The notes under the pieces were generated by a model. It was not told the DNA's origin and did not search any database. It was given only the letters and a program-made list of their open reading frames with translations. From a virus: a stretch of 40,309 nucleotides of DNA. A program made the translations under genes and the position numbers. Each line of letters begins with the position of its first letter. Position 1 is the first letter of the stretch. Positions 1 to 40,309 of the stretch are shown here, piece by piece. The stretch lies in the IMG/VR virus record IMGVR_UViG_3300046477_000426, positions 1-40,309 of that record, one strand, 5' to 3'.

Positions 1-56
1 GCGTGTTCAGGACCGACGACGGACGACGCATCTAAAGGAGACCGCCATGGCCAGCC
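1..56. repeat. Left copy of the terminal overlap (circular junction)
   Basis: These 56 bases recur at 40254-40309 with one difference: G at 44 against A at 40297. The copy carries the end of one structural gene, its stop codon, a strong AAAGGAG ribosome site and the ATG of the next gene. The simplest reading is a circular or circularly permuted genome whose contig ends overlap. The mismatch suggests population variation or an assembly error. A true direct terminal repeat is possible but would be short for podoviruses. Confidence 0.85.
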
Positions 57-415
57 CAACGAAACACGACGCACCGCATGCTTCGCAGATGAAGCCCACA
101 CCCGGCGTCGGTGGCGCCCCAGCAACCGCAGGGAGCATGCAGCCGATGGCGGGGCACATCGCGCAGACGCCCGAGACCAAGGGCGCTGAGCCGGTCATGG
201 TCGAGGGCATCGACCCCGTGCTGCTGCATCGCCTCTATCCCGACGCTGACAGCGCCGAGGACGTGGCAGCCAAAGCGATGGCGCAGGGCCAGCAGACCTG
301 GGAGCAGGGCGCCACGCTGGTTGCGGCGCAGCAGGAGCCGATCTGGATCGAGGGCGACCCCGCAGTGGCGCCCCAGGTGATGCCAGGGCAACCAGCGCCA
401 AAGACCAAGCCATGA
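47..415 (+). CDS. Small virion-cluster protein, paralogue of the next gene
   Basis: 122 aa protein with a strong ribosome site (AAAGGAG, 31-37 region) before the ATG. No family recognised. The N-terminal half is low-complexity, rich in Pro, Ala, Gly and Thr. From about residue 50 it carries a segment, EPVMVEGIDPVLLHRLYP and onward, that is clearly repeated in the following protein (EPVLVEGIDQVLLIRLYP), so the two are paralogues sharing one small domain. It follows, across the circle junction, the 107 aa gene at 39965-40288 and overlaps the next gene by 4 bases (ATGA). Its place between capsid and adaptor genes suggests a minor capsid or head-decoration role, which is inference only. Confidence 0.7.
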   Translation: MASPTKHDAPHASQMKPTPGVGGAPATAGSMQPMAGHIAQTPETKGAEPVMVEGIDPVLLHRLYPDADSAEDVAAKAMAQGQQTWEQGATLVAAQQEPIWIEGDPAVAPQVMPGQPAPKTKP

Positions 416-906
416 GCGGCACCATTGAGCCGGTGCTGGTCGAGGGCATCGACCAGGTGCTGTTGATACGTTTGTATCCCGAGGCAGAGGCTCTCAGCGC
501 TGCCGGCGATATGGCGCTGGCACAGGGCGTGGAGACTGCGGCCGCCGGCGCGGTGCTGGAGGCCAGCCAATACGAGCCGGTGCTGGACATCGATGCGCCA
601 GAGGGAGGCGGCCCCGATCCGGCACCCACCGCACCACCGGTCAACGTCGACGTGCCCGTCGTCTCGCAGAGCGGCGACACGCTCACCTGCACCATGGGCA
701 ACTGGGAGGGCATGCAAGCAGAGCCGCACAGCTACGCCTATGCGTGGAGCCTGGACGGCACCTCCATCCCAGGTTCCGGGGCAACGCTGCCCGTCGTGGC
801 AGCCGACGCCGGCTCGACGGCGACGTGCATCGTCACCGCCACCAATGCCATCGGCAGCACAGCAGCCCCACCCTCCAACGGCGTCGTCGTGGCCGCGCCG
901 CCCTGA
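412..906 (+). CDS. Ig-like domain virion accessory protein
   Basis: 164 aa. Residues about 5-55 repeat the domain of the upstream gene. After a proline-rich linker, residues about 78-160 form an immunoglobulin-like beta-sandwich typical of phage surface proteins: a Cys in VSQSGDTLTCTMGNWEG, the central YAYAWSLDGT strand with Trp, and a second Cys in STATCIVTATNAIGST. Such domains on capsids and tails are known to give weak binding to surfaces or glycans. It is translationally coupled to its neighbours (ATGA upstream, TGATG downstream). Likely exposed on the virion, as a decoration protein or head fibre. Ig-like fold is fairly sure, location is inferred. Confidence 0.75.
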   Translation: MSGTIEPVLVEGIDQVLLIRLYPEAEALSAAGDMALAQGVETAAAGAVLEASQYEPVLDIDAPEGGGPDPAPTAPPVNVDVPVVSQSGDTLTCTMGNWEGMQAEPHSYAYAWSLDGTSIPGSGATLPVVAADAGSTATCIVTATNAIGSTAAPPSNGVVVAAPP

Positions 907-1583
907 TGGCATCGCTCGCGCAACTCCAGGCCGACGTGGCCAGCTACCTCAACCGGCAGGACATCCTGACATCGGGTGTCATGCCGGGCTGGGTGGCCGC
1001 GGTCGAGACCGAGCTTGCCGAGACCCTGCGGGCGCGCTGCCAGGTAGCATCGGCCATCCAGCCGATCGATGCGCCCTACATCGCGCTGCCTTCCGACTTC
1101 GCCACCATGGAGTCTATCCGCGACAACACCACTGGTGAGCTGCTGACGCTGAAGGATGAATGGTCGGGACATTGGAACAACCAATATGCTCCGATAGGAT
1201 GGCAGCCCTACGACGCCATTACCGCGCTGAGCGGCCCCAGCGTCGCCTACAGGCTGGTGGCCAACTGCATCGAACTACTTCCTCATCCGGCCATTCCTAA
1301 TCCCCCGGACCCGAACTGGCAGCCCCAGCAGATTTTAATGGGATGGTACAGGAAGCCCAGACCACTCCTCTTGCCGACCGATACCAACCCGATCCTGGAG
1401 AACCTCTATCCGGTCTATTTGTGGGGTGTTGTTAAGCAAGGCGCTATATGGGCGCTCGATGATGACCGCGTCACGCAGATGGACGGCCTCTGGCAACAGG
1501 CGATCACCAGGGCAAATTTGTGGAAGCAACAATCTGACTATTCTGGTGCTCCGCTTAGGTCCGAGCTTGCAACGGTATTCTGA
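906..1583 (+). CDS. Head-to-tail adaptor protein (SU10-type phage adaptor)
   Basis: 225 aa. The start at 906 overlaps the upstream stop (TGATG), and upstream in-frame extensions lack any ribosome site. The N-terminus ASLAQLQADVASYLNRQDI, followed by a W-x2-VETELAETLRARCQ helix and an ALPSDFATMESIR strand, matches my memory of the podoviral adaptor family that docks beneath the portal in SU10-like and T7 gp11-like phages. It should form a ring joining portal to tail nozzle. The C-terminal half has helices with WGVVKQGAIWALDDDRVTQM, usual for this family. Its place before the nozzle gene and after the capsid genes fits. Confidence 0.75.
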   Translation: MASLAQLQADVASYLNRQDILTSGVMPGWVAAVETELAETLRARCQVASAIQPIDAPYIALPSDFATMESIRDNTTGELLTLKDEWSGHWNNQYAPIGWQPYDAITALSGPSVAYRLVANCIELLPHPAIPNPPDPNWQPQQILMGWYRKPRPLLLPTDTNPILENLYPVYLWGVVKQGAIWALDDDRVTQMDGLWQQAITRANLWKQQSDYSGAPLRSELATVF

Positions 1584-1601
1584 GCATGTCAATGTCCATG
1601 T

Positions 1602-2081
1602 ATGAAAAAGCAAGCTCAGGACTATCAAGAATGGCTGGCCTATCAGCGCCAGTGGTTCAAGACACCTCGTGGTCGATACCACCAACACAAAGGCAAAGCC
1701 GGAGCGCGCGGGATCGAATTCCTGCTGACGTTCGAGGAGTGGTGGGACATCTGGCAAGCCAGCGGCAAATGGGAGCAACGGGGGCGCCGCAACGATCAAT
1801 ATGTGATGGCGCGAGTTGGGGATCGCGGGGCCTATGAGCATGGCAATGTCAGGATCTGTCTTACCGGCGAGAACACTGACGAGATGCGTCAAGGGTTGCC
1901 GCCTCGTAGTCGGCAAAACCTCCAGGAACGGCGCGCGGCAGACAGAGAGTATAAGCAGCAGCAAAGACAGGGATTGCCGAAGAACCCTGCCAGATACGAG
2001 AAGGCATTTGGCCGTCGAATGGTTATCCGCGATGGTCAGCGGCGCTGGTCGCGTCCGGGTGATGCGGACTACCCCGACTGA
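1602..2081 (+). CDS. Phage protein with homing-nuclease-like GNVRI motif
   Basis: 159 aa, highly charged. Residues about 40-95 contain LTFEEWWDIWQASGKWEQRG and then GAYEHGNVRICLTGENTDEM. The G-x-Y-x-x-x-N-V/C-R-I-x-x-x-x-E-N pattern also occurs in many stand-alone phage nuclease or intron-associated proteins that read target DNA. I see no complete HNH or GIY-YIG catalytic set, so function is unproven. The gene sits alone between adaptor and spike genes with short untranslated gaps on both sides (18 and 12 bases), whereas its neighbours overlap. It also looks less GC-rich than they are, as expected for a recent insertion or moron. Function: unknown. Confidence 0.6.
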   Translation: MKKQAQDYQEWLAYQRQWFKTPRGRYHQHKGKAGARGIEFLLTFEEWWDIWQASGKWEQRGRRNDQYVMARVGDRGAYEHGNVRICLTGENTDEMRQGLPPRSRQNLQERRAADREYKQQQRQGLPKNPARYEKAFGRRMVIRDGQRRWSRPGDADYPD

Positions 2082-2093
2082 GGCGACCTTCTG

Positions 2094-3488
2094 ATGGCAG
2101 TCCTGCAGCGCCTCGCCCTCCGCGGCACGCCCAAGGCCACCAAGCAGGCGGCGCGCTACACGCCTGCCGGCGGCGCCGAGCGCTGCGGCATGTGCCGACA
2201 CTTCGCCCCCTCCAGTTCCTGCGCGCGTATCGAAGGGCCAGTGTCCGCCGCGGGTTGGTGCCAGCTGTATTCGCAGCAGGTCGCCTGGCGCCCGCGTGCC
2301 GGACAGCTCGCCGGACTCAACCCGGGGCTCGTTCCACCGGGCGTGACGCTCGACCTATCGTTCATGGCACCAGGCACGTTGCCCCCTAATGTCGTGTTCA
2401 CTCGCGCATCCACCGCCGCCTACTTTGATGCCACCGGCACGATGCAGACCGCAGCAGTCAACGCACCACGCTGGGACTATACCGGAGGCTCGCTGCGCGG
2501 GTTGCTGATCGAGGAAGCGCGCACCAACATTGTGCTCAATAGTGGTGATGCGAGCAACGCATCCTGGGTGAAATCCAATGGCGGTATAGGGTTGCCTGTC
2601 GCAACGGCTAACCAGGCAGTCGCGCCAGATGGCACTACGACGGCTGCGCGGGTTAGTTTCCCTGCGGTATCCTCCGCAGGTGACTGGAGCCTGTTGAACC
2701 CGATCATATCCTTCACGGCAACAGTAGCGCCCTGGACGCTTTCTATGTGGCTGCGTGGAAACGTAGGCGGGGAGCGGGTGTATTTAAGTTTCACACCAGA
2801 TGGTGTACTGTATTACCGCACAACCTGCAATCTAACCACATCCTGGCAACGCTTTACGCTGTCCACACCGAACCTGACTGCGGCAACATGGTTCATAGAG
2901 GTTGGCACGGATCGCCGCGACGCCTCACAACTGGCAACCAGCGCACAGACCACGTTCATCTGGGGAGGGCAGCTTGAGGCAGGCGCATTCCCCACCAGCT
3001 ACATCCCGACGACAGCAGCGAGTGTGACGCGGGCGGTTGAGGTGTGCTCGATCCCGACAGCGGCATGGTTCACCCCAAGCGTGGCATCGCTGTTCTACGA
3101 AATCATGCTACCTCTAGGCGGGGCTAATACGTTTGGCGGCTTCTGCGATACGAATTTCGGCAATGCGTTTTATATCGGATACGTGGGACCTGGCAGTGGT
3201 GTATCCGTGAACCGAGCAAGCGGCTTAAGCGCGCCGCCAACCCAGGCACTCGTTCCCGGCATCAACAAGGTCTGCGGCGTGATCAGCGCAGCGGGCGTGG
3301 AAGCCTGTGCGAACGGCGGCACAGTTCAGAAATCTTTGGGCGCAACGACAACACTTGCCACGTCTACCCGGCTGGCAATCGGCAATGATCCCTGGTCACT
3401 GACGACAGCAATCAACACTTGGATCAGGCGGGTCCGTTACTGGCCTCGCGTGCTGTCTGACGCCGAGTTGCAGTCGGTGACAACGTGA
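2094..3488 (+). CDS. Tail spike or fibre with N-terminal HiPIP-like cysteine motif
   Basis: 464 aa. The N-terminus carries C31-x2-C34-x2-F-x5-C43 and VSAAGWC56, the four-cysteine spacing and GWC signature of high-potential iron-sulfur proteins. Downstream are beta-rich modules: about 95-330 resembles carbohydrate-binding jelly-roll domains of phage fibres (FTRASTAAYFDATG, then LLIEEARTNIVLNSGD, then QLEAGAFPTSYIPTT), and the last 130 residues look like a concanavalin/LamG-type fold (RLAIGNDPW, IRRVRYWPRVLSDAELQ). The FTRAS, EEARTN and SYIPT motifs recur in phage proteins that bind cell-surface sugars. It probably contributes to receptor recognition. Whether the cysteines bind a cluster is unknown. 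Ribosome site weak. Confidence 0.7.
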   Translation: MAVLQRLALRGTPKATKQAARYTPAGGAERCGMCRHFAPSSSCARIEGPVSAAGWCQLYSQQVAWRPRAGQLAGLNPGLVPPGVTLDLSFMAPGTLPPNVVFTRASTAAYFDATGTMQTAAVNAPRWDYTGGSLRGLLIEEARTNIVLNSGDASNASWVKSNGGIGLPVATANQAVAPDGTTTAARVSFPAVSSAGDWSLLNPIISFTATVAPWTLSMWLRGNVGGERVYLSFTPDGVLYYRTTCNLTTSWQRFTLSTPNLTAATWFIEVGTDRRDASQLATSAQTTFIWGGQLEAGAFPTSYIPTTAASVTRAVEVCSIPTAAWFTPSVASLFYEIMLPLGGANTFGGFCDTNFGNAFYIGYVGPGSGVSVNRASGLSAPPTQALVPGINKVCGVISAAGVEACANGGTVQKSLGATTTLATSTRLAIGNDPWSLTTAINTWIRRVRYWPRVLSDAELQSVTT

Positions 3489-3712
3489 CCGGCAGCGACA
3501 TCGAGACATGGGTGCCGACGCAGATGTGTGAACCCGGCACATGGGCGCCCTTCCCGCTGCCGGACAGTGGCCTCGGCTCACCCTATGATGTGGGTCCATA
3601 TGGCGCCGGCCCCTACGAGATGCTGGTTGCCACGTTCATCCCGATTGCGCTGTGCGGCAATCAGCCGGGGGACTGGGTGCCAGGCCCGTTCGATGTGGTG
3701 GCAGTATCATGA
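3485..3712 (+). CDS. Small fibre-cluster protein of unknown function
   Basis: 75 aa beginning with GTG that overlaps the upstream stop by 4 bases, and ending in an ATGA overlap with the fibre gene at 3709, so translation is coupled on both sides. The sequence is rich in Gly, Pro, Trp and aromatic residues, with an inner repeat-like region (GSPYDVGPYGAGPYEM) and no predicted membrane segment. It belongs to no family I recognise. Between two fibre genes, it may be a connector or chaperone of the fibre complex, which is only positional inference. Confidence 0.6.
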   Translation: MTGSDIETWVPTQMCEPGTWAPFPLPDSGLGSPYDVGPYGAGPYEMLVATFIPIALCGNQPGDWVPGPFDVVAVS

Positions 3713-4875
3713 GCGGCAGCAGCGACTATACCCAGACGCCCAACCTGCTGCTCTATAAACCGATCTCCAACCGCGCGATCGGCACGTGGGGCGATCTGTG
3801 GAACTCCAACGCCGACAAGCTCGATACGGCATTAGGTACAGGCGCTGGCGGCGTGTTCCTGCCGATCACCGGCGGCACCATGACCGGCGCTGTGGCGCTG
3901 GCTGGCATCAGCACCGCGCCCACCGCAGTCCCCGGCACCAACACGCTGCAACTGGCCAATACGGCATTCGTGGCGGCGCTGGTTGCGTCGCAGGGCGGCG
4001 TCACCTCGTTCAACACCAGGGCCGGCGTGGTCACGCTCACCAGCGCCGATCTGACGGCTGCGGGCGGCGCACTTCTCGCCTCCGTCCCTCAACCGTCTTC
4101 GACCACACCCGTCATGGACGGCACCGCCGCGGTCGGAACCGGCACCACTTGGGCCCGCGCCGATCACGTCCATGCAAGCGATACCTCCCGGTATGCCGCA
4201 TCCAATCCGAGCGGGTATCAGACCGCTGCACAGGTGTCCGCAACGGCTGCGACCTATCTGCCGCTGGCAGGCGGCAACCTGACGGGGAACCTGAGTGTGA
4301 ACTCTGGTGTTGTGGCGGCATGGCAGTCTGGCGGTCAGGCCCCTACGTTTGCCTGTTGCAACAGCGGCGGCACGAGCACCGGCGGCATGGCGCAGGTTGG
4401 CGGTAACCTGACCCTGTACGTCACCAGCGGAGGCGCAACGATAACGCTGGGAACCTCCAACAATATGGTGTTCAGCGGCGCAACTGCCTCTAAGCCTGGG
4501 GGTGGGGCGTGGGGCGATAGTTCGGATGCGAGAATAAAAGACGTGCTGGGCGACTATGCGGCCGGGTTGGCGGAAATCACGGCATTGCGGCCGGTGCGGT
4601 ATCGCTACAAGGGCAACGATGCCGCGAGCAAGGAGGCCGTCTCGCCGCACGCCCTTGTGCTGGATCGCGATTTCGTCGGGCTGGTCGCGCAGGAAGCCGA
4701 AACCGTCATGCCGGAACTCGTCACGCAGGGCGACGGGTTCGTGGACGGGGCAGCGGTCAACGATCTGCGATCACTCGATGCGACGGCGCTGACATTCGCC
4801 CTGGTCAACGCGGTGCGGGAGCTTGCCGCCAGTGTGGCGGCTTTGGAAGCGACACCATCAACAGGAAAGGCGTGA
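3709..4875 (+). CDS. Tail fibre with C-terminal S74 intramolecular chaperone
   Basis: 388 aa. The ATG at 3709 overlaps the previous stop and is preferred to a start 57 bases upstream. The N-terminus TQTPNLLLYKPISNRAIGTW resembles fibre attachment segments. The middle is Gly/Thr/Ala-rich with LPLAGGNLTGNLSVNSG-type fibre repeats. The C-terminus is a peptidase S74 chaperone: SDARIK with Ser272 and Lys277 as the catalytic pair, then the LRPVRYRYKG and GLVAQEAETVMPELV motifs, and a closing helix ALVNAVRELAASVAALEA. This domain trimerises the fibre and then cleaves itself off at the Ser. It is paralogous to the fibre at 5205. Confidence 0.88.
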   Translation: MSGSSDYTQTPNLLLYKPISNRAIGTWGDLWNSNADKLDTALGTGAGGVFLPITGGTMTGAVALAGISTAPTAVPGTNTLQLANTAFVAALVASQGGVTSFNTRAGVVTLTSADLTAAGGALLASVPQPSSTTPVMDGTAAVGTGTTWARADHVHASDTSRYAASNPSGYQTAAQVSATAATYLPLAGGNLTGNLSVNSGVVAAWQSGGQAPTFACCNSGGTSTGGMAQVGGNLTLYVTSGGATITLGTSNNMVFSGATASKPGGGAWGDSSDARIKDVLGDYAAGLAEITALRPVRYRYKGNDAASKEAVSPHALVLDRDFVGLVAQEAETVMPELVTQGDGFVDGAAVNDLRSLDATALTFALVNAVRELAASVAALEATPSTGKA

Positions 4876-4878
4876 TCC

Positions 4879-5202
4879 ATGGCCACGTTCGCCGGATCGA
4901 TGTCCAACACCGCGCAGCCCAACCCGCAGTGGGTGGCATGCAGCGGCCAGCCGCTCTACGTGCTCGACGCCAAGCAGCCCGTGCGCACCAAGGGCGTGCT
5001 GAGTGAAGGCAACCGCCAGGATTATCTGCGCCAGGTCGGATGGCAGGGGCGTCGCCGCGGCCTCGGCCCCCTTGGCTGGCTGATCCTGATGCCATTTGAT
5101 GCAGGCGCCACCTACAAGATCTCCACCGCCGACGATCCCGTCGAGACAGCACTGACGCCGCCGATCCCGTGGCCAGGCAAGCCGCCAGCGGGGATCAAGT
5201 AG
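4879..5202 (+). CDS. Small fibre-associated protein, unknown
   Basis: 107 aa between two S74 fibres, with a ribosome site AGGAAAGG ahead of the ATG. It has no signal or membrane segment and a globular, basic centre (RQVGWQGRRRGLGPLGWLIL). No family recognised. Lying immediately between the two fibre genes (3 and 2 base gaps), it may be an assembly chaperone or a small component joining fibres to the tail. That is inference from position. Confidence 0.6.
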   Translation: MATFAGSMSNTAQPNPQWVACSGQPLYVLDAKQPVRTKGVLSEGNRQDYLRQVGWQGRRRGLGPLGWLILMPFDAGATYKISTADDPVETALTPPIPWPGKPPAGIK

Positions 5203-5204
5203 CG

Positions 5205-6269
5205 ATGAGCGACACCACCACCCCGAACTATGGTTTCGATTTACCAACAGTTGGCGCCTCGCAAGACACCTGGGGTGGCAAGCTCAACGCCAACTTTGTC
5301 CTGGCCGACAGTGCGATCCATGGGCTGGCGTCCGGCTATCTGCCGATCAGCGGTGGCGGCACGATCAACGGCAATCTGGCCATCGCGCCAACGAGCGGTT
5401 ACGCGAGCCTGGCGCTGAGCAAGCCGACCGGCGCGAACGGCAACCAGATCGAGGGCGCCACGGCCGGCAGGCCGCGCTGGGCCTTGTTACTGGGAGACGC
5501 GACAGCCGAAAGCGGCGGCAATGCCGGCTCGAACTTCTCGATCAATCGGTTCGATGACAGCGGCAGCTACCTCGGCACGCCCCTCAGTATCAACCGCGCC
5601 AATGGTAACGTCAGCATCCAGCAGAGCTTGTTTGTCAATGGTGGGGTGTACGCGGCTGGCGGCCGCATCATGTCAACCGGTGCAGGCAACAACCCAAGCG
5701 TCGCGGTCTACAACACCAGCGTCAATTGGGCCGGCGGCTGGTGGGTTGGAGCGGCCGGCGCCCTGCAGTTCGGCACCGTCGATGCTGGTGGCAGCCCAAA
5801 TAACCCGTATGGCTACCTTTCCAACACCTCGTTGGGGTTCGCGGCTGGCACTGTCTCGATCGAAGTCAACACCGGTGCGAACAGCCTGTGCTATGGCAGC
5901 GGAACCGACTTCAACGTGCCAGGGCAGGCGTGGAAGCCTGGCGGTGGCCCGTGGGCCGCGCTGTCCGATGATCGGGTCAAACGCAATGTGCGGCCCTACA
6001 GCGCGGGGCTTGCCGACATCTGCGAGCTGGCCCCCATCCGCTTTGAATACAACGGCGATGGCGGCTCCGCTGACGACGGGGTGACGCGCTACGGCCTCTC
6101 GGCACAGGCCACGCAGCCAGTCATGCCTGAGTTGGTGCATGAGATGCCGGTGAGCCAACACTCGCTGCCGGGACAACTCGCGACCGATCTCGGGCCACTC
6201 ACATTGGCGCTCGTTAATGCGGTGCGTGAACTCGCAGAGCGCGTGGCGTCCCTGGAGCTGCAGGGCTGA
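5205..6269 (+). CDS. Second tail fibre with S74 intramolecular chaperone
   Basis: 354 aa, started at the ATG 2 bases after the previous stop. The N-terminus TTTPNYGFDLPTVGASQDTW and the fibre repeat LPISGGGTINGNLAIAP resemble those of the fibre at 3709. The C-terminal S74 domain has SDDRVK with Ser254 and Lys259, the LAPIRFEYNGD motif, YGLSAQATQPVMPELV and the terminal helix ALVNAVRELAERVASLEL. The central receptor-facing part differs from that of the other fibre, so the pair may give two binding specificities. The C-terminal domain should be removed by self-cleavage after trimerisation, as known for the family. Confidence 0.88.
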   Translation: MSDTTTPNYGFDLPTVGASQDTWGGKLNANFVLADSAIHGLASGYLPISGGGTINGNLAIAPTSGYASLALSKPTGANGNQIEGATAGRPRWALLLGDATAESGGNAGSNFSINRFDDSGSYLGTPLSINRANGNVSIQQSLFVNGGVYAAGGRIMSTGAGNNPSVAVYNTSVNWAGGWWVGAAGALQFGTVDAGGSPNNPYGYLSNTSLGFAAGTVSIEVNTGANSLCYGSGTDFNVPGQAWKPGGGPWAALSDDRVKRNVRPYSAGLADICELAPIRFEYNGDGGSADDGVTRYGLSAQATQPVMPELVHEMPVSQHSLPGQLATDLGPLTLALVNAVRELAERVASLELQG

Positions 6270-6409
6270 TGGGCCGTATCTACAGTAGAGACTGGCACGA
6301 TCATGTTATTCCGGTTCCATGGGCTCGTGCTTACTATCTAGCAAACAAGGAGGCATACGCAGAACGAGCACGCAAGCATCGTGAGAAAAAGCGGGGTGCG
6401 CGGCAATGA
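6269..6409 (+). CDS. Small basic protein (46 aa) between fibre and nozzle genes
   Basis: A 46-codon frame beginning MGRIYSRDWHDHVIPVPWAR and ending EKKRGARQ. Its ATG overlaps the upstream fibre stop (TGATG) and its stop overlaps the nozzle start (ATGA), so translational coupling supports a real gene. The second half, AYYLANKEAYAERARKHREK, resembles the basic helix found in the zinc-finger tails of phage HNH proteins. The DNA here looks more AT-rich than its flanks. It may be a remnant of a mobile nuclease or a tiny DNA-binding protein. Confidence 0.55.
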   Translation: MGRIYSRDWHDHVIPVPWARAYYLANKEAYAERARKHREKKRGARQ

Positions 6410-8004
6410 CCCGCCTAACTCAATCACCTCCTCCTGGGATAGTCAGACAGTCAACTTCCGAAGCGACAGCCAATCACTGGTACGACTCGAACAACATCAG
6501 GTGGAGAGGTGGCGTGCTGACGCCAGTCGGCGGCAATGCTCTGCTGCAGGGCACCGAGGTGTCAGACACCCCGCGCGATGTTCTCACCTGGCACGATAAC
6601 AGCTATCAGCGCTGGGCGGCGTATGGCACCGATACGCACCTTTATGCGTATTGCTTCGATACCGGCCTGCAGTACGACATCACGCCCACCGGAGCCCCGC
6701 CGATCCTGCCGCCGGGCTATCCCTCTGGCTACGGCCTCGGGTTCTATGGCGATGGCCTCTATGGCATCAGCAGCCCCAGCGGCTCGCCCATCGGACCGCC
6801 CGGCATCCTCGGCAATATCACCGACTGGTGGTCGATGGACACCTTCGGTGAGCTGCTCGTGGTGGTGCCGACCCAGGACGGGCATCTGTATTCCTGGAAC
6901 CCGACGACACCGACCGTGCATGCCACGCAGGTACTCAATGCGCCCACCGGTAACCGCGGGGTCATCGTCACCGATCAGCGCCAGGTGGTGCTGTACGGGG
7001 CCGGTGGCGATCCGCGCGCCGTGGCGTGGTCCGATCAGGAGGATATGACGGTCTGGACGCCCGACGTGACCAACCTCGCCGGCTCCAAGCAACTCGTCAC
7101 CAACGCCCATGCCCTGACCGCCTGCAAGGTGGCTGCTGGCATCCTGCTGTTCACCACCAACGACGTGCATCTGATGACCTATGTCGGGCCGCCATACGCC
7201 TATGGCATCAACCAGATTGCGGCCGGCTGCGGGCCGATCTCGCCGCGCGCGGTGGCGGGCGCCGGCGGCTTTGTTGCCTGGATGAGCCTGCAGAACTTCT
7301 GGCTCTACAACGGCAACGTGCAGGTGCTGGGCTGCGATGTGAAGAACTGGTTTTTCAGCGTGCTGAACGCCGGCAGCATCGGCCGACTGTTCGGCTCGGC
7401 CAATCCTCAGTACGCCGAAATCTGGTGGGACTTCCCGGATGAGAACTCATCGGGCGAGTGCAACCGCTACATCGCGATGAACTACTCGGGGGTGTTGCCA
7501 GGCGTCTATTCAGGCCAGGCCGGATCGGTGGCGGGCTACTGGCTGCTGGGTCGACGCGCGCGCACCGCTGGTGATCGCATCGGCACGCTGGACTACCCGA
7601 TCCTGGGCGGCCTCGGGCCCGGCGGCACGGGCGGCGCGCTGTATCAGCACGAAACCGGCTGGACCGATAACGGCGCACCGCGCGCCAGTGCCGGCGAGGT
7701 GTTCGTGGAAAGCGGCAGCATCAACCAGGGCGAGGGGGATATCCGGTTTGCGGTCAAGCAGCTGGTGTTCGACAGCACGACAGATCCGGTATTGGCGCCC
7801 AACTTCGGGTTCAGATTTTTCGCCCGCGAACAGCCTTGGGATAGCGCCGAGACCGATACCGGGCTGTACACCGGCGTGCATGCAGGTCTGATGGACACGC
7901 GGGTATCGGGGCGCAGCATCCGGATGCGGCTGGAGGCGACGGCCGATGCGCCGTTCTCGGTCGGTCGCACACGCATCGATCTGGCCAAGGCGGGGAAGCG
8001 CTGA
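6406..8004 (+). CDS. Tail nozzle / packaged-DNA stabilisation protein (P22 gp10 or T7 gp12 type)
   Basis: 532 aa. The opening PPGIVRQSTSEATANHWYDS, then NNIRWRGGVLTPVGGNALL, is the start I associate with podoviral tail nozzle proteins. The body consists of regular beta-strand blades with repeated short W, G and Y motifs (LTWHDNSYQRWAAYGT, LLVVVPTQDGHLYSWNP), consistent with the beta-propeller nozzle that closes the tail and retains packaged DNA. The gene follows adaptor and fibres and precedes the ejection proteins, the expected order. The end includes GRSIRMRLEATADAPFSVG, a strand motif frequent at the end of this family. No start ambiguity, because the ATG overlaps the upstream stop. Confidence 0.72.
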   Translation: MTRLTQSPPPGIVRQSTSEATANHWYDSNNIRWRGGVLTPVGGNALLQGTEVSDTPRDVLTWHDNSYQRWAAYGTDTHLYAYCFDTGLQYDITPTGAPPILPPGYPSGYGLGFYGDGLYGISSPSGSPIGPPGILGNITDWWSMDTFGELLVVVPTQDGHLYSWNPTTPTVHATQVLNAPTGNRGVIVTDQRQVVLYGAGGDPRAVAWSDQEDMTVWTPDVTNLAGSKQLVTNAHALTACKVAAGILLFTTNDVHLMTYVGPPYAYGINQIAAGCGPISPRAVAGAGGFVAWMSLQNFWLYNGNVQVLGCDVKNWFFSVLNAGSIGRLFGSANPQYAEIWWDFPDENSSGECNRYIAMNYSGVLPGVYSGQAGSVAGYWLLGRRARTAGDRIGTLDYPILGGLGPGGTGGALYQHETGWTDNGAPRASAGEVFVESGSINQGEGDIRFAVKQLVFDSTTDPVLAPNFGFRFFAREQPWDSAETDTGLYTGVHAGLMDTRVSGRSIRMRLEATADAPFSVGRTRIDLAKAGKR

Positions 8005-8225
8005 TGGTCGCGCATCTCCGTCATCCCGCAGCGCCGTTCGTTGCCCCGCTCTCGGGCGACATCAACCAGCGGCTGGCGCAAGTCGCGGACGCACTCAACC
8101 GCAAGGCTGACGCCAATGGCGCGACGGTGTTTCCCTATATCGGGCTGACCTCGCCAAATGGGACGACATGGAAGGTATCGATCGATGATACCGGGGCGCT
8201 TCATTTCGACGCGGTGCCGCGATGA
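8004..8225 (+). CDS. Small virion-cluster protein (73 aa)
   Basis: 73 aa, coupled to the nozzle gene by TGATG and overlapping the next start (ATGA). It has a helical N-terminal half, SGDINQRLAQVADALNRKAD, followed by beta strands PYIGLTSPNGTTWKVSIDDTGALHF. The strand part looks like a tail-fibre tip or capping fold, but I cannot assign a family. Likely a small tail component made in stoichiometric balance with the nozzle. Confidence 0.6.
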   Translation: MVAHLRHPAAPFVAPLSGDINQRLAQVADALNRKADANGATVFPYIGLTSPNGTTWKVSIDDTGALHFDAVPR

Positions 8226-8590
8226 GTTTGAGCGGGGGCGAGAAGGCACACAGGCTGCAGCAGGCGCTGGAGTATGGCGGCCCGACCCACAGGCTCGATG
8301 ACGTGGTGCGGATGCTGAAGGCAGGACAGGCGCAACTTTGGGAGAATGAAGGCGCGGTGATCGTTACCGAGATCAACGATTACCCGCTGCGGAAAGCTAT
8401 CCACTATTGGCTATTGGCCGGCGAGTTGCGCGATGTCCTGGCGCTTGAGCACGAAATCAACCCATGGGCGGTGGAGAATGGCTGCACCGTAGCGACGGCA
8501 TGTGGCCGGCGTGGCTGGGGCCGCGTCGCTGCCCCTACGGGCTGGAGGCCGTGGCTGCCTAACTTCTACAAGGATTTGCGCCATGGGTAG
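8222..8590 (+). CDS. Conserved ejection-module protein, possibly T7 gp13-like
   Basis: 122 aa. The core VIVTEINDYPLRKAIHYWLL, then AGELRDVLAL, and GCTVATACGRRGWGRVA resembles a short protein encoded just before the internal virion proteins in T7-like and SU10-like phages, sometimes annotated as a GNAT-like fold. The C-terminus ends in WLPNFYKDLRHG and overlaps the next gene by 8 bases. No catalytic residue of acetyltransferases is evident to me. A structural or assembly role is more likely than enzymatic activity. The identification rests on pattern memory and gene order. Confidence 0.6.
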   Translation: MSLSGGEKAHRLQQALEYGGPTHRLDDVVRMLKAGQAQLWENEGAVIVTEINDYPLRKAIHYWLLAGELRDVLALEHEINPWAVENGCTVATACGRRGWGRVAAPTGWRPWLPNFYKDLRHG

Positions 8591-9671
8591 TAAGGGCGGC
8601 AGCCAGCAAACGGCAAATAACGGCACCAGCAACACGTCCGGCTCATCCTCGACGCAACTCCCGTCATGGCTGACCGGCGCGGCACAGCAGGCTGTCGGCA
8701 CCGCACAGACGCTGTCGCAAGACCCCAACCTGTTCAATCCCTACCCAGGGCAACAAGTTGCCGACGTGTCGCCCGGCATCCAGGCCGGCTGGAACTACGG
8801 CACCAATGCCGACCCGACCGCTATGGCGCAGCAGATCGGCGGCACCACCGGCAACATCTACTCGGCCATCAGCGGCATGGCGCTGCCGCAGCAACAGCAG
8901 TATCTACAGGGCGGCCTGCAGCAGGCGCAGGGACTGCTCGGGGGGTGGGCGGGGCAGGGACCGGCCAGCGCGCAGGGCGTGGCGCAGGACGCCCAGTCGA
9001 TGATGTCGCCCTACATCCAATCGGTGATTGACCCGACCAGAGCATTGGGTCAGCAGGCACTGACCCAGAATTTGCAACAGGTGGGTGCCAACGCAAATCA
9101 GGCGGGTGCATTCGGTGGCTCGCGCCAGGGCGTCATGGAAGGCGTGGCGCAGTCGCAGGAGGCGCTCGGCGAAAGCAACATTCTCGGCAACCTGCTGAAC
9201 ACCGGCTACGGCCAGGCGCTGACCCAGGCGGGCAACCTCGCCAATACGCGGCAGCAGCTAGGTGCCACTGCGGCCGGCAATCTGGCGTCGATGTATGGCA
9301 ACGTCGGCAGCGCCATGGCCGGCTACGGGCAGGCCGACCTCACCAACGCGCTCAACGCAGGACAGGGCATTCCACAGCAGTATCTGCAGAACCTGCTCGG
9401 CATCGGTGCCGGGCAGCAGAGCCAGCAGCAGGCGCTGCTGAATAGCCAGATGGGCAACTACTACGCGCAGCAGCAGCAACCGATCCAAAATCTCGATCTA
9501 CTGCTCTCCGCCGTCACTGGCGTGCCCTACGGCACCACGGGCACGACCTCGGGCACGGGTGGCACCACCGGCACCACGACGGGCAGCACAAATCCCGGCG
9601 TCGGGAGCACAGTAGCGAGTGGTATCGGCACTGCGGCCGCCGTCGCCGGCACCATCGCGCTGATCGCATGA
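8583..9671 (+). CDS. Putative internal virion / DNA ejection protein
   Basis: 362 aa. The ATG at 8583 lies within the end of the previous gene, and upstream in-frame codons lack a ribosome site. The protein is extremely rich in Gln, Ala, Gly and Asn, with long amphipathic helices (QALTQNLQQVGANANQAGAF, then GGSRQGVMEGVAQSQ) and a hydrophobic C-terminus after a Thr/Gly tract (GIGTAAAVAGTIALIA), which may be a membrane-active tail. This composition and location are typical of podoviral ejection proteins such as T7 gp14, which forms the channel in the host envelope. No enzymatic domain seen. Confidence 0.68.
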   Translation: MGSKGGSQQTANNGTSNTSGSSSTQLPSWLTGAAQQAVGTAQTLSQDPNLFNPYPGQQVADVSPGIQAGWNYGTNADPTAMAQQIGGTTGNIYSAISGMALPQQQQYLQGGLQQAQGLLGGWAGQGPASAQGVAQDAQSMMSPYIQSVIDPTRALGQQALTQNLQQVGANANQAGAFGGSRQGVMEGVAQSQEALGESNILGNLLNTGYGQALTQAGNLANTRQQLGATAAGNLASMYGNVGSAMAGYGQADLTNALNAGQGIPQQYLQNLLGIGAGQQSQQQALLNSQMGNYYAQQQQPIQNLDLLLSAVTGVPYGTTGTTSGTGGTTGTTTGSTNPGVGSTVASGIGTAAAVAGTIALIA

Positions 9672-10315
9672 CGCAGCCCACCGCCCCCTTGGATACGCTC
9701 ATGGGCCTGCGCTTCAACGTGCTGCAGGGTGCCACGTTGGCGCTGACCGAGGCGGCCCACGTCAGCGCGCTGCTGGCGATGATGGAGCCTGAGCAGGACG
9801 CCACGGTACTGGATCTCGGCTGCGGCATCGGTGGCGTGGCGCAGTTGATGGGCGCCGAGCGGCCAGATCTGCGATTTGCGCTGGTCAACAGCGAGCCGCT
9901 GCAACTCGCGATGGCCGACCCGAAGCTGCTGCGGGTGCTGGCCGATTACCACCACGTCCCGCTGCCGGACGGCTACGCCTCAGGTGCCATGTTCCTCTAC
10001 TCGCTGTGCTACGGGCGTCTGCTCGATGCCCTGACTTCGGCGCACCGTCTCGTGCAGCCGGATGGCTGGCTGTTCGTGTACGACTTCGAGCGTCTTGGCG
10101 GTGACAACACGCTGATGGAGCAGCGGCTGGGTTGTCACGCCGTAAGCGTCGAGGAGACGCAGGCAGCAGCCGAGGCCGCCGGCTGGCGCATCGCATCCTG
10201 GGAGCGTCTTAAGCCGCATCCCGAGCGGTTCTCAATGGCCTGCGCTATCGTGCCCGATGGCGCCGCTATCTTCAGCCAGATTGCCCTGGTTGCCTGGCGC
10301 GCGGTGCGGCAATGA
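9668..10315 (+). CDS. SAM-dependent methyltransferase (class I)
   Basis: 215 aa. Motif I is VLDLGCGIGGVAQLM at about residues 47-61. An acidic residue follows at the end of strand 2 (LVNSEPLQLAM). The region PLPDGYASGAMFLYSLCYG corresponds to motif IV, and a C-terminal strand pair completes the Rossmann fold. It lacks the NPPY/SPPY motif of adenine-N6 DNA methylases, so a small-molecule, lipid or protein methyltransferase is more likely. It overlaps the ejection gene upstream and the PAPS-reductase-like gene downstream by 4 bases each, so the two enzymes are embedded in the virion operon as a cassette. Substrate unknown. Confidence 0.85.
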   Translation: MTQPTAPLDTLMGLRFNVLQGATLALTEAAHVSALLAMMEPEQDATVLDLGCGIGGVAQLMGAERPDLRFALVNSEPLQLAMADPKLLRVLADYHHVPLPDGYASGAMFLYSLCYGRLLDALTSAHRLVQPDGWLFVYDFERLGGDNTLMEQRLGCHAVSVEETQAAAEAAGWRIASWERLKPHPERFSMACAIVPDGAAIFSQIALVAWRAVRQ

Positions 10316-11046
10316 GGGAGCGGCTGGATCGACATGATAAGGTGGCGCTTGCGTTTTCCGGCGGAAAAGACTCCCTCGCGTGCGTCTATCTGCTCAAGGA
10401 CGACTGGGACCGTATTTGCATTTACCATGTCGATACCGGCGACGAGCTGCCGGAGATGCGCGACGCGGTAGCAGCCATCGAAGCCATGGTGCCGCATTTC
10501 GTCCGCGTGCAAACCAACGTCACCGACTGGATCACGCGCAACGGCGTGCCGACTGACCTGGTGCCGCACACAGCGCACTACCTCGGGCAGGCGATGGGCG
10601 AGGGCAGCACGCGACTGGCCTCACGCTACGATTGCTGCCGGGACAATCGCGCCGGCCCGCTGTTTGCCAGGATCGTGGCAGACGGCAACACGATGATGAT
10701 CAGCGGCATTCGACAGAATGACATGCGGATCATGCCATCGCATGACGGCGATGTGCTGGACGGCATCGAGGTGTTCTATCCGCTGGAGACGTGGAGCACC
10801 GCCGACGTGCTGGGGTACCTGGCGCGTGTTGGGGCGCCCCTGCCGGCGTTCTATCCGGAGCTGGAGCACGGCGTGGACTGCGCGGGCTGCAGTGCCTGGT
10901 GGTCGGAGAAACGTGGCGCGTGGCTGCGGCGGAAGCATCCGGAGATCTATCGGCGGTATCAGGCGCGGCTGCGGATGATCGAGCAGGAGATCAGCGAGCC
11001 GCTGCGGTTGCTGACCAGCGAGATAGCGACGGAGCATGTGCGATGA
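10312..11046 (+). CDS. PAPS-reductase-like adenine nucleotide alpha-hydrolase (PP-loop)
   Basis: 244 aa. The PP-loop SGGKDS is at residues 16-21, followed by IYHVDTGDELPE, and the FYPLETWSTADVLGYL region typical of phosphoadenylyl-sulfate reductase-like proteins. Candidate metal or redox cysteines are C108-C109 and C190-x2-C193, the latter followed by a basic region (EKRGAWLRRKHPEIYRRYQ). Family members reduce PAPS or activate sulfur for nucleic-acid thiolation (DndC-like). The lack of other dnd genes makes phosphorothioation unproven. The gene is coupled to the methyltransferase upstream. It may be an auxiliary sulfur-metabolism gene or a modification enzyme for phage nucleic acid. Confidence 0.85.
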   Translation: MRERLDRHDKVALAFSGGKDSLACVYLLKDDWDRICIYHVDTGDELPEMRDAVAAIEAMVPHFVRVQTNVTDWITRNGVPTDLVPHTAHYLGQAMGEGSTRLASRYDCCRDNRAGPLFARIVADGNTMMISGIRQNDMRIMPSHDGDVLDGIEVFYPLETWSTADVLGYLARVGAPLPAFYPELEHGVDCAGCSAWWSEKRGAWLRRKHPEIYRRYQARLRMIEQEISEPLRLLTSEIATEHVR

Positions 11047-11429
11047 GTGGTTACACGCCGCTTCCCGATGTGCTCGCCCAGTGGGGCAATGAAGAAATCC
11101 CTGTGGGCCAGGGCGGGTTCGTTGATAGCGGCTCGTTCGACACACCAAGCAGCGGTGGCATCGACGCTGCTGGTCTTGCCAAGGCGATGGAAGGGCTCAA
11201 GGCCGGTACCCCACAGCAGCCGGCGGCGTCAAACCTGCCGGCAGGCGCGTCAGCGGCATCGGGCGGGGCTTCCTCGGGCGCCTACAGTGGCAACCCGGCG
11301 GGCATGCACGGCCTCGTGCAGATGCTGATGGAGCGCGTGCAGGCGCTGCGAGCCGCATCCAATCCGGCCAATGCTAGGCCGGTCAATCTCCAGGGCGGTT
11401 CACGGCCTAGCGGCTTATTGGGGTTGTAA
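11043..11429 (+). CDS. Small Gly/Ala/Ser-rich virion-cluster protein
   Basis: 128 aa, started at the ATG overlapping the previous stop. Mostly disordered and small-residue-rich, with one amphipathic helix near the C-terminus (GMHGLVQMLMERVQALRAAS) and a Gly-Leu ending (GSRPSGLLGL). No family recognised. Lying between enzymes and the lysozyme-like ejection protein, it may be a minor internal virion protein. Confidence 0.6.
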   Translation: MSGYTPLPDVLAQWGNEEIPVGQGGFVDSGSFDTPSSGGIDAAGLAKAMEGLKAGTPQQPAASNLPAGASAASGGASSGAYSGNPAGMHGLVQMLMERVQALRAASNPANARPVNLQGGSRPSGLLGL

Positions 11430-11431
11430 CC

Positions 11432-13672
11432 ATGGCAGCACCTGACACCGAGACACAGGCCCCACCTGACTACTCTGGGGCATCGCCAGACCTGCTAGCG
11501 GCGCTGAAGAACCTAGGCGGCGGCGGTGCCCCGCTCGATTACGGCTCGCTTGCACAGCAACTCCTGCAACAGCCCACGCTGCCGCAACCCGACACCACGC
11601 CGGTCACCCGCGGCTTACTCTCGCGGCTCGGTGAGGCACTCGGTGGCGGCCAGGTCAGCGGCGTCATGTCGCCGGCACAGTCGGAGACGGCCGGGCTGCG
11701 CTCGCTGCGTGACTTCGGCACCAGCCTGATAGCGGGCTCTGGCTACTATCCCGGCAAGCCGGCGCTCGGTGCCTTCGCGGAGGGCTTCCAGGGCGCTGAG
11801 CGGAGCCAGCGGGGATCGGAGCAGCAGGCGGCTGCCACTCTCGCAGCGCAGCAGCAATACGCCGCCGGGCAGCAGGAGCAGTACCTCAAGCGGCTCAAGA
11901 CGGCGCTCCCGCTGCTGCAGATGGAGGCCGGTTCGAACATCCCAAATGCGCTGCTCAGCGCCAACACGCCGGCCGTGCCGGGAACAGCGGGCGGGGCCGG
12001 CAAGCCAGGAGGCGGTGGCATTGCTCTCGGCATGCGGCAGAACAATCCGCTGAACCTGACCTTTGCCGGGCAGCCAGGCGCGCAGCCAGGACAGGGCAAC
12101 CGGTTCGCCACGTTCTCCGATCTTCCGAGCGGCGTTGCGGCAACAGCGGATCAGCTCGCGCTCTACCAGACACAGCACGGCATCAACACGGTGCAGGACG
12201 CGGTCAAGCGCTGGGTCAGCGATCCGAAGGCCGATCTGACCAGCTACACGGCCGATGTCGCGAATGCCCTCGGCGTCAAGCCGACCGACAAGATCGATCT
12301 TACCGACCCCGCCGTGCAGCAGAAATTCATCCTCGCTGCCCAACCCCACGAGAGCGGCGGCGGTGGTGCGACGCTCAATCCGGCCGATGTCGCAAAGGGC
12401 GTGCAACTGGCGGCCGCCAACCGGGGCCAGACGGTGCAGGGGCCCCAGGCGCCCTATAAGGTAGCCACGGCAGGCGCGACCGTTCCTGGGCCTCCCAGCG
12501 GCTCTACGACGGCGCCCGCCGCAACGCCTCCACCCCCGGGCCAGACGCCGCCAGCGGCCTCCACAGCCCCACCCGCGCCGCCCACGTTTGCCGACTTCCA
12601 GGCAAAGAACCTGATCCCGACCACGCCAGAGGAGCAGACGACGCTCGATGGCCTGAGACGGGTGCAACAGCAAACGGCGACGGAGTTGCAGCGCGCGCCA
12701 CAGACTGGCGTCGATCGGGTCAAGGTCGTCCAGGCAGCCCGCGAGGCAGCCGACAATCTGGCCAACGCGACGCGCCAGATACAGGACGCCCACACCGCCC
12801 ATCAGGTGACGCTGTACAACGCTGACCAGCAGCGGCAGGCGCAGGCCGGCATCGAGACGCAGAGGATACAGGCGGCGGCAGCCGAGGCCGAGAGGCAGCG
12901 GCAGGCGGCTGAGCGGATCGAGAACATCAAGGCCGGCATCACGCAGCGCCAGAAACAGGCCGATGCGGACGTTGCGGCTGGCAGTAAACTCTCGGAGACG
13001 TACGACGCCAACGCAGCGCACGCCGGTGAAATCCACACCATGCTCGCGCAACTCGGACCTAACCTACAGAACCTGCCGCAAGGCTTTACCGCTCAACTCA
13101 TGGCGCAGCATCCAGGGTTGGTCACGACAATGGCCAACGCTGGCCTGGTTGATCCGAAGACGCGCGATGCCGTGCAACTTGTGACCGGCCTCAATAATTA
13201 TCTGTCAGTTGCACTGAGGCCGCTGCAATCCGGCTCGCTGCGCAATGTGGAGATGGAGAAGTTCCAAGCTGCGTTGCCTAACATGCTGCAATCGCCTGCC
13301 GGACAGCAGAAGGCATTGGCATTCCTACTGAACATGACCGACCGGGTGCAGAAAGAGGCCGACTACGTTCGTGGGCAATTCCATCGGCAGATACCAGATC
13401 CAACAAACCCAAACGCGACACTCCCGGCCTATAATCTGCCGCCGGATCTCTTCTCAAAGATGGACAAAGAGCTGGGCCCGGTGCTGCCTCATTATAGCGG
13501 TGGGGCGCCGACAGATGCGACGGCTGCCGATTATCAGAAGTATGTGCAGAGCCAGAAGCCAGGCATGCCATATTACGGCTACACGCGGGTGGTTCGTAAT
13601 GGACAGCCAGTACTCGATAAGAACGGACGGCAGGTTATGCGGGAGGAGCTGCAAGTGGCTCCGGAGGAGTAA
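11432..13672 (+). CDS. Large ejection protein with lysozyme-like (structural protein) domain
   Basis: 746 aa. Residues about 201-310 read MRQNNPLNLTFAGQPG, then NRFATFSDLPSGVAATADQL, YQTQHGINTVQDAVKRWVSD and DKIDLTDPAVQQKFILAAQP. This is the pattern of a virion-associated peptidoglycan-degrading domain also found in phage and plasmid structural proteins (the family starting R-x-N-N-P-x-N). The remainder consists of helical, Gln/Ala-rich sequence with a long coiled coil at about 440-540 (RIQAAAAEAERQRQAAERIE). It most likely bores through the cell wall during DNA entry, as T7 gp16 does. It is the only clear cell-wall enzyme in the window, so a second role in lysis cannot be excluded. Confidence 0.75.
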   Translation: MAAPDTETQAPPDYSGASPDLLAALKNLGGGGAPLDYGSLAQQLLQQPTLPQPDTTPVTRGLLSRLGEALGGGQVSGVMSPAQSETAGLRSLRDFGTSLIAGSGYYPGKPALGAFAEGFQGAERSQRGSEQQAAATLAAQQQYAAGQQEQYLKRLKTALPLLQMEAGSNIPNALLSANTPAVPGTAGGAGKPGGGGIALGMRQNNPLNLTFAGQPGAQPGQGNRFATFSDLPSGVAATADQLALYQTQHGINTVQDAVKRWVSDPKADLTSYTADVANALGVKPTDKIDLTDPAVQQKFILAAQPHESGGGGATLNPADVAKGVQLAAANRGQTVQGPQAPYKVATAGATVPGPPSGSTTAPAATPPPPGQTPPAASTAPPAPPTFADFQAKNLIPTTPEEQTTLDGLRRVQQQTATELQRAPQTGVDRVKVVQAAREAADNLANATRQIQDAHTAHQVTLYNADQQRQAQAGIETQRIQAAAAEAERQRQAAERIENIKAGITQRQKQADADVAAGSKLSETYDANAAHAGEIHTMLAQLGPNLQNLPQGFTAQLMAQHPGLVTTMANAGLVDPKTRDAVQLVTGLNNYLSVALRPLQSGSLRNVEMEKFQAALPNMLQSPAGQQKALAFLLNMTDRVQKEADYVRGQFHRQIPDPTNPNATLPAYNLPPDLFSKMDKELGPVLPHYSGGAPTDATAADYQKYVQSQKPGMPYYGYTRVVRNGQPVLDKNGRQVMREELQVAPEE

Positions 13673-13675
13673 GAG

Positions 13676-15481
13676 ATGGCAGCTTTCCCCGGCGCTCCTG
13701 ACGCTGCTCCAACTCTCAACGATGTTGTCCCCACCTCTGAAGCAGACGACGCAACGATGACGCCAACAGAAGCGTCGAAGGCAGCAGCCGACGCTCAGCG
13801 CGTGCGATCCTCGCAGCCAAACACCGTCGCTGATGTCACATCCACGACGGATGTGGCGCCGCCGCCTGGAATACTGAGCCGTGCATGGACCTCTCTAGCC
13901 TCCATCCCGAGTGAAATCGCCAATCCAACGCCTGCCACAGCCAGCGGGCCTCCTGGTGTCGGGAAGGAGTTCGGTGAAGGCTTCGTCCGCGGCATTCATG
14001 ACGTGGCAAGCCCACCGACCACATGGCTGCTGCGGCAGCTAGGCGTTGGTGACGCGGCAACCAAGCAGGCCGCAGAGCGTCAGCAGCAGTTCGAGCAGCA
14101 ATACGGCAACAGCCCCGTCGCCTCTGTTGGGCGCACCGTCGGCCAGACGGTTGCCACACTGCCGGCGACGAGCGGCGCTGGCGCCCTGGTGACGCGCGGC
14201 GCTGCCACCATTCCTGGCGTGGCCGGACGGGTCGTCCAGGCAGTAGCGGGATCGACGCCTGCCGAGGGCATTGTGGGGCGAACCGCCCAACTGGCCACAC
14301 AGGGCGCTGCGACGGGCGCAACGCAGGCAGGGCTAACATCATCGGCGTCAGATCAGCCGATCAGCGATCAGCTGCTGACAGGGGCGACAGTCGGTGGTGT
14401 CGCAGGCCCGGTGATCGGTGGCCTGACCAAGGCAGTCGACATGCTGCGCGGCTACGTCGGTGGCGTGCGGCCAGAGATCGCTGCCTTGGCCGACAAGGCG
14501 CGGCAACTCTACCGCGTGAATATCCCGGCGCCATCGATGCTGGACAACCCGACGCTGCGCATGATGGCGGACCAGACGGCAAAGTGGCCGTTCAGCGGGG
14601 CTGATGCAGCAGCGCTCGCCAGCCAGCGGCAAATCCAGGGTGCCATCGCCAACCAGATGGGCTCGGACGCCAATACATTCGGCCCCGCCACGATGAAAGC
14701 GGCCGCAGATAATCTCAGCCAGGGCTATAAAGACGCGCTGGCCAAGGTGCCGAACGTCGTTGGTGGTCAACCGCTGGTCGATGCGCTTTCTGATATTGGC
14801 ACCGACGCTTCCAAGTATACCGTGGGCGATGCGACAACTCATGTTGGGAGGGCCATTCGTGAGGTGGCCGACGCTTTTAAAAGCGGCCCGATTACTCCGG
14901 AGGCTTACCGGTCACTGACCGGCTCTGACGGCCCTTTGGCTAAGATTTCCAATGCGGCGCCATCGGCGGCGCAGGACTATCTCGGCAGGATCAGGGACGC
15001 GCTCAAGGATCGGCTGATTGCGTCATCGCCTCCGGGTGTGGCTGACGATCTGAACAAGCTCGACGCACAATGGCGCGCGATGAAAACCATCCAGCCGTTG
15101 GCCGCCAAATCGACGCTCGGGGATATATCGCCTGGTGGCCTGCAGCAGCAGGTGATCAATCAGTCCAATCGGTTCGATGGTTCGGTCAGCGGCAAAGCCT
15201 ACACAGGCGGCGGCGCACTCGGTGACCTGGGCGACATCGGCAAGCAGTTCTTCGGCGCGATCCCTGACAGTGGAACGGCTGCGAGGCTGCAGGCGATGGA
15301 CCCGGTAAAGGCTGCGATGATGGCCGTTCCTGGTGTAGCCAGTCGCCCCTTTCAATCATGGCTCCGCGGCCCAACGGTGTCTGGCCGGGTTATCGACACC
15401 AGCCTTGGCAGGCCAACGCCGGATATCGGGCGAGCGATACCGTATGGCTTGCTGGGTGCGATCGACGCTGCTCGTCAGTGA
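13676..15481 (+). CDS. Large internal virion / ejection protein
   Basis: 601 aa. Alternating disordered N-terminus, Ala/Gly-rich hydrophobic stretches at about 185-260 (ATQGAATGATQAGLTSSASD, VGGVAGPVIGGLTKAVDML) and a helical C-terminal region (YLGRIRDALKDRLIASSPPG). The hydrophobic glycine-zipper-like stretches resemble those of phage DNA-transfer proteins that insert in the cell membrane. It is the last gene of the rightward virion block and its stop converges by 7 bases with the leftward gene at 15475. No catalytic motif seen. Function inferred from composition and gene order. Confidence 0.65.
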   Translation: MAAFPGAPDAAPTLNDVVPTSEADDATMTPTEASKAAADAQRVRSSQPNTVADVTSTTDVAPPPGILSRAWTSLASIPSEIANPTPATASGPPGVGKEFGEGFVRGIHDVASPPTTWLLRQLGVGDAATKQAAERQQQFEQQYGNSPVASVGRTVGQTVATLPATSGAGALVTRGAATIPGVAGRVVQAVAGSTPAEGIVGRTAQLATQGAATGATQAGLTSSASDQPISDQLLTGATVGGVAGPVIGGLTKAVDMLRGYVGGVRPEIAALADKARQLYRVNIPAPSMLDNPTLRMMADQTAKWPFSGADAAALASQRQIQGAIANQMGSDANTFGPATMKAAADNLSQGYKDALAKVPNVVGGQPLVDALSDIGTDASKYTVGDATTHVGRAIREVADAFKSGPITPEAYRSLTGSDGPLAKISNAAPSAAQDYLGRIRDALKDRLIASSPPGVADDLNKLDAQWRAMKTIQPLAAKSTLGDISPGGLQQQVINQSNRFDGSVSGKAYTGGGALGDLGDIGKQFFGAIPDSGTAARLQAMDPVKAAMMAVPGVASRPFQSWLRGPTVSGRVIDTSLGRPTPDIGRAIPYGLLGAIDAARQ

Positions 15482-15687
15482 CGTGTGATGACGGCCACGG
15501 CTGACAGCACGGCTGGGATGGCCAGCAGGATGGTTGCCACAGTGGCGAGGGGGACGAGCACCGATGGGCGCAGCAGCCACGCCACGAGCCTGCACAGCCC
15601 CGCGATGCTGTAGACAGCCAGCACGAGCGCGACCCCGAATAGGCTCATGACGACGAAAGCGTTGATCAGGAAAAGGAGGATGCTCAC
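15475..15687 (-). CDS. Small two-membrane-segment protein, holin-like
   Basis: 70 aa from a GTG start. Two hydrophobic segments, at about residues 3-32 and 41-66, with a short basic turn (RLVAWLLRPS) and a charged C-terminus (TRH). Size and topology suit a class II holin, but it is the last gene of the leftward early operon, not of a lysis cassette, so an envelope or superinfection-exclusion role is equally possible. It converges with the rightward virion operon, overlapping the ejection gene by 7 bases. No clear ribosome site. Confidence 0.55.
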   Translation of the reverse strand: MSILLFLINAFVVMSLFGVALVLAVYSIAGLCRLVAWLLRPSVLVPLATVATILLAIPAVLSAVAVITRH

Positions 15688-15732
15688 ATCGATCCGATCA
15701 CAGTGGGTGAGGCGGCGCTCACAGCCGGCCGG

Positions 15733-16224
15733 TCAGCATAGCGGCGGCTTCGGGAGCGGCATCCAGTGTGTCGGCTGCGTTGCGCCGTTCGATTGCATCC
15801 ACTGCCCTCGCTTGAAATAATCGGTCCCCACCAAGGGGATGTAAGCGTTCGGCTTGCACCCTGGACGATGGACGATGATATCAGTCCCATCGCGCGGAGC
15901 GGTCTCAATCGGCTGCCAAGTTGGCTTTGCCGCATTGTAGTTGTTCCGGCACGCCTCGCGCATTTCCTCGCGGGTGTATTCGCGGACCTCGGTCGTATTG
16001 GGTTCACTGGCCATTGGTGACAACCCTATCAGTTTGCGGATGTCTTGGATTGCCGCCATGTAAGCTGCGGTCATGGCTAGCCCATGCTCATCGTCGCCGC
16101 ACCCCTCGCCTTTCAAGCTAAAGGCGAACGTCTCCAGAGCAACGCGCAGGGTCATTGATTGGCCTACCGTGAGAGGGCTGCCGTTGATCGTGACCGATGC
16201 CTCGGTGGTATTGGAGTCACTCAT
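15733..16224 (-). CDS. DUF551-like phage protein with fused N-terminal domain
   Basis: 163 aa. The ATG at 16224 overlaps the upstream stop (ATGA) and is preferred to one 12 bases upstream. The C-terminal half, WQPIETAPRDGTDIIV through TQPTHWMPLPKPP, is a DUF551-type domain common in phage early regions, function unknown. The N-terminal half (VTINGSPLTVGQSMTLRVAL) is a separate short domain also found alone in phages. The second half begins with its own Met followed by ASEPNTTE, echoing the protein's start SDSNTTE, so the gene looks like a fusion of two small genes. Leftward early operon. Confidence 0.7.
   Translation of the reverse strand: MSDSNTTEASVTINGSPLTVGQSMTLRVALETFAFSLKGEGCGDDEHGLAMTAAYMAAIQDIRKLIGLSPMASEPNTTEVREYTREEMREACRNNYNAAKPTWQPIETAPRDGTDIIVHRPGCKPNAYIPLVGTDYFKRGQWMQSNGATQPTHWMPLPKPPLC
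15987..16001 (-). repeat. NTTE-coding 15-bp repeat, copy 3 of 3
   Basis: CCTCGGTCGTATTGG (written on the + strand) recurs at 16200-16214 (one mismatch) and 16370-16384 (identical). On the - strand each copy encodes NTTE a few residues after a Met. Likely a recombination seam between short early genes. Confidence 0.6.
16200..16214 (-). repeat. NTTE-coding 15-bp repeat, copy 2 of 3
   Basis: CCTCGGTGGTATTGG, one base different from the copies at 15987-16001 and 16370-16384. It encodes NTTE on the - strand at the start of the DUF551-like gene. Confidence 0.6.
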
Positions 16225-16400
16225 GTTGGTTGCCATTGCTTCAGCGCGGCGGCGATCAGGTCGCGTTCCTCAACCGTCAGCGCGCGCCACGGGGGCGACA
16301 CGACACGCTCGTGCCCGCGTTCCCAGACCGGCAAATCGAACAGGTCGGCGATCAGCTTGTGACGGAGGGCCTCGGTCGTATTGGATACCGGGTCAGCCAT
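16221..16400 (-). CDS. Small early protein (59 aa), unknown
   Basis: 59 aa, with the ATG at 16400 preceded by a weak GAGG site. The sequence begins ADPVSNTTEALRHKLIADLF and ends in a helix LTVEERDLIAAALKQWQPT. No family recognised. Its N-terminal NTTE tag is shared with two places in the next gene. Lies between recT and the DUF551-like gene in the leftward operon, with an ATGA overlap into the latter. Confidence 0.6.
   Translation of the reverse strand: MADPVSNTTEALRHKLIADLFDLPVWERGHERVVSPPWRALTVEERDLIAAALKQWQPT
16370..16384 (-). repeat. NTTE-coding 15-bp repeat, copy 1 of 3
   Basis: CCTCGGTCGTATTGG, identical to the copy at 15987-16001. It encodes NTTE on the - strand near the start of the 59 aa gene. 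Confidence 0.6.
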
Positions 16401-16432
16401 TTGCAACCTCGTGCGTAGTGCGCCGAATATCG

Positions 16433-17530
16433 TCAGCCGGCCGCGAGGTGCTCCTCGCCTTTGATCACCACCTCGTCCAGGTCGTCACCGGGCTCGGCTG
16501 GGAAGCGGGCGTATGCTTCCGCCAGAATAGAGCTGATCTCGCGCTGCACCCATTCCGGCCCGGCGGCCAGGGCGTCGCCCACCGTGGCGCGGCCACCAAT
16601 CTCCACCACCTCACTGCGGTGATGCAGGACGGCAACCGCCGCGCGCAGCTTGTCCAGGAAGATGCGCCACGCTGCCTCGGTGCGCGCGGGATTCTCGTTT
16701 GGCGGGGCGCCCGGATATGCAGCGGCAGGCTCGGCGTCGTAGACCGCCGGATCCGCCTTGCGGGGCGCGCGCGGCGTGGCGGCGGCGGCGGCCTTCAGCG
16801 GTATTTGGGCGTTGAGCGCATCACGCGGGCTGGAGGGTGGCGGTGGCGCCTCTGGTGCGGGTGTTCCGAAGGCGTAGAGGCTGTCCACGCGGCCGATGGT
16901 GCGTTGCAGCGCCTCGTCAGCCTGATCCAGCACGGGCAACCGCTTCGCCAACCGACGCACCACCGTCTTGCGCGCCATCTCGCCGGGGGATGTTACCCAT
17001 GGTCCGTCATTGGGTGTTGAGGATGTCTGACGCACGGTCATCACCTGGTCCCACGTCATGACCTCGCGCTCGCGCGTGCCATCTTTTAGCACCGCAATCG
17101 CGTAGACTGCGGCTTCATTGCCGTCTGCGACTTTGCTCATGTCGCGCCGATGCACGATTCGCTCATCGTCCCCGAGCAGCACGTCGAATGGCTCGCCCTC
17201 GTAAACCACATTAGCGGAAATCGTGGCGACGCTGCCGGAGGTTTTCACCTTCTTGTAGATGCCAGCGATCATCGGCTGCCAGTTCGCCTTGCCCTTGCGC
17301 GGCACAATGGCGCCTTCGCGACCGTCGGGCATCAGCCCATCTTGCGCAGCCGCGAGGACGGCATTGAACAGCGACTGGCGGTCGCAATTGAGCAGGGCAG
17401 GCATTCGTCTGATCGCGGCCAGCGCCACCTCGCGGAACTTCTCCGGCGACACGTCGGCCGGCAGCAGCGCAGCGAACTGCGGGGCGAGCGCGTTGATCTC
17501 GTGTTCGACGGTCGTCAGTGCTTGGCTCAT
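16433..17530 (-). CDS. recT: RecT-family single-strand annealing recombinase
   Basis: 365 aa. The N-terminal two thirds match the RecT/RedB-type annealase as I know it: RMPALLNCDRQSLFNAVLAA, AAQDGLMPDGREGAIVPRKG, WQPMIAGIYKKVKTSG, then VVYEGEPFDV and a SPGEMARKTVVRRLAKRLP segment near residues 185-205. These form the DNA-binding ring that anneals complementary strands. The C-terminal third is Pro/Ala-rich and probably disordered up to a final helical domain. It is coupled by ATGA to the Gp157-like gene. No YqaJ-type exonuclease follows, so the partner nuclease may be the VRR-NUC protein of the other early operon or a host enzyme. Confidence 0.9.
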   Translation of the reverse strand: MSQALTTVEHEINALAPQFAALLPADVSPEKFREVALAAIRRMPALLNCDRQSLFNAVLAAAQDGLMPDGREGAIVPRKGKANWQPMIAGIYKKVKTSGSVATISANVVYEGEPFDVLLGDDERIVHRRDMSKVADGNEAAVYAIAVLKDGTREREVMTWDQVMTVRQTSSTPNDGPWVTSPGEMARKTVVRRLAKRLPVLDQADEALQRTIGRVDSLYAFGTPAPEAPPPPSSPRDALNAQIPLKAAAAATPRAPRKADPAVYDAEPAAAYPGAPPNENPARTEAAWRIFLDKLRAAVAVLHHRSEVVEIGGRATVGDALAAGPEWVQREISSILAEAYARFPAEPGDDLDEVVIKGEEHLAAG

Positions 17531-18000
17531 AGCGTCCTCAGAACTAAATGTGTCTCGCCGTTATCCAAAACCGCTCCAGCGATCTTTTGCCCTGCGTTCA
17601 GCGCCTTCTTAATCGCCACTTTATCCGGCGCTCGCCTCCACCACTCGTCAGGTAACGCTGCCTCATCGATCGGGGCCAGTTCGCGACGTGTCGCAATGGT
17701 GGCAGTGTAAAGCGGTCGATCTGCATTCGTGAGGTCAACGCCCTCCAGCATGCGCTTCATCACGTCGCGGCTTTTGGAAGCGCGCGCCTCAATGCGTTTG
17801 AGACGCTCCTTCCCAATCTCGACGAGTTTCGCGTCAGCGATCGCCAGTTCCGCCACGTCATCGAGTGCAGCGAAGAAGCGACTGTTGCCCTCAAGGGTGT
17901 CATAGCGGAGCAGAGGATCGCGGCCGAGGCGTGGGTCGCTGCTGATGAGCTGCATCGCCTCGCTCATGACTTCTTCAAGTCTGTGCGGGCTAATCGGCAT
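17527..18000 (-). CDS. Siphovirus Gp157-like protein
   Basis: 157 aa. The central coiled coil (VEIGKERLKRIEARASKSRD, then VMKRMLEGV) is followed by a beta hairpin PLYTATIATRRELAPI and the motif LPDEWWRRAPDKVAIKKALN, then AGQKIAGAVL. That order (long coil, xxLYTxxIxxR, LPxEWxxxxPDKxxIKxxLxxG) defines the Gp157 family, implicated in resistance to some phages and commonly located next to annealases. Overlaps recT by 4 bases. Likely assists recombination or DNA protection in the early operon. Confidence 0.85.
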   Translation of the reverse strand: MPISPHRLEEVMSEAMQLISSDPRLGRDPLLRYDTLEGNSRFFAALDDVAELAIADAKLVEIGKERLKRIEARASKSRDVMKRMLEGVDLTNADRPLYTATIATRRELAPIDEAALPDEWWRRAPDKVAIKKALNAGQKIAGAVLDNGETHLVLRTL

Positions 18001-18208
18001 CGTGGCGCTCCCTGCGGAGCTTGTGGAAGCCCAGTCGCACCTCGGGAGAGTCCAGCTTCATGGGGACGACCTCCAGATGGCGCACGCGGTCGGCCAGATC
18101 GAGCAGGTTGGCGGCGATGTGCTTTGCGACGCTCGGCATGATGGGCTCGAGGCGGTTGGCGTATCCGGCGATTCGATCGGCCAGGTTCTGGTAGTCGTCG
18201 GAAATCAT
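17990..18208 (-). CDS. Small early protein (72 aa), unknown
   Basis: 72 aa with a good ribosome site (GGGAG) 8 bases before the ATG. One helical region (YQNLADRIAGYANRLEPIMP, then SVAKHIAANLLDLADRVRHL) and a charged C-terminus. No family recognised. It overlaps the Gp157-like gene by 11 bases and is the second half of a run of small early genes. Confidence 0.65.
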   Translation of the reverse strand: MISDDYQNLADRIAGYANRLEPIMPSVAKHIAANLLDLADRVRHLEVVPMKLDSPEVRLGFHKLRRERHDAD

Positions 18209-18223
18209 GGTGTGGTCTCCCTG

Positions 18224-18526
18224 TTACGCGCCGGGGGCGTCTGACTGGAACGGCAGTTCGTCGTCGTCCGGATCGGTGTCGGGCCTGAAAATACTGCCTG
18301 GGACGTGCTGCACCGGCGGGGGGTCGGACGGGGTGACACGGCGGGGGGTGAACACGGCCCGCGGTCCCGGTGGGCGGCCGCGCTTGCGCTGCGGATGCTC
18401 GAGCATGGCGATCATCTCGCCTAATTCGCTGATGCGCGCCTTCACCTCCACCGCGTCGAGTTCCAGATCGCGCATGCGCAGCTTCAGCGCCGCGAGCAGA
18501 TCGGGGCAGGTGCCGGTGCCGGTCAT
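18224..18526 (-). CDS. Small early protein (100 aa), unknown
   Basis: 100 aa. The ATG at 18526 overlaps the upstream gene's stop (ATGA), so I prefer it to a longer frame reaching 18616. Helical start (LLAALKLRMRDLELDAVEVK), basic middle (QRKRGRPPGPRAVFTPRR), resembling AT-hook-like GRP motifs, and an acidic tail (DPDDDELPF). Could bind DNA. No family recognised. Confidence 0.65.
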   Translation of the reverse strand: MTGTGTCPDLLAALKLRMRDLELDAVEVKARISELGEMIAMLEHPQRKRGRPPGPRAVFTPRRVTPSDPPPVQHVPGSIFRPDTDPDDDELPFQSDAPGA

Positions 18527-18729
18527 GGCGCCGCCTCGCTGGCTACGTCTTCCAAGCGTTGCTTGGCGCCGAGCAGGACCGCTTCCCACATGATCGAGCG
18601 ATATTCGGCAGGCCACTGCATGATCGTCATCTCGCGTTCGAGGGGGGCCAGCAGCTCATCGACCTTGCGGTTGATCTTGCGCGTCATCGCCATCGCCGCC
18701 TCGAGGTGAGCCACTGGATCGCTGCTCAT
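18523..18729 (-). CDS. Small early protein (68 aa), unknown
   Basis: 68 aa. Mostly helical: LEAAMAMTRKINRKVDELLA, then PLEREMTIMQWPAEYRSIMW. ATGA overlaps at both ends show it is translated as part of the operon. No family recognised. The size and heptad-like leucines would suit a small regulatory or accessory protein of recombination. Confidence 0.65.
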   Translation of the reverse strand: MSSDPVAHLEAAMAMTRKINRKVDELLAPLEREMTIMQWPAEYRSIMWEAVLLGAKQRLEDVASEAAP

Positions 18730-18893
18730 GCGGCTCTCCGGGATTGCTGCCGCTCCACCGCAGCCTCGAAGGCGGCCCGCTCGGGTGCCAAATAGTCGCG
18801 GCGGAACCGGGCGATGTCGTGCATAGCCAGCTTGCGCCAGTAGGGGCGGAAGGCGGGGCTGGCGGCGGCATACTCGTGGATGCTGGTGAGCAA
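18726..18893 (-). CDS. Small early protein (about 55 aa), start uncertain
   Basis: The frame is open far upstream, but only the last part is compact and protein-like: SIHEYAAASPAFRPYWRKLA, then FRRDYLAPERAAFEAAVERQ. I chose the TTG at 18893, 33 bases after the upstream stop, because no ATG or GTG lies between. A non-AUG start slightly further upstream is possible. Stop overlaps the next start by 4 bases. Function unknown. Confidence 0.5.
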   Translation of the reverse strand: MLTSIHEYAAASPAFRPYWRKLAMHDIARFRRDYLAPERAAFEAAVERQQSRRAA

Positions 18894-18925
18894 CTCGTCG
18901 AGGGCCTGCTGGCGCAGCGTGCCGG

Positions 18926-19117
18926 CTATTCGGACGGCGGGAGCGGGAACCGGTCGATCAGTTCGTGGACTACGGCGAGGAGGCCCAGCACCCGGCGCCG
19001 TATCTCCCCCGCGCTCTGGTCGTAGGCCCCGCCGATCGCTGCCAATTCCAGCTTGATCGACTTCAGGCGTCGTTTCGCCTGTGGTATGCCAAATTTCCGG
19101 TTGGTTGGTTTCGCCAT
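18926..19117 (-). CDS. First gene of the leftward early operon (63 aa)
   Basis: 63 aa beginning MAKPTNRKFGIPQAKRRL. The ATG at 19117 has an AAGGAA site at proper distance. A GTG 24 bases upstream is the alternative. The N-terminus is strongly basic, the rest helical (LGLLAVVHELIDRFPLPPSE). No family recognised. It is the first coding region downstream of the putative leftward promoter at about 19387-19415. Confidence 0.6.
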   Translation of the reverse strand: MAKPTNRKFGIPQAKRRLKSIKLELAAIGGAYDQSAGEIRRRVLGLLAVVHELIDRFPLPPSE

Positions 19118-19416
19118 GGCACGAGTTTCCTTCGCGCTCACGGCGCTGACCGCTGCAATGCAGCAATTTGGTTGTGGATAGCTGGTTGCCGGAGGACGCT
19201 AAATCGAAAGGTTTAGAACTCGTTGCGTTTGGCCCTAAATTCTCTCGATCTGGGCTTGCCACTCCGTGTGAATGGCGGGTTACACTCGCGTTTGGCGTGT
19301 CGAACGGACGCCAACACGTCGGAAAATCAGGGGAAGGCGAATGCCGCACGGGACGTTCTCCGGTAACTCACGCTTTCTGATACCGGATGTTGGGACAAAT
19401 AGTCCTGCAAGTCAAC
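19118..19416. other. Leftward leader region without a gene
   Basis: About 300 bases between the first leftward gene and the repressor terminator. It contains the putative left promoter and operator at its right end, an imperfect inverted motif CTAAAT-N7-TTTAG around 19199-19216 that recalls the palindrome at 19854, and no supportable reading frame. It probably serves as the untranslated leader of the leftward operon and may carry antitermination signals. Confidence 0.5.
19387..19415 (-). promoter_or_regulatory. Putative leftward early promoter with operator O1
   Basis: On the - strand a -35 box TTGACT (19415-19410) is followed after 17 bases by CAACAT (19392-19387). The operator GGGACAAATAGTCCT (19392-19406, + strand) fills the spacer, so a bound repressor would block RNA polymerase. 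The operator shares the GGAC-N5-GTCC form with two more sites right of the repressor gene. Confidence 0.6.
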
Positions 19417-19450
19417 AAAAAAAGGGGAGGGAGGGGGCTAAGCAGCCCCC
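19417..19450 (-). terminator. Rho-independent terminator of the repressor gene
   Basis: Read on the - strand: GGGGGCT, loop GCTT, AGCCCCC, a 9-base spacer, then a run of seven T. The hairpin overlaps the repressor stop codon. It separates repressor transcription from the leftward early operon, so the operon must rely on its own promoter at 19387-19415 or on antitermination. Confidence 0.65.
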
Positions 19451-19836
19451 GAGACGGTGTGTCTCCCCCGTGTCTTGGAGCGTCGACCGGTGTTCGGTGG
19501 CGAACTGTGGTTATTGCAGGGAGCAGGCGATGAGGCTGGCCACGTCAGCTCAGGATGTTCCGCTTTCAGCCTGGCCGCTAATTCTGGCTCTACTTCAGCG
19601 AGCGAACCCCACAGCAGGTACTGTGGAGAAATGCGCAAGACATGGCAGATAACCATGAGCATGCGCAGCGACGGAAGCCGTATGCCGTTTTCGATGTGAC
19701 GGACTGACGAGCTATCCACACCGAGGTCTGCGGCGAGTTGGGTTGGTGTTGCGTCAACCAGTTCCCGCACCCAGCGCAACCGATCTCCGATGCGCTGCGC
19801 GTCTTCTTCCTGGAGGTCATAGGGTGTTTGGCGCAC
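19438..19836 (-). CDS. XRE/CI-like repressor
   Basis: 132 aa from GTG with an AAAGGAG ribosome site. The helix-turn-helix spans about residues 14-75, with TPTQLAADLGVDSSSVRHIE as its core, followed by LRMLMVICHVLRISPQYLLW, typical of XRE regulators. The C-terminus is short and disordered (NNHSSPPNTGRRSKTRG), with no LexA-type autocleavage peptidase, so RecA-driven induction by self-cleavage is unlikely. The gene lies between two divergent early operons, as CI does in lambda, and palindromic operators flank it. It should repress both operons and its own promoter. Confidence 0.85.
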   Translation of the reverse strand: MRQTPYDLQEEDAQRIGDRLRWVRELVDATPTQLAADLGVDSSSVRHIENGIRLPSLRMLMVICHVLRISPQYLLWGSLAEVEPELAARLKAEHPELTWPASSPAPCNNHSSPPNTGRRSKTRGRHTVSGAA

Positions 19837-19853
19837 AGCGCGCTCCTTTAAAA

Positions 19854-19870
19854 AGCTAAATAATTTAGCT
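19854..19870. promoter_or_regulatory. Perfect 17-bp palindrome upstream of the repressor
   Basis: AGCTAAATAATTTAGCT is a perfect palindrome around position 19862, between the repressor ribosome site and operator O2. It differs from the GGAC-type operators, so it may bind a second regulator such as the Cro-like protein. It lies in the untranslated leader of the repressor mRNA. Confidence 0.45.
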
Positions 19871-19881
19871 GGCCTGAAAAT

Positions 19882-19906
19882 GGGACATTTAGTCCCGCTT
19901 CGTCAA
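19882..19906 (-). promoter_or_regulatory. Repressor promoter with operator O2
   Basis: The operator GGGACATTTAGTCCC (19882-19896) is a palindrome with 5-base arms. On the - strand a TTGACG box (19906-19901) lies 4 bases upstream of it, the same arrangement as at the other two operators. This would be the repressor's own promoter, hence autoregulated. Confidence 0.55.
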
Positions 19907-19912
19907 CCCTAC

Positions 19913-19942
19913 TTGACGTACGGACATTGCGTCCGCCAGACT
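19913..19942 (+). promoter_or_regulatory. Putative rightward early promoter with operator O3
   Basis: A -35 box TTGACG (19913-19918) is followed 2 bases later by the operator CGGACATTGCGTCCG (19921-19935). The -10 is weak: CAGACT at 19937-19942, 18 bases from the -35. Transcription would start near 19949, only a few bases before the ATG of the Cro-like gene, which would make that mRNA nearly leaderless. Confidence 0.5.
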
Positions 19943-19953
19943 ATGGCAGTCTC

Positions 19954-20175
19954 ATGAACCGACACGCCCGCATTTTGGCAGACCTGGGGGGGCACAAGAG
20001 GGTGGCCAGCCTGTTCGGCATGCCTGAGAACACGGTGGGGAAATGGCGCGTCCGGGGCATTCCCTCGCGTCACTGGCACCGCATTATCGCGCTGACCCCT
20101 GGCCTGACGCCGGAATACCTCGACCGCACCAAGCCGCGCTACCCGCAGCGCCGCTGCCAGGTGGCGGCCGAATGA
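19954..20175 (+). CDS. Cro-like DNA-binding regulator
   Basis: 73 aa, starting NRHARILADLGGHKRVASLF. Residues about 10-36 form a helix-turn-helix (GGHKRVASLFGMPENTVGKW) like Cro/YdaS-type phage regulators, followed by an IPSRHWHRIIAL segment and a basic tail. I chose the ATG at 19954 over a frame extending to 19927, since the promoter lies in between. First gene of the rightward early operon, opposite the repressor. Likely the lytic switch antagonist. No ribosome site seen, consistent with a near-leaderless message. Confidence 0.75.
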   Translation: MNRHARILADLGGHKRVASLFGMPENTVGKWRVRGIPSRHWHRIIALTPGLTPEYLDRTKPRYPQRRCQVAAE

Positions 20176-20678
20176 CCCCCCCCGGCGATGACCCCCGGCC
20201 CATGCGCGTCTCTGGCGGCGTCCAGGGCGTGGCGATCCGCACCCCGGCACGCTACCGGCTGGTGGAGGAGCTACAGCCAGAAGACGAGTTGCACGCCAGC
20301 GTGGCGGACGCGCTCGACAAGCTGTTGCTGCCACCAGCCCGGTGGACCACGTTCCCGGCTGGGTCCGTCCCGCTCCCGCCCCGCTATGCGGCCAAGCTGT
20401 CGCGCCTCGGTCTGAAGCGCGGCTGGCCCGACATCCAGGTTGTGCATGGTGGCCGGATCGTCGGCATTGAGCTGAAACGCCGGGGGGGCAAGCTCTCGCG
20501 CACACGGATCGTGCGCACCCGTCGGGGCTCCCTGCGCGAGCTTGTGGGCCAGGAGGACGAGTTCCCGCGGCTGCGTGAGGCCGGCATGAACATTGGGGTG
20601 TGCAGCTCATTGCCGGCGGTGCTGGAGTTCCTGAGGCTCTGTGGCGTGCCGCTACGGTCGCATGCGGTGGGGGCGTGA
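20172..20678 (+). CDS. VRR-NUC domain nuclease
   Basis: 168 aa. The VRR-NUC (PD-(D/E)xK-type) signature is clear: ELHASVADALDKLLLPPARW, LGLKRGWPDIQV with GWPD at 84-87, then IVGIELKRRGGKLSR with Glu100 and Lys102, and a QEDEFPRLREAG helix. These supply the D, ExK and Q catalytic positions. Such small stand-alone proteins are frequent in phage early operons, often near recombination genes, and may act as structure-specific nucleases. The ATG overlaps the Cro-like stop. Could be the exonuclease partner of RecT here. Confidence 0.85.
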   Translation: MTPPGDDPRPMRVSGGVQGVAIRTPARYRLVEELQPEDELHASVADALDKLLLPPARWTTFPAGSVPLPPRYAAKLSRLGLKRGWPDIQVVHGGRIVGIELKRRGGKLSRTRIVRTRRGSLRELVGQEDEFPRLREAGMNIGVCSSLPAVLEFLRLCGVPLRSHAVGA

Positions 20679-20779
20679 TGTCGTTACTGCGCGCCACGCT
20701 GATCACGCTGCTGAGCTGGGCGCTGGCGTTCGGCGCGACCTGGGTGATCGTGACAACGCTTGGAGGTGAGATCCGATGA
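20678..20779 (+). CDS. Small single-pass membrane protein (33 aa)
   Basis: A 33-codon frame, beginning MSLLRATLITLLSWALAF and ending GGEIR. One transmembrane helix covers most of it. Its ATG overlaps the VRR-NUC stop and its TGA overlaps the next ATG, so it is coupled on both sides, which is strong support for such a short gene. A GGAGG-type ribosome site for the following gene lies inside its end. Function unknown. Confidence 0.55.
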   Translation: MSLLRATLITLLSWALAFGATWVIVTTLGGEIR

Positions 20780-21414
20780 CGCAGATGGCGCAGGCTTTAC
20801 GGGCGGCTGGCGTGGTGACGGTCGAGGAGCGATTGCGCGAGATTGCGGTCGAGGTGCTCGCAGTGCACGGCACCAGCCGCGTGGCCGCAGTCAACACGCT
20901 CTATGCCCGCGTGCGTTACGATCCTCTCTTGCTCGACGCACTGTTCGAGCCGTACCGGGAGCTGGCCTCTCGACGCCTGCTCGGCGGCGTCGAGAGCGAT
21001 ATGCGCCGCGAGGAAATGGCGCGGCAGGAACGGGTGCAAGGTGGGGGCCGCGAGGCTGGTGCATCCCATGTACCCGATGCCCCCGACGAGCGCCCTGGCG
21101 GGGGCCGATTGAGCACTGACGACCATGCATCACGTGCCCCCGCCCCTCATGCTGGCCACCGTCGCGCAGCCCAGGAGAGCGTCGGCGCGGTGCTGCGGCT
21201 GACGATGCTGGACACCTTCCGCATCGACGGCATGCCGATCGGCGACGTTCAGGCCGGCGTGGCACGCGCCTGGGCACGACGCGAAGGCCGTCACGTCCGC
21301 TGGGTCACCATGCTGACCAGCAACGTCCCGGCTGCCGATCCGATCCGCAGATGGATCACTCCCGACGATGCTGACGAACTCTGGGCGCGCTCGGTGGAGG
21401 GTGACGATGCCTAG
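20776..21414 (+). CDS. Early protein of unknown function (212 aa)
   Basis: 212 aa, preceded by a strong GGAGGTGAG site. Two folded parts, residues about 1-85 (LRAAGVVTVEERLREIAVEV, DALFEPYRELASRRLLGGVE) and about 135-212 (VGAVLRLTMLDTFRIDGMPI, VTMLTSNVPAADPIRRWITP), joined by a disordered linker. I recognise no family, but similar two-part proteins are common in early regions of phages of alphaproteobacteria. The C-terminal half could bind nucleic acid. Confidence 0.6.
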   Translation: MTQMAQALRAAGVVTVEERLREIAVEVLAVHGTSRVAAVNTLYARVRYDPLLLDALFEPYRELASRRLLGGVESDMRREEMARQERVQGGGREAGASHVPDAPDERPGGGRLSTDDHASRAPAPHAGHRRAAQESVGAVLRLTMLDTFRIDGMPIGDVQAGVARAWARREGRHVRWVTMLTSNVPAADPIRRWITPDDADELWARSVEGDDA

Positions 21415-22513
21415 AACGCCCAGGAAGAAAGCGGCCCAAAAGGGGCAAGTTATTGCTGGCCATGTGAGCACTGATCCCCAATCGCTCCGTGCCGGCGATA
21501 CGGAGATGACCGGCCATCGGAAGCATGAAACCCAAAGAAAGAGTGCCGGTCATTCGGAGGCGGCCGGACATTACGCGATAGCCACGGGAAAAGTGCCGCC
21601 TCCGGGTGGCGAGGAGGGGGCCAACCTCGCGGTGGCACCCGTTCATCGATTGCCCCCTCCACCGCCTCCTCTCATCGCTGAGCTGATCGAGTGGCAACGG
21701 CGCCGTGTGCATGCCATCCGCGCACAATCCCAGTGCGACCGATCATGCGATGCGTATGTCTCGCGCTACATTGGCTATCACGCCGGGTTGCCAGAGACCG
21801 AGCGCCTCGCACTGATGAAGCGGGCCGCGCAGATGCGCACGCGGGTTGAGAAGGATCGGGGCCTGGCGGAACATGAAGACCACCTTCGCGGTGCCCCTGA
21901 TGCGGCGGACGACGGGGGCCAGACCCATCGTGAAGACCAGCATGACGTTGCCCCTGCCGCCTGTCTGCCTATCATTGTCAATACAATTGTATCCCGTGCC
22001 GGGTGGGATGCCATGCGACTGGACGCCGAACGGCGCATGCGCGAGATCGCCCGATCATTCCCCGTCTATGAGCGCTGTGCCGCCGTCGCCGGGTTTGGTG
22101 ACCTCGGGCTGGCCTGCATCATTGCAGAAGCCGGCAACGATCTGACCGCATACCCGCACTACTACCACCTCTGGAAGCGCCTTGGCCTGGCGCCGTTCCG
22201 CGGCCGGGCGATGAGCACATTCAAGACTTCCGACCTAACCAAAGCCGAATGGTCAGAACTTGGCTACAACCCCATGCGGCGCGGCCGGATGGCTGGTGAC
22301 GTCGGCACCGCGCTATTCTTCACCAAGGGCAAGAACGACTATGGGGCTGTCTATACAGCTCGACGCGAGCGTACCGCACTGACGCATCCTAACTGGACGC
22401 CTGCGCACAGTGATGCCGACGCACGCCGCATCATGCTCAAGGCGCTGATCGAGGATCTGTGGCGCTGGTGGTGTGAGGCGGCAAAAGCCGCGGATCTGGC
22501 GGCTGCAGCGTGA
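21407..22513 (+). CDS. Phage protein resembling the IS110 transposase C-terminal (HhH) domain
   Basis: 368 aa, ATG overlapping the previous stop by 8 bases. After a disordered N-terminus and a coiled-coil-like section (LIAELIEWQRRRVHAIRAQ), residues about 225-270 read VAGFGDLGLACIIAEAGNDL and LWKRLGLAPFRGRAMSTF. This resembles the helix-hairpin-helix Tnp domain of IS110 transposases (GxGxxxAxxxxAExG...LxKxLGLxP), followed by a small-residue GYNPMRRGRMAGDVGTALFF segment. The N-terminal RuvC-like DEDD catalytic domain of IS110 is absent, so it should not be an active transposase. Probably a DNA- or RNA-binding replication or recombination factor domesticated from that family. Confidence 0.65.
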   Translation: MPRTPRKKAAQKGQVIAGHVSTDPQSLRAGDTEMTGHRKHETQRKSAGHSEAAGHYAIATGKVPPPGGEEGANLAVAPVHRLPPPPPPLIAELIEWQRRRVHAIRAQSQCDRSCDAYVSRYIGYHAGLPETERLALMKRAAQMRTRVEKDRGLAEHEDHLRGAPDAADDGGQTHREDQHDVAPAACLPIIVNTIVSRAGWDAMRLDAERRMREIARSFPVYERCAAVAGFGDLGLACIIAEAGNDLTAYPHYYHLWKRLGLAPFRGRAMSTFKTSDLTKAEWSELGYNPMRRGRMAGDVGTALFFTKGKNDYGAVYTARRERTALTHPNWTPAHSDADARRIMLKALIEDLWRWWCEAAKAADLAAAA

Positions 22514-23136
22514 CCCGGACCACTTCTGCCGTGACGACCACGAGAAACTTGTCCGGGCATATCGGGGCCGTGGGGCGTGTGCCTACCGATGACACCTTGC
22601 CCCGATCAGAGTGCGTATGGAGGGCCACTCGAGCACTGGCTACCGTCCGCACGGTGCCCTCCCTGCGCGCTGGTTGGAACCGCGCGGCCGAAGGAACATT
22701 GCCGCGCGGCTTCCGACTCAACGCATTCCGTGCCACAAACGAGAACGCCGTCCATGCTGGAAACATGGGCGGCGCCTGTAACTGCATAACTGGCTTCGGG
22801 GTTGCACCCACCGAAGGGGAAGAAGCTGACGCCCCCTTCATAACGCAGCTCCGTGGCCTGAGCAAGGGAGCGCGTACTATGGTCACCTCGTATTCACATT
22901 CGAGGCCGGAAGGCCGATCGCACCGCGCCAAGATTGAGCGCTGGATCCTGCCACGCCTGACGCCTGGCTGCCGGGTGCCGAGCGCCAACTGGATGGCCAG
23001 GTTTTTGGGCATCAGTAGCAGTGAGGGCGGGCGGCAGATCCGGCGGGCGCTCACGGAAGCTGGCATTCACACGGAAACGCGAGGCGTGGGGCGTGGGCGG
23101 CGGATTTATGTCATCAGCATGGGGGAGCGGCCATGA
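22510..23136 (+). CDS. Putative winged-helix DNA-binding protein, start uncertain
   Basis: 208 aa from a GTG overlapping the previous stop. Only the last 85 residues, from an in-frame ATG at 22879, look like a folded domain: RAKIERWILPRLTPGCRVPS, NWMARFLGISSSEGGRQIRR, and ALTEAGIHTETRGVGRGRRI. This has the shape of a winged helix (three helices and a beta wing). The first 120 residues are low in helices and look atypical, so either translation starts at 22879 or the N-terminal part is a poorly conserved extension. Lies immediately before the initiator-like gene, so a replication role is likely. Confidence 0.55.
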   Translation: MTRTTSAVTTTRNLSGHIGAVGRVPTDDTLPRSECVWRATRALATVRTVPSLRAGWNRAAEGTLPRGFRLNAFRATNENAVHAGNMGGACNCITGFGVAPTEGEEADAPFITQLRGLSKGARTMVTSYSHSRPEGRSHRAKIERWILPRLTPGCRVPSANWMARFLGISSSEGGRQIRRALTEAGIHTETRGVGRGRRIYVISMGERP

Positions 23137-24029
23137 GCAACGGCGATCGCTGGATGCCGCTGTATGTGGCCGACTACCTGGGTGACACCATGCACCTGAC
23201 GACGCTGCAGCATGGAGCCTACGTGCTGTTGCTGATGCACTACTGGAAGACCGGCCCGTTGCCGGACGATCCAGAGGCGCTGGCAGCGATCACGCGCCTC
23301 GACGCCAAGACGTGGCCAGCGGTGTGGGGTAAGCTCACCGGCTTCTTCACCACGAATGGTGATGGTACACTGCATCAGAAGCGAATGGACAAGGAGCGTG
23401 AGCACTGGATTGATCTCAGCGAGAAGCGGCGGGAGGCTGGCAAGCGGGGCGCGGAGGCCAAGCACCGGCCGCACCCTAGCAATGGCAGCGTGCCCCCGGC
23501 GCCGCTGCCGCCACCACAGGCCAAGCCCGAACAACCGCCGGTTGTGCAGCGTCACGTCATACCACAGCCAGGCGATGACAAAACTCTGGCAAATGCCACA
23601 ACATCAACCAAACCTTATGTTGTGGATAACTTGGCAATTGCCAAAACTTTGCCAGGCAGTTTGCCACCAGCTTTGCCAGACGATTCTGGCAATTGCCACC
23701 CGTTTGCCACCCGTTTTGCCACCCCACCTTCTACCAAGAAAGAGAATATATTACTTTCTTCTCAGGAAGAATGCGCGCGCGAGGCAAAACCGGGCGAAAC
23801 GGGAGGAAATCCGTCTCCCGAGCACGTGACCGTCCCCGCTGACGGACTGAAGGCGCTGCTCGACAGCCTGCCACCGTTTCCAGCACCGTCCAGGCTGCCA
23901 CAACGCAACCACACGTTGGACGTGCAGAAGGCAGCCGTCGCTAAGCCGGCCCGTCCCAAAGCCTGCTACATCGCGGGGCCGCAACTCGCCGCCCTCCGCA
24001 AGCAGGCCGGCATCATGGTGCCAGCATGA
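23133..24029 (+). CDS. DUF1376 replication-initiator-like protein with embedded origin
   Basis: 298 aa. The N-terminal domain, WMPLYVADYLGDTMHLTTLQ, then HGAYVLLLMHYWKTGPLP, is a clear DUF1376 (YdaU) domain, which often occupies the lambda O position and adopts a winged-helix-like fold. A basic helix with a KRGAEAKHR end follows, then a long disordered region. DNA coding for residues about 150-205 contains a tandem array of TTGCCA motifs and an AT-rich stretch, the same arrangement as the lambda origin inside gene O. It likely binds its own gene and recruits host replication proteins. No phage helicase or polymerase is seen. Confidence 0.8.
   Translation: MSNGDRWMPLYVADYLGDTMHLTTLQHGAYVLLLMHYWKTGPLPDDPEALAAITRLDAKTWPAVWGKLTGFFTTNGDGTLHQKRMDKEREHWIDLSEKRREAGKRGAEAKHRPHPSNGSVPPAPLPPPQAKPEQPPVVQRHVIPQPGDDKTLANATTSTKPYVVDNLAIAKTLPGSLPPALPDDSGNCHPFATRFATPPSTKKENILLSSQEECAREAKPGETGGNPSPEHVTVPADGLKALLDSLPPFPAPSRLPQRNHTLDVQKAAVAKPARPKACYIAGPQLAALRKQAGIMVPA
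23587..23760. other. Putative replication origin: TTTGCCA iterons with AT-rich DUE
   Basis: Within the DUF1376 gene: TGGCAAATGCCA at 23587-23598, the palindrome TTGGCAATTGCCAA at 23631-23644, TTTGCCA at 23648, 23660, 23672, 23703 and 23715, and TGGCAATTGCCA at 23687-23698. Direct copies are about 12 bp apart, near one helical turn. An AT-rich stretch (about 23737-23760, including GAATATATTAC) follows immediately. This is the layout of an iteron origin with a DNA-unwinding element, as in lambda gene O. Confidence 0.7.
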
Positions 24030-24439
24030 GCAACGACCCCTATGACCCCGGCCCCATGCCAAGCTTCCTGGGCTGCGACGATTACCGGGATATCTGGATA
24101 GACCAGGCCAAACCAGAATCGCGCTACAGCCGGGCAGGCCTCTGGTCCGAAAGCGGTGAGGATCCCGATGAGCTGCGCCGGATGCCGTATTCGCACTACC
24201 TCAGAAGCGACCACTGGGCCATCGTGCGCCAGCGTGCTTTGGCAGTAGCCGTGGGCCGATGCTTCTACTGCGTCGCTACCGACCATCTCGACGTTCACCA
24301 CCTCACCTACAGGCGCCGAGGCTGCGAACTGGACGAAGACCTGATCGTACTTTGCAGGGCCTGCCACGCCATCGAGCACCTGACCGACGAGGAGGTCGAG
24401 CGCGATCTGACCGCCCGTGGCCCAACCGATGCCGCTTGA
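24026..24439 (+). CDS. HNH endonuclease
   Basis: 137 aa. Zinc-ribbon cysteine pairs C79-F-Y-C82 and C110-R-A-C113 enclose the HNH core DHLDVHHLTYRRRG (the HH pair at residues 91-92). The preceding segment HYLRSDHWAIVRQRALAVAV is usual for these phage nucleases. Such proteins may be free-standing homing nucleases or, as in lambdoid phages, assist packaging. Its location in the early operon just after the initiator argues against a packaging role. Coupled by ATGA to the DUF1376 gene. Confidence 0.88.
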   Translation: MSNDPYDPGPMPSFLGCDDYRDIWIDQAKPESRYSRAGLWSESGEDPDELRRMPYSHYLRSDHWAIVRQRALAVAVGRCFYCVATDHLDVHHLTYRRRGCELDEDLIVLCRACHAIEHLTDEEVERDLTARGPTDAA

Positions 24440-25022
24440 CGCCAACCAGCCACAGTGCGTAGCTACGCCAGAACCCGCAGTCGGTGACCTCGGGTGCGGC
24501 TGCAATTCCACACGCGCCGGATGGGTCGTCGCAACCACACACCCACAAGCCGAAGCCTGGGCCGACACCAACCTCCAGAGCCGCGGCTATCGCTGCTTCC
24601 TCCCACGCTACCCCGCACGCCGACCCGATCGCGCCACTCCAACCCTGCTGCACATCGTCCTCGCCCCTCTCTGGCCAGGATATCTCTTCGTCCACCACAA
24701 CAGCCGCGACAGCTGGCGGCCCATCTACGAAACACCAGGTGTCCGATCAGTGCTGAAACACGGCAATCAGATCCAGTGGGTCAACGCGGGCGCTGTGGAG
24801 GCCGTACAGGCCGCTCAGGCGTTCGCCGCTATATCCACCGGAAATGAGGCCCAATGGCACCCAGGCGACGCTGTGGCGCCTCGCGTGGGGCCGTTCGCAG
24901 GGCTGCCAGGTGTGGTACTGGCCGTCGAGGGCGAAAACGCCACCGTCGGCATCCTCTTCCTCGGACAACTACGCGAGGTTGTCTACCCATTCGACGCACT
25001 CGTCGAGCGTCAGGACTACTGA
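24429..25022 (+). CDS. NusG/RfaH-like transcription elongation factor
   Basis: 197 aa from the ATG at 24429 (a GTG at 24417 is the alternative). The N-terminal NGN domain is visible: WVVATTHPQAEAWADTNLQS, GYRCFLPRYPARR, LAPLWPGYLFVHHNS, and TPGVRSVLKHGNQIQW. The C-terminal KOW fold is HPGDAVAPRVGPFAGLPGVV and FLGQLREVVYPFDALV. RfaH and phage paralogues bind RNA polymerase and antiterminate at selected operons. In this phage it is the last gene of the rightward early operon, the place of lambda N/Q-like regulators, so it may let polymerase read into distal or late genes. The host NusG would be its competitor. Confidence 0.85.
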   Translation: MPLDANQPQCVATPEPAVGDLGCGCNSTRAGWVVATTHPQAEAWADTNLQSRGYRCFLPRYPARRPDRATPTLLHIVLAPLWPGYLFVHHNSRDSWRPIYETPGVRSVLKHGNQIQWVNAGAVEAVQAAQAFAAISTGNEAQWHPGDAVAPRVGPFAGLPGVVLAVEGENATVGILFLGQLREVVYPFDALVERQDY

Positions 25023-25088
25023 TGCGTAGTGTGAAGGCAGGGAGTTAAGTCGTTGCTTTCTATAAGCTCAGTCGAGAGAGTGCGAACG

Positions 25089-25421
25089 ATGCCAAAGGGC
25101 GGCAGCCGAAAAGGCGTGCCAAATGGCGTCAATTCCGACATCCGCGGCATGATGCATCAAGCCCTGCATCGCGTCGGCGGCGTCAAGTATCTTGCTCAGC
25201 AAGCCATTGATCATCCAGGCGCTTTTCTCACGCTGCTTGCCAAGGTAATGCCCGCGCACATCGTGAGCGAGAGCAGCAACCATCTGCATCTGCATCTAGA
25301 GGCCGCGATGGAAGTGTCAAAGCAGATGCTGCAACAGCCCAAGCGCACGATAACCATTGAGCCGCAGGCACAAGATGCGCCGCCAGCATCATTGCTCGAT
25401 GCACCGTTGCCTGAGGAATAG
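25089..25421 (+). CDS. Small basic DNA-associated phage protein (110 aa)
   Basis: The likely start is the ATG at 25089, beginning MPKGGSRKGVPNGVNSDIRG. A GGxRKGxPN start followed by an amphipathic helix is frequent in small phage proteins next to terminase or DNA-binding genes, but I cannot name a family. The middle YLAQQAIDHPGAFLTLLAKV is helical, and the C-terminus is disordered. A ribosome site is weak (GAGAGAG). It ends the rightward early operon and is followed by a long non-coding region. Confidence 0.6.
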   Translation: MPKGGSRKGVPNGVNSDIRGMMHQALHRVGGVKYLAQQAIDHPGAFLTLLAKVMPAHIVSESSNHLHLHLEAAMEVSKQMLQQPKRTITIEPQAQDAPPASLLDAPLPEE

Positions 25422-25430
25422 CGCGCTCTA

Positions 25431-25468
25431 TGTATCTACGTGTGCATGTGCTGACAGCGGTAGATACA
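25431..25468. repeat. 9-bp inverted repeat after the early operon
   Basis: TGTATCTAC (25431-25439) and GTAGATACA (25460-25468) are perfectly complementary with a 20-base gap, starting 10 bases after the stop at 25421. Possible protein-binding site or RNA hairpin. No T-run follows, so it is not a clear terminator. Confidence 0.45.
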
Positions 25469-25721
25469 CAGCGCTGCAACCTGCGCGTGCCACGAACAAC
25501 GAGAGACTGCGGTGGTATGTGTTATCACGTCCACAAAGGATGATTATCGGACGTAACTACCGGTAGTGCATGTTGCAGTGCAGCGTGTAGCTACAGCGCA
25601 CTGCGATAGCTGCGAACCGACGCGAGCCACATCGGCGCTGACCGGGCGCATGCACACAGCAACGCCAGCGACATAGCCGCATCGCAGCACTGGCCACCGA
25701 TCACCACCACCACCAGGATCG

Positions 25722-25744
25722 AGGGGGGTGTTGGTGCCCCCCCT
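25722..25744 (+). terminator. GC hairpin, possible weak terminator
   Basis: AGGGGGG, loop of about 8, CCCCCCCT: a 6-7 bp G:C stem in the non-coding region. Only a short T-run follows, so termination would be inefficient or Rho-assisted. The placement after the early operon suits a barrier that an antiterminator could override. Confidence 0.35.
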
Positions 25745-25811
25745 TCACGCGGCATCGACTGACACCCACGCCCACCCTCACACCGTCCGAAATTTTTGGC
25801 GGAAATGCAGC

Positions 25812-25838
25812 TGGTATATACACCGTGATATACACCAT
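25812..25838 (+). promoter_or_regulatory. Putative extended -10 promoter with ATATACACC repeats
   Basis: TGGTATATA (25812-25820) fits an extended -10, and the sequence ATATACACC occurs twice about 13 bases apart at roughly 25816-25837. No good -35 lies 17 bases upstream, so an activator might be required. It would drive the unit starting at 26034. Confidence 0.35.
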
Positions 25839-26033
25839 GACATGCGACGCTCTTTCGCTCTCGTCATTCCCGAGATGTGTGCGGTGTGGCACGTTCCAGG
25901 CGCTGGTGGCCAACCGTCCGTGTGTGTGTGGGTGTTGGTGGGTGGTGTTGGATGGTGTGTCGCGGCATGTGGGTGATGCGACATGGTCGGGGTGGCTGGG
26001 AAACCCAGGCGAGGTGACTTTGGGGTGGGGTGG

Positions 26034-26222
26034 ATGACGATTGGCTTCATATTCTGGTTGATTATGTTATTGGCGATTGTGTTTCACATTGGGGGTTATT
26101 GGGGTCCGTATGCCAATAATCCTGGGTATGTGCGGTTCAGCGGGGTGTGGTTGTTTGTGCTGCTGTTTCTGCTTGGGTGGGCGGTATTTGGGTTTATGAT
26201 TCAGGGGCCTGGTGTGAGATGA
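26034..26222 (+). CDS. Small membrane protein (62 aa)
   Basis: 62 aa, ATG chosen at 26034 (longer frames start in non-coding DNA). Two hydrophobic segments flank a polar loop: IGFIFWLIMLLAIVFHIG and GVWLFVLLFLLGWAVFGFM, with GYWGPYANNPGYVRF between. I recall similar proteins as a small conserved phage/prophage membrane family of unknown role. It overlaps the next gene (ATGA). Could be holin-like or envelope-protective. Codons are rich in G/T at third position, differing from the neighbouring virion genes. Confidence 0.6.
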   Translation: MTIGFIFWLIMLLAIVFHIGGYWGPYANNPGYVRFSGVWLFVLLFLLGWAVFGFMIQGPGVR

Positions 26223-26386
26223 ACCTACTGCTGCTGGTCGTTATTCTGATCGTGCTGTTCGGGTTTGGCGGCGGGTATTATGGCTATCGCGGCGGCTACT
26301 ACGGATACGGCGGGTTTGGAGGAATAGGGCTTGTGCTGCTGATCATCGTGCTGCTCATTCTGTTCGGTGGGGGGCGGTTCTGGTGA
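26219..26386 (+). CDS. DUF3309-like small membrane protein (55 aa)
   Basis: 55 aa: two hydrophobic stretches (NLLLLVVILIVLFGFGG and GLVLLIIVLLILFGGG) around a Gly/Tyr-rich loop (YYGYRGGYYGYGGFGG). The pattern of short hydrophobic segment, Gly-Tyr loop, second segment and Gly-rich end is similar to the DUF3309 family found in proteobacteria and their phages. Coupled upstream by ATGA and 4-base overlap downstream with the methyltransferase. Role unknown, perhaps membrane-related protection. Confidence 0.6.
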   Translation: MNLLLLVVILIVLFGFGGGYYGYRGGYYGYGGFGGIGLVLLIIVLLILFGGGRFW

Positions 26387-27777
26387 TCCGGCTGCTCAGC
26401 GGGGATTGTAGAGACGTGCTGGCCACGCTGCCGGCCGACAGCGTGCAGTGCGTTGTGACCAGCCCCCCTTACTACGGGCTGCGCGATTATGGCACCGCGC
26501 AGTGGGATGGTGGGAATACGGCGTGCGATCACGTCGCAGGCAATGCGCGCAATGACGTGACACCAGAGCGATTGGCAGAGCGTGCGGCGCAATTCGGGAC
26601 GGGAACGGGCGCAGGCAGCAAGGTCGGTGCCATCCAGTTCCGCGACACATGCGGCAAGTGTGGTGCGGTGCGGGTTGACCGCCAGATCGGGCTGGAGCCG
26701 ACGCCGGACGAGTATCTGGCGACGATGGTCGCGGTGTTCACAGAAGTGCGGCGTGTGCTGCGCCCGGATGGGACGTGCTGGGTCAACATGGGCGATTCTT
26801 ACGCCTCCGCACCGGTTGGCTCGTTCAATGGTGGCGGGTTCAAAGACAAGAGCGCGCAGACCGGCGGGCGCGATATGTCAGGCGTTGCGACTAGCGGCAT
26901 CATCGACAAGGTGAAGGCGTCGGGCCTCAAGCCCAAAGACCTGCTGATGATGCCGGCGCGGCTGGCGCTGGCGTTGCAGGCCGATGGCTGGTGGATCAGG
27001 AGCGACATCATATGGCACAAGCCGAACCCGATGCCGGAGAGCGTGACGGATCGGTGCGTTTCGGCTCACGAGCACGTCTTCATGCTCACGAAATCCGCCC
27101 GCTATTTCTTTGACAGCGTGGCCATCGCAGAACCCACCGAGGCATCATCACTGGAGCGTCTGAGCCAGGACGTAGCGGGTCAGGTCGGTTCTGTGCGAGC
27201 CAATGGCGGCGCCAAAACCAACGGGCCGATGCGCGCTGTCGGTGGCCCAACGCGCTCGTGTCGGAATGTCTGGACGTTGGCAACACATAGTTTCGCTGCC
27301 GCGCACTTTGCGACATACCCGCCTGCGCTGGCCGAGCGCTGCATCAAGGCTGGCACGTCGGAGCGCGGCTGTTGCAGCCAGTGCGGCAAGCCGTGGGTGC
27401 GGGTGACCGATACCAGCTATCAGAAGCTCACCGGGAGCAGCGGGCGCAACGACAGCACTGGCTCGAACAACTGGGACGGCGGCGGTTATCCGCGCATGGA
27501 CAAGCACATCATCACCACCGGCTGGCGCGCAGGCTGCGACCACGAGGCGCCTGTCGTTCCATGCACTGTCCTCGATCCATTTGCCGGCGCTGGCACCACG
27601 CTGCTGGTGGCCGACCGGCTGCAACGTGACGCGATCGGTATTGAGCTAAACACCGCCTACACCGAAATGGCCATGCAGCGCTGCCGAGACGATGCGCCGC
27701 TGTTCGCTGACCTGCCGCCGGCCGCTGACCCGGAGGACGAGCGTATGGCGGATCTGTTCGCGGAAGCCGCTGAGTGA
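26383..27777 (+). CDS. DNA (adenine-N6 or cytosine-N4) methyltransferase
   Basis: 464 aa from GTG. The catalytic motif TSPPYYGLRDYG is at residues about 26-37 and the SAM-binding motif DPFAGAGTT at 398-406, so motif IV precedes motif I: the beta-class order. Between them are two zinc-ribbon-like cysteine clusters (CGKCGAVRVD near residue 88, CCSQCGKPW near 330) and IWHKPNPMPESVTDR, seen in many phage methylases. It probably protects phage DNA from host restriction or marks it for regulation. No cognate endonuclease is adjacent, so it is an orphan. Target site cannot be predicted. Confidence 0.9.
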   Translation: MIRLLSGDCRDVLATLPADSVQCVVTSPPYYGLRDYGTAQWDGGNTACDHVAGNARNDVTPERLAERAAQFGTGTGAGSKVGAIQFRDTCGKCGAVRVDRQIGLEPTPDEYLATMVAVFTEVRRVLRPDGTCWVNMGDSYASAPVGSFNGGGFKDKSAQTGGRDMSGVATSGIIDKVKASGLKPKDLLMMPARLALALQADGWWIRSDIIWHKPNPMPESVTDRCVSAHEHVFMLTKSARYFFDSVAIAEPTEASSLERLSQDVAGQVGSVRANGGAKTNGPMRAVGGPTRSCRNVWTLATHSFAAAHFATYPPALAERCIKAGTSERGCCSQCGKPWVRVTDTSYQKLTGSSGRNDSTGSNNWDGGGYPRMDKHIITTGWRAGCDHEAPVVPCTVLDPFAGAGTTLLVADRLQRDAIGIELNTAYTEMAMQRCRDDAPLFADLPPAADPEDERMADLFAEAAE

Positions 27778-27780
27778 CGC

Positions 27781-27885
27781 ATGCTGTTCTGGACCCTCGT
27801 CGGCCTCGTGGTTCTTGCGGTGGTGATCTGCACCATCCTGGTGATAGCGAAGCTGATGGCGACGCGGGCCACCAACTTTGATTGA
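27781..27885 (+). CDS. Tiny single-pass membrane protein (34 aa)
   Basis: 34 codons, from MLFWTLVGLVVLAVVICT to ATRATNFD, three bases after the methyltransferase stop. One transmembrane helix followed by a basic tail. Position directly behind the methylase and ribosome-site-like GAGTGACG upstream give only moderate support. Function unknown. Confidence 0.45.
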   Translation: MLFWTLVGLVVLAVVICTILVIAKLMATRATNFD

Positions 27886-28038
27886 GCATCACCAAAGCTT
27901 CGCATGACGACACGGCGGGATAGCGAGTAGGGGCGGCTTCTGGCGGTACCGCCCACCACTCTCCCGCAAGCCTTGCACCCTGCGGTGCGGCATCACAGCA
28001 CGGTCGAGTCCAACCCGCAACGACATACTGAGGGGCCA
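27886..28038. other. Short non-coding segment with palindrome
   Basis: Contains GGCGGTACCGCC, a perfect 12-bp palindrome near 27943, and an imperfect GCACC-N-GGTGC hairpin near 27975. No reading frame supported, possible regulatory or terminator-like structures for the flanking small genes. Confidence 0.4.
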
Positions 28039-28200
28039 ATGGCCAGACTTCGCCCGCGCTACAGGCTCACGTCAGCCAGAGCCAAAGTAGTGGGTCGGCT
28101 GGGTGGGATAGCGCGGGCGAAGGCGCTGTCGAAGCAGCGGCGGCAGGAGGTGGCCCGGAAAGCCTCGTTGGCACGCTGGGGCACGCTGTATCGGCTGTGA
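28039..28200 (+). CDS. Small basic protein with GGxARAKxLSxxRRxE motif (53 aa)
   Basis: 53 aa, starting ARLRPRYRLTSARAKVVGRL, with ribosome site GAGGGG before the ATG. GGIARAKALSKQRRQEVARK and a final ARWG form a short basic helix motif frequent in small phage and plasmid proteins of unknown function, perhaps DNA-binding. A longer frame upstream has no ribosome site. It stands alone between non-coding gaps. Confidence 0.6.
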   Translation: MARLRPRYRLTSARAKVVGRLGGIARAKALSKQRRQEVARKASLARWGTLYRL

Positions 28201-28257
28201 CGACATCCACACGCAATGCTGTAACGACATCTACGCATCTACGCATGGAGACATCTG

Positions 28258-28758
28258 ATGGCACGAGTTCATGTTATGGGCGGCTATTTGAACGTCGAGG
28301 GGATGAGCGGCGGATATCCGGATCAAGGGCTCCCTGGTGATCAGCCTGGGATCGACAACAGCCTTCCCGGCATGCAGCCTGGGATCGACAATGCGCTGCC
28401 GGAGCCACCGCCTGGCATCTGGCCGCCGCCGAGCCTTGGCAATCCCATCGTGCCGATTGGCCCCGACAACACGCTGCCGGTGCAGCCGGGGACGATCTGG
28501 CCCTCGCCCGGACGCCCGAACCGCCCCGACCAGGGACTGCCTGGCCGTCCACCGCATGCCAGCGGTCAGCCGGTGCCGGGCGGTGAGCGACCCGATCAGG
28601 GGCTTCCTGGCGGGCAAGGTGGGCAGATCGACAACGCGCTGCCCAGCAAGACGTACTGGATGGTCGCGTATTGCCCATCGCTGGGATGGCGGTACATTGC
28701 CGTAGACCCATCGCTGCGCCCTGGGCAAGCGCTGCCACCGCACGCACAGCCGAAGTAA
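28258..28758 (+). CDS. Pro/Gly-rich repeat protein (166 aa), unknown
   Basis: 166 aa. An irregular repeat of PDQGLPG, PGIDNSLPG, PGIDNALPEP and similar units covers most of residues 20-130, ending in a folded strand region (TYWMVAYCPSLGWRYIAVDP). The DNA carries matching short repeats, but they are codon-level and not CRISPR-like. No signal peptide. I know no family. Such repeat proteins may be extended linkers or sugar-binding adhesins. Upstream (about 28220-28255) are direct repeats of CTACGCAT with a GGAG-like site. Confidence 0.6.
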   Translation: MARVHVMGGYLNVEGMSGGYPDQGLPGDQPGIDNSLPGMQPGIDNALPEPPPGIWPPPSLGNPIVPIGPDNTLPVQPGTIWPSPGRPNRPDQGLPGRPPHASGQPVPGGERPDQGLPGGQGGQIDNALPSKTYWMVAYCPSLGWRYIAVDPSLRPGQALPPHAQPK

Positions 28759-28762
28759 GCCT

Positions 28763-29020
28763 GTGCGGTGGCGCATCACGATAGCGGTTTGGCCTCACTC
28801 CACGGGCAATGGCGGGATAGCTGACAAGAAGGCGGCGGGGGCTGATGACGGCGACCGTTATTTCTACGTGGATGCCGCCGACTTCGGAGATGCGGTAACG
28901 CTAGCCTATGCCTACGCCGAAGGCATCCAATCACACCCAGCGGTATGGAAAGCCCCAGTCATGGGCGTCCATCGGTGTGATCCACAAGAAACACAAACCC
29001 ACAGGGGCTTCACGTCATGA
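28763..29020 (+). CDS. Small protein before the PEP-CTERM gene (85 aa)
   Basis: 85 aa from a GTG, beginning RWRITIAVWPHSTGNGG. A compact middle, GDRYFYVDAADFGDAVTLAY, then AYAEGIQSHPAVWKAPVMGV, looks like a small folded domain resembling ones commonly encoded in phage accessory regions. The stop overlaps the start of the PEP-CTERM gene by 4 bases, suggesting co-translation. No ribosome site evident. Function unknown. Confidence 0.5.
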   Translation: MRWRITIAVWPHSTGNGGIADKKAAGADDGDRYFYVDAADFGDAVTLAYAYAEGIQSHPAVWKAPVMGVHRCDPQETQTHRGFTS

Positions 29021-29652
29021 GACACGCACTGCGCATTACCACGATTGTGGCTGGGGCCTGGTTCTTCCACGCGCCGGCCTATGCCGACACGATCCTGGTG
29101 TTCGGCCAATCCAGTGGCACGCCCATCACTGCGACTGAGAATGCAGCGCAGGACCAGACCACACTGAGTGCTACGGACGCAGCCATCACCATCACACAGA
29201 TACAGAATGGTGCTGGTGGCGCTGCATTCTTTGACCTCAACGCTACGTCTACTGACGCCGCACAGCCACTGGGTAGCGGTGCTGCTCAGCACTATGCCGG
29301 GACGTTTTCGATCTTCAGTGGCGTAGGCATGACGGGGACGAACTTCCTCAGTGGATCGTTTACGGATCTGGTGTTCGGGACGGGGACTGGCGGGGCGCTT
29401 GCGGTTGGTGCGCCGCCTGATCTGGCAGCGTTCACCAGCGATGTGATCACGTCGTTGTCTTCGCCGTTGGCGGTGGGGTTGGCGTTCACCAACATTGCGC
29501 CTGGGTTTGCGATTGTCGGGACGAGCATCGGCAGCTTCACCAGCAACGTGTCGGGGACATTCAGCGCGAATGCAGTGCCGGAGCCGGCGAGCCTGGCGCT
29601 GCTGGGCGTCGGGCTGCTCGGGTTGGGCTTGGTGCGTCAGCGGCGAGCCTAG
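29017..29652 (+). CDS. Secreted PEP-CTERM sorting-signal protein
   Basis: 211 aa with an N-terminal signal peptide (residues about 1-23, cleavage after HAPAYA) and a C-terminal PEP-CTERM tag: VPEPASLALLGVGLLGLGLV followed by a basic RQRR end, residues 187-211. The middle is Thr/Ser/Gly-rich with beta-strand alternation and no enzyme motif. In Gram-negative bacteria exosortase recognises this tag and anchors or releases exopolysaccharide-associated proteins, so the host should possess an exosortase. A phage-carried example would be a lysogenic-conversion factor altering the surface. Coupled at both ends to neighbours. Confidence 0.88.
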   Translation: MRHALRITTIVAGAWFFHAPAYADTILVFGQSSGTPITATENAAQDQTTLSATDAAITITQIQNGAGGAAFFDLNATSTDAAQPLGSGAAQHYAGTFSIFSGVGMTGTNFLSGSFTDLVFGTGTGGALAVGAPPDLAAFTSDVITSLSSPLAVGLAFTNIAPGFAIVGTSIGSFTSNVSGTFSANAVPEPASLALLGVGLLGLGLVRQRRA

Positions 29653-29879
29653 TGGCCGAGGCGCCGCCCAACGGCAATGGTGGTGGCCACACCACGGTCG
29701 TCCAGGCGGCGATTAAGCTAGGCGGGCAGGCTGCGCACACATTGGGCCCGCAGTTCCTGGCGTTGATCATCGTGAACGGCCTGGCGTTAGGCTTTCTGTT
29801 CTGGTTTGTGGATGCGAGGGCGCGACACACCGCCGACGTGCTCAATCAGTTGCTGCACGCTTGTCTGACGAAGCAATAG
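29652..29879 (+). CDS. Small single-pass membrane protein, possibly holin or accessory lysis protein
   Basis: 75 aa from a GTG overlapping the PEP-CTERM stop. Soluble N-terminus (NGNGGGHTTVVQAAIKLGG), one transmembrane segment (LALIIVNGLALGFLFWFV), then a cytoplasmic-like tail with Cys (LNQLLHACLTKQ). This topology occurs in small phage membrane proteins next to lysis genes, but no endolysin is adjacent. Could be a holin, but confident assignment is not possible. Confidence 0.5.
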   Translation: MAEAPPNGNGGGHTTVVQAAIKLGGQAAHTLGPQFLALIIVNGLALGFLFWFVDARARHTADVLNQLLHACLTKQ

Positions 29880-29895
29880 CTCATCAACCTGCCCC

Positions 29896-30090
29896 TCACG
29901 ACAACGCGTCAATCTGGCGTCTGATCTCATCGTCTCCTAGCGGGAGCCAAGCAGGATCGTGAAATGCGTGCATGGCGAACGCCATCTTTGCGTGGTCTAG
30001 GTCGTTTGCCTGCTCCTTGCAGACCGGCCACAGGATCGCGAGGTCGATCGATCGTTGTCGCTGCCGCCAGAGGTTCATCAGCCACCGCAT
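29896..30090 (-). CDS. Small conserved phage protein (64 aa), opposite strand
   Basis: 64 aa with a strong ribosome site (AGGAGG, 5 bases before the ATG), which decides its reality despite being antisense to the late genes. Sequence RWLMNLWRQRQRSIDLAILW, DLDHAKMAFAMHAFHDPAW, LGDDEIRRQIDALS resembles short phage proteins of unknown function I have seen in several phages. It lies directly downstream of the small membrane protein gene on the same strand. Confidence 0.65.
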   Translation of the reverse strand: MRWLMNLWRQRQRSIDLAILWPVCKEQANDLDHAKMAFAMHAFHDPAWLPLGDDEIRRQIDALS

Positions 30091-30098
30091 GTCGCCTC

Positions 30099-30284
30099 CT
30101 ACTCATCAACCTGCCCCTTGGCCCTCTCGGATGCCACGCGCGAGATGCGCCGGTAAGCCGCAAGCTCTGCCCCGTCTGCGATCCGCGATATGCACATACC
30201 GGCAGCAACACCGAAGGCGAAAGAGGCCAGCGCCAGAAGGATCATCAGATGGATCACGGCATCCCAACTCTTCAAAATGCCCAT
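30099..30284 (-). CDS. Small single-pass membrane protein (61 aa), spanin-like topology
   Basis: 61 aa, starting GILKSWDAVIHLMILLAL. N-terminal transmembrane helix (LMILLALASFAFGVAAGM) followed by a helical tail with IADGAELAAYRRISRVAS. Topology would suit an i-spanin but it is short for one. It precedes the 64 aa gene on the - strand with a 9-base gap, so the two likely form a small leftward pair. Function unknown. Confidence 0.55.
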   Translation of the reverse strand: MGILKSWDAVIHLMILLALASFAFGVAAGMCISRIADGAELAAYRRISRVASERAKGQVDE

Positions 30285-30314
30285 TTCCGCGCCTGACCCC
30301 CAGTCAGGTGCCAG

Positions 30315-30608
30315 ATGCCACAATTGAGCCGCCGAGACGAGTGGATTGCTCTGCGTCAGCAGGGATGGACGCTGGTGGCAATCGGGCGGCGTTACGGCAT
30401 TAGCCCCTCGCGTGTGCATCAGGTCACCGGCACTTTCCGGATGCGACCTAAGCCACGGCCCGTCGAGCTGGAAGAGCCCACGACGTTGCCTCGGGAGCCT
30501 TGGACCTATCCCGATGCCGACCTGCTCAGACTGGCGCACGAGGCGCGGGACGAGATCAGGGCCGCTTGGAGGAAAAAAGCCCCGTCTCACACGGGAGAGC
30601 GGGGCTAG
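30315..30608 (+). CDS. HTH protein upstream of the terminase (97 aa)
   Basis: 97 aa beginning PQLSRRDEWIALRQQGWTLV. The segment WIALRQQGWTLVAIGRRYGI followed by SPSRVHQVTG forms a helix-turn-helix like sigma region 4 or small terminase DNA-binding domains, with a charged helical C-terminus. Location before the large terminase makes it a candidate small terminase or late regulator. The codons near its 3' end overlap a strong hairpin (30573-30606). Confidence 0.6.
   Translation: MPQLSRRDEWIALRQQGWTLVAIGRRYGISPSRVHQVTGTFRMRPKPRPVELEEPTTLPREPWTYPDADLLRLAHEARDEIRAAWRKKAPSHTGERG
30573..30606 (-). terminator. Leftward Rho-independent terminator
   Basis: Read on the - strand: AGCCCCG, loop region, CGGGGCT, then six T. 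The stem extends to about 11 bp with one bulge (CTC/GAG). It lies inside the 3' end of the + strand gene at 30315-30608 and can only end - strand transcripts. Antisense transcripts from the late region, or read-through toward the pair at 30284 and 30090, would be blocked here. Confidence 0.55.
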
Positions 30609-30658
30609 GTAGTTCTCGGACTTATCGCGGACCCACCCTAGCACAGCGGAGCGCCGCC

Positions 30659-30934
30659 ATGCCAGCCACGCCCAGTCTACCCTGGAGCCACGAGGAGCGT
30701 GCGCTGTTACGCCAGCTCTGGGAGAACGGTATGGGCCCGGCGCAGATCGCCAAGCATCTCGGGCGCAGCAAATACAGCGTGACCAGCGAAACCCGCACAT
30801 TGCACCTGGGGCCGCGTGGAGGTTCCAGGGGGCTGCCAGAGCCCCCACCCTCGAGAGAGCCGCGCACACGTCCGCTCCCGCCCGGCGCCAGCACGCTGCC
30901 ACCGCTGCAATCTGAACTGCATGCCGATGAGTGA
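30659..30934 (+). CDS. GcrA-like HTH protein, possible small terminase
   Basis: 91 aa. WSHEERALLRQLWENGMGPA, then QIAKHLGRSKYSVTSETRTL matches the pattern of GcrA/Myb-like DNA-binding domains (W..E....L..LW..G.s..qIA..Lg.sr..V) used by alphaproteobacteria for cell-cycle transcription. The C-terminus is basic and Pro-rich. Its stop overlaps the terminase start region. Either a transcription regulator or the small terminase subunit is possible. The GcrA-type fold is fairly sure, the role is not. Confidence 0.65.
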   Translation: MPATPSLPWSHEERALLRQLWENGMGPAQIAKHLGRSKYSVTSETRTLHLGPRGGSRGLPEPPPSREPRTRPLPPGASTLPPLQSELHADE

Positions 30935-32399
30935 AACCGCCGCCCCTGACTATGCGGAACGGATGCCACCAAGTTGGGCGGAAGCTATTGCGAGGGCACC
31001 AAATCCCTATGAAGTCTCTCTGGCGCGGTATGCGAGGGCGCCGATCGCATTTGTTCGGGAAGTCTTGTTAGCTGAGCCCGACGAGTGGCAGCTGAAGGTG
31101 CTGCGGGCGTTGGCGCGGGGGCACACGCGGATTGCGGTGCGCAGCTGCCACGGGCCCGGCAAGACCGCGCTGGCGGCGTGGGTGGCGGTGTGGTTCTCCA
31201 ACACCCGCGCACCGTTCAAGCTGGCGATGACGGCACCGAGCGCACCGCAACTGTTCGATGCGCTGTATCCCGAGCTGATCAAATGGCTCGATCGGTTGCC
31301 GGGAGCGTGGCGGGAATTGTGGAATGTCACCAGCGATCACGTCACCCTCAAGACCAACCCGGAATGCTTCATTACGGCGAGGACATCGCGGCAGGAGACG
31401 CCCGAGGCGCTGGCTGGTTTGCATAGCGATAACATCATGCTGGTGGTGGACGAGGCGTCCGGCGTGCCCGAGCAGGTGTTCGAGGCGGCATCGGGCTCGA
31501 TGAGCAGCGCCGGTGCTATCACCATGCTGATCGGCAATCCCACGCGTAGCTCGGGCTTCTTCTGGAAGACGTTCAATTTAGAGCGGGACCGCTGGTTCTG
31601 CATGAAGGTGGGGCAGAAGGATAGCCCACGCGTGACGGACGACTTCGCCGAGGAGGTCGCCGGGCGGTATGGCATCGACAGCAACGCGTATCGCGTCCGC
31701 GTGCTGGGTGAATTTCCGCTAGCCGATGCGGACACCGTGATCGCCGCCGATCTGATCGATAGCGCGATGCTGCGGGACGTCTCGCTCGACAGCACGGAGC
31801 CCGAGATCTGGGGCGTCGACGTGGCAAGATTTGGGACGGATGCGTCGGTGCTGATCAAGCGCCGCGGCAACGTGGTGCCCGAGATGCCGCGCAGCTTCCA
31901 CCAGGTCGACACCATGATGCTGGCCGGCGCTATCAAGGCTGAGTGGGACATGGCAGGCGCGAGCCGGCCGTCATTGATCTGCATCGATGTGATCGGCATC
32001 GGCGCGGGCGTAGTCGATCGGTTGAACGAGCAGGGGCTGCCGATCCTGGGGGTGAATGTCAGCGAGAGCCCCTCGACTACCGGGCGTTATGCCAAGCTGC
32101 GCGATGAGTTGTGGGAACGCTGTGCCCAGTGGCTGGCGACGCGCGCGGTGCGGCTGCCGCGCCATGAGCGGCTGCGCGATGACCTGGCCGCGCCACGCTA
32201 CACGCATCTGTCGGATGGCCGGCTGAAGGTGGAGGACAAGAATTCCATGCGGGCACGCGGCCTGCCGAGCTGCGACTATGCCGACGCGCTCAACCTGACG
32301 TTCTGCCAGCAGGGACTGGGGGTCGGGTCGGGGATGAGCGGCGGGATTTACGACAAGGTGGGCATGCGGATGGAGCTGGGCGCGGAGGTGGAGGTATGA
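30921..32399 (+). CDS. terL: Large terminase subunit
   Basis: 492 aa from ATG at 30921 (a second ATG at 30927 is equally plausible, overlapping the previous stop). Walker A is SCHGPGKTALAAWV with GPGKT at 78-82, Walker B MLVVDEASG with D177-E178, and coupling motif IGNPTRSSGFF. The C-terminal nuclease has WGVDVARFGTDAS, ICIDVIGIGAGVVDRL and CDYADALNL with its acidic residues. It packages DNA by ATP hydrolysis into the prohead through the portal encoded next. Small terminase is probably one of the two HTH proteins upstream. Confidence 0.93.
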   Translation: MPMSETAAPDYAERMPPSWAEAIARAPNPYEVSLARYARAPIAFVREVLLAEPDEWQLKVLRALARGHTRIAVRSCHGPGKTALAAWVAVWFSNTRAPFKLAMTAPSAPQLFDALYPELIKWLDRLPGAWRELWNVTSDHVTLKTNPECFITARTSRQETPEALAGLHSDNIMLVVDEASGVPEQVFEAASGSMSSAGAITMLIGNPTRSSGFFWKTFNLERDRWFCMKVGQKDSPRVTDDFAEEVAGRYGIDSNAYRVRVLGEFPLADADTVIAADLIDSAMLRDVSLDSTEPEIWGVDVARFGTDASVLIKRRGNVVPEMPRSFHQVDTMMLAGAIKAEWDMAGASRPSLICIDVIGIGAGVVDRLNEQGLPILGVNVSESPSTTGRYAKLRDELWERCAQWLATRAVRLPRHERLRDDLAAPRYTHLSDGRLKVEDKNSMRARGLPSCDYADALNLTFCQQGLGVGSGMSGGIYDKVGMRMELGAEVEV

Positions 32400-32932
32400 G
32401 CGGTTTGCTTGGCCCGGTGGTGGCGCAAGGCATCACGCCCGACAGCGGGCAGGGGCAGCTAGCGACAGCGATCAGCAGCTTCTTTGGTGGGGGCACACCG
32501 CAGTTCAGCACGCCCACGCCACAGGCTGCAGCGCCCGCGCCAGACCCGACCTATGACAAGTGGGGCCATGTCGTCACAGGGAGCCCGCAAGGGCAGGTGG
32601 CGGCGCCAGCAGCTCCCGCACCCGCCGTGCCGTCGCTTAATGTCGGGCCAGGGCTGGCACAGGCGACGCCACAAGCCGCACCCGGGGCGATCAATCCTGG
32701 CGCCAGCGGTTACGACATGTGGGGGCGGCAGGCGCCCGTGCAGGCCCAGCCGCAGGCCGCGCCGCAACTGCCGGGCCTCGCTGACATCCTGGCGATGATC
32801 CAGGCGGAACAGGCCAGGCAGGCGCGGGCGAACCAGAACGCGCCGCAAGGGCTACTAGGCGGTGGTGGCAACGAGGCCGGCGGCGACCAGGGTTCTGCCG
32901 ACCACGGCGGCGCCGATAGCGGGGTGATATGA
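32396..32932 (+). CDS. Pro/Ala-rich disordered protein between terminase and portal
   Basis: 178 aa, starting SGLLGPVVAQGITPDSGQG. Highly disordered with many Pro/Ala/Gln, one helix near 128-145 (LADILAMIQAEQARQARANQ), and two similar segments (DPTYDKWGHVVTG and ASGYDMWGRQAPV). Coupled by ATGA to both the terminase and the portal. Related phrasing (MSGLLGPV, GLLGPVWS) recurs in the gene at 35866, so they may be paralogous virion proteins. Unknown function. Confidence 0.6.
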   Translation: MSGLLGPVVAQGITPDSGQGQLATAISSFFGGGTPQFSTPTPQAAAPAPDPTYDKWGHVVTGSPQGQVAAPAAPAPAVPSLNVGPGLAQATPQAAPGAINPGASGYDMWGRQAPVQAQPQAAPQLPGLADILAMIQAEQARQARANQNAPQGLLGGGGNEAGGDQGSADHGGADSGVI

Positions 32933-35640
32933 GCGGACTGATCGCACGACCCGGCGGCCTGTTGTCCCCCATGGGCATGCCCCAAGGGATTATCCCGCCC
33001 CTGCCGCCGCTGCCCAATCTTGTTCCCAGCGGAATGCAGCCTCAGGGGTTGAACCTTGGTAGCGAGCAGATGCTTGCTTACCTGGTGCCACAGCCGCGCG
33101 CCAATGTTCCCGACGATCCGGATCTGGGCCTGCCGCCAAATCTGCGGCGCTATGCGGCGGGATTACGCCCGACCGTCAAGCCGGCCGGCGTGCCGTGGCA
33201 GCAAGAGATCGTCTTCGAGCGACTGGGGAAAGACGACAGAGAGATTGAGGCTATAGCTCAATATTATTTCGGGTCCGCACAGAACTATGACGCCTATCTC
33301 AGTCGCGAGCGTATTACGGCGTCGCAGTACTACGATGGGCGCCCACTCGGTGATGAAACGCCGGGACGCTCGCAGATCGTGCTCACCGTGGTCCGCGATA
33401 CGATCAGGAGTACGCTGCCGTCGCTGCTCCGCGTGTTCACCGGCGTCGAAGACCCGGTCAGCTTTGAACCGATTTCGTCTGAGATCACCGGCAACGATCA
33501 ATTGGCGACAACGTTGGCGCGCCAGGCGACCGATTATGCGCGCTGGGCGCTGATGACCGCCAACCACGGCTGGCAGGTGCTGCACGATGTGCTGTTGGAC
33601 GCCTTGACGCGGAAAGCGGGGTGGGCACGCTGGTATTGGGGCAAGCGTGAGCAGGTGCGGACGGATGTCTGCGAGGGTCTGCTGCAGCCGCAACTCCAGA
33701 TGCTGCTCGCCCAGCCCGGCATCGAGGCGCAGCGCATCGTCCGACGCCCGATGACGGACGAGGAAATCTCCACCCTGCAGAAGACCCCCGATGGGGCGAT
33801 GTATCTGCAGTCGGGTGGTGCTGCGGAAATGTGGAGTGCCACCATCACCCGCACCGCGCAGCAGAATTGGCCGGTGGTCGAGGCCGTGCCAGCCGAGTGC
33901 GTCTGGGTGGTGGCCGACGCCGATACCGTCGATGGCGCGCGCGGCATCTTTCATGTGCGCGATGTCCCAGCATCCGACCTGATCGAGATGGGGCTGCCAG
34001 AGGACAAGATCCTCGCCTACTGCGACACCATGATGCGCCCGCAGCAGCGCCGCGAGATGATCGCCCGTAACCCGGCGCAAGGGCACAACATCAAGCCGTC
34101 GCCCCCAGGTGACCGTAGTATGGGCATCTGTCGATACGCCGAGGGTTGGATCAGGTGCGATACGGACAACGACCATAAGGCGGAACTCATCCACGTCCAT
34201 ATGCTGGGCAACGCCACCAAGATGATCCAGTGGGAGCGGGTAGATGAGATACCGCTCGCGTGTTTCACGCCGTACCGGGAACCCGGGCGGCTGATCGGCT
34301 ATTCGCAGGCCGACATGGTCATGGACCTGCAGCGGGTCGAGAGCCGGGTCATGCGCGCGACGCTCGACAGCCTGGCGCAGAGCATGTTCCCGCGCACGGT
34401 CGTCACCTTGGGGCAAGTCAACCTCGCAGACGCCAGACAAACGGCCATCGGGTCGATCATCCGCACCACCCAGGCGGGCGCCGTCACCGAGCTGGTGAAG
34501 CCGTATACGGGTCAGGCGGCGCTTGAGATGATGCAAGCGCTGGAGGCCATCAGGGAGAGCAGGACAGGGATTACGCGAGCTTCGCAGGGGCTCACCGTGG
34601 ATGAGCTGCAGAGCACGGCACCCGTGGCCGTGTCGGCGCAGACCAGCGCAGCTCAGGACCGGCTCGACATGATGGCGCGGACGTTGGCGGAAACCGGATT
34701 GGCGCCGCTCTACAGTGGGCTATTGCGCATGATGGCGCGGCATCAGGACCGGCCGAATGTGTACAGGATTAGAGGCCAATGGGTGCCGATCGATCCGCGT
34801 GCCCTCGGCGTGATGTGGCAGACCAGCGTCAACGTCGGCGGCAAGGGCATGCCGATGGAACGCCTGGCGATGCTCGCCCAGATCGCCGGCAAGCAAGAGA
34901 TGATCATGCAGACGCAAGGGTTAACCAATCCCTTGGTCGGTGTGCCGGAATACCGGAACACGCTGTCGCGGATGCTGGAAACCGCCAACATTGCCGATGT
35001 GTCCTCGTACTTCAAAGCCCTGCCGCCCGGGTTCCAGGCGCCGCCGCCACCACCGACACCGCCCGATCCGTCGCTGATCCTCGCCCAGGTGCAGGCCGGC
35101 AAGACCGCGGCCGATGTCGAGAACGATCGGGCATCCGAACAAACCAAACGCGCGCAGATGCTGACCGATGATGATCTGAACAGGGACAAAGCTGCGCTCG
35201 ATGCGTGGACCAAGACCTGGGTGGCCGGAGCGCAGTTCGGCACCCCTGTGCCGTCGCTCACCGAATTCCAGCAGGCGATGGCCAGCAAGGCGCCCTCGGT
35301 CCAGCTGCTGGGCAATCTGCCGCCACCCACCAGCCCGCAGATGCCAGCCACGGCAGGCCCACCCCCAGGCCAGCCGGCACAGGGGCCGCCACGGCCTCCG
35401 CAGGCGCCAGCTGCCCCTGGGCCATCCATGGTGCCACCACACCCACAGCAGCCCATGGGGCCGCCCGTAGGCTCGACCAATCCGGCGCAGGCGATGGCCA
35501 CCCGCCAGGCGCTCATGCAGGGCCAGATGCCAAGCGCCTATGGCAACATCGCCGCCAACGCCGCGGCGAAGTCGTTGTTCGGTCCCGGGGGGCCGCCATT
35601 GCCGCGGCCGGGCGGGCCACCACCACAACCAGGGCAGTAA
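32929..35640 (+). CDS. Portal protein
   Basis: 903 aa, a typical large podoviral portal. Segments seen: IVFERLGKDDREIEAIAQYY, FGSAQNYDAYLSRERITASQ, GRPLGDETPGRSQIVLTVVR, then RDTIRSTLPSLLRVFTGVED, a W-rich crown region, and QSTAPVAVSAQTSAAQDRLD in the late helix. It forms the dodecameric gate in the capsid through which DNA enters and leaves. The last 200 residues are Pro/Gln-rich and extended. Residues 788-798, APSVQLLGNLP, are encoded by the stretch that resembles the spacer of the left CRISPR array (35290-35321). Preceded by terminase and one disordered protein, all coupled. Confidence 0.9.
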   Translation: MSGLIARPGGLLSPMGMPQGIIPPLPPLPNLVPSGMQPQGLNLGSEQMLAYLVPQPRANVPDDPDLGLPPNLRRYAAGLRPTVKPAGVPWQQEIVFERLGKDDREIEAIAQYYFGSAQNYDAYLSRERITASQYYDGRPLGDETPGRSQIVLTVVRDTIRSTLPSLLRVFTGVEDPVSFEPISSEITGNDQLATTLARQATDYARWALMTANHGWQVLHDVLLDALTRKAGWARWYWGKREQVRTDVCEGLLQPQLQMLLAQPGIEAQRIVRRPMTDEEISTLQKTPDGAMYLQSGGAAEMWSATITRTAQQNWPVVEAVPAECVWVVADADTVDGARGIFHVRDVPASDLIEMGLPEDKILAYCDTMMRPQQRREMIARNPAQGHNIKPSPPGDRSMGICRYAEGWIRCDTDNDHKAELIHVHMLGNATKMIQWERVDEIPLACFTPYREPGRLIGYSQADMVMDLQRVESRVMRATLDSLAQSMFPRTVVTLGQVNLADARQTAIGSIIRTTQAGAVTELVKPYTGQAALEMMQALEAIRESRTGITRASQGLTVDELQSTAPVAVSAQTSAAQDRLDMMARTLAETGLAPLYSGLLRMMARHQDRPNVYRIRGQWVPIDPRALGVMWQTSVNVGGKGMPMERLAMLAQIAGKQEMIMQTQGLTNPLVGVPEYRNTLSRMLETANIADVSSYFKALPPGFQAPPPPPTPPDPSLILAQVQAGKTAADVENDRASEQTKRAQMLTDDDLNRDKAALDAWTKTWVAGAQFGTPVPSLTEFQQAMASKAPSVQLLGNLPPPTSPQMPATAGPPPGQPAQGPPRPPQAPAAPGPSMVPPHPQQPMGPPVGSTNPAQAMATRQALMQGQMPSAYGNIAANAAAKSLFGPGGPPLPRPGGPPPQPGQ
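35290..35321 (+). other. Protospacer-like site for the left CRISPR array, with AAG PAM
   Basis: 32 bases in the portal gene match the left-array spacer at 25 positions. Mismatches are at spacer positions 7-10, 15, 21 and 30. Positions 15, 21 and 30 are third codon bases. The three bases just before the site (35287-35289) are AAG, the canonical type I-E PAM, in the right orientation. The mismatches at seed positions 7 and 8 should protect this phage. It therefore looks like the homologous locus of the true target in a related phage. Confidence 0.8.
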
Positions 35641-35647
35641 TTCCACG

Positions 35648-35677
35648 TTTCCAGGAACTTTCCAGGAACTTTCCAGG
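35648..35677. repeat. TTTCCAGGAAC tandem repeat after the portal
   Basis: Two full copies of an 11-bp unit (35648-35658, 35659-35669) and a partial third to 35677. Each unit contains TTCCAGGAA, which is nearly palindromic. May be a protein-binding array or a replication-slippage product. It sits between the portal stop and the next gene's ribosome site. Confidence 0.55.
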
Positions 35678-35709
35678 GCGAAATTCCTAATTCCACCAGG
35701 AGATCCACC

Positions 35710-35859
35710 ATGGTCACACGCGCATCCGGGAGCCAGAGCACGAAGACAGTGCCCAAGCAGGGCCAGAACAAGCCGGTGAGCGGCGGGGCGGCCGGGGCCG
35801 GCAAAGACCGCGGGGGCGCCAAGCTGCCCACCATCAGCAGAACCACAACCCGGAAGTGA
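35710..35859 (+). CDS. Small basic virion-cluster protein (49 aa)
   Basis: A 49 aa gene with strong ribosome site (CAGGAG) before the ATG. The sequence starts VTRASGSQSTKTVPKQGQN and ends TISRTTTRK: basic, polar and disordered. Between portal and next small gene. May bind nucleic acid or act as a decoration or internal peptide. No family recognised. Confidence 0.55.
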   Translation: MVTRASGSQSTKTVPKQGQNKPVSGGAAGAGKDRGGAKLPTISRTTTRK

Positions 35860-35865
35860 GCGGTA

Positions 35866-36171
35866 ATGCCAGCCAACGGGCTCCTCGGGCCAGTGTGGTC
35901 GGATAGCGGCGGAACGCCTGCGTCCGGCCCGATCCCGAGCGCAGATCCGGGCTGGTCGTTCGGTAATTTCCAGCAGTTGCCGACAGCGCCGCCACAGCAG
36001 ACCTACACCGGAGCGATCCCGACGCCCCGCGCTGATTATGCGGCCACCGCCTACGACCTGCCGCACGATTACTATCAGATGCAGCAGATGATGAATGCGG
36101 CTGGGCCGGATAATCCATTGCTCAATAAGGTGCTCCAGCTGCTGTCCCTCCAGCACAGGACCCGGACATGA
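35866..36171 (+). CDS. Small virion-cluster protein (101 aa)
   Basis: 101 aa, beginning PANGLLGPVWSDSGGTPAS, a Gly/Pro-rich start with partial likeness to the protein at 32396 (SGLLGPV). C-terminal helix DYYQMQQMMNAAGPDNPLLN, KVLQLLSLQ. No family recognised. Overlaps the next gene by 4 bases. Suggested minor capsid or assembly factor by position. Confidence 0.6.
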   Translation: MPANGLLGPVWSDSGGTPASGPIPSADPGWSFGNFQQLPTAPPQQTYTGAIPTPRADYAATAYDLPHDYYQMQQMMNAAGPDNPLLNKVLQLLSLQHRTRT

Positions 36172-36440
36172 GCGACCTCTCGCGCGAGGAACGCTACGAA
36201 ATCCAGCGCCGCGGCGGCGAGGCGCACCGCCTGCTGCAGGATGCCGAACTGATGAGCATCCTCACCTTTATCCGGGAAGGCGCGGTGCAGACCGCGGTGC
36301 ATGGTGCCGATGTCCGTGAGCGTGAGGACGCAAGGCAGTTAGCCAGAGCCATCGACCACCTGGCCACCGAGATGCGCTCACGCCTCGATACCGCCCTGCT
36401 GCAGAACCAGCGCGAGACTGATGGGCGGCGATTCGAGTAG
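36168..36440 (+). CDS. Small helical protein before the left CRISPR array (90 aa)
   Basis: 90 aa, helical throughout: SDLSREERYEIQRRGGEAHR, LLQDAELMSILTFIREGAVQ and RAIDHLATEMRSRLDTALLQ. Short phage proteins of this kind are common near portals and scaffolds. Overlaps the previous gene by 4 bases. Its stop codon (36438-36440) coincides with the outer end of the degenerate repeat of the left array, so array acquisition did not break it. Confidence 0.65.
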   Translation: MSDLSREERYEIQRRGGEAHRLLQDAELMSILTFIREGAVQTAVHGADVREREDARQLARAIDHLATEMRSRLDTALLQNQRETDGRRFE

Positions 36441-36527
36441 TTCATCCCCGCTGACGCAGGGAACACGGTAGATTGCCGAGCAGTTGGATGCCGGGCGCCG
36501 GTTCAACCCCGCACGCGCGGGGAACGC
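36438..36527 (-). CRISPR. Left mini-CRISPR array, type I-E-like, one spacer
   Basis: Two 29-nt repeats (36499-36527 and 36438-36466) separated by a 32-nt spacer (36467-36498), read on the - strand. The upstream repeat (GCGTTCCCCGC, 4-base loop, GCGGGGTTGAACCG end) is a full I-E-type stem with an 8-nt handle TTGAACCG. The second is degenerate (CCCTGC stem half, T:G wobble) as a terminal repeat would be, and its end overlaps the stop codon at 36438-36440. Repeat/spacer lengths 29/32 are those of Escherichia coli-type I-E arrays. The spacer matches the phage's portal gene at 25 of 32 positions next to AAG. No cas genes are in the window. Transcription on the - strand would need a promoter I do not see. 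Confidence 0.88.
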
Positions 36528-36563
36528 TCCACCCTACACACGCGAAACCCAAGATGGAACTCC

Positions 36564-37706
36564 ATGAGCGAGAATAGCGGCACATCCGCCCCGGCTGCCC
36601 CGGCAGCACCCGCAGCAGCCCAGCCGGCCACACCAGCGCCAGCCACGAACCAAAATGTCGTCAACGCCCCCGCGCCAGCGTCGCAGGAAAGCATCAGCCT
36701 CTCCGATGCCGGCCGCCTGCTTGCCAGACGCCGCCAGGAGGCCGCACGCGAGGCGCAGGGGCAACCCACAGCACGCCTCAACCCCGTGCAGCAGGGGCCC
36801 GGAGAGGCACGCGCCACGCCAGCCCCTGCACAACCGGCAGCGCAGCCAACCGAAGCGAAGGCCGCTCCCACCGACAGCTACGACACCATCGCCAAAGCGC
36901 TCGGGCTGCAGGAAGGGGCGCAGCCGGCCGCACCCGACGGGACGGCACCAGCCGCAGACGCGTCCGAGAGCGGCATCTACGAGATCGACGGCCACCGCGT
37001 CACCGCCGCTCAGATCCGCACCGCCATGGGCATGGCCGCGGACTACACCCGCAAGACCCAAGAGTTGGCTGCCCAACGCCAGCAACTCCAGCAGCAGGCC
37101 GAGGCACTCGCCACCGTGCTGCCCCACATCCAGCCGGAACTCGCTAAGCTGGGTGAGCGGCTCCAGGGAGCGACCCCGCCAGACCCCAGCCTGATCGAAA
37201 GCGACCCACAGGGCTATCTCCGCCAGTTCGCCGCCTACCAGCAGGCTACGGCTGAGCAACAACGTCTGGGCAGCCTCACCCAGCTCCAGCAGCAGGCGTT
37301 CGAGCGCGCCATGACCCAGCAGGTCGAGGCCGGCAACAAGATGCTCAGCGAGAAATACGAGTTCTGGCGGGATGATGCGCAGCGCACGACCGTCCAGCGC
37401 GATATCGCCCGCTGGGCCGAAAGCAAAGGCGGCTACACCCGCCAGGAACTCCAGGGGCTCTCCGACCCGCGCCACGTCGAGTCGATGATGAAAGCGATGA
37501 TGTTTGACAGATTGGTCGAGGGCGCCAAGACCCGCGCCCCCCAGCCGGTGCAGACCGCACAGGCGCGTGGCGTGCGCCCACCACCAGCCGCCGCCGCCCA
37601 GGTGCAACAGGCCGAACAGGCGTTCGAGGCACGCCCCAATGCCCGCAACGCCGCCGCCCTGCTCAGCGCCCGACGCTCCAATGCCAACGGCAGCACCCGG
37701 TATTGA
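36564..37706 (+). CDS. Scaffolding protein
   Basis: 380 aa. N-terminus is disordered and Ala/Pro-rich (to about residue 130); a short conserved-looking domain follows, YEIDGHRVTAAQIRTAMGMA then ADYTRKTQELAAQRQQLQQQ, a coiled coil, and a helical end with QTAQARGVRPPP. This low-complexity, helical, capsid-adjacent composition is what podoviral scaffolds have. It lies just before the major capsid gene, separated only by the right CRISPR array and a non-coding segment. It is flanked on both sides by outward-pointing mini-CRISPR arrays, with only 36 and 30 bases to their ends. Ribosome site weak. Confidence 0.75.
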   Translation: MSENSGTSAPAAPAAPAAAQPATPAPATNQNVVNAPAPASQESISLSDAGRLLARRRQEAAREAQGQPTARLNPVQQGPGEARATPAPAQPAAQPTEAKAAPTDSYDTIAKALGLQEGAQPAAPDGTAPAADASESGIYEIDGHRVTAAQIRTAMGMAADYTRKTQELAAQRQQLQQQAEALATVLPHIQPELAKLGERLQGATPPDPSLIESDPQGYLRQFAAYQQATAEQQRLGSLTQLQQQAFERAMTQQVEAGNKMLSEKYEFWRDDAQRTTVQRDIARWAESKGGYTRQELQGLSDPRHVESMMKAMMFDRLVEGAKTRAPQPVQTAQARGVRPPPAAAAQVQQAEQAFEARPNARNAAALLSARRSNANGSTRY

Positions 37707-37730
37707 TCCATGAACCGGTTGGAGTATATA
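37703..37730 (+). promoter_or_regulatory. Candidate promoter for the right CRISPR array
   Basis: TTGATC (37703-37708, overlapping the scaffold stop codon) and TATATA (37725-37730) with a 16-base spacer. The expected start is about 37736-37738, exactly the first base of repeat 1. If real, the array has its own promoter and does not depend on late read-through. Matches to consensus are partial (4 of 6 each). Confidence 0.5.
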
Positions 37731-37736
37731 CGAAGG

Positions 37737-37948
37737 GTGTTCCCCGCAGGCGCGGGGATGACCCGTGTGCATGGCCTGCACCATTGGCGCTGTCGTTGTG
37801 TTCCCCGCAGGCGCGGGGATGACCCGGGGAGTGCCGAGGCGAAGGTGTGCTGGATTGCGTGTTCCCCGCAGGCGCGGGGATGACCCGACCCGGGAGCAAT
37901 GCGATGTTGAAGATCGCATCGCGTTCCCCGCCGTGCGGGGATGACCAA
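37737..37948 (+). CRISPR. Right mini-CRISPR array, type I-E-like, three spacers
   Basis: Repeats 37737-37765, 37798-37826 and 37859-37887 are identical 29-mers: a GTGTTCCCCGC half, loop AGGC, GCGGGGATGACCCG half. The CCCCGC/GCGGGG stem and 8-nt ATGACCCG handle are type I-E features. Spacers S1 37766-37797 and S2 37827-37858 are 32 nt. S3 runs 37888-37920. The last repeat 37921-37948 is degenerate with a 3-base loop, as at a leader-distal end, so the leader is at the left. S2, read on the complement, encodes NPAHLRLGTP, the HNH_3 homing-endonuclease signature. It stands alone in the gap between scaffold and capsid and uses no cas genes of the window. Confidence 0.95.
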
Positions 37949-37949
37949 G

Positions 37950-37986
37950 GGGCAGGCGCCAGCCCCGCAGGACTGGCGCCCTGCCC
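37950..37986 (+). terminator. Strong hairpin directly after the right array
   Basis: A 13-bp stem (37950-37962 with 37973-37986, one bulged C) with a 10-base loop of CCCCGCAGGA. The loop reproduces nine bases of the array repeat (CCCCGCAGG). No T-run follows, so it may cap the pre-crRNA or terminate with Rho. Confidence 0.5.
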
Positions 37987-38341
37987 TACCGCCGACGTAT
38001 GGTGATGATCTTGAGGAACTTGTGATGTCCTACCGTCACATTGCTCCCTTGGAGATGCCGGGCAGGCCATTCCTGTCCGGCGTTTCTCGTTTAGCCGCTT
38101 GACGACGCCGTATCCACACCCGTAGCGTGCCCCCGTCGCCCGAAGGAGTGCTTGCACCAACCGGTAGGGCGAGACGTGACGTCGCAGGACGACCAAGCCG
38201 GCTATCGGCACGCAGCGCAGTCGGGATACCGACCAAGCAGCTAAACGCCCGAGTAGCCTCCAGTCAGATCCATTGCGAACCAGCAATTTTGGTTCAACCG
38301 GCACCAGGCGCCCAGCGCCGTGCTAAGCAATGGAGTAGACC
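37987..38341. other. Non-coding gap before the capsid gene, with a possible two-peptide leader
   Basis: About 355 bases without an established gene. Two tiny frames, an 8-codon MVMILRNL (37999-38025) and a 25-codon frame starting MSYRHIAPLEMPGRPFLSG (38025-38102), overlap by TGATG and have an AGGA site, so a small leader is possible but weakly supported. A hairpin GGCGC-CCA-GCGCC sits at 38307-38319 and a GGAG ribosome site precedes the capsid ATG. The rest could be a leader or a landing zone for acquired sequence. Confidence 0.5.
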
Positions 38342-39325
38342 ATGGCCGTTCCCGCACAGGGAGCCGCACCTGCAGGCACTTATATCGAGACAGCGGCTGT
38401 TGGTGTTCGCGAGGATCTTGCGGATATCATCTATCGCATCGATCCCGACGAGACACCGCTCGTGTCAAGTTGTTCCAGGGTCGGTTCCAAGCAAGTCCTG
38501 ACCGAATGGATCGTGCAGGAACTCAACCCGGCCGCAGATAACGCCCAACCCGAGGGCTTTACCGCGGTCATGCAGGCGGTGATCAAGCCAGTAAGACTGA
38601 ATAATGTCTGCCAGTTGCTGGCACGCACTGTCGGGGTATCGAATACGCTCCGCGTCGTGGACGTGGTCGGGGGGGAAGACGAGTATAACAGGAATATGAT
38701 TTTGAGGGGCATGGAGGTTAAGCGCGACCTCGAACTGGCGGTAACGTCCCCGCTGGTGCGCACCATCACCGACCCGAGGCATATGAGCGGCTTGCCCTGC
38801 TACACCAACTTCGGCGCACGCGGCGCCGGCGCCGGCGTCATGCCGATCGGTGACGGCTCCAACGCAGGCACCGCAGGCACCCCCTACGATCTCACCCTCG
38901 CCGTGGTGAACACCGCCGTGCAGCAATGCTGGCAGGCAGGGGGTAATCCGACATTGGCGATCATGTCGGGGAATATTAAGAATTACTTCGCGACATTGTC
39001 GCAGGGTGGGACCGGCAACCCAATCGTCGCCCAGAACATCGTCCAGGCGTCACCCACCGGCGAGATGACCATCCAGGGCGCGGTCGACGTGTACCGCACT
39101 AACTTCGGGACGATACAGTTGGCGCCCGATCGCTTCATGCCAGCGCATCAAATCCTGCTTGTATCTACGGACTATGTCGAGATGGCACCGTTGCCAGAGC
39201 GCGATATGATCCAGCAGGATTATGCCCAAACTGGGGACAACTCACAGGGTGGTGTGGTTTTCGAAGGATGCATCCGGCCTACAGCGCCTAAGGCCCACGC
39301 GACGATCTTCGATCTTAATCAGTAG
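38342..39325 (+). CDS. Major capsid protein (SU10-type HK97 fold)
   Basis: 327 aa. The opening TYIETAAVGVREDLADIIYR, IDPDETPLVSSCSRVGSKQV, LTEWIVQELNP matches SU10-type major head proteins. A central helix VGGEDEYNRNMILRGMEVKR and an A-domain with MSGNIKNYFATLSQGG, NPIVAQNIVQASPTGEMTIQ, VDVYRTNFGTIQLAPDRFMP follow. Preceded by a GGAG site and the scaffold gene, and followed by a mobile homing nuclease. Forms the icosahedral shell. No maturation protease gene is evident nearby. Confidence 0.92.
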   Translation: MAVPAQGAAPAGTYIETAAVGVREDLADIIYRIDPDETPLVSSCSRVGSKQVLTEWIVQELNPAADNAQPEGFTAVMQAVIKPVRLNNVCQLLARTVGVSNTLRVVDVVGGEDEYNRNMILRGMEVKRDLELAVTSPLVRTITDPRHMSGLPCYTNFGARGAGAGVMPIGDGSNAGTAGTPYDLTLAVVNTAVQQCWQAGGNPTLAIMSGNIKNYFATLSQGGTGNPIVAQNIVQASPTGEMTIQGAVDVYRTNFGTIQLAPDRFMPAHQILLVSTDYVEMAPLPERDMIQQDYAQTGDNSQGGVVFEGCIRPTAPKAHATIFDLNQ

Positions 39326-39375
39326 ATCGTAACAAACCTGTTGTCTAGGGGCTGAAATGGTGTATAACCTCTGGT

Positions 39376-39948
39376 ATGAGAAAAGGCATACCTTGGCAAG
39401 ATCGCCTGGTCGAGAACCGGGAGACCGGTTGTTGGCTGTGGACTGGCGCAATCGGGGATTTTGGATACGGACAGGTCACGATCCGCTACCGGCGCCACAG
39501 AGTGCATCGCCTGGCCTGGGAGGACGCCTACGGGCCAATCCCAGACGGGATGCAAGTCTGTCATCACTGCGATGTGCCGGCCTGCTGCAACCCAAGGCAT
39601 CTCTTCTTGGGCACCCAACAGGACAACATGCACGACGCCCTGAACAAGAGTCGCTTCAAGGGCAACGCTCATCTCAACAAGCAGAAGACCCATTGCCCGA
39701 AGGGTCATCCGTACGACGAAGAGAACACGCTGATCGCCAACGGCAAGCGCCACTGCCGGGAGTGCATGCGGATCTATGCTCGGGCCTACAAGGCAGCGCG
39801 CAAGACGCCCAAGCAGGAAAAGCAGCCGCAGACCCATTGCAAGCGTGGTCACGAGTTCACGCCAGAGAACACATACGTCCACAACGGAATACGCAACTGC
39901 AAGGAATGCCAGCGGCAGCGTGTGAGAGATCATCGCGCCAATCGGTAA
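39376..39948 (+). CDS. HNH_3 homing endonuclease with tandem zinc ribbons
   Basis: 190 aa. Catalytic core: HRLAWEDAYGPIPDGMQVCH, HCDVPACCNPRHLFLGTQ with the HNH_3 signature CNPxHLxLGT. Two C-terminal zinc-ribbon-like copies follow: CPKGHPYDEENT with CREC, and CKRGHEFTPENT with CKEC, resembling the target-site modules of phage free-standing homing nucleases. It sits between the capsid gene and the next structural gene without its own ribosome site, as such elements do. It carries the same signature motif as spacer 2 of the right CRISPR array, at 39587-39618. Confidence 0.88.
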   Translation: MRKGIPWQDRLVENRETGCWLWTGAIGDFGYGQVTIRYRRHRVHRLAWEDAYGPIPDGMQVCHHCDVPACCNPRHLFLGTQQDNMHDALNKSRFKGNAHLNKQKTHCPKGHPYDEENTLIANGKRHCRECMRIYARAYKAARKTPKQEKQPQTHCKRGHEFTPENTYVHNGIRNCKECQRQRVRDHRANR

Positions 39949-39964
39949 TTCTGGCGGTCAGCCG

Positions 39965-40288
39965 ATGACCGACAGACCGTTCTTTGAGTCCTGGAACCCG
40001 GTAACGCAGCGGTCAACCGAGATCGTGACCGATGCGGAAACCGGGCTTCCGGTCATCATCACCTCGCAGAACACGCGCCCCATTGTCGAGAGCGCCAAGC
40101 AACTGGCGTCCAACTTCGACAAACACCGGCCGAACCCTGACGGCATCACCCATGTCGCGCGCATCCCGATGGTGATCTGGCAGCAACTCCAGAAGCTCGG
40201 CATCACGAAAGACCAGAAAGCGCTCAACGCGTGGTTGGACGAGAGAGACAACCGCGTGTTCAGGACCGACGACGGACGACGCATCTAA
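39965..40288 (+). CDS. Capsid-adjacent conserved protein (107 aa)
   Basis: 107 aa, TDRPFFESWNPVTQRSTEIV, then ITSQNTRPIVESAKQLASNF and GITHVARIPMVIWQQLQKLG and a FRTDDGRRI end. In my experience similar proteins follow the major capsid gene in podoviruses of this kind. Function is not established; a minor capsid or head-completion protein is the best guess. The gene runs to the end of the window; the next gene restarts at 40300, which is the same as the first gene at 47. Confidence 0.7.
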   Translation: MTDRPFFESWNPVTQRSTEIVTDAETGLPVIITSQNTRPIVESAKQLASNFDKHRPNPDGITHVARIPMVIWQQLQKLGITKDQKALNAWLDERDNRVFRTDDGRRI

Positions 40289-40309
40289 AGGAGACCACCA
40301 TGGCCAGCC
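40254..40309. repeat. Right copy of the terminal overlap
   Basis: Matches positions 1-56 with one difference (A at 40297 against G at 44). It contains the end of the gene at 39965 and the ATG and first codons of the first gene, here starting at 40300. Confirms circularity and means that gene is represented twice, once partially. Confidence 0.85.
40300..40309 (+). CDS. Partial duplicate start of the first gene
   Basis: The first ten bases of the coding sequence at 47-415 recur here because of the terminal overlap. They are not a separate gene and should be merged with it in a circularised annotation. Confidence 0.8.

Follow-up and report, generated by a model that had tools for sequence, protein, structure and literature searches.

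Cas-less type I-E mini-arrays in a group of bacteriophages probably target related phages and mostly lie near altered copies of their own targets

Why should a phage carry CRISPR spacers of its own, and why should one of them resemble the portal gene of the very genome in which it resides? The window analysed here, i.e. the whole stretch of 40,309 nucleotides of IMG/VR virus record IMGVR_UViG_3300046477_000426, contains two short arrays, located between a portal protein gene (32929–35640, plus strand; 903 aa; phrog_1216, E 1.1e-104) and a major head protein gene (38342–39325, plus strand; phrog_1328, E 3e-65). The left array, on the minus strand, consists of a first repeat GCGTTCCCCGCGCGTGCGGGGTTGAACCG (36499–36527), of which near-identical versions are found at the same site in phages G012, G013 and G020, a single spacer L1 GCGCCCGGCATCCAACTGCTCGGCAATCTACC (36467–36498) and a degenerate terminal repeat GTGTTCCCTGCGTCAGCGGGGATGAACTA (36438–36466) that folds as a hairpin. 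The right array, on the plus strand, consists of repeat 1 GTGTTCCCCGCAGGCGCGGGGATGACCCG (37737–37765), spacer R1 (37766–37797), repeat 2 (37798–37826), spacer R2 (37827–37858), repeat 3 (37859–37887), spacer R3 (37888–37920) and a degenerate terminal repeat GCGTTCCCCGCCGTGCGGGGATGACCAA (37921–37948) identified by its sequence and fold; because this fourth repeat is present at 37921, the number of spacers is three. With repeats of about 29 nt containing a short GC-rich palindrome, a period of 61 nt and spacers of 32 nt, the arrays have the layout of type I-E. No cas genes were matched among the proteins scanned, which cover the ORFs only in part, and a promoter scan found neither a leader nor a sigma-70 promoter near the arrays, a host leader sequence for comparison being unavailable. 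Rfam gave no relevant match. The genomes of the relatives are mosaic, and the window phage encodes a RecT-like ssDNA annealing protein of phage recombination (16433–17530, minus strand; phrog_148, E 1e-54).

A 26-nt core of the repeat occurs in arrays of many unrelated bacteria. As no cas genes were found near the L105 array, other bacterial loci (L159, L137, L161) were examined, and there the arrays adjoin genes for Cas6e, Cas1e and Cas5e. The exact 29-nt repeat was absent from the bacterial genomes searched, including 397 and 385 sampled genomes from the order and the class, respectively, of one Acetobacteraceae genome. Assignment of a host failed; the bacterial spacers accompanying the core match these phages at no more than 26/32, none of them convincingly.

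The first-pass annotation had stated that L1 is identical at 25 of 32 positions to positions 35290–35321 (plus strand) of the portal gene, that AAG directly precedes this site (35287–35289), and that two of the mismatched positions, 7 and 8, belong to the seed. All three statements held, the full set of mismatches being 7, 8, 9, 10, 15, 21 and 30. The site is the best match to L1 within the window (runner-up 20/32), and the top score of 400 shuffled versions of L1 was 23/32. Because 1 of 400 reversed 32-mers from the window scored at least 25, the value of 25/32 taken alone is suggestive rather than overwhelming. It is the comparison with relatives that decides the matter and shows the resemblance to be genuine: at the homologous site, about 25 related portal genes match L1 at 26–29 of 32 positions, and the best targets (29/32) are preceded by AAG in five records (G002, G003, G004, G039 and G040). 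Their mismatches are at positions 2, 6 and 30, of which position 2 belongs to the seed. Type I-E Cascade leaves every sixth position unpaired, and positions 6 and 30 are of this kind.

The proposal that L1 was taken from the portal gene of a related phage is therefore supported, and would have been refuted had no related portal gene exceeded 25/32. The database search recommended along with it yielded no exact portal match and none with two mismatches or fewer; an exact target was not found in IMG/VR, where a degenerate search gave no match above 29/32 among 2.9 million viral contigs, so that the source phage is either unsampled or has since mutated. The further proposal, that L1 spares its own genome, is likewise supported, because the own portal gene is mismatched at seed positions 7 and 8; most spacers of the related phages likewise seem to spare their carriers.

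The right array connects the window phage to phage G032 (IMGVR 3300049450_000044). Spacer R1 is identical (32/32) to a site with an ATG PAM in a small ORF of G032, and no homologue of this target was found in the window phage. Conversely, spacer R2 of G032, also present in G027, matches at 32/32, again with an ATG PAM, a protospacer across the start of the major capsid gene of the window phage (38333–38364, plus strand); G032's own copy of this target differs at positions 4, 5, 7 and 8. In addition, spacer R1 of G032 matches a transcription antiterminator-like gene of the window phage at 28/32 with an AAG PAM (24550–24581, plus strand). The reciprocal exact matches leave targeting between phages as the clear and very probable reading, although it is inferred from sequence alone. 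For R2 no target was found in viral contigs besides the array copy, even when every sixth base was left free, and the best sites for R3, in the scaffold–MCP intergenic region of G006 (28/32) and of G014 and L054 (27/32 each), lack a canonical PAM.

The same pattern extends over the phage group, in which 10 of the 11 spacers match some relative at 27/32 or better, against a maximum of 26/32 for 2447 control spacers taken from those bacterial type I-E arrays that share the repeat core. The PAM is AAG or ATG for seven of the ten spacers with a target, the exceptions being G012_L1, R3 and G029_1. Mismatches in targets are concentrated at multiples of six (11/21, p = 1e-4; among multiples of three 11/13, p = 0.011), and those in self-sites show no such enrichment. 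The contrast in seed and PAM between targets and self-sites (5/7 versus 1/7, p = 0.10) is not significant on its own. The orthologous sites of the carriers themselves are mutated, with changes ranging from an altered seed or PAM to strong divergence, or missing. Many relatives have a clean empty site where the arrays sit. It is thus likely, though inferred, that most mini-arrays of this group target relatives while the carrier's own copy of the target is altered or lacking. Assembly error was considered as a source of the arrays and rejected, as identical arrays recur in independent contigs from other samples.

A further pattern, on which the first-pass annotation was silent, emerged in later analysis: arrays and their targets are linked. 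Eight of the ten targets lie within 1.3 kb (12–849 bp) of the orthologous array insertion site (binomial p about 1e-8), and only those of the leader-proximal spacers win_R1 and G032_R1 are 14–18 kb away. Most single or terminal spacers adjoin the owner's altered copy of their target. In other phages, 13 of 52 spacers find their best self-match in the tile adjacent to the array, as compared with 2.6 expected and 1 in a reversed control. Two pairs of otherwise diverged phages share such a region. In G005 and L284, array and abutting self-site lie in one tract of about 240 bp with approximately 98% identity, flanked by sequence of 75–88% identity; in G012 and G013 they lie within a tract of about 1 kb, mostly 95–100% identical. 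The G005 self-site of spacer a1 has 9 of its 11 codons altered, yet the encoded peptide is the same. Wherever a check was possible, an array and the altered copy of its target appear to have been inherited together, which we infer to be likely.

The arrays themselves, the better matches in relatives, the reciprocal exact matches, the altered self-sites, the proximity and the array-centred tracts are shown directly by sequence. We propose, with a probability of roughly 0.85, that these leaderless, cas-less type I-E mini-arrays exploit host Cas proteins against competitors and are linked to the phage's own immune allele, a reading inferred from sequence alone and without experiment. Provided that the host has a type I-E system, its Cas6e would process the transcripts of both mini-arrays, and its Cascade and Cas3, guided by the resulting crRNAs, would attack related phages sharing the cell, L1 being directed at the portal gene of relatives and R1 at the gene of phage G032. 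The carrier would escape its own guides because its target copies have a changed seed or PAM, have diverged strongly or are lacking altogether. As the guides match relatives while the own gene copies are altered, the phage probably borrows the CRISPR system of its host, attacking rivals and sparing itself. It is by inference only that the arrays are transcribed, their crRNAs processed and loaded, host Cas proteins recruited and competitors excluded; the reason for the linkage is inferred too. Weak points are the lack of an exact L1 target and the seed mismatch (position 2) in the best ones, the missing target of R2, the non-canonical PAMs of R3, the failure to find a leader, a promoter, a host or the exact repeat in the bacterial genomes searched, and the non-significant contrast in seed and PAM.

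The linkage may be explained in two ways. In the simpler one, which we consider as likely to be right as wrong, the arrays exclude relatives without any targeted copying, and survive only beside the immune allele because separation by recombination makes an array suicidal. The same data on proximity and co-inheritance support it, as do the RecT-like annealing protein and the mosaic relatives; by itself, however, it leaves unexplained tracts as short as about 240 bp in strongly diverged genomes. The other, to which we give less credence, would add to the proposed use of host Cas against competitors rather than replace it: the array would be a selfish, gene-drive-like cassette spreading by RNA-guided homing, in which a co-infecting relative, cleaved by Cas beside the insertion point of the array, is repaired from the array-bearing genome, so that array and immune allele are copied, as with the free-standing homing endonucleases of T4. 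The T4 genes segG and segF adjoin their targets, and homing brings co-conversion of flanks (PMC2988022). In favour of homing are the 8/10 targets near the insertion site, the 13/52 array-adjacent self-matches, the tracts shared by G005/L284 and G012/G013 and the recoded a1 self-site of G005; as expected of a homing element, the array is near its target, the carrier's site is altered and relatives have an empty site. Against it, such tracts are also expected from ordinary recombination plus selection for linkage, Cas3 degrades DNA instead of making a clean break, which renders repair-based copying uncertain, and the targets of win_R1 and G032_R1 are 14–18 kb away. The linkage thus hints at a counterpart of phage homing endonucleases that is guided by RNA, without proving it, and we would not yet bet on it.

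Other explanations fare much worse. The repeats could serve as RNA anti-CRISPRs, decoys occupying host Cas6e or Cas7 with spacers irrelevant; type I-E Racrs do exist (PMC10651486), and at the position occupied by an array in G005 and G032, contig L015 (G013) carries a single isolated repeat. This is very improbable, since Racrs are solitary, whereas here 32-nt spacers match relatives with PAMs, and do so reciprocally. Equally doubtful is self-regulation, in which Cascade binding through the imperfect L1 would damp the phage's own portal gene: that site retains its AAG PAM and 25/32 identity, but its mismatches are in the seed, relatives match better, and the own sites of other spacers are worse or missing. 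A merely accidental similarity of a GC-rich spacer, for which only the 1/400 reversed 32-mers speak, is practically ruled out by the homologous site at 26–29/32 in about 25 relatives, with no control spacer above 26.

Systems of this kind are already known, and what is unusual here is how well the case is documented. The Saccharolobus portogloboviruses SPV1 and SPV2 (Medvedeva 2019, PMC6858448) have cas-less intergenic arrays of few spacers, which match close relatives, with reciprocal targeting, mutated own sites and targets near the array. SPV is a chronic archaeal virus, whereas the present group consists of bacteriophages and type I-E arrays, lacks a recognisable leader, and includes diverged phages sharing arrays in array-centred tracts. 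The mini-arrays of phages and prophages described by Faure 2019 (as cited in PMC6858448 and PMC7099407) are also leaderless, and some of their spacers hit adjacent genes of relatives but not the carrier; array-target proximity in phages had thus been reported before, as cited in the discussion of PMC6858448. In comparison with that work, as cited, the proximity is quantified here, reciprocal exact matches are found, and array and altered self-site appear to move together. The T4-like homing endonuclease genes segF, segG and mobE (PMC2988022) are similarly intergenic, beside the gene attacked in relatives, with co-inherited flanks; here, however, the guide is RNA, the nuclease would be that of the host, and copying is undemonstrated. 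Racr units (PMC10651486) are likewise phage-borne CRISPR repeats without cas genes, but the arrays of this group carry spacers matching relatives with PAMs.

At the level of sequence, mutual CRISPR targeting is hereby documented for two related bacteriophages, including how each avoids its own guide. The data also bear on the question, unanswered in 2019, of why such arrays target nearby sites, as array and immune allele appear to form one inherited unit. Should this unit prove to spread by targeted copying, phages would possess natural CRISPR-based homing elements: the cassette would spread itself by having host Cascade and Cas3 eliminate or convert the corresponding region in relatives that infect the same cell.

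Finally, G003 and its kin carry at the left insertion site a mini-array of a second type, directed against the neighbouring gene in relatives; in the window phage it matches 29 of 35 positions at 36387–36421 (plus strand), with CTC in front, within the gene at 36168–36440. It is possible, as an inference, that different CRISPR types compete for this one insertion site.

The phage record of 40,309 bases, whose termini carry a common 56-base repeat, encodes a portal, a terminase, a scaffold, a major head protein (MCP) and a RecT-like annealing protein, and its scaffold gene has a small type I-E array on each side. The left array (36438-36527, minus strand) contains a single spacer, L1, while the right array (37737-37948, plus strand) contains three, with a degenerate last repeat; identical arrays are carried by contig 3300049448_000154. 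Elsewhere, the window has a 63-nt direct repeat (187-249 and 426-488, 79% identity) within neighbouring small genes, and a DNA methyltransferase gene (N6_N4_Mtase, 26383-27777).

The right-array spacer R1 (37766-37797) matches the related phage G032 (IMGVR 3300049450_000044) at 32/32 positions with ATG in front, and matches no other viral contig, apart from the array copy. In the other direction, G032 spacer R2 matches the start of the window MCP gene (38333-38364) at 32/32, also preceded by ATG, and G032's own site for this spacer is mismatched at positions 4, 5, 7 and 8. G032 spacer R1 matches the window at 24550 (28/32, AAG in front). The two phages align over ~19 kb at ~80% identity. Spacers of G032 and another relative, G005, aim at one gene start with an offset of three bases (L006:2303-2334 and L250:10425-10456); their origins are suggested to be independent, as the PAMs differ (ATG and AAG).

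Comparison of 11 spacers of this phage group against 73 records identified, for ten, a relative matching at ≥27/32 positions, in seven cases with AAG or ATG in front. The orthologous own sites, where present, are mostly altered at seed or PAM, and otherwise heavily diverged. A permissive seed and PAM was found in 5/7 targets versus 1/7 self-sites, a clear trend in a small sample (p=0.10). Type I-E Cascade is established to leave every sixth base unpaired. Target mismatches are enriched at multiples of six (11/21, p=1e-4), also among those at multiples of three (11/13, p=0.011), whereas self-site mismatches show no such clustering. The G005 own site for its spacer a1 has 9/11 codons changed, with the peptide VYDKRTTVGA-stop unchanged.

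The first-pass annotation had claimed that L1 resembles the window's own portal gene, and had suggested that it was taken from the portal gene of a related phage and spares the carrier. The match is real: L1 agrees with 35290-35321 at 25/32 positions (mismatches 7, 8, 9, 10, 15, 21, 30), preceded by AAG. Judged from the window alone it is only suggestive (best score of shuffled spacers, 23; reversed window 32-mers reached at least 25 in 1/400), and relatives decide it. Among 73 retrieved loci with related portals, ~25 records exceed 25/32 at the same site, so the refuting outcome named in that annotation, no better related portal, did not occur. Chance resemblance is rejected on these better matches and on 2447 control spacers, taken from bacterial arrays that share the repeat core, which score at most 26/32 against the same phages. 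The exact target that the annotation proposed to look for is absent from IMG/VR; the best targets (G002, G003, G004, G039, G040) reach 29/32 with AAG. Their mismatches lie at 2, 6 and 30, of which, since every sixth base is unpaired, only position 2, within the seed, is expected to matter.

In the target genomes, the distance between protospacer and orthologous insertion site is 12 to 849 bp in 8/10 cases (binomial 1.3e-8). The two non-local protospacers belong to window R1 and G032 R1, the leader-proximal spacers of multi-spacer arrays whose terminal spacers have local targets; the leader-proximal end is the normal place for new spacers. In a second set, 52 spacers from arrays with I-E-like repeats in other phages, the array-adjacent 1.4-kb tile held the strictly best self-match for 13, against an expectation of 2.6; the reversed control gave 1. 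Imperfect self-matches of mini-array spacers, often with ATG, AAG or AAA in front, occur 18 to 1220 bp from the array in L302, L285, G050, G051, G053, G059, G061 and G069. In the 41-kb phage G053 (L384-L386), I-E-like repeats occur at five positions; two of these are full mini-arrays with self-sites 30 and 79 bp off. A spacer common to contigs L287, L289, L293, L312 and L317 has a perfect match within each contig (in L287 and L289 at a distance of ~1.4 kb from the array), where TGA replaces the usual PAM.

The insertion site is often empty in relatives. The array common to phages G012 and G013 sits in a ~1-kb tract, mostly 95-100% identical, outside which identity is 75-93% immediately to the right and 76-80% to the left. 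G005 and L284 have array and abutting self-site in a common ~240-bp tract (~98%; flanks 75-88%). These tracts imply that array and altered allele travelled there as one piece. At L015:1916-1944, G013 has a lone repeat where G005 and G032 hold repeat-spacer-repeat; it resembles a repeat-repeat recombination product, or an RNA anti-CRISPR.

We consider it most likely that host I-E proteins would make and load the crRNAs, which would then keep related phages out of the same cell; transcription, host and effect are inferred. Genes for Cas6e, Cas1e and Cas5e adjoin bacterial arrays whose repeat cores agree at ≥25/26 nt. A promoter scan near the window arrays detected no promoter or leader, and neither the bacterial arrays sharing the repeat core nor the sampled bacterial genomes revealed a host. 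Linkage alone, in which selection against suicidal recombinants holds array and immune allele together, accounts for most of the observations just as well. Homing, by analogy with free-standing homing endonucleases (PMC2988022), remains a possible hypothesis.

The window arrays, which we favour as excluding relatives, are of a known kind, resembling the mini-arrays of the Saccharolobus portogloboviruses SPV1 and SPV2 in mutual targeting, mutated own sites and targets close to the arrays (PMC6858448). A 2019 survey, as cited there, described leaderless phage mini-arrays aimed at adjacent genes of relatives, and arrays against other phages also occur in huge phages (PMC7162821). In the literature searched, where the 2019 survey was known only by citation, we found no statement of a common tract of array and immune allele, of a recoded self-site or of the likeness to homing endonucleases.

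A different mini-array with one spacer occupies the site orthologous to window 36441-36563 in G003 (L219:10080-10220), G002, G004, G040 and G039. It consists of GCGTCTCGGACCTCATTGAAGC, a variable stretch of ~35 nt and TCCGAGACGC, with the handle ATTGAAGC, and is probably not I-E, its CRISPR type being a guess from the handle. The variable stretch matches adjacent genes in relatives, including the window (36387-36421, 29/35, CTC in front), and G003's own copy of this target is altered; the window and G003 may therefore also be mutual targets.
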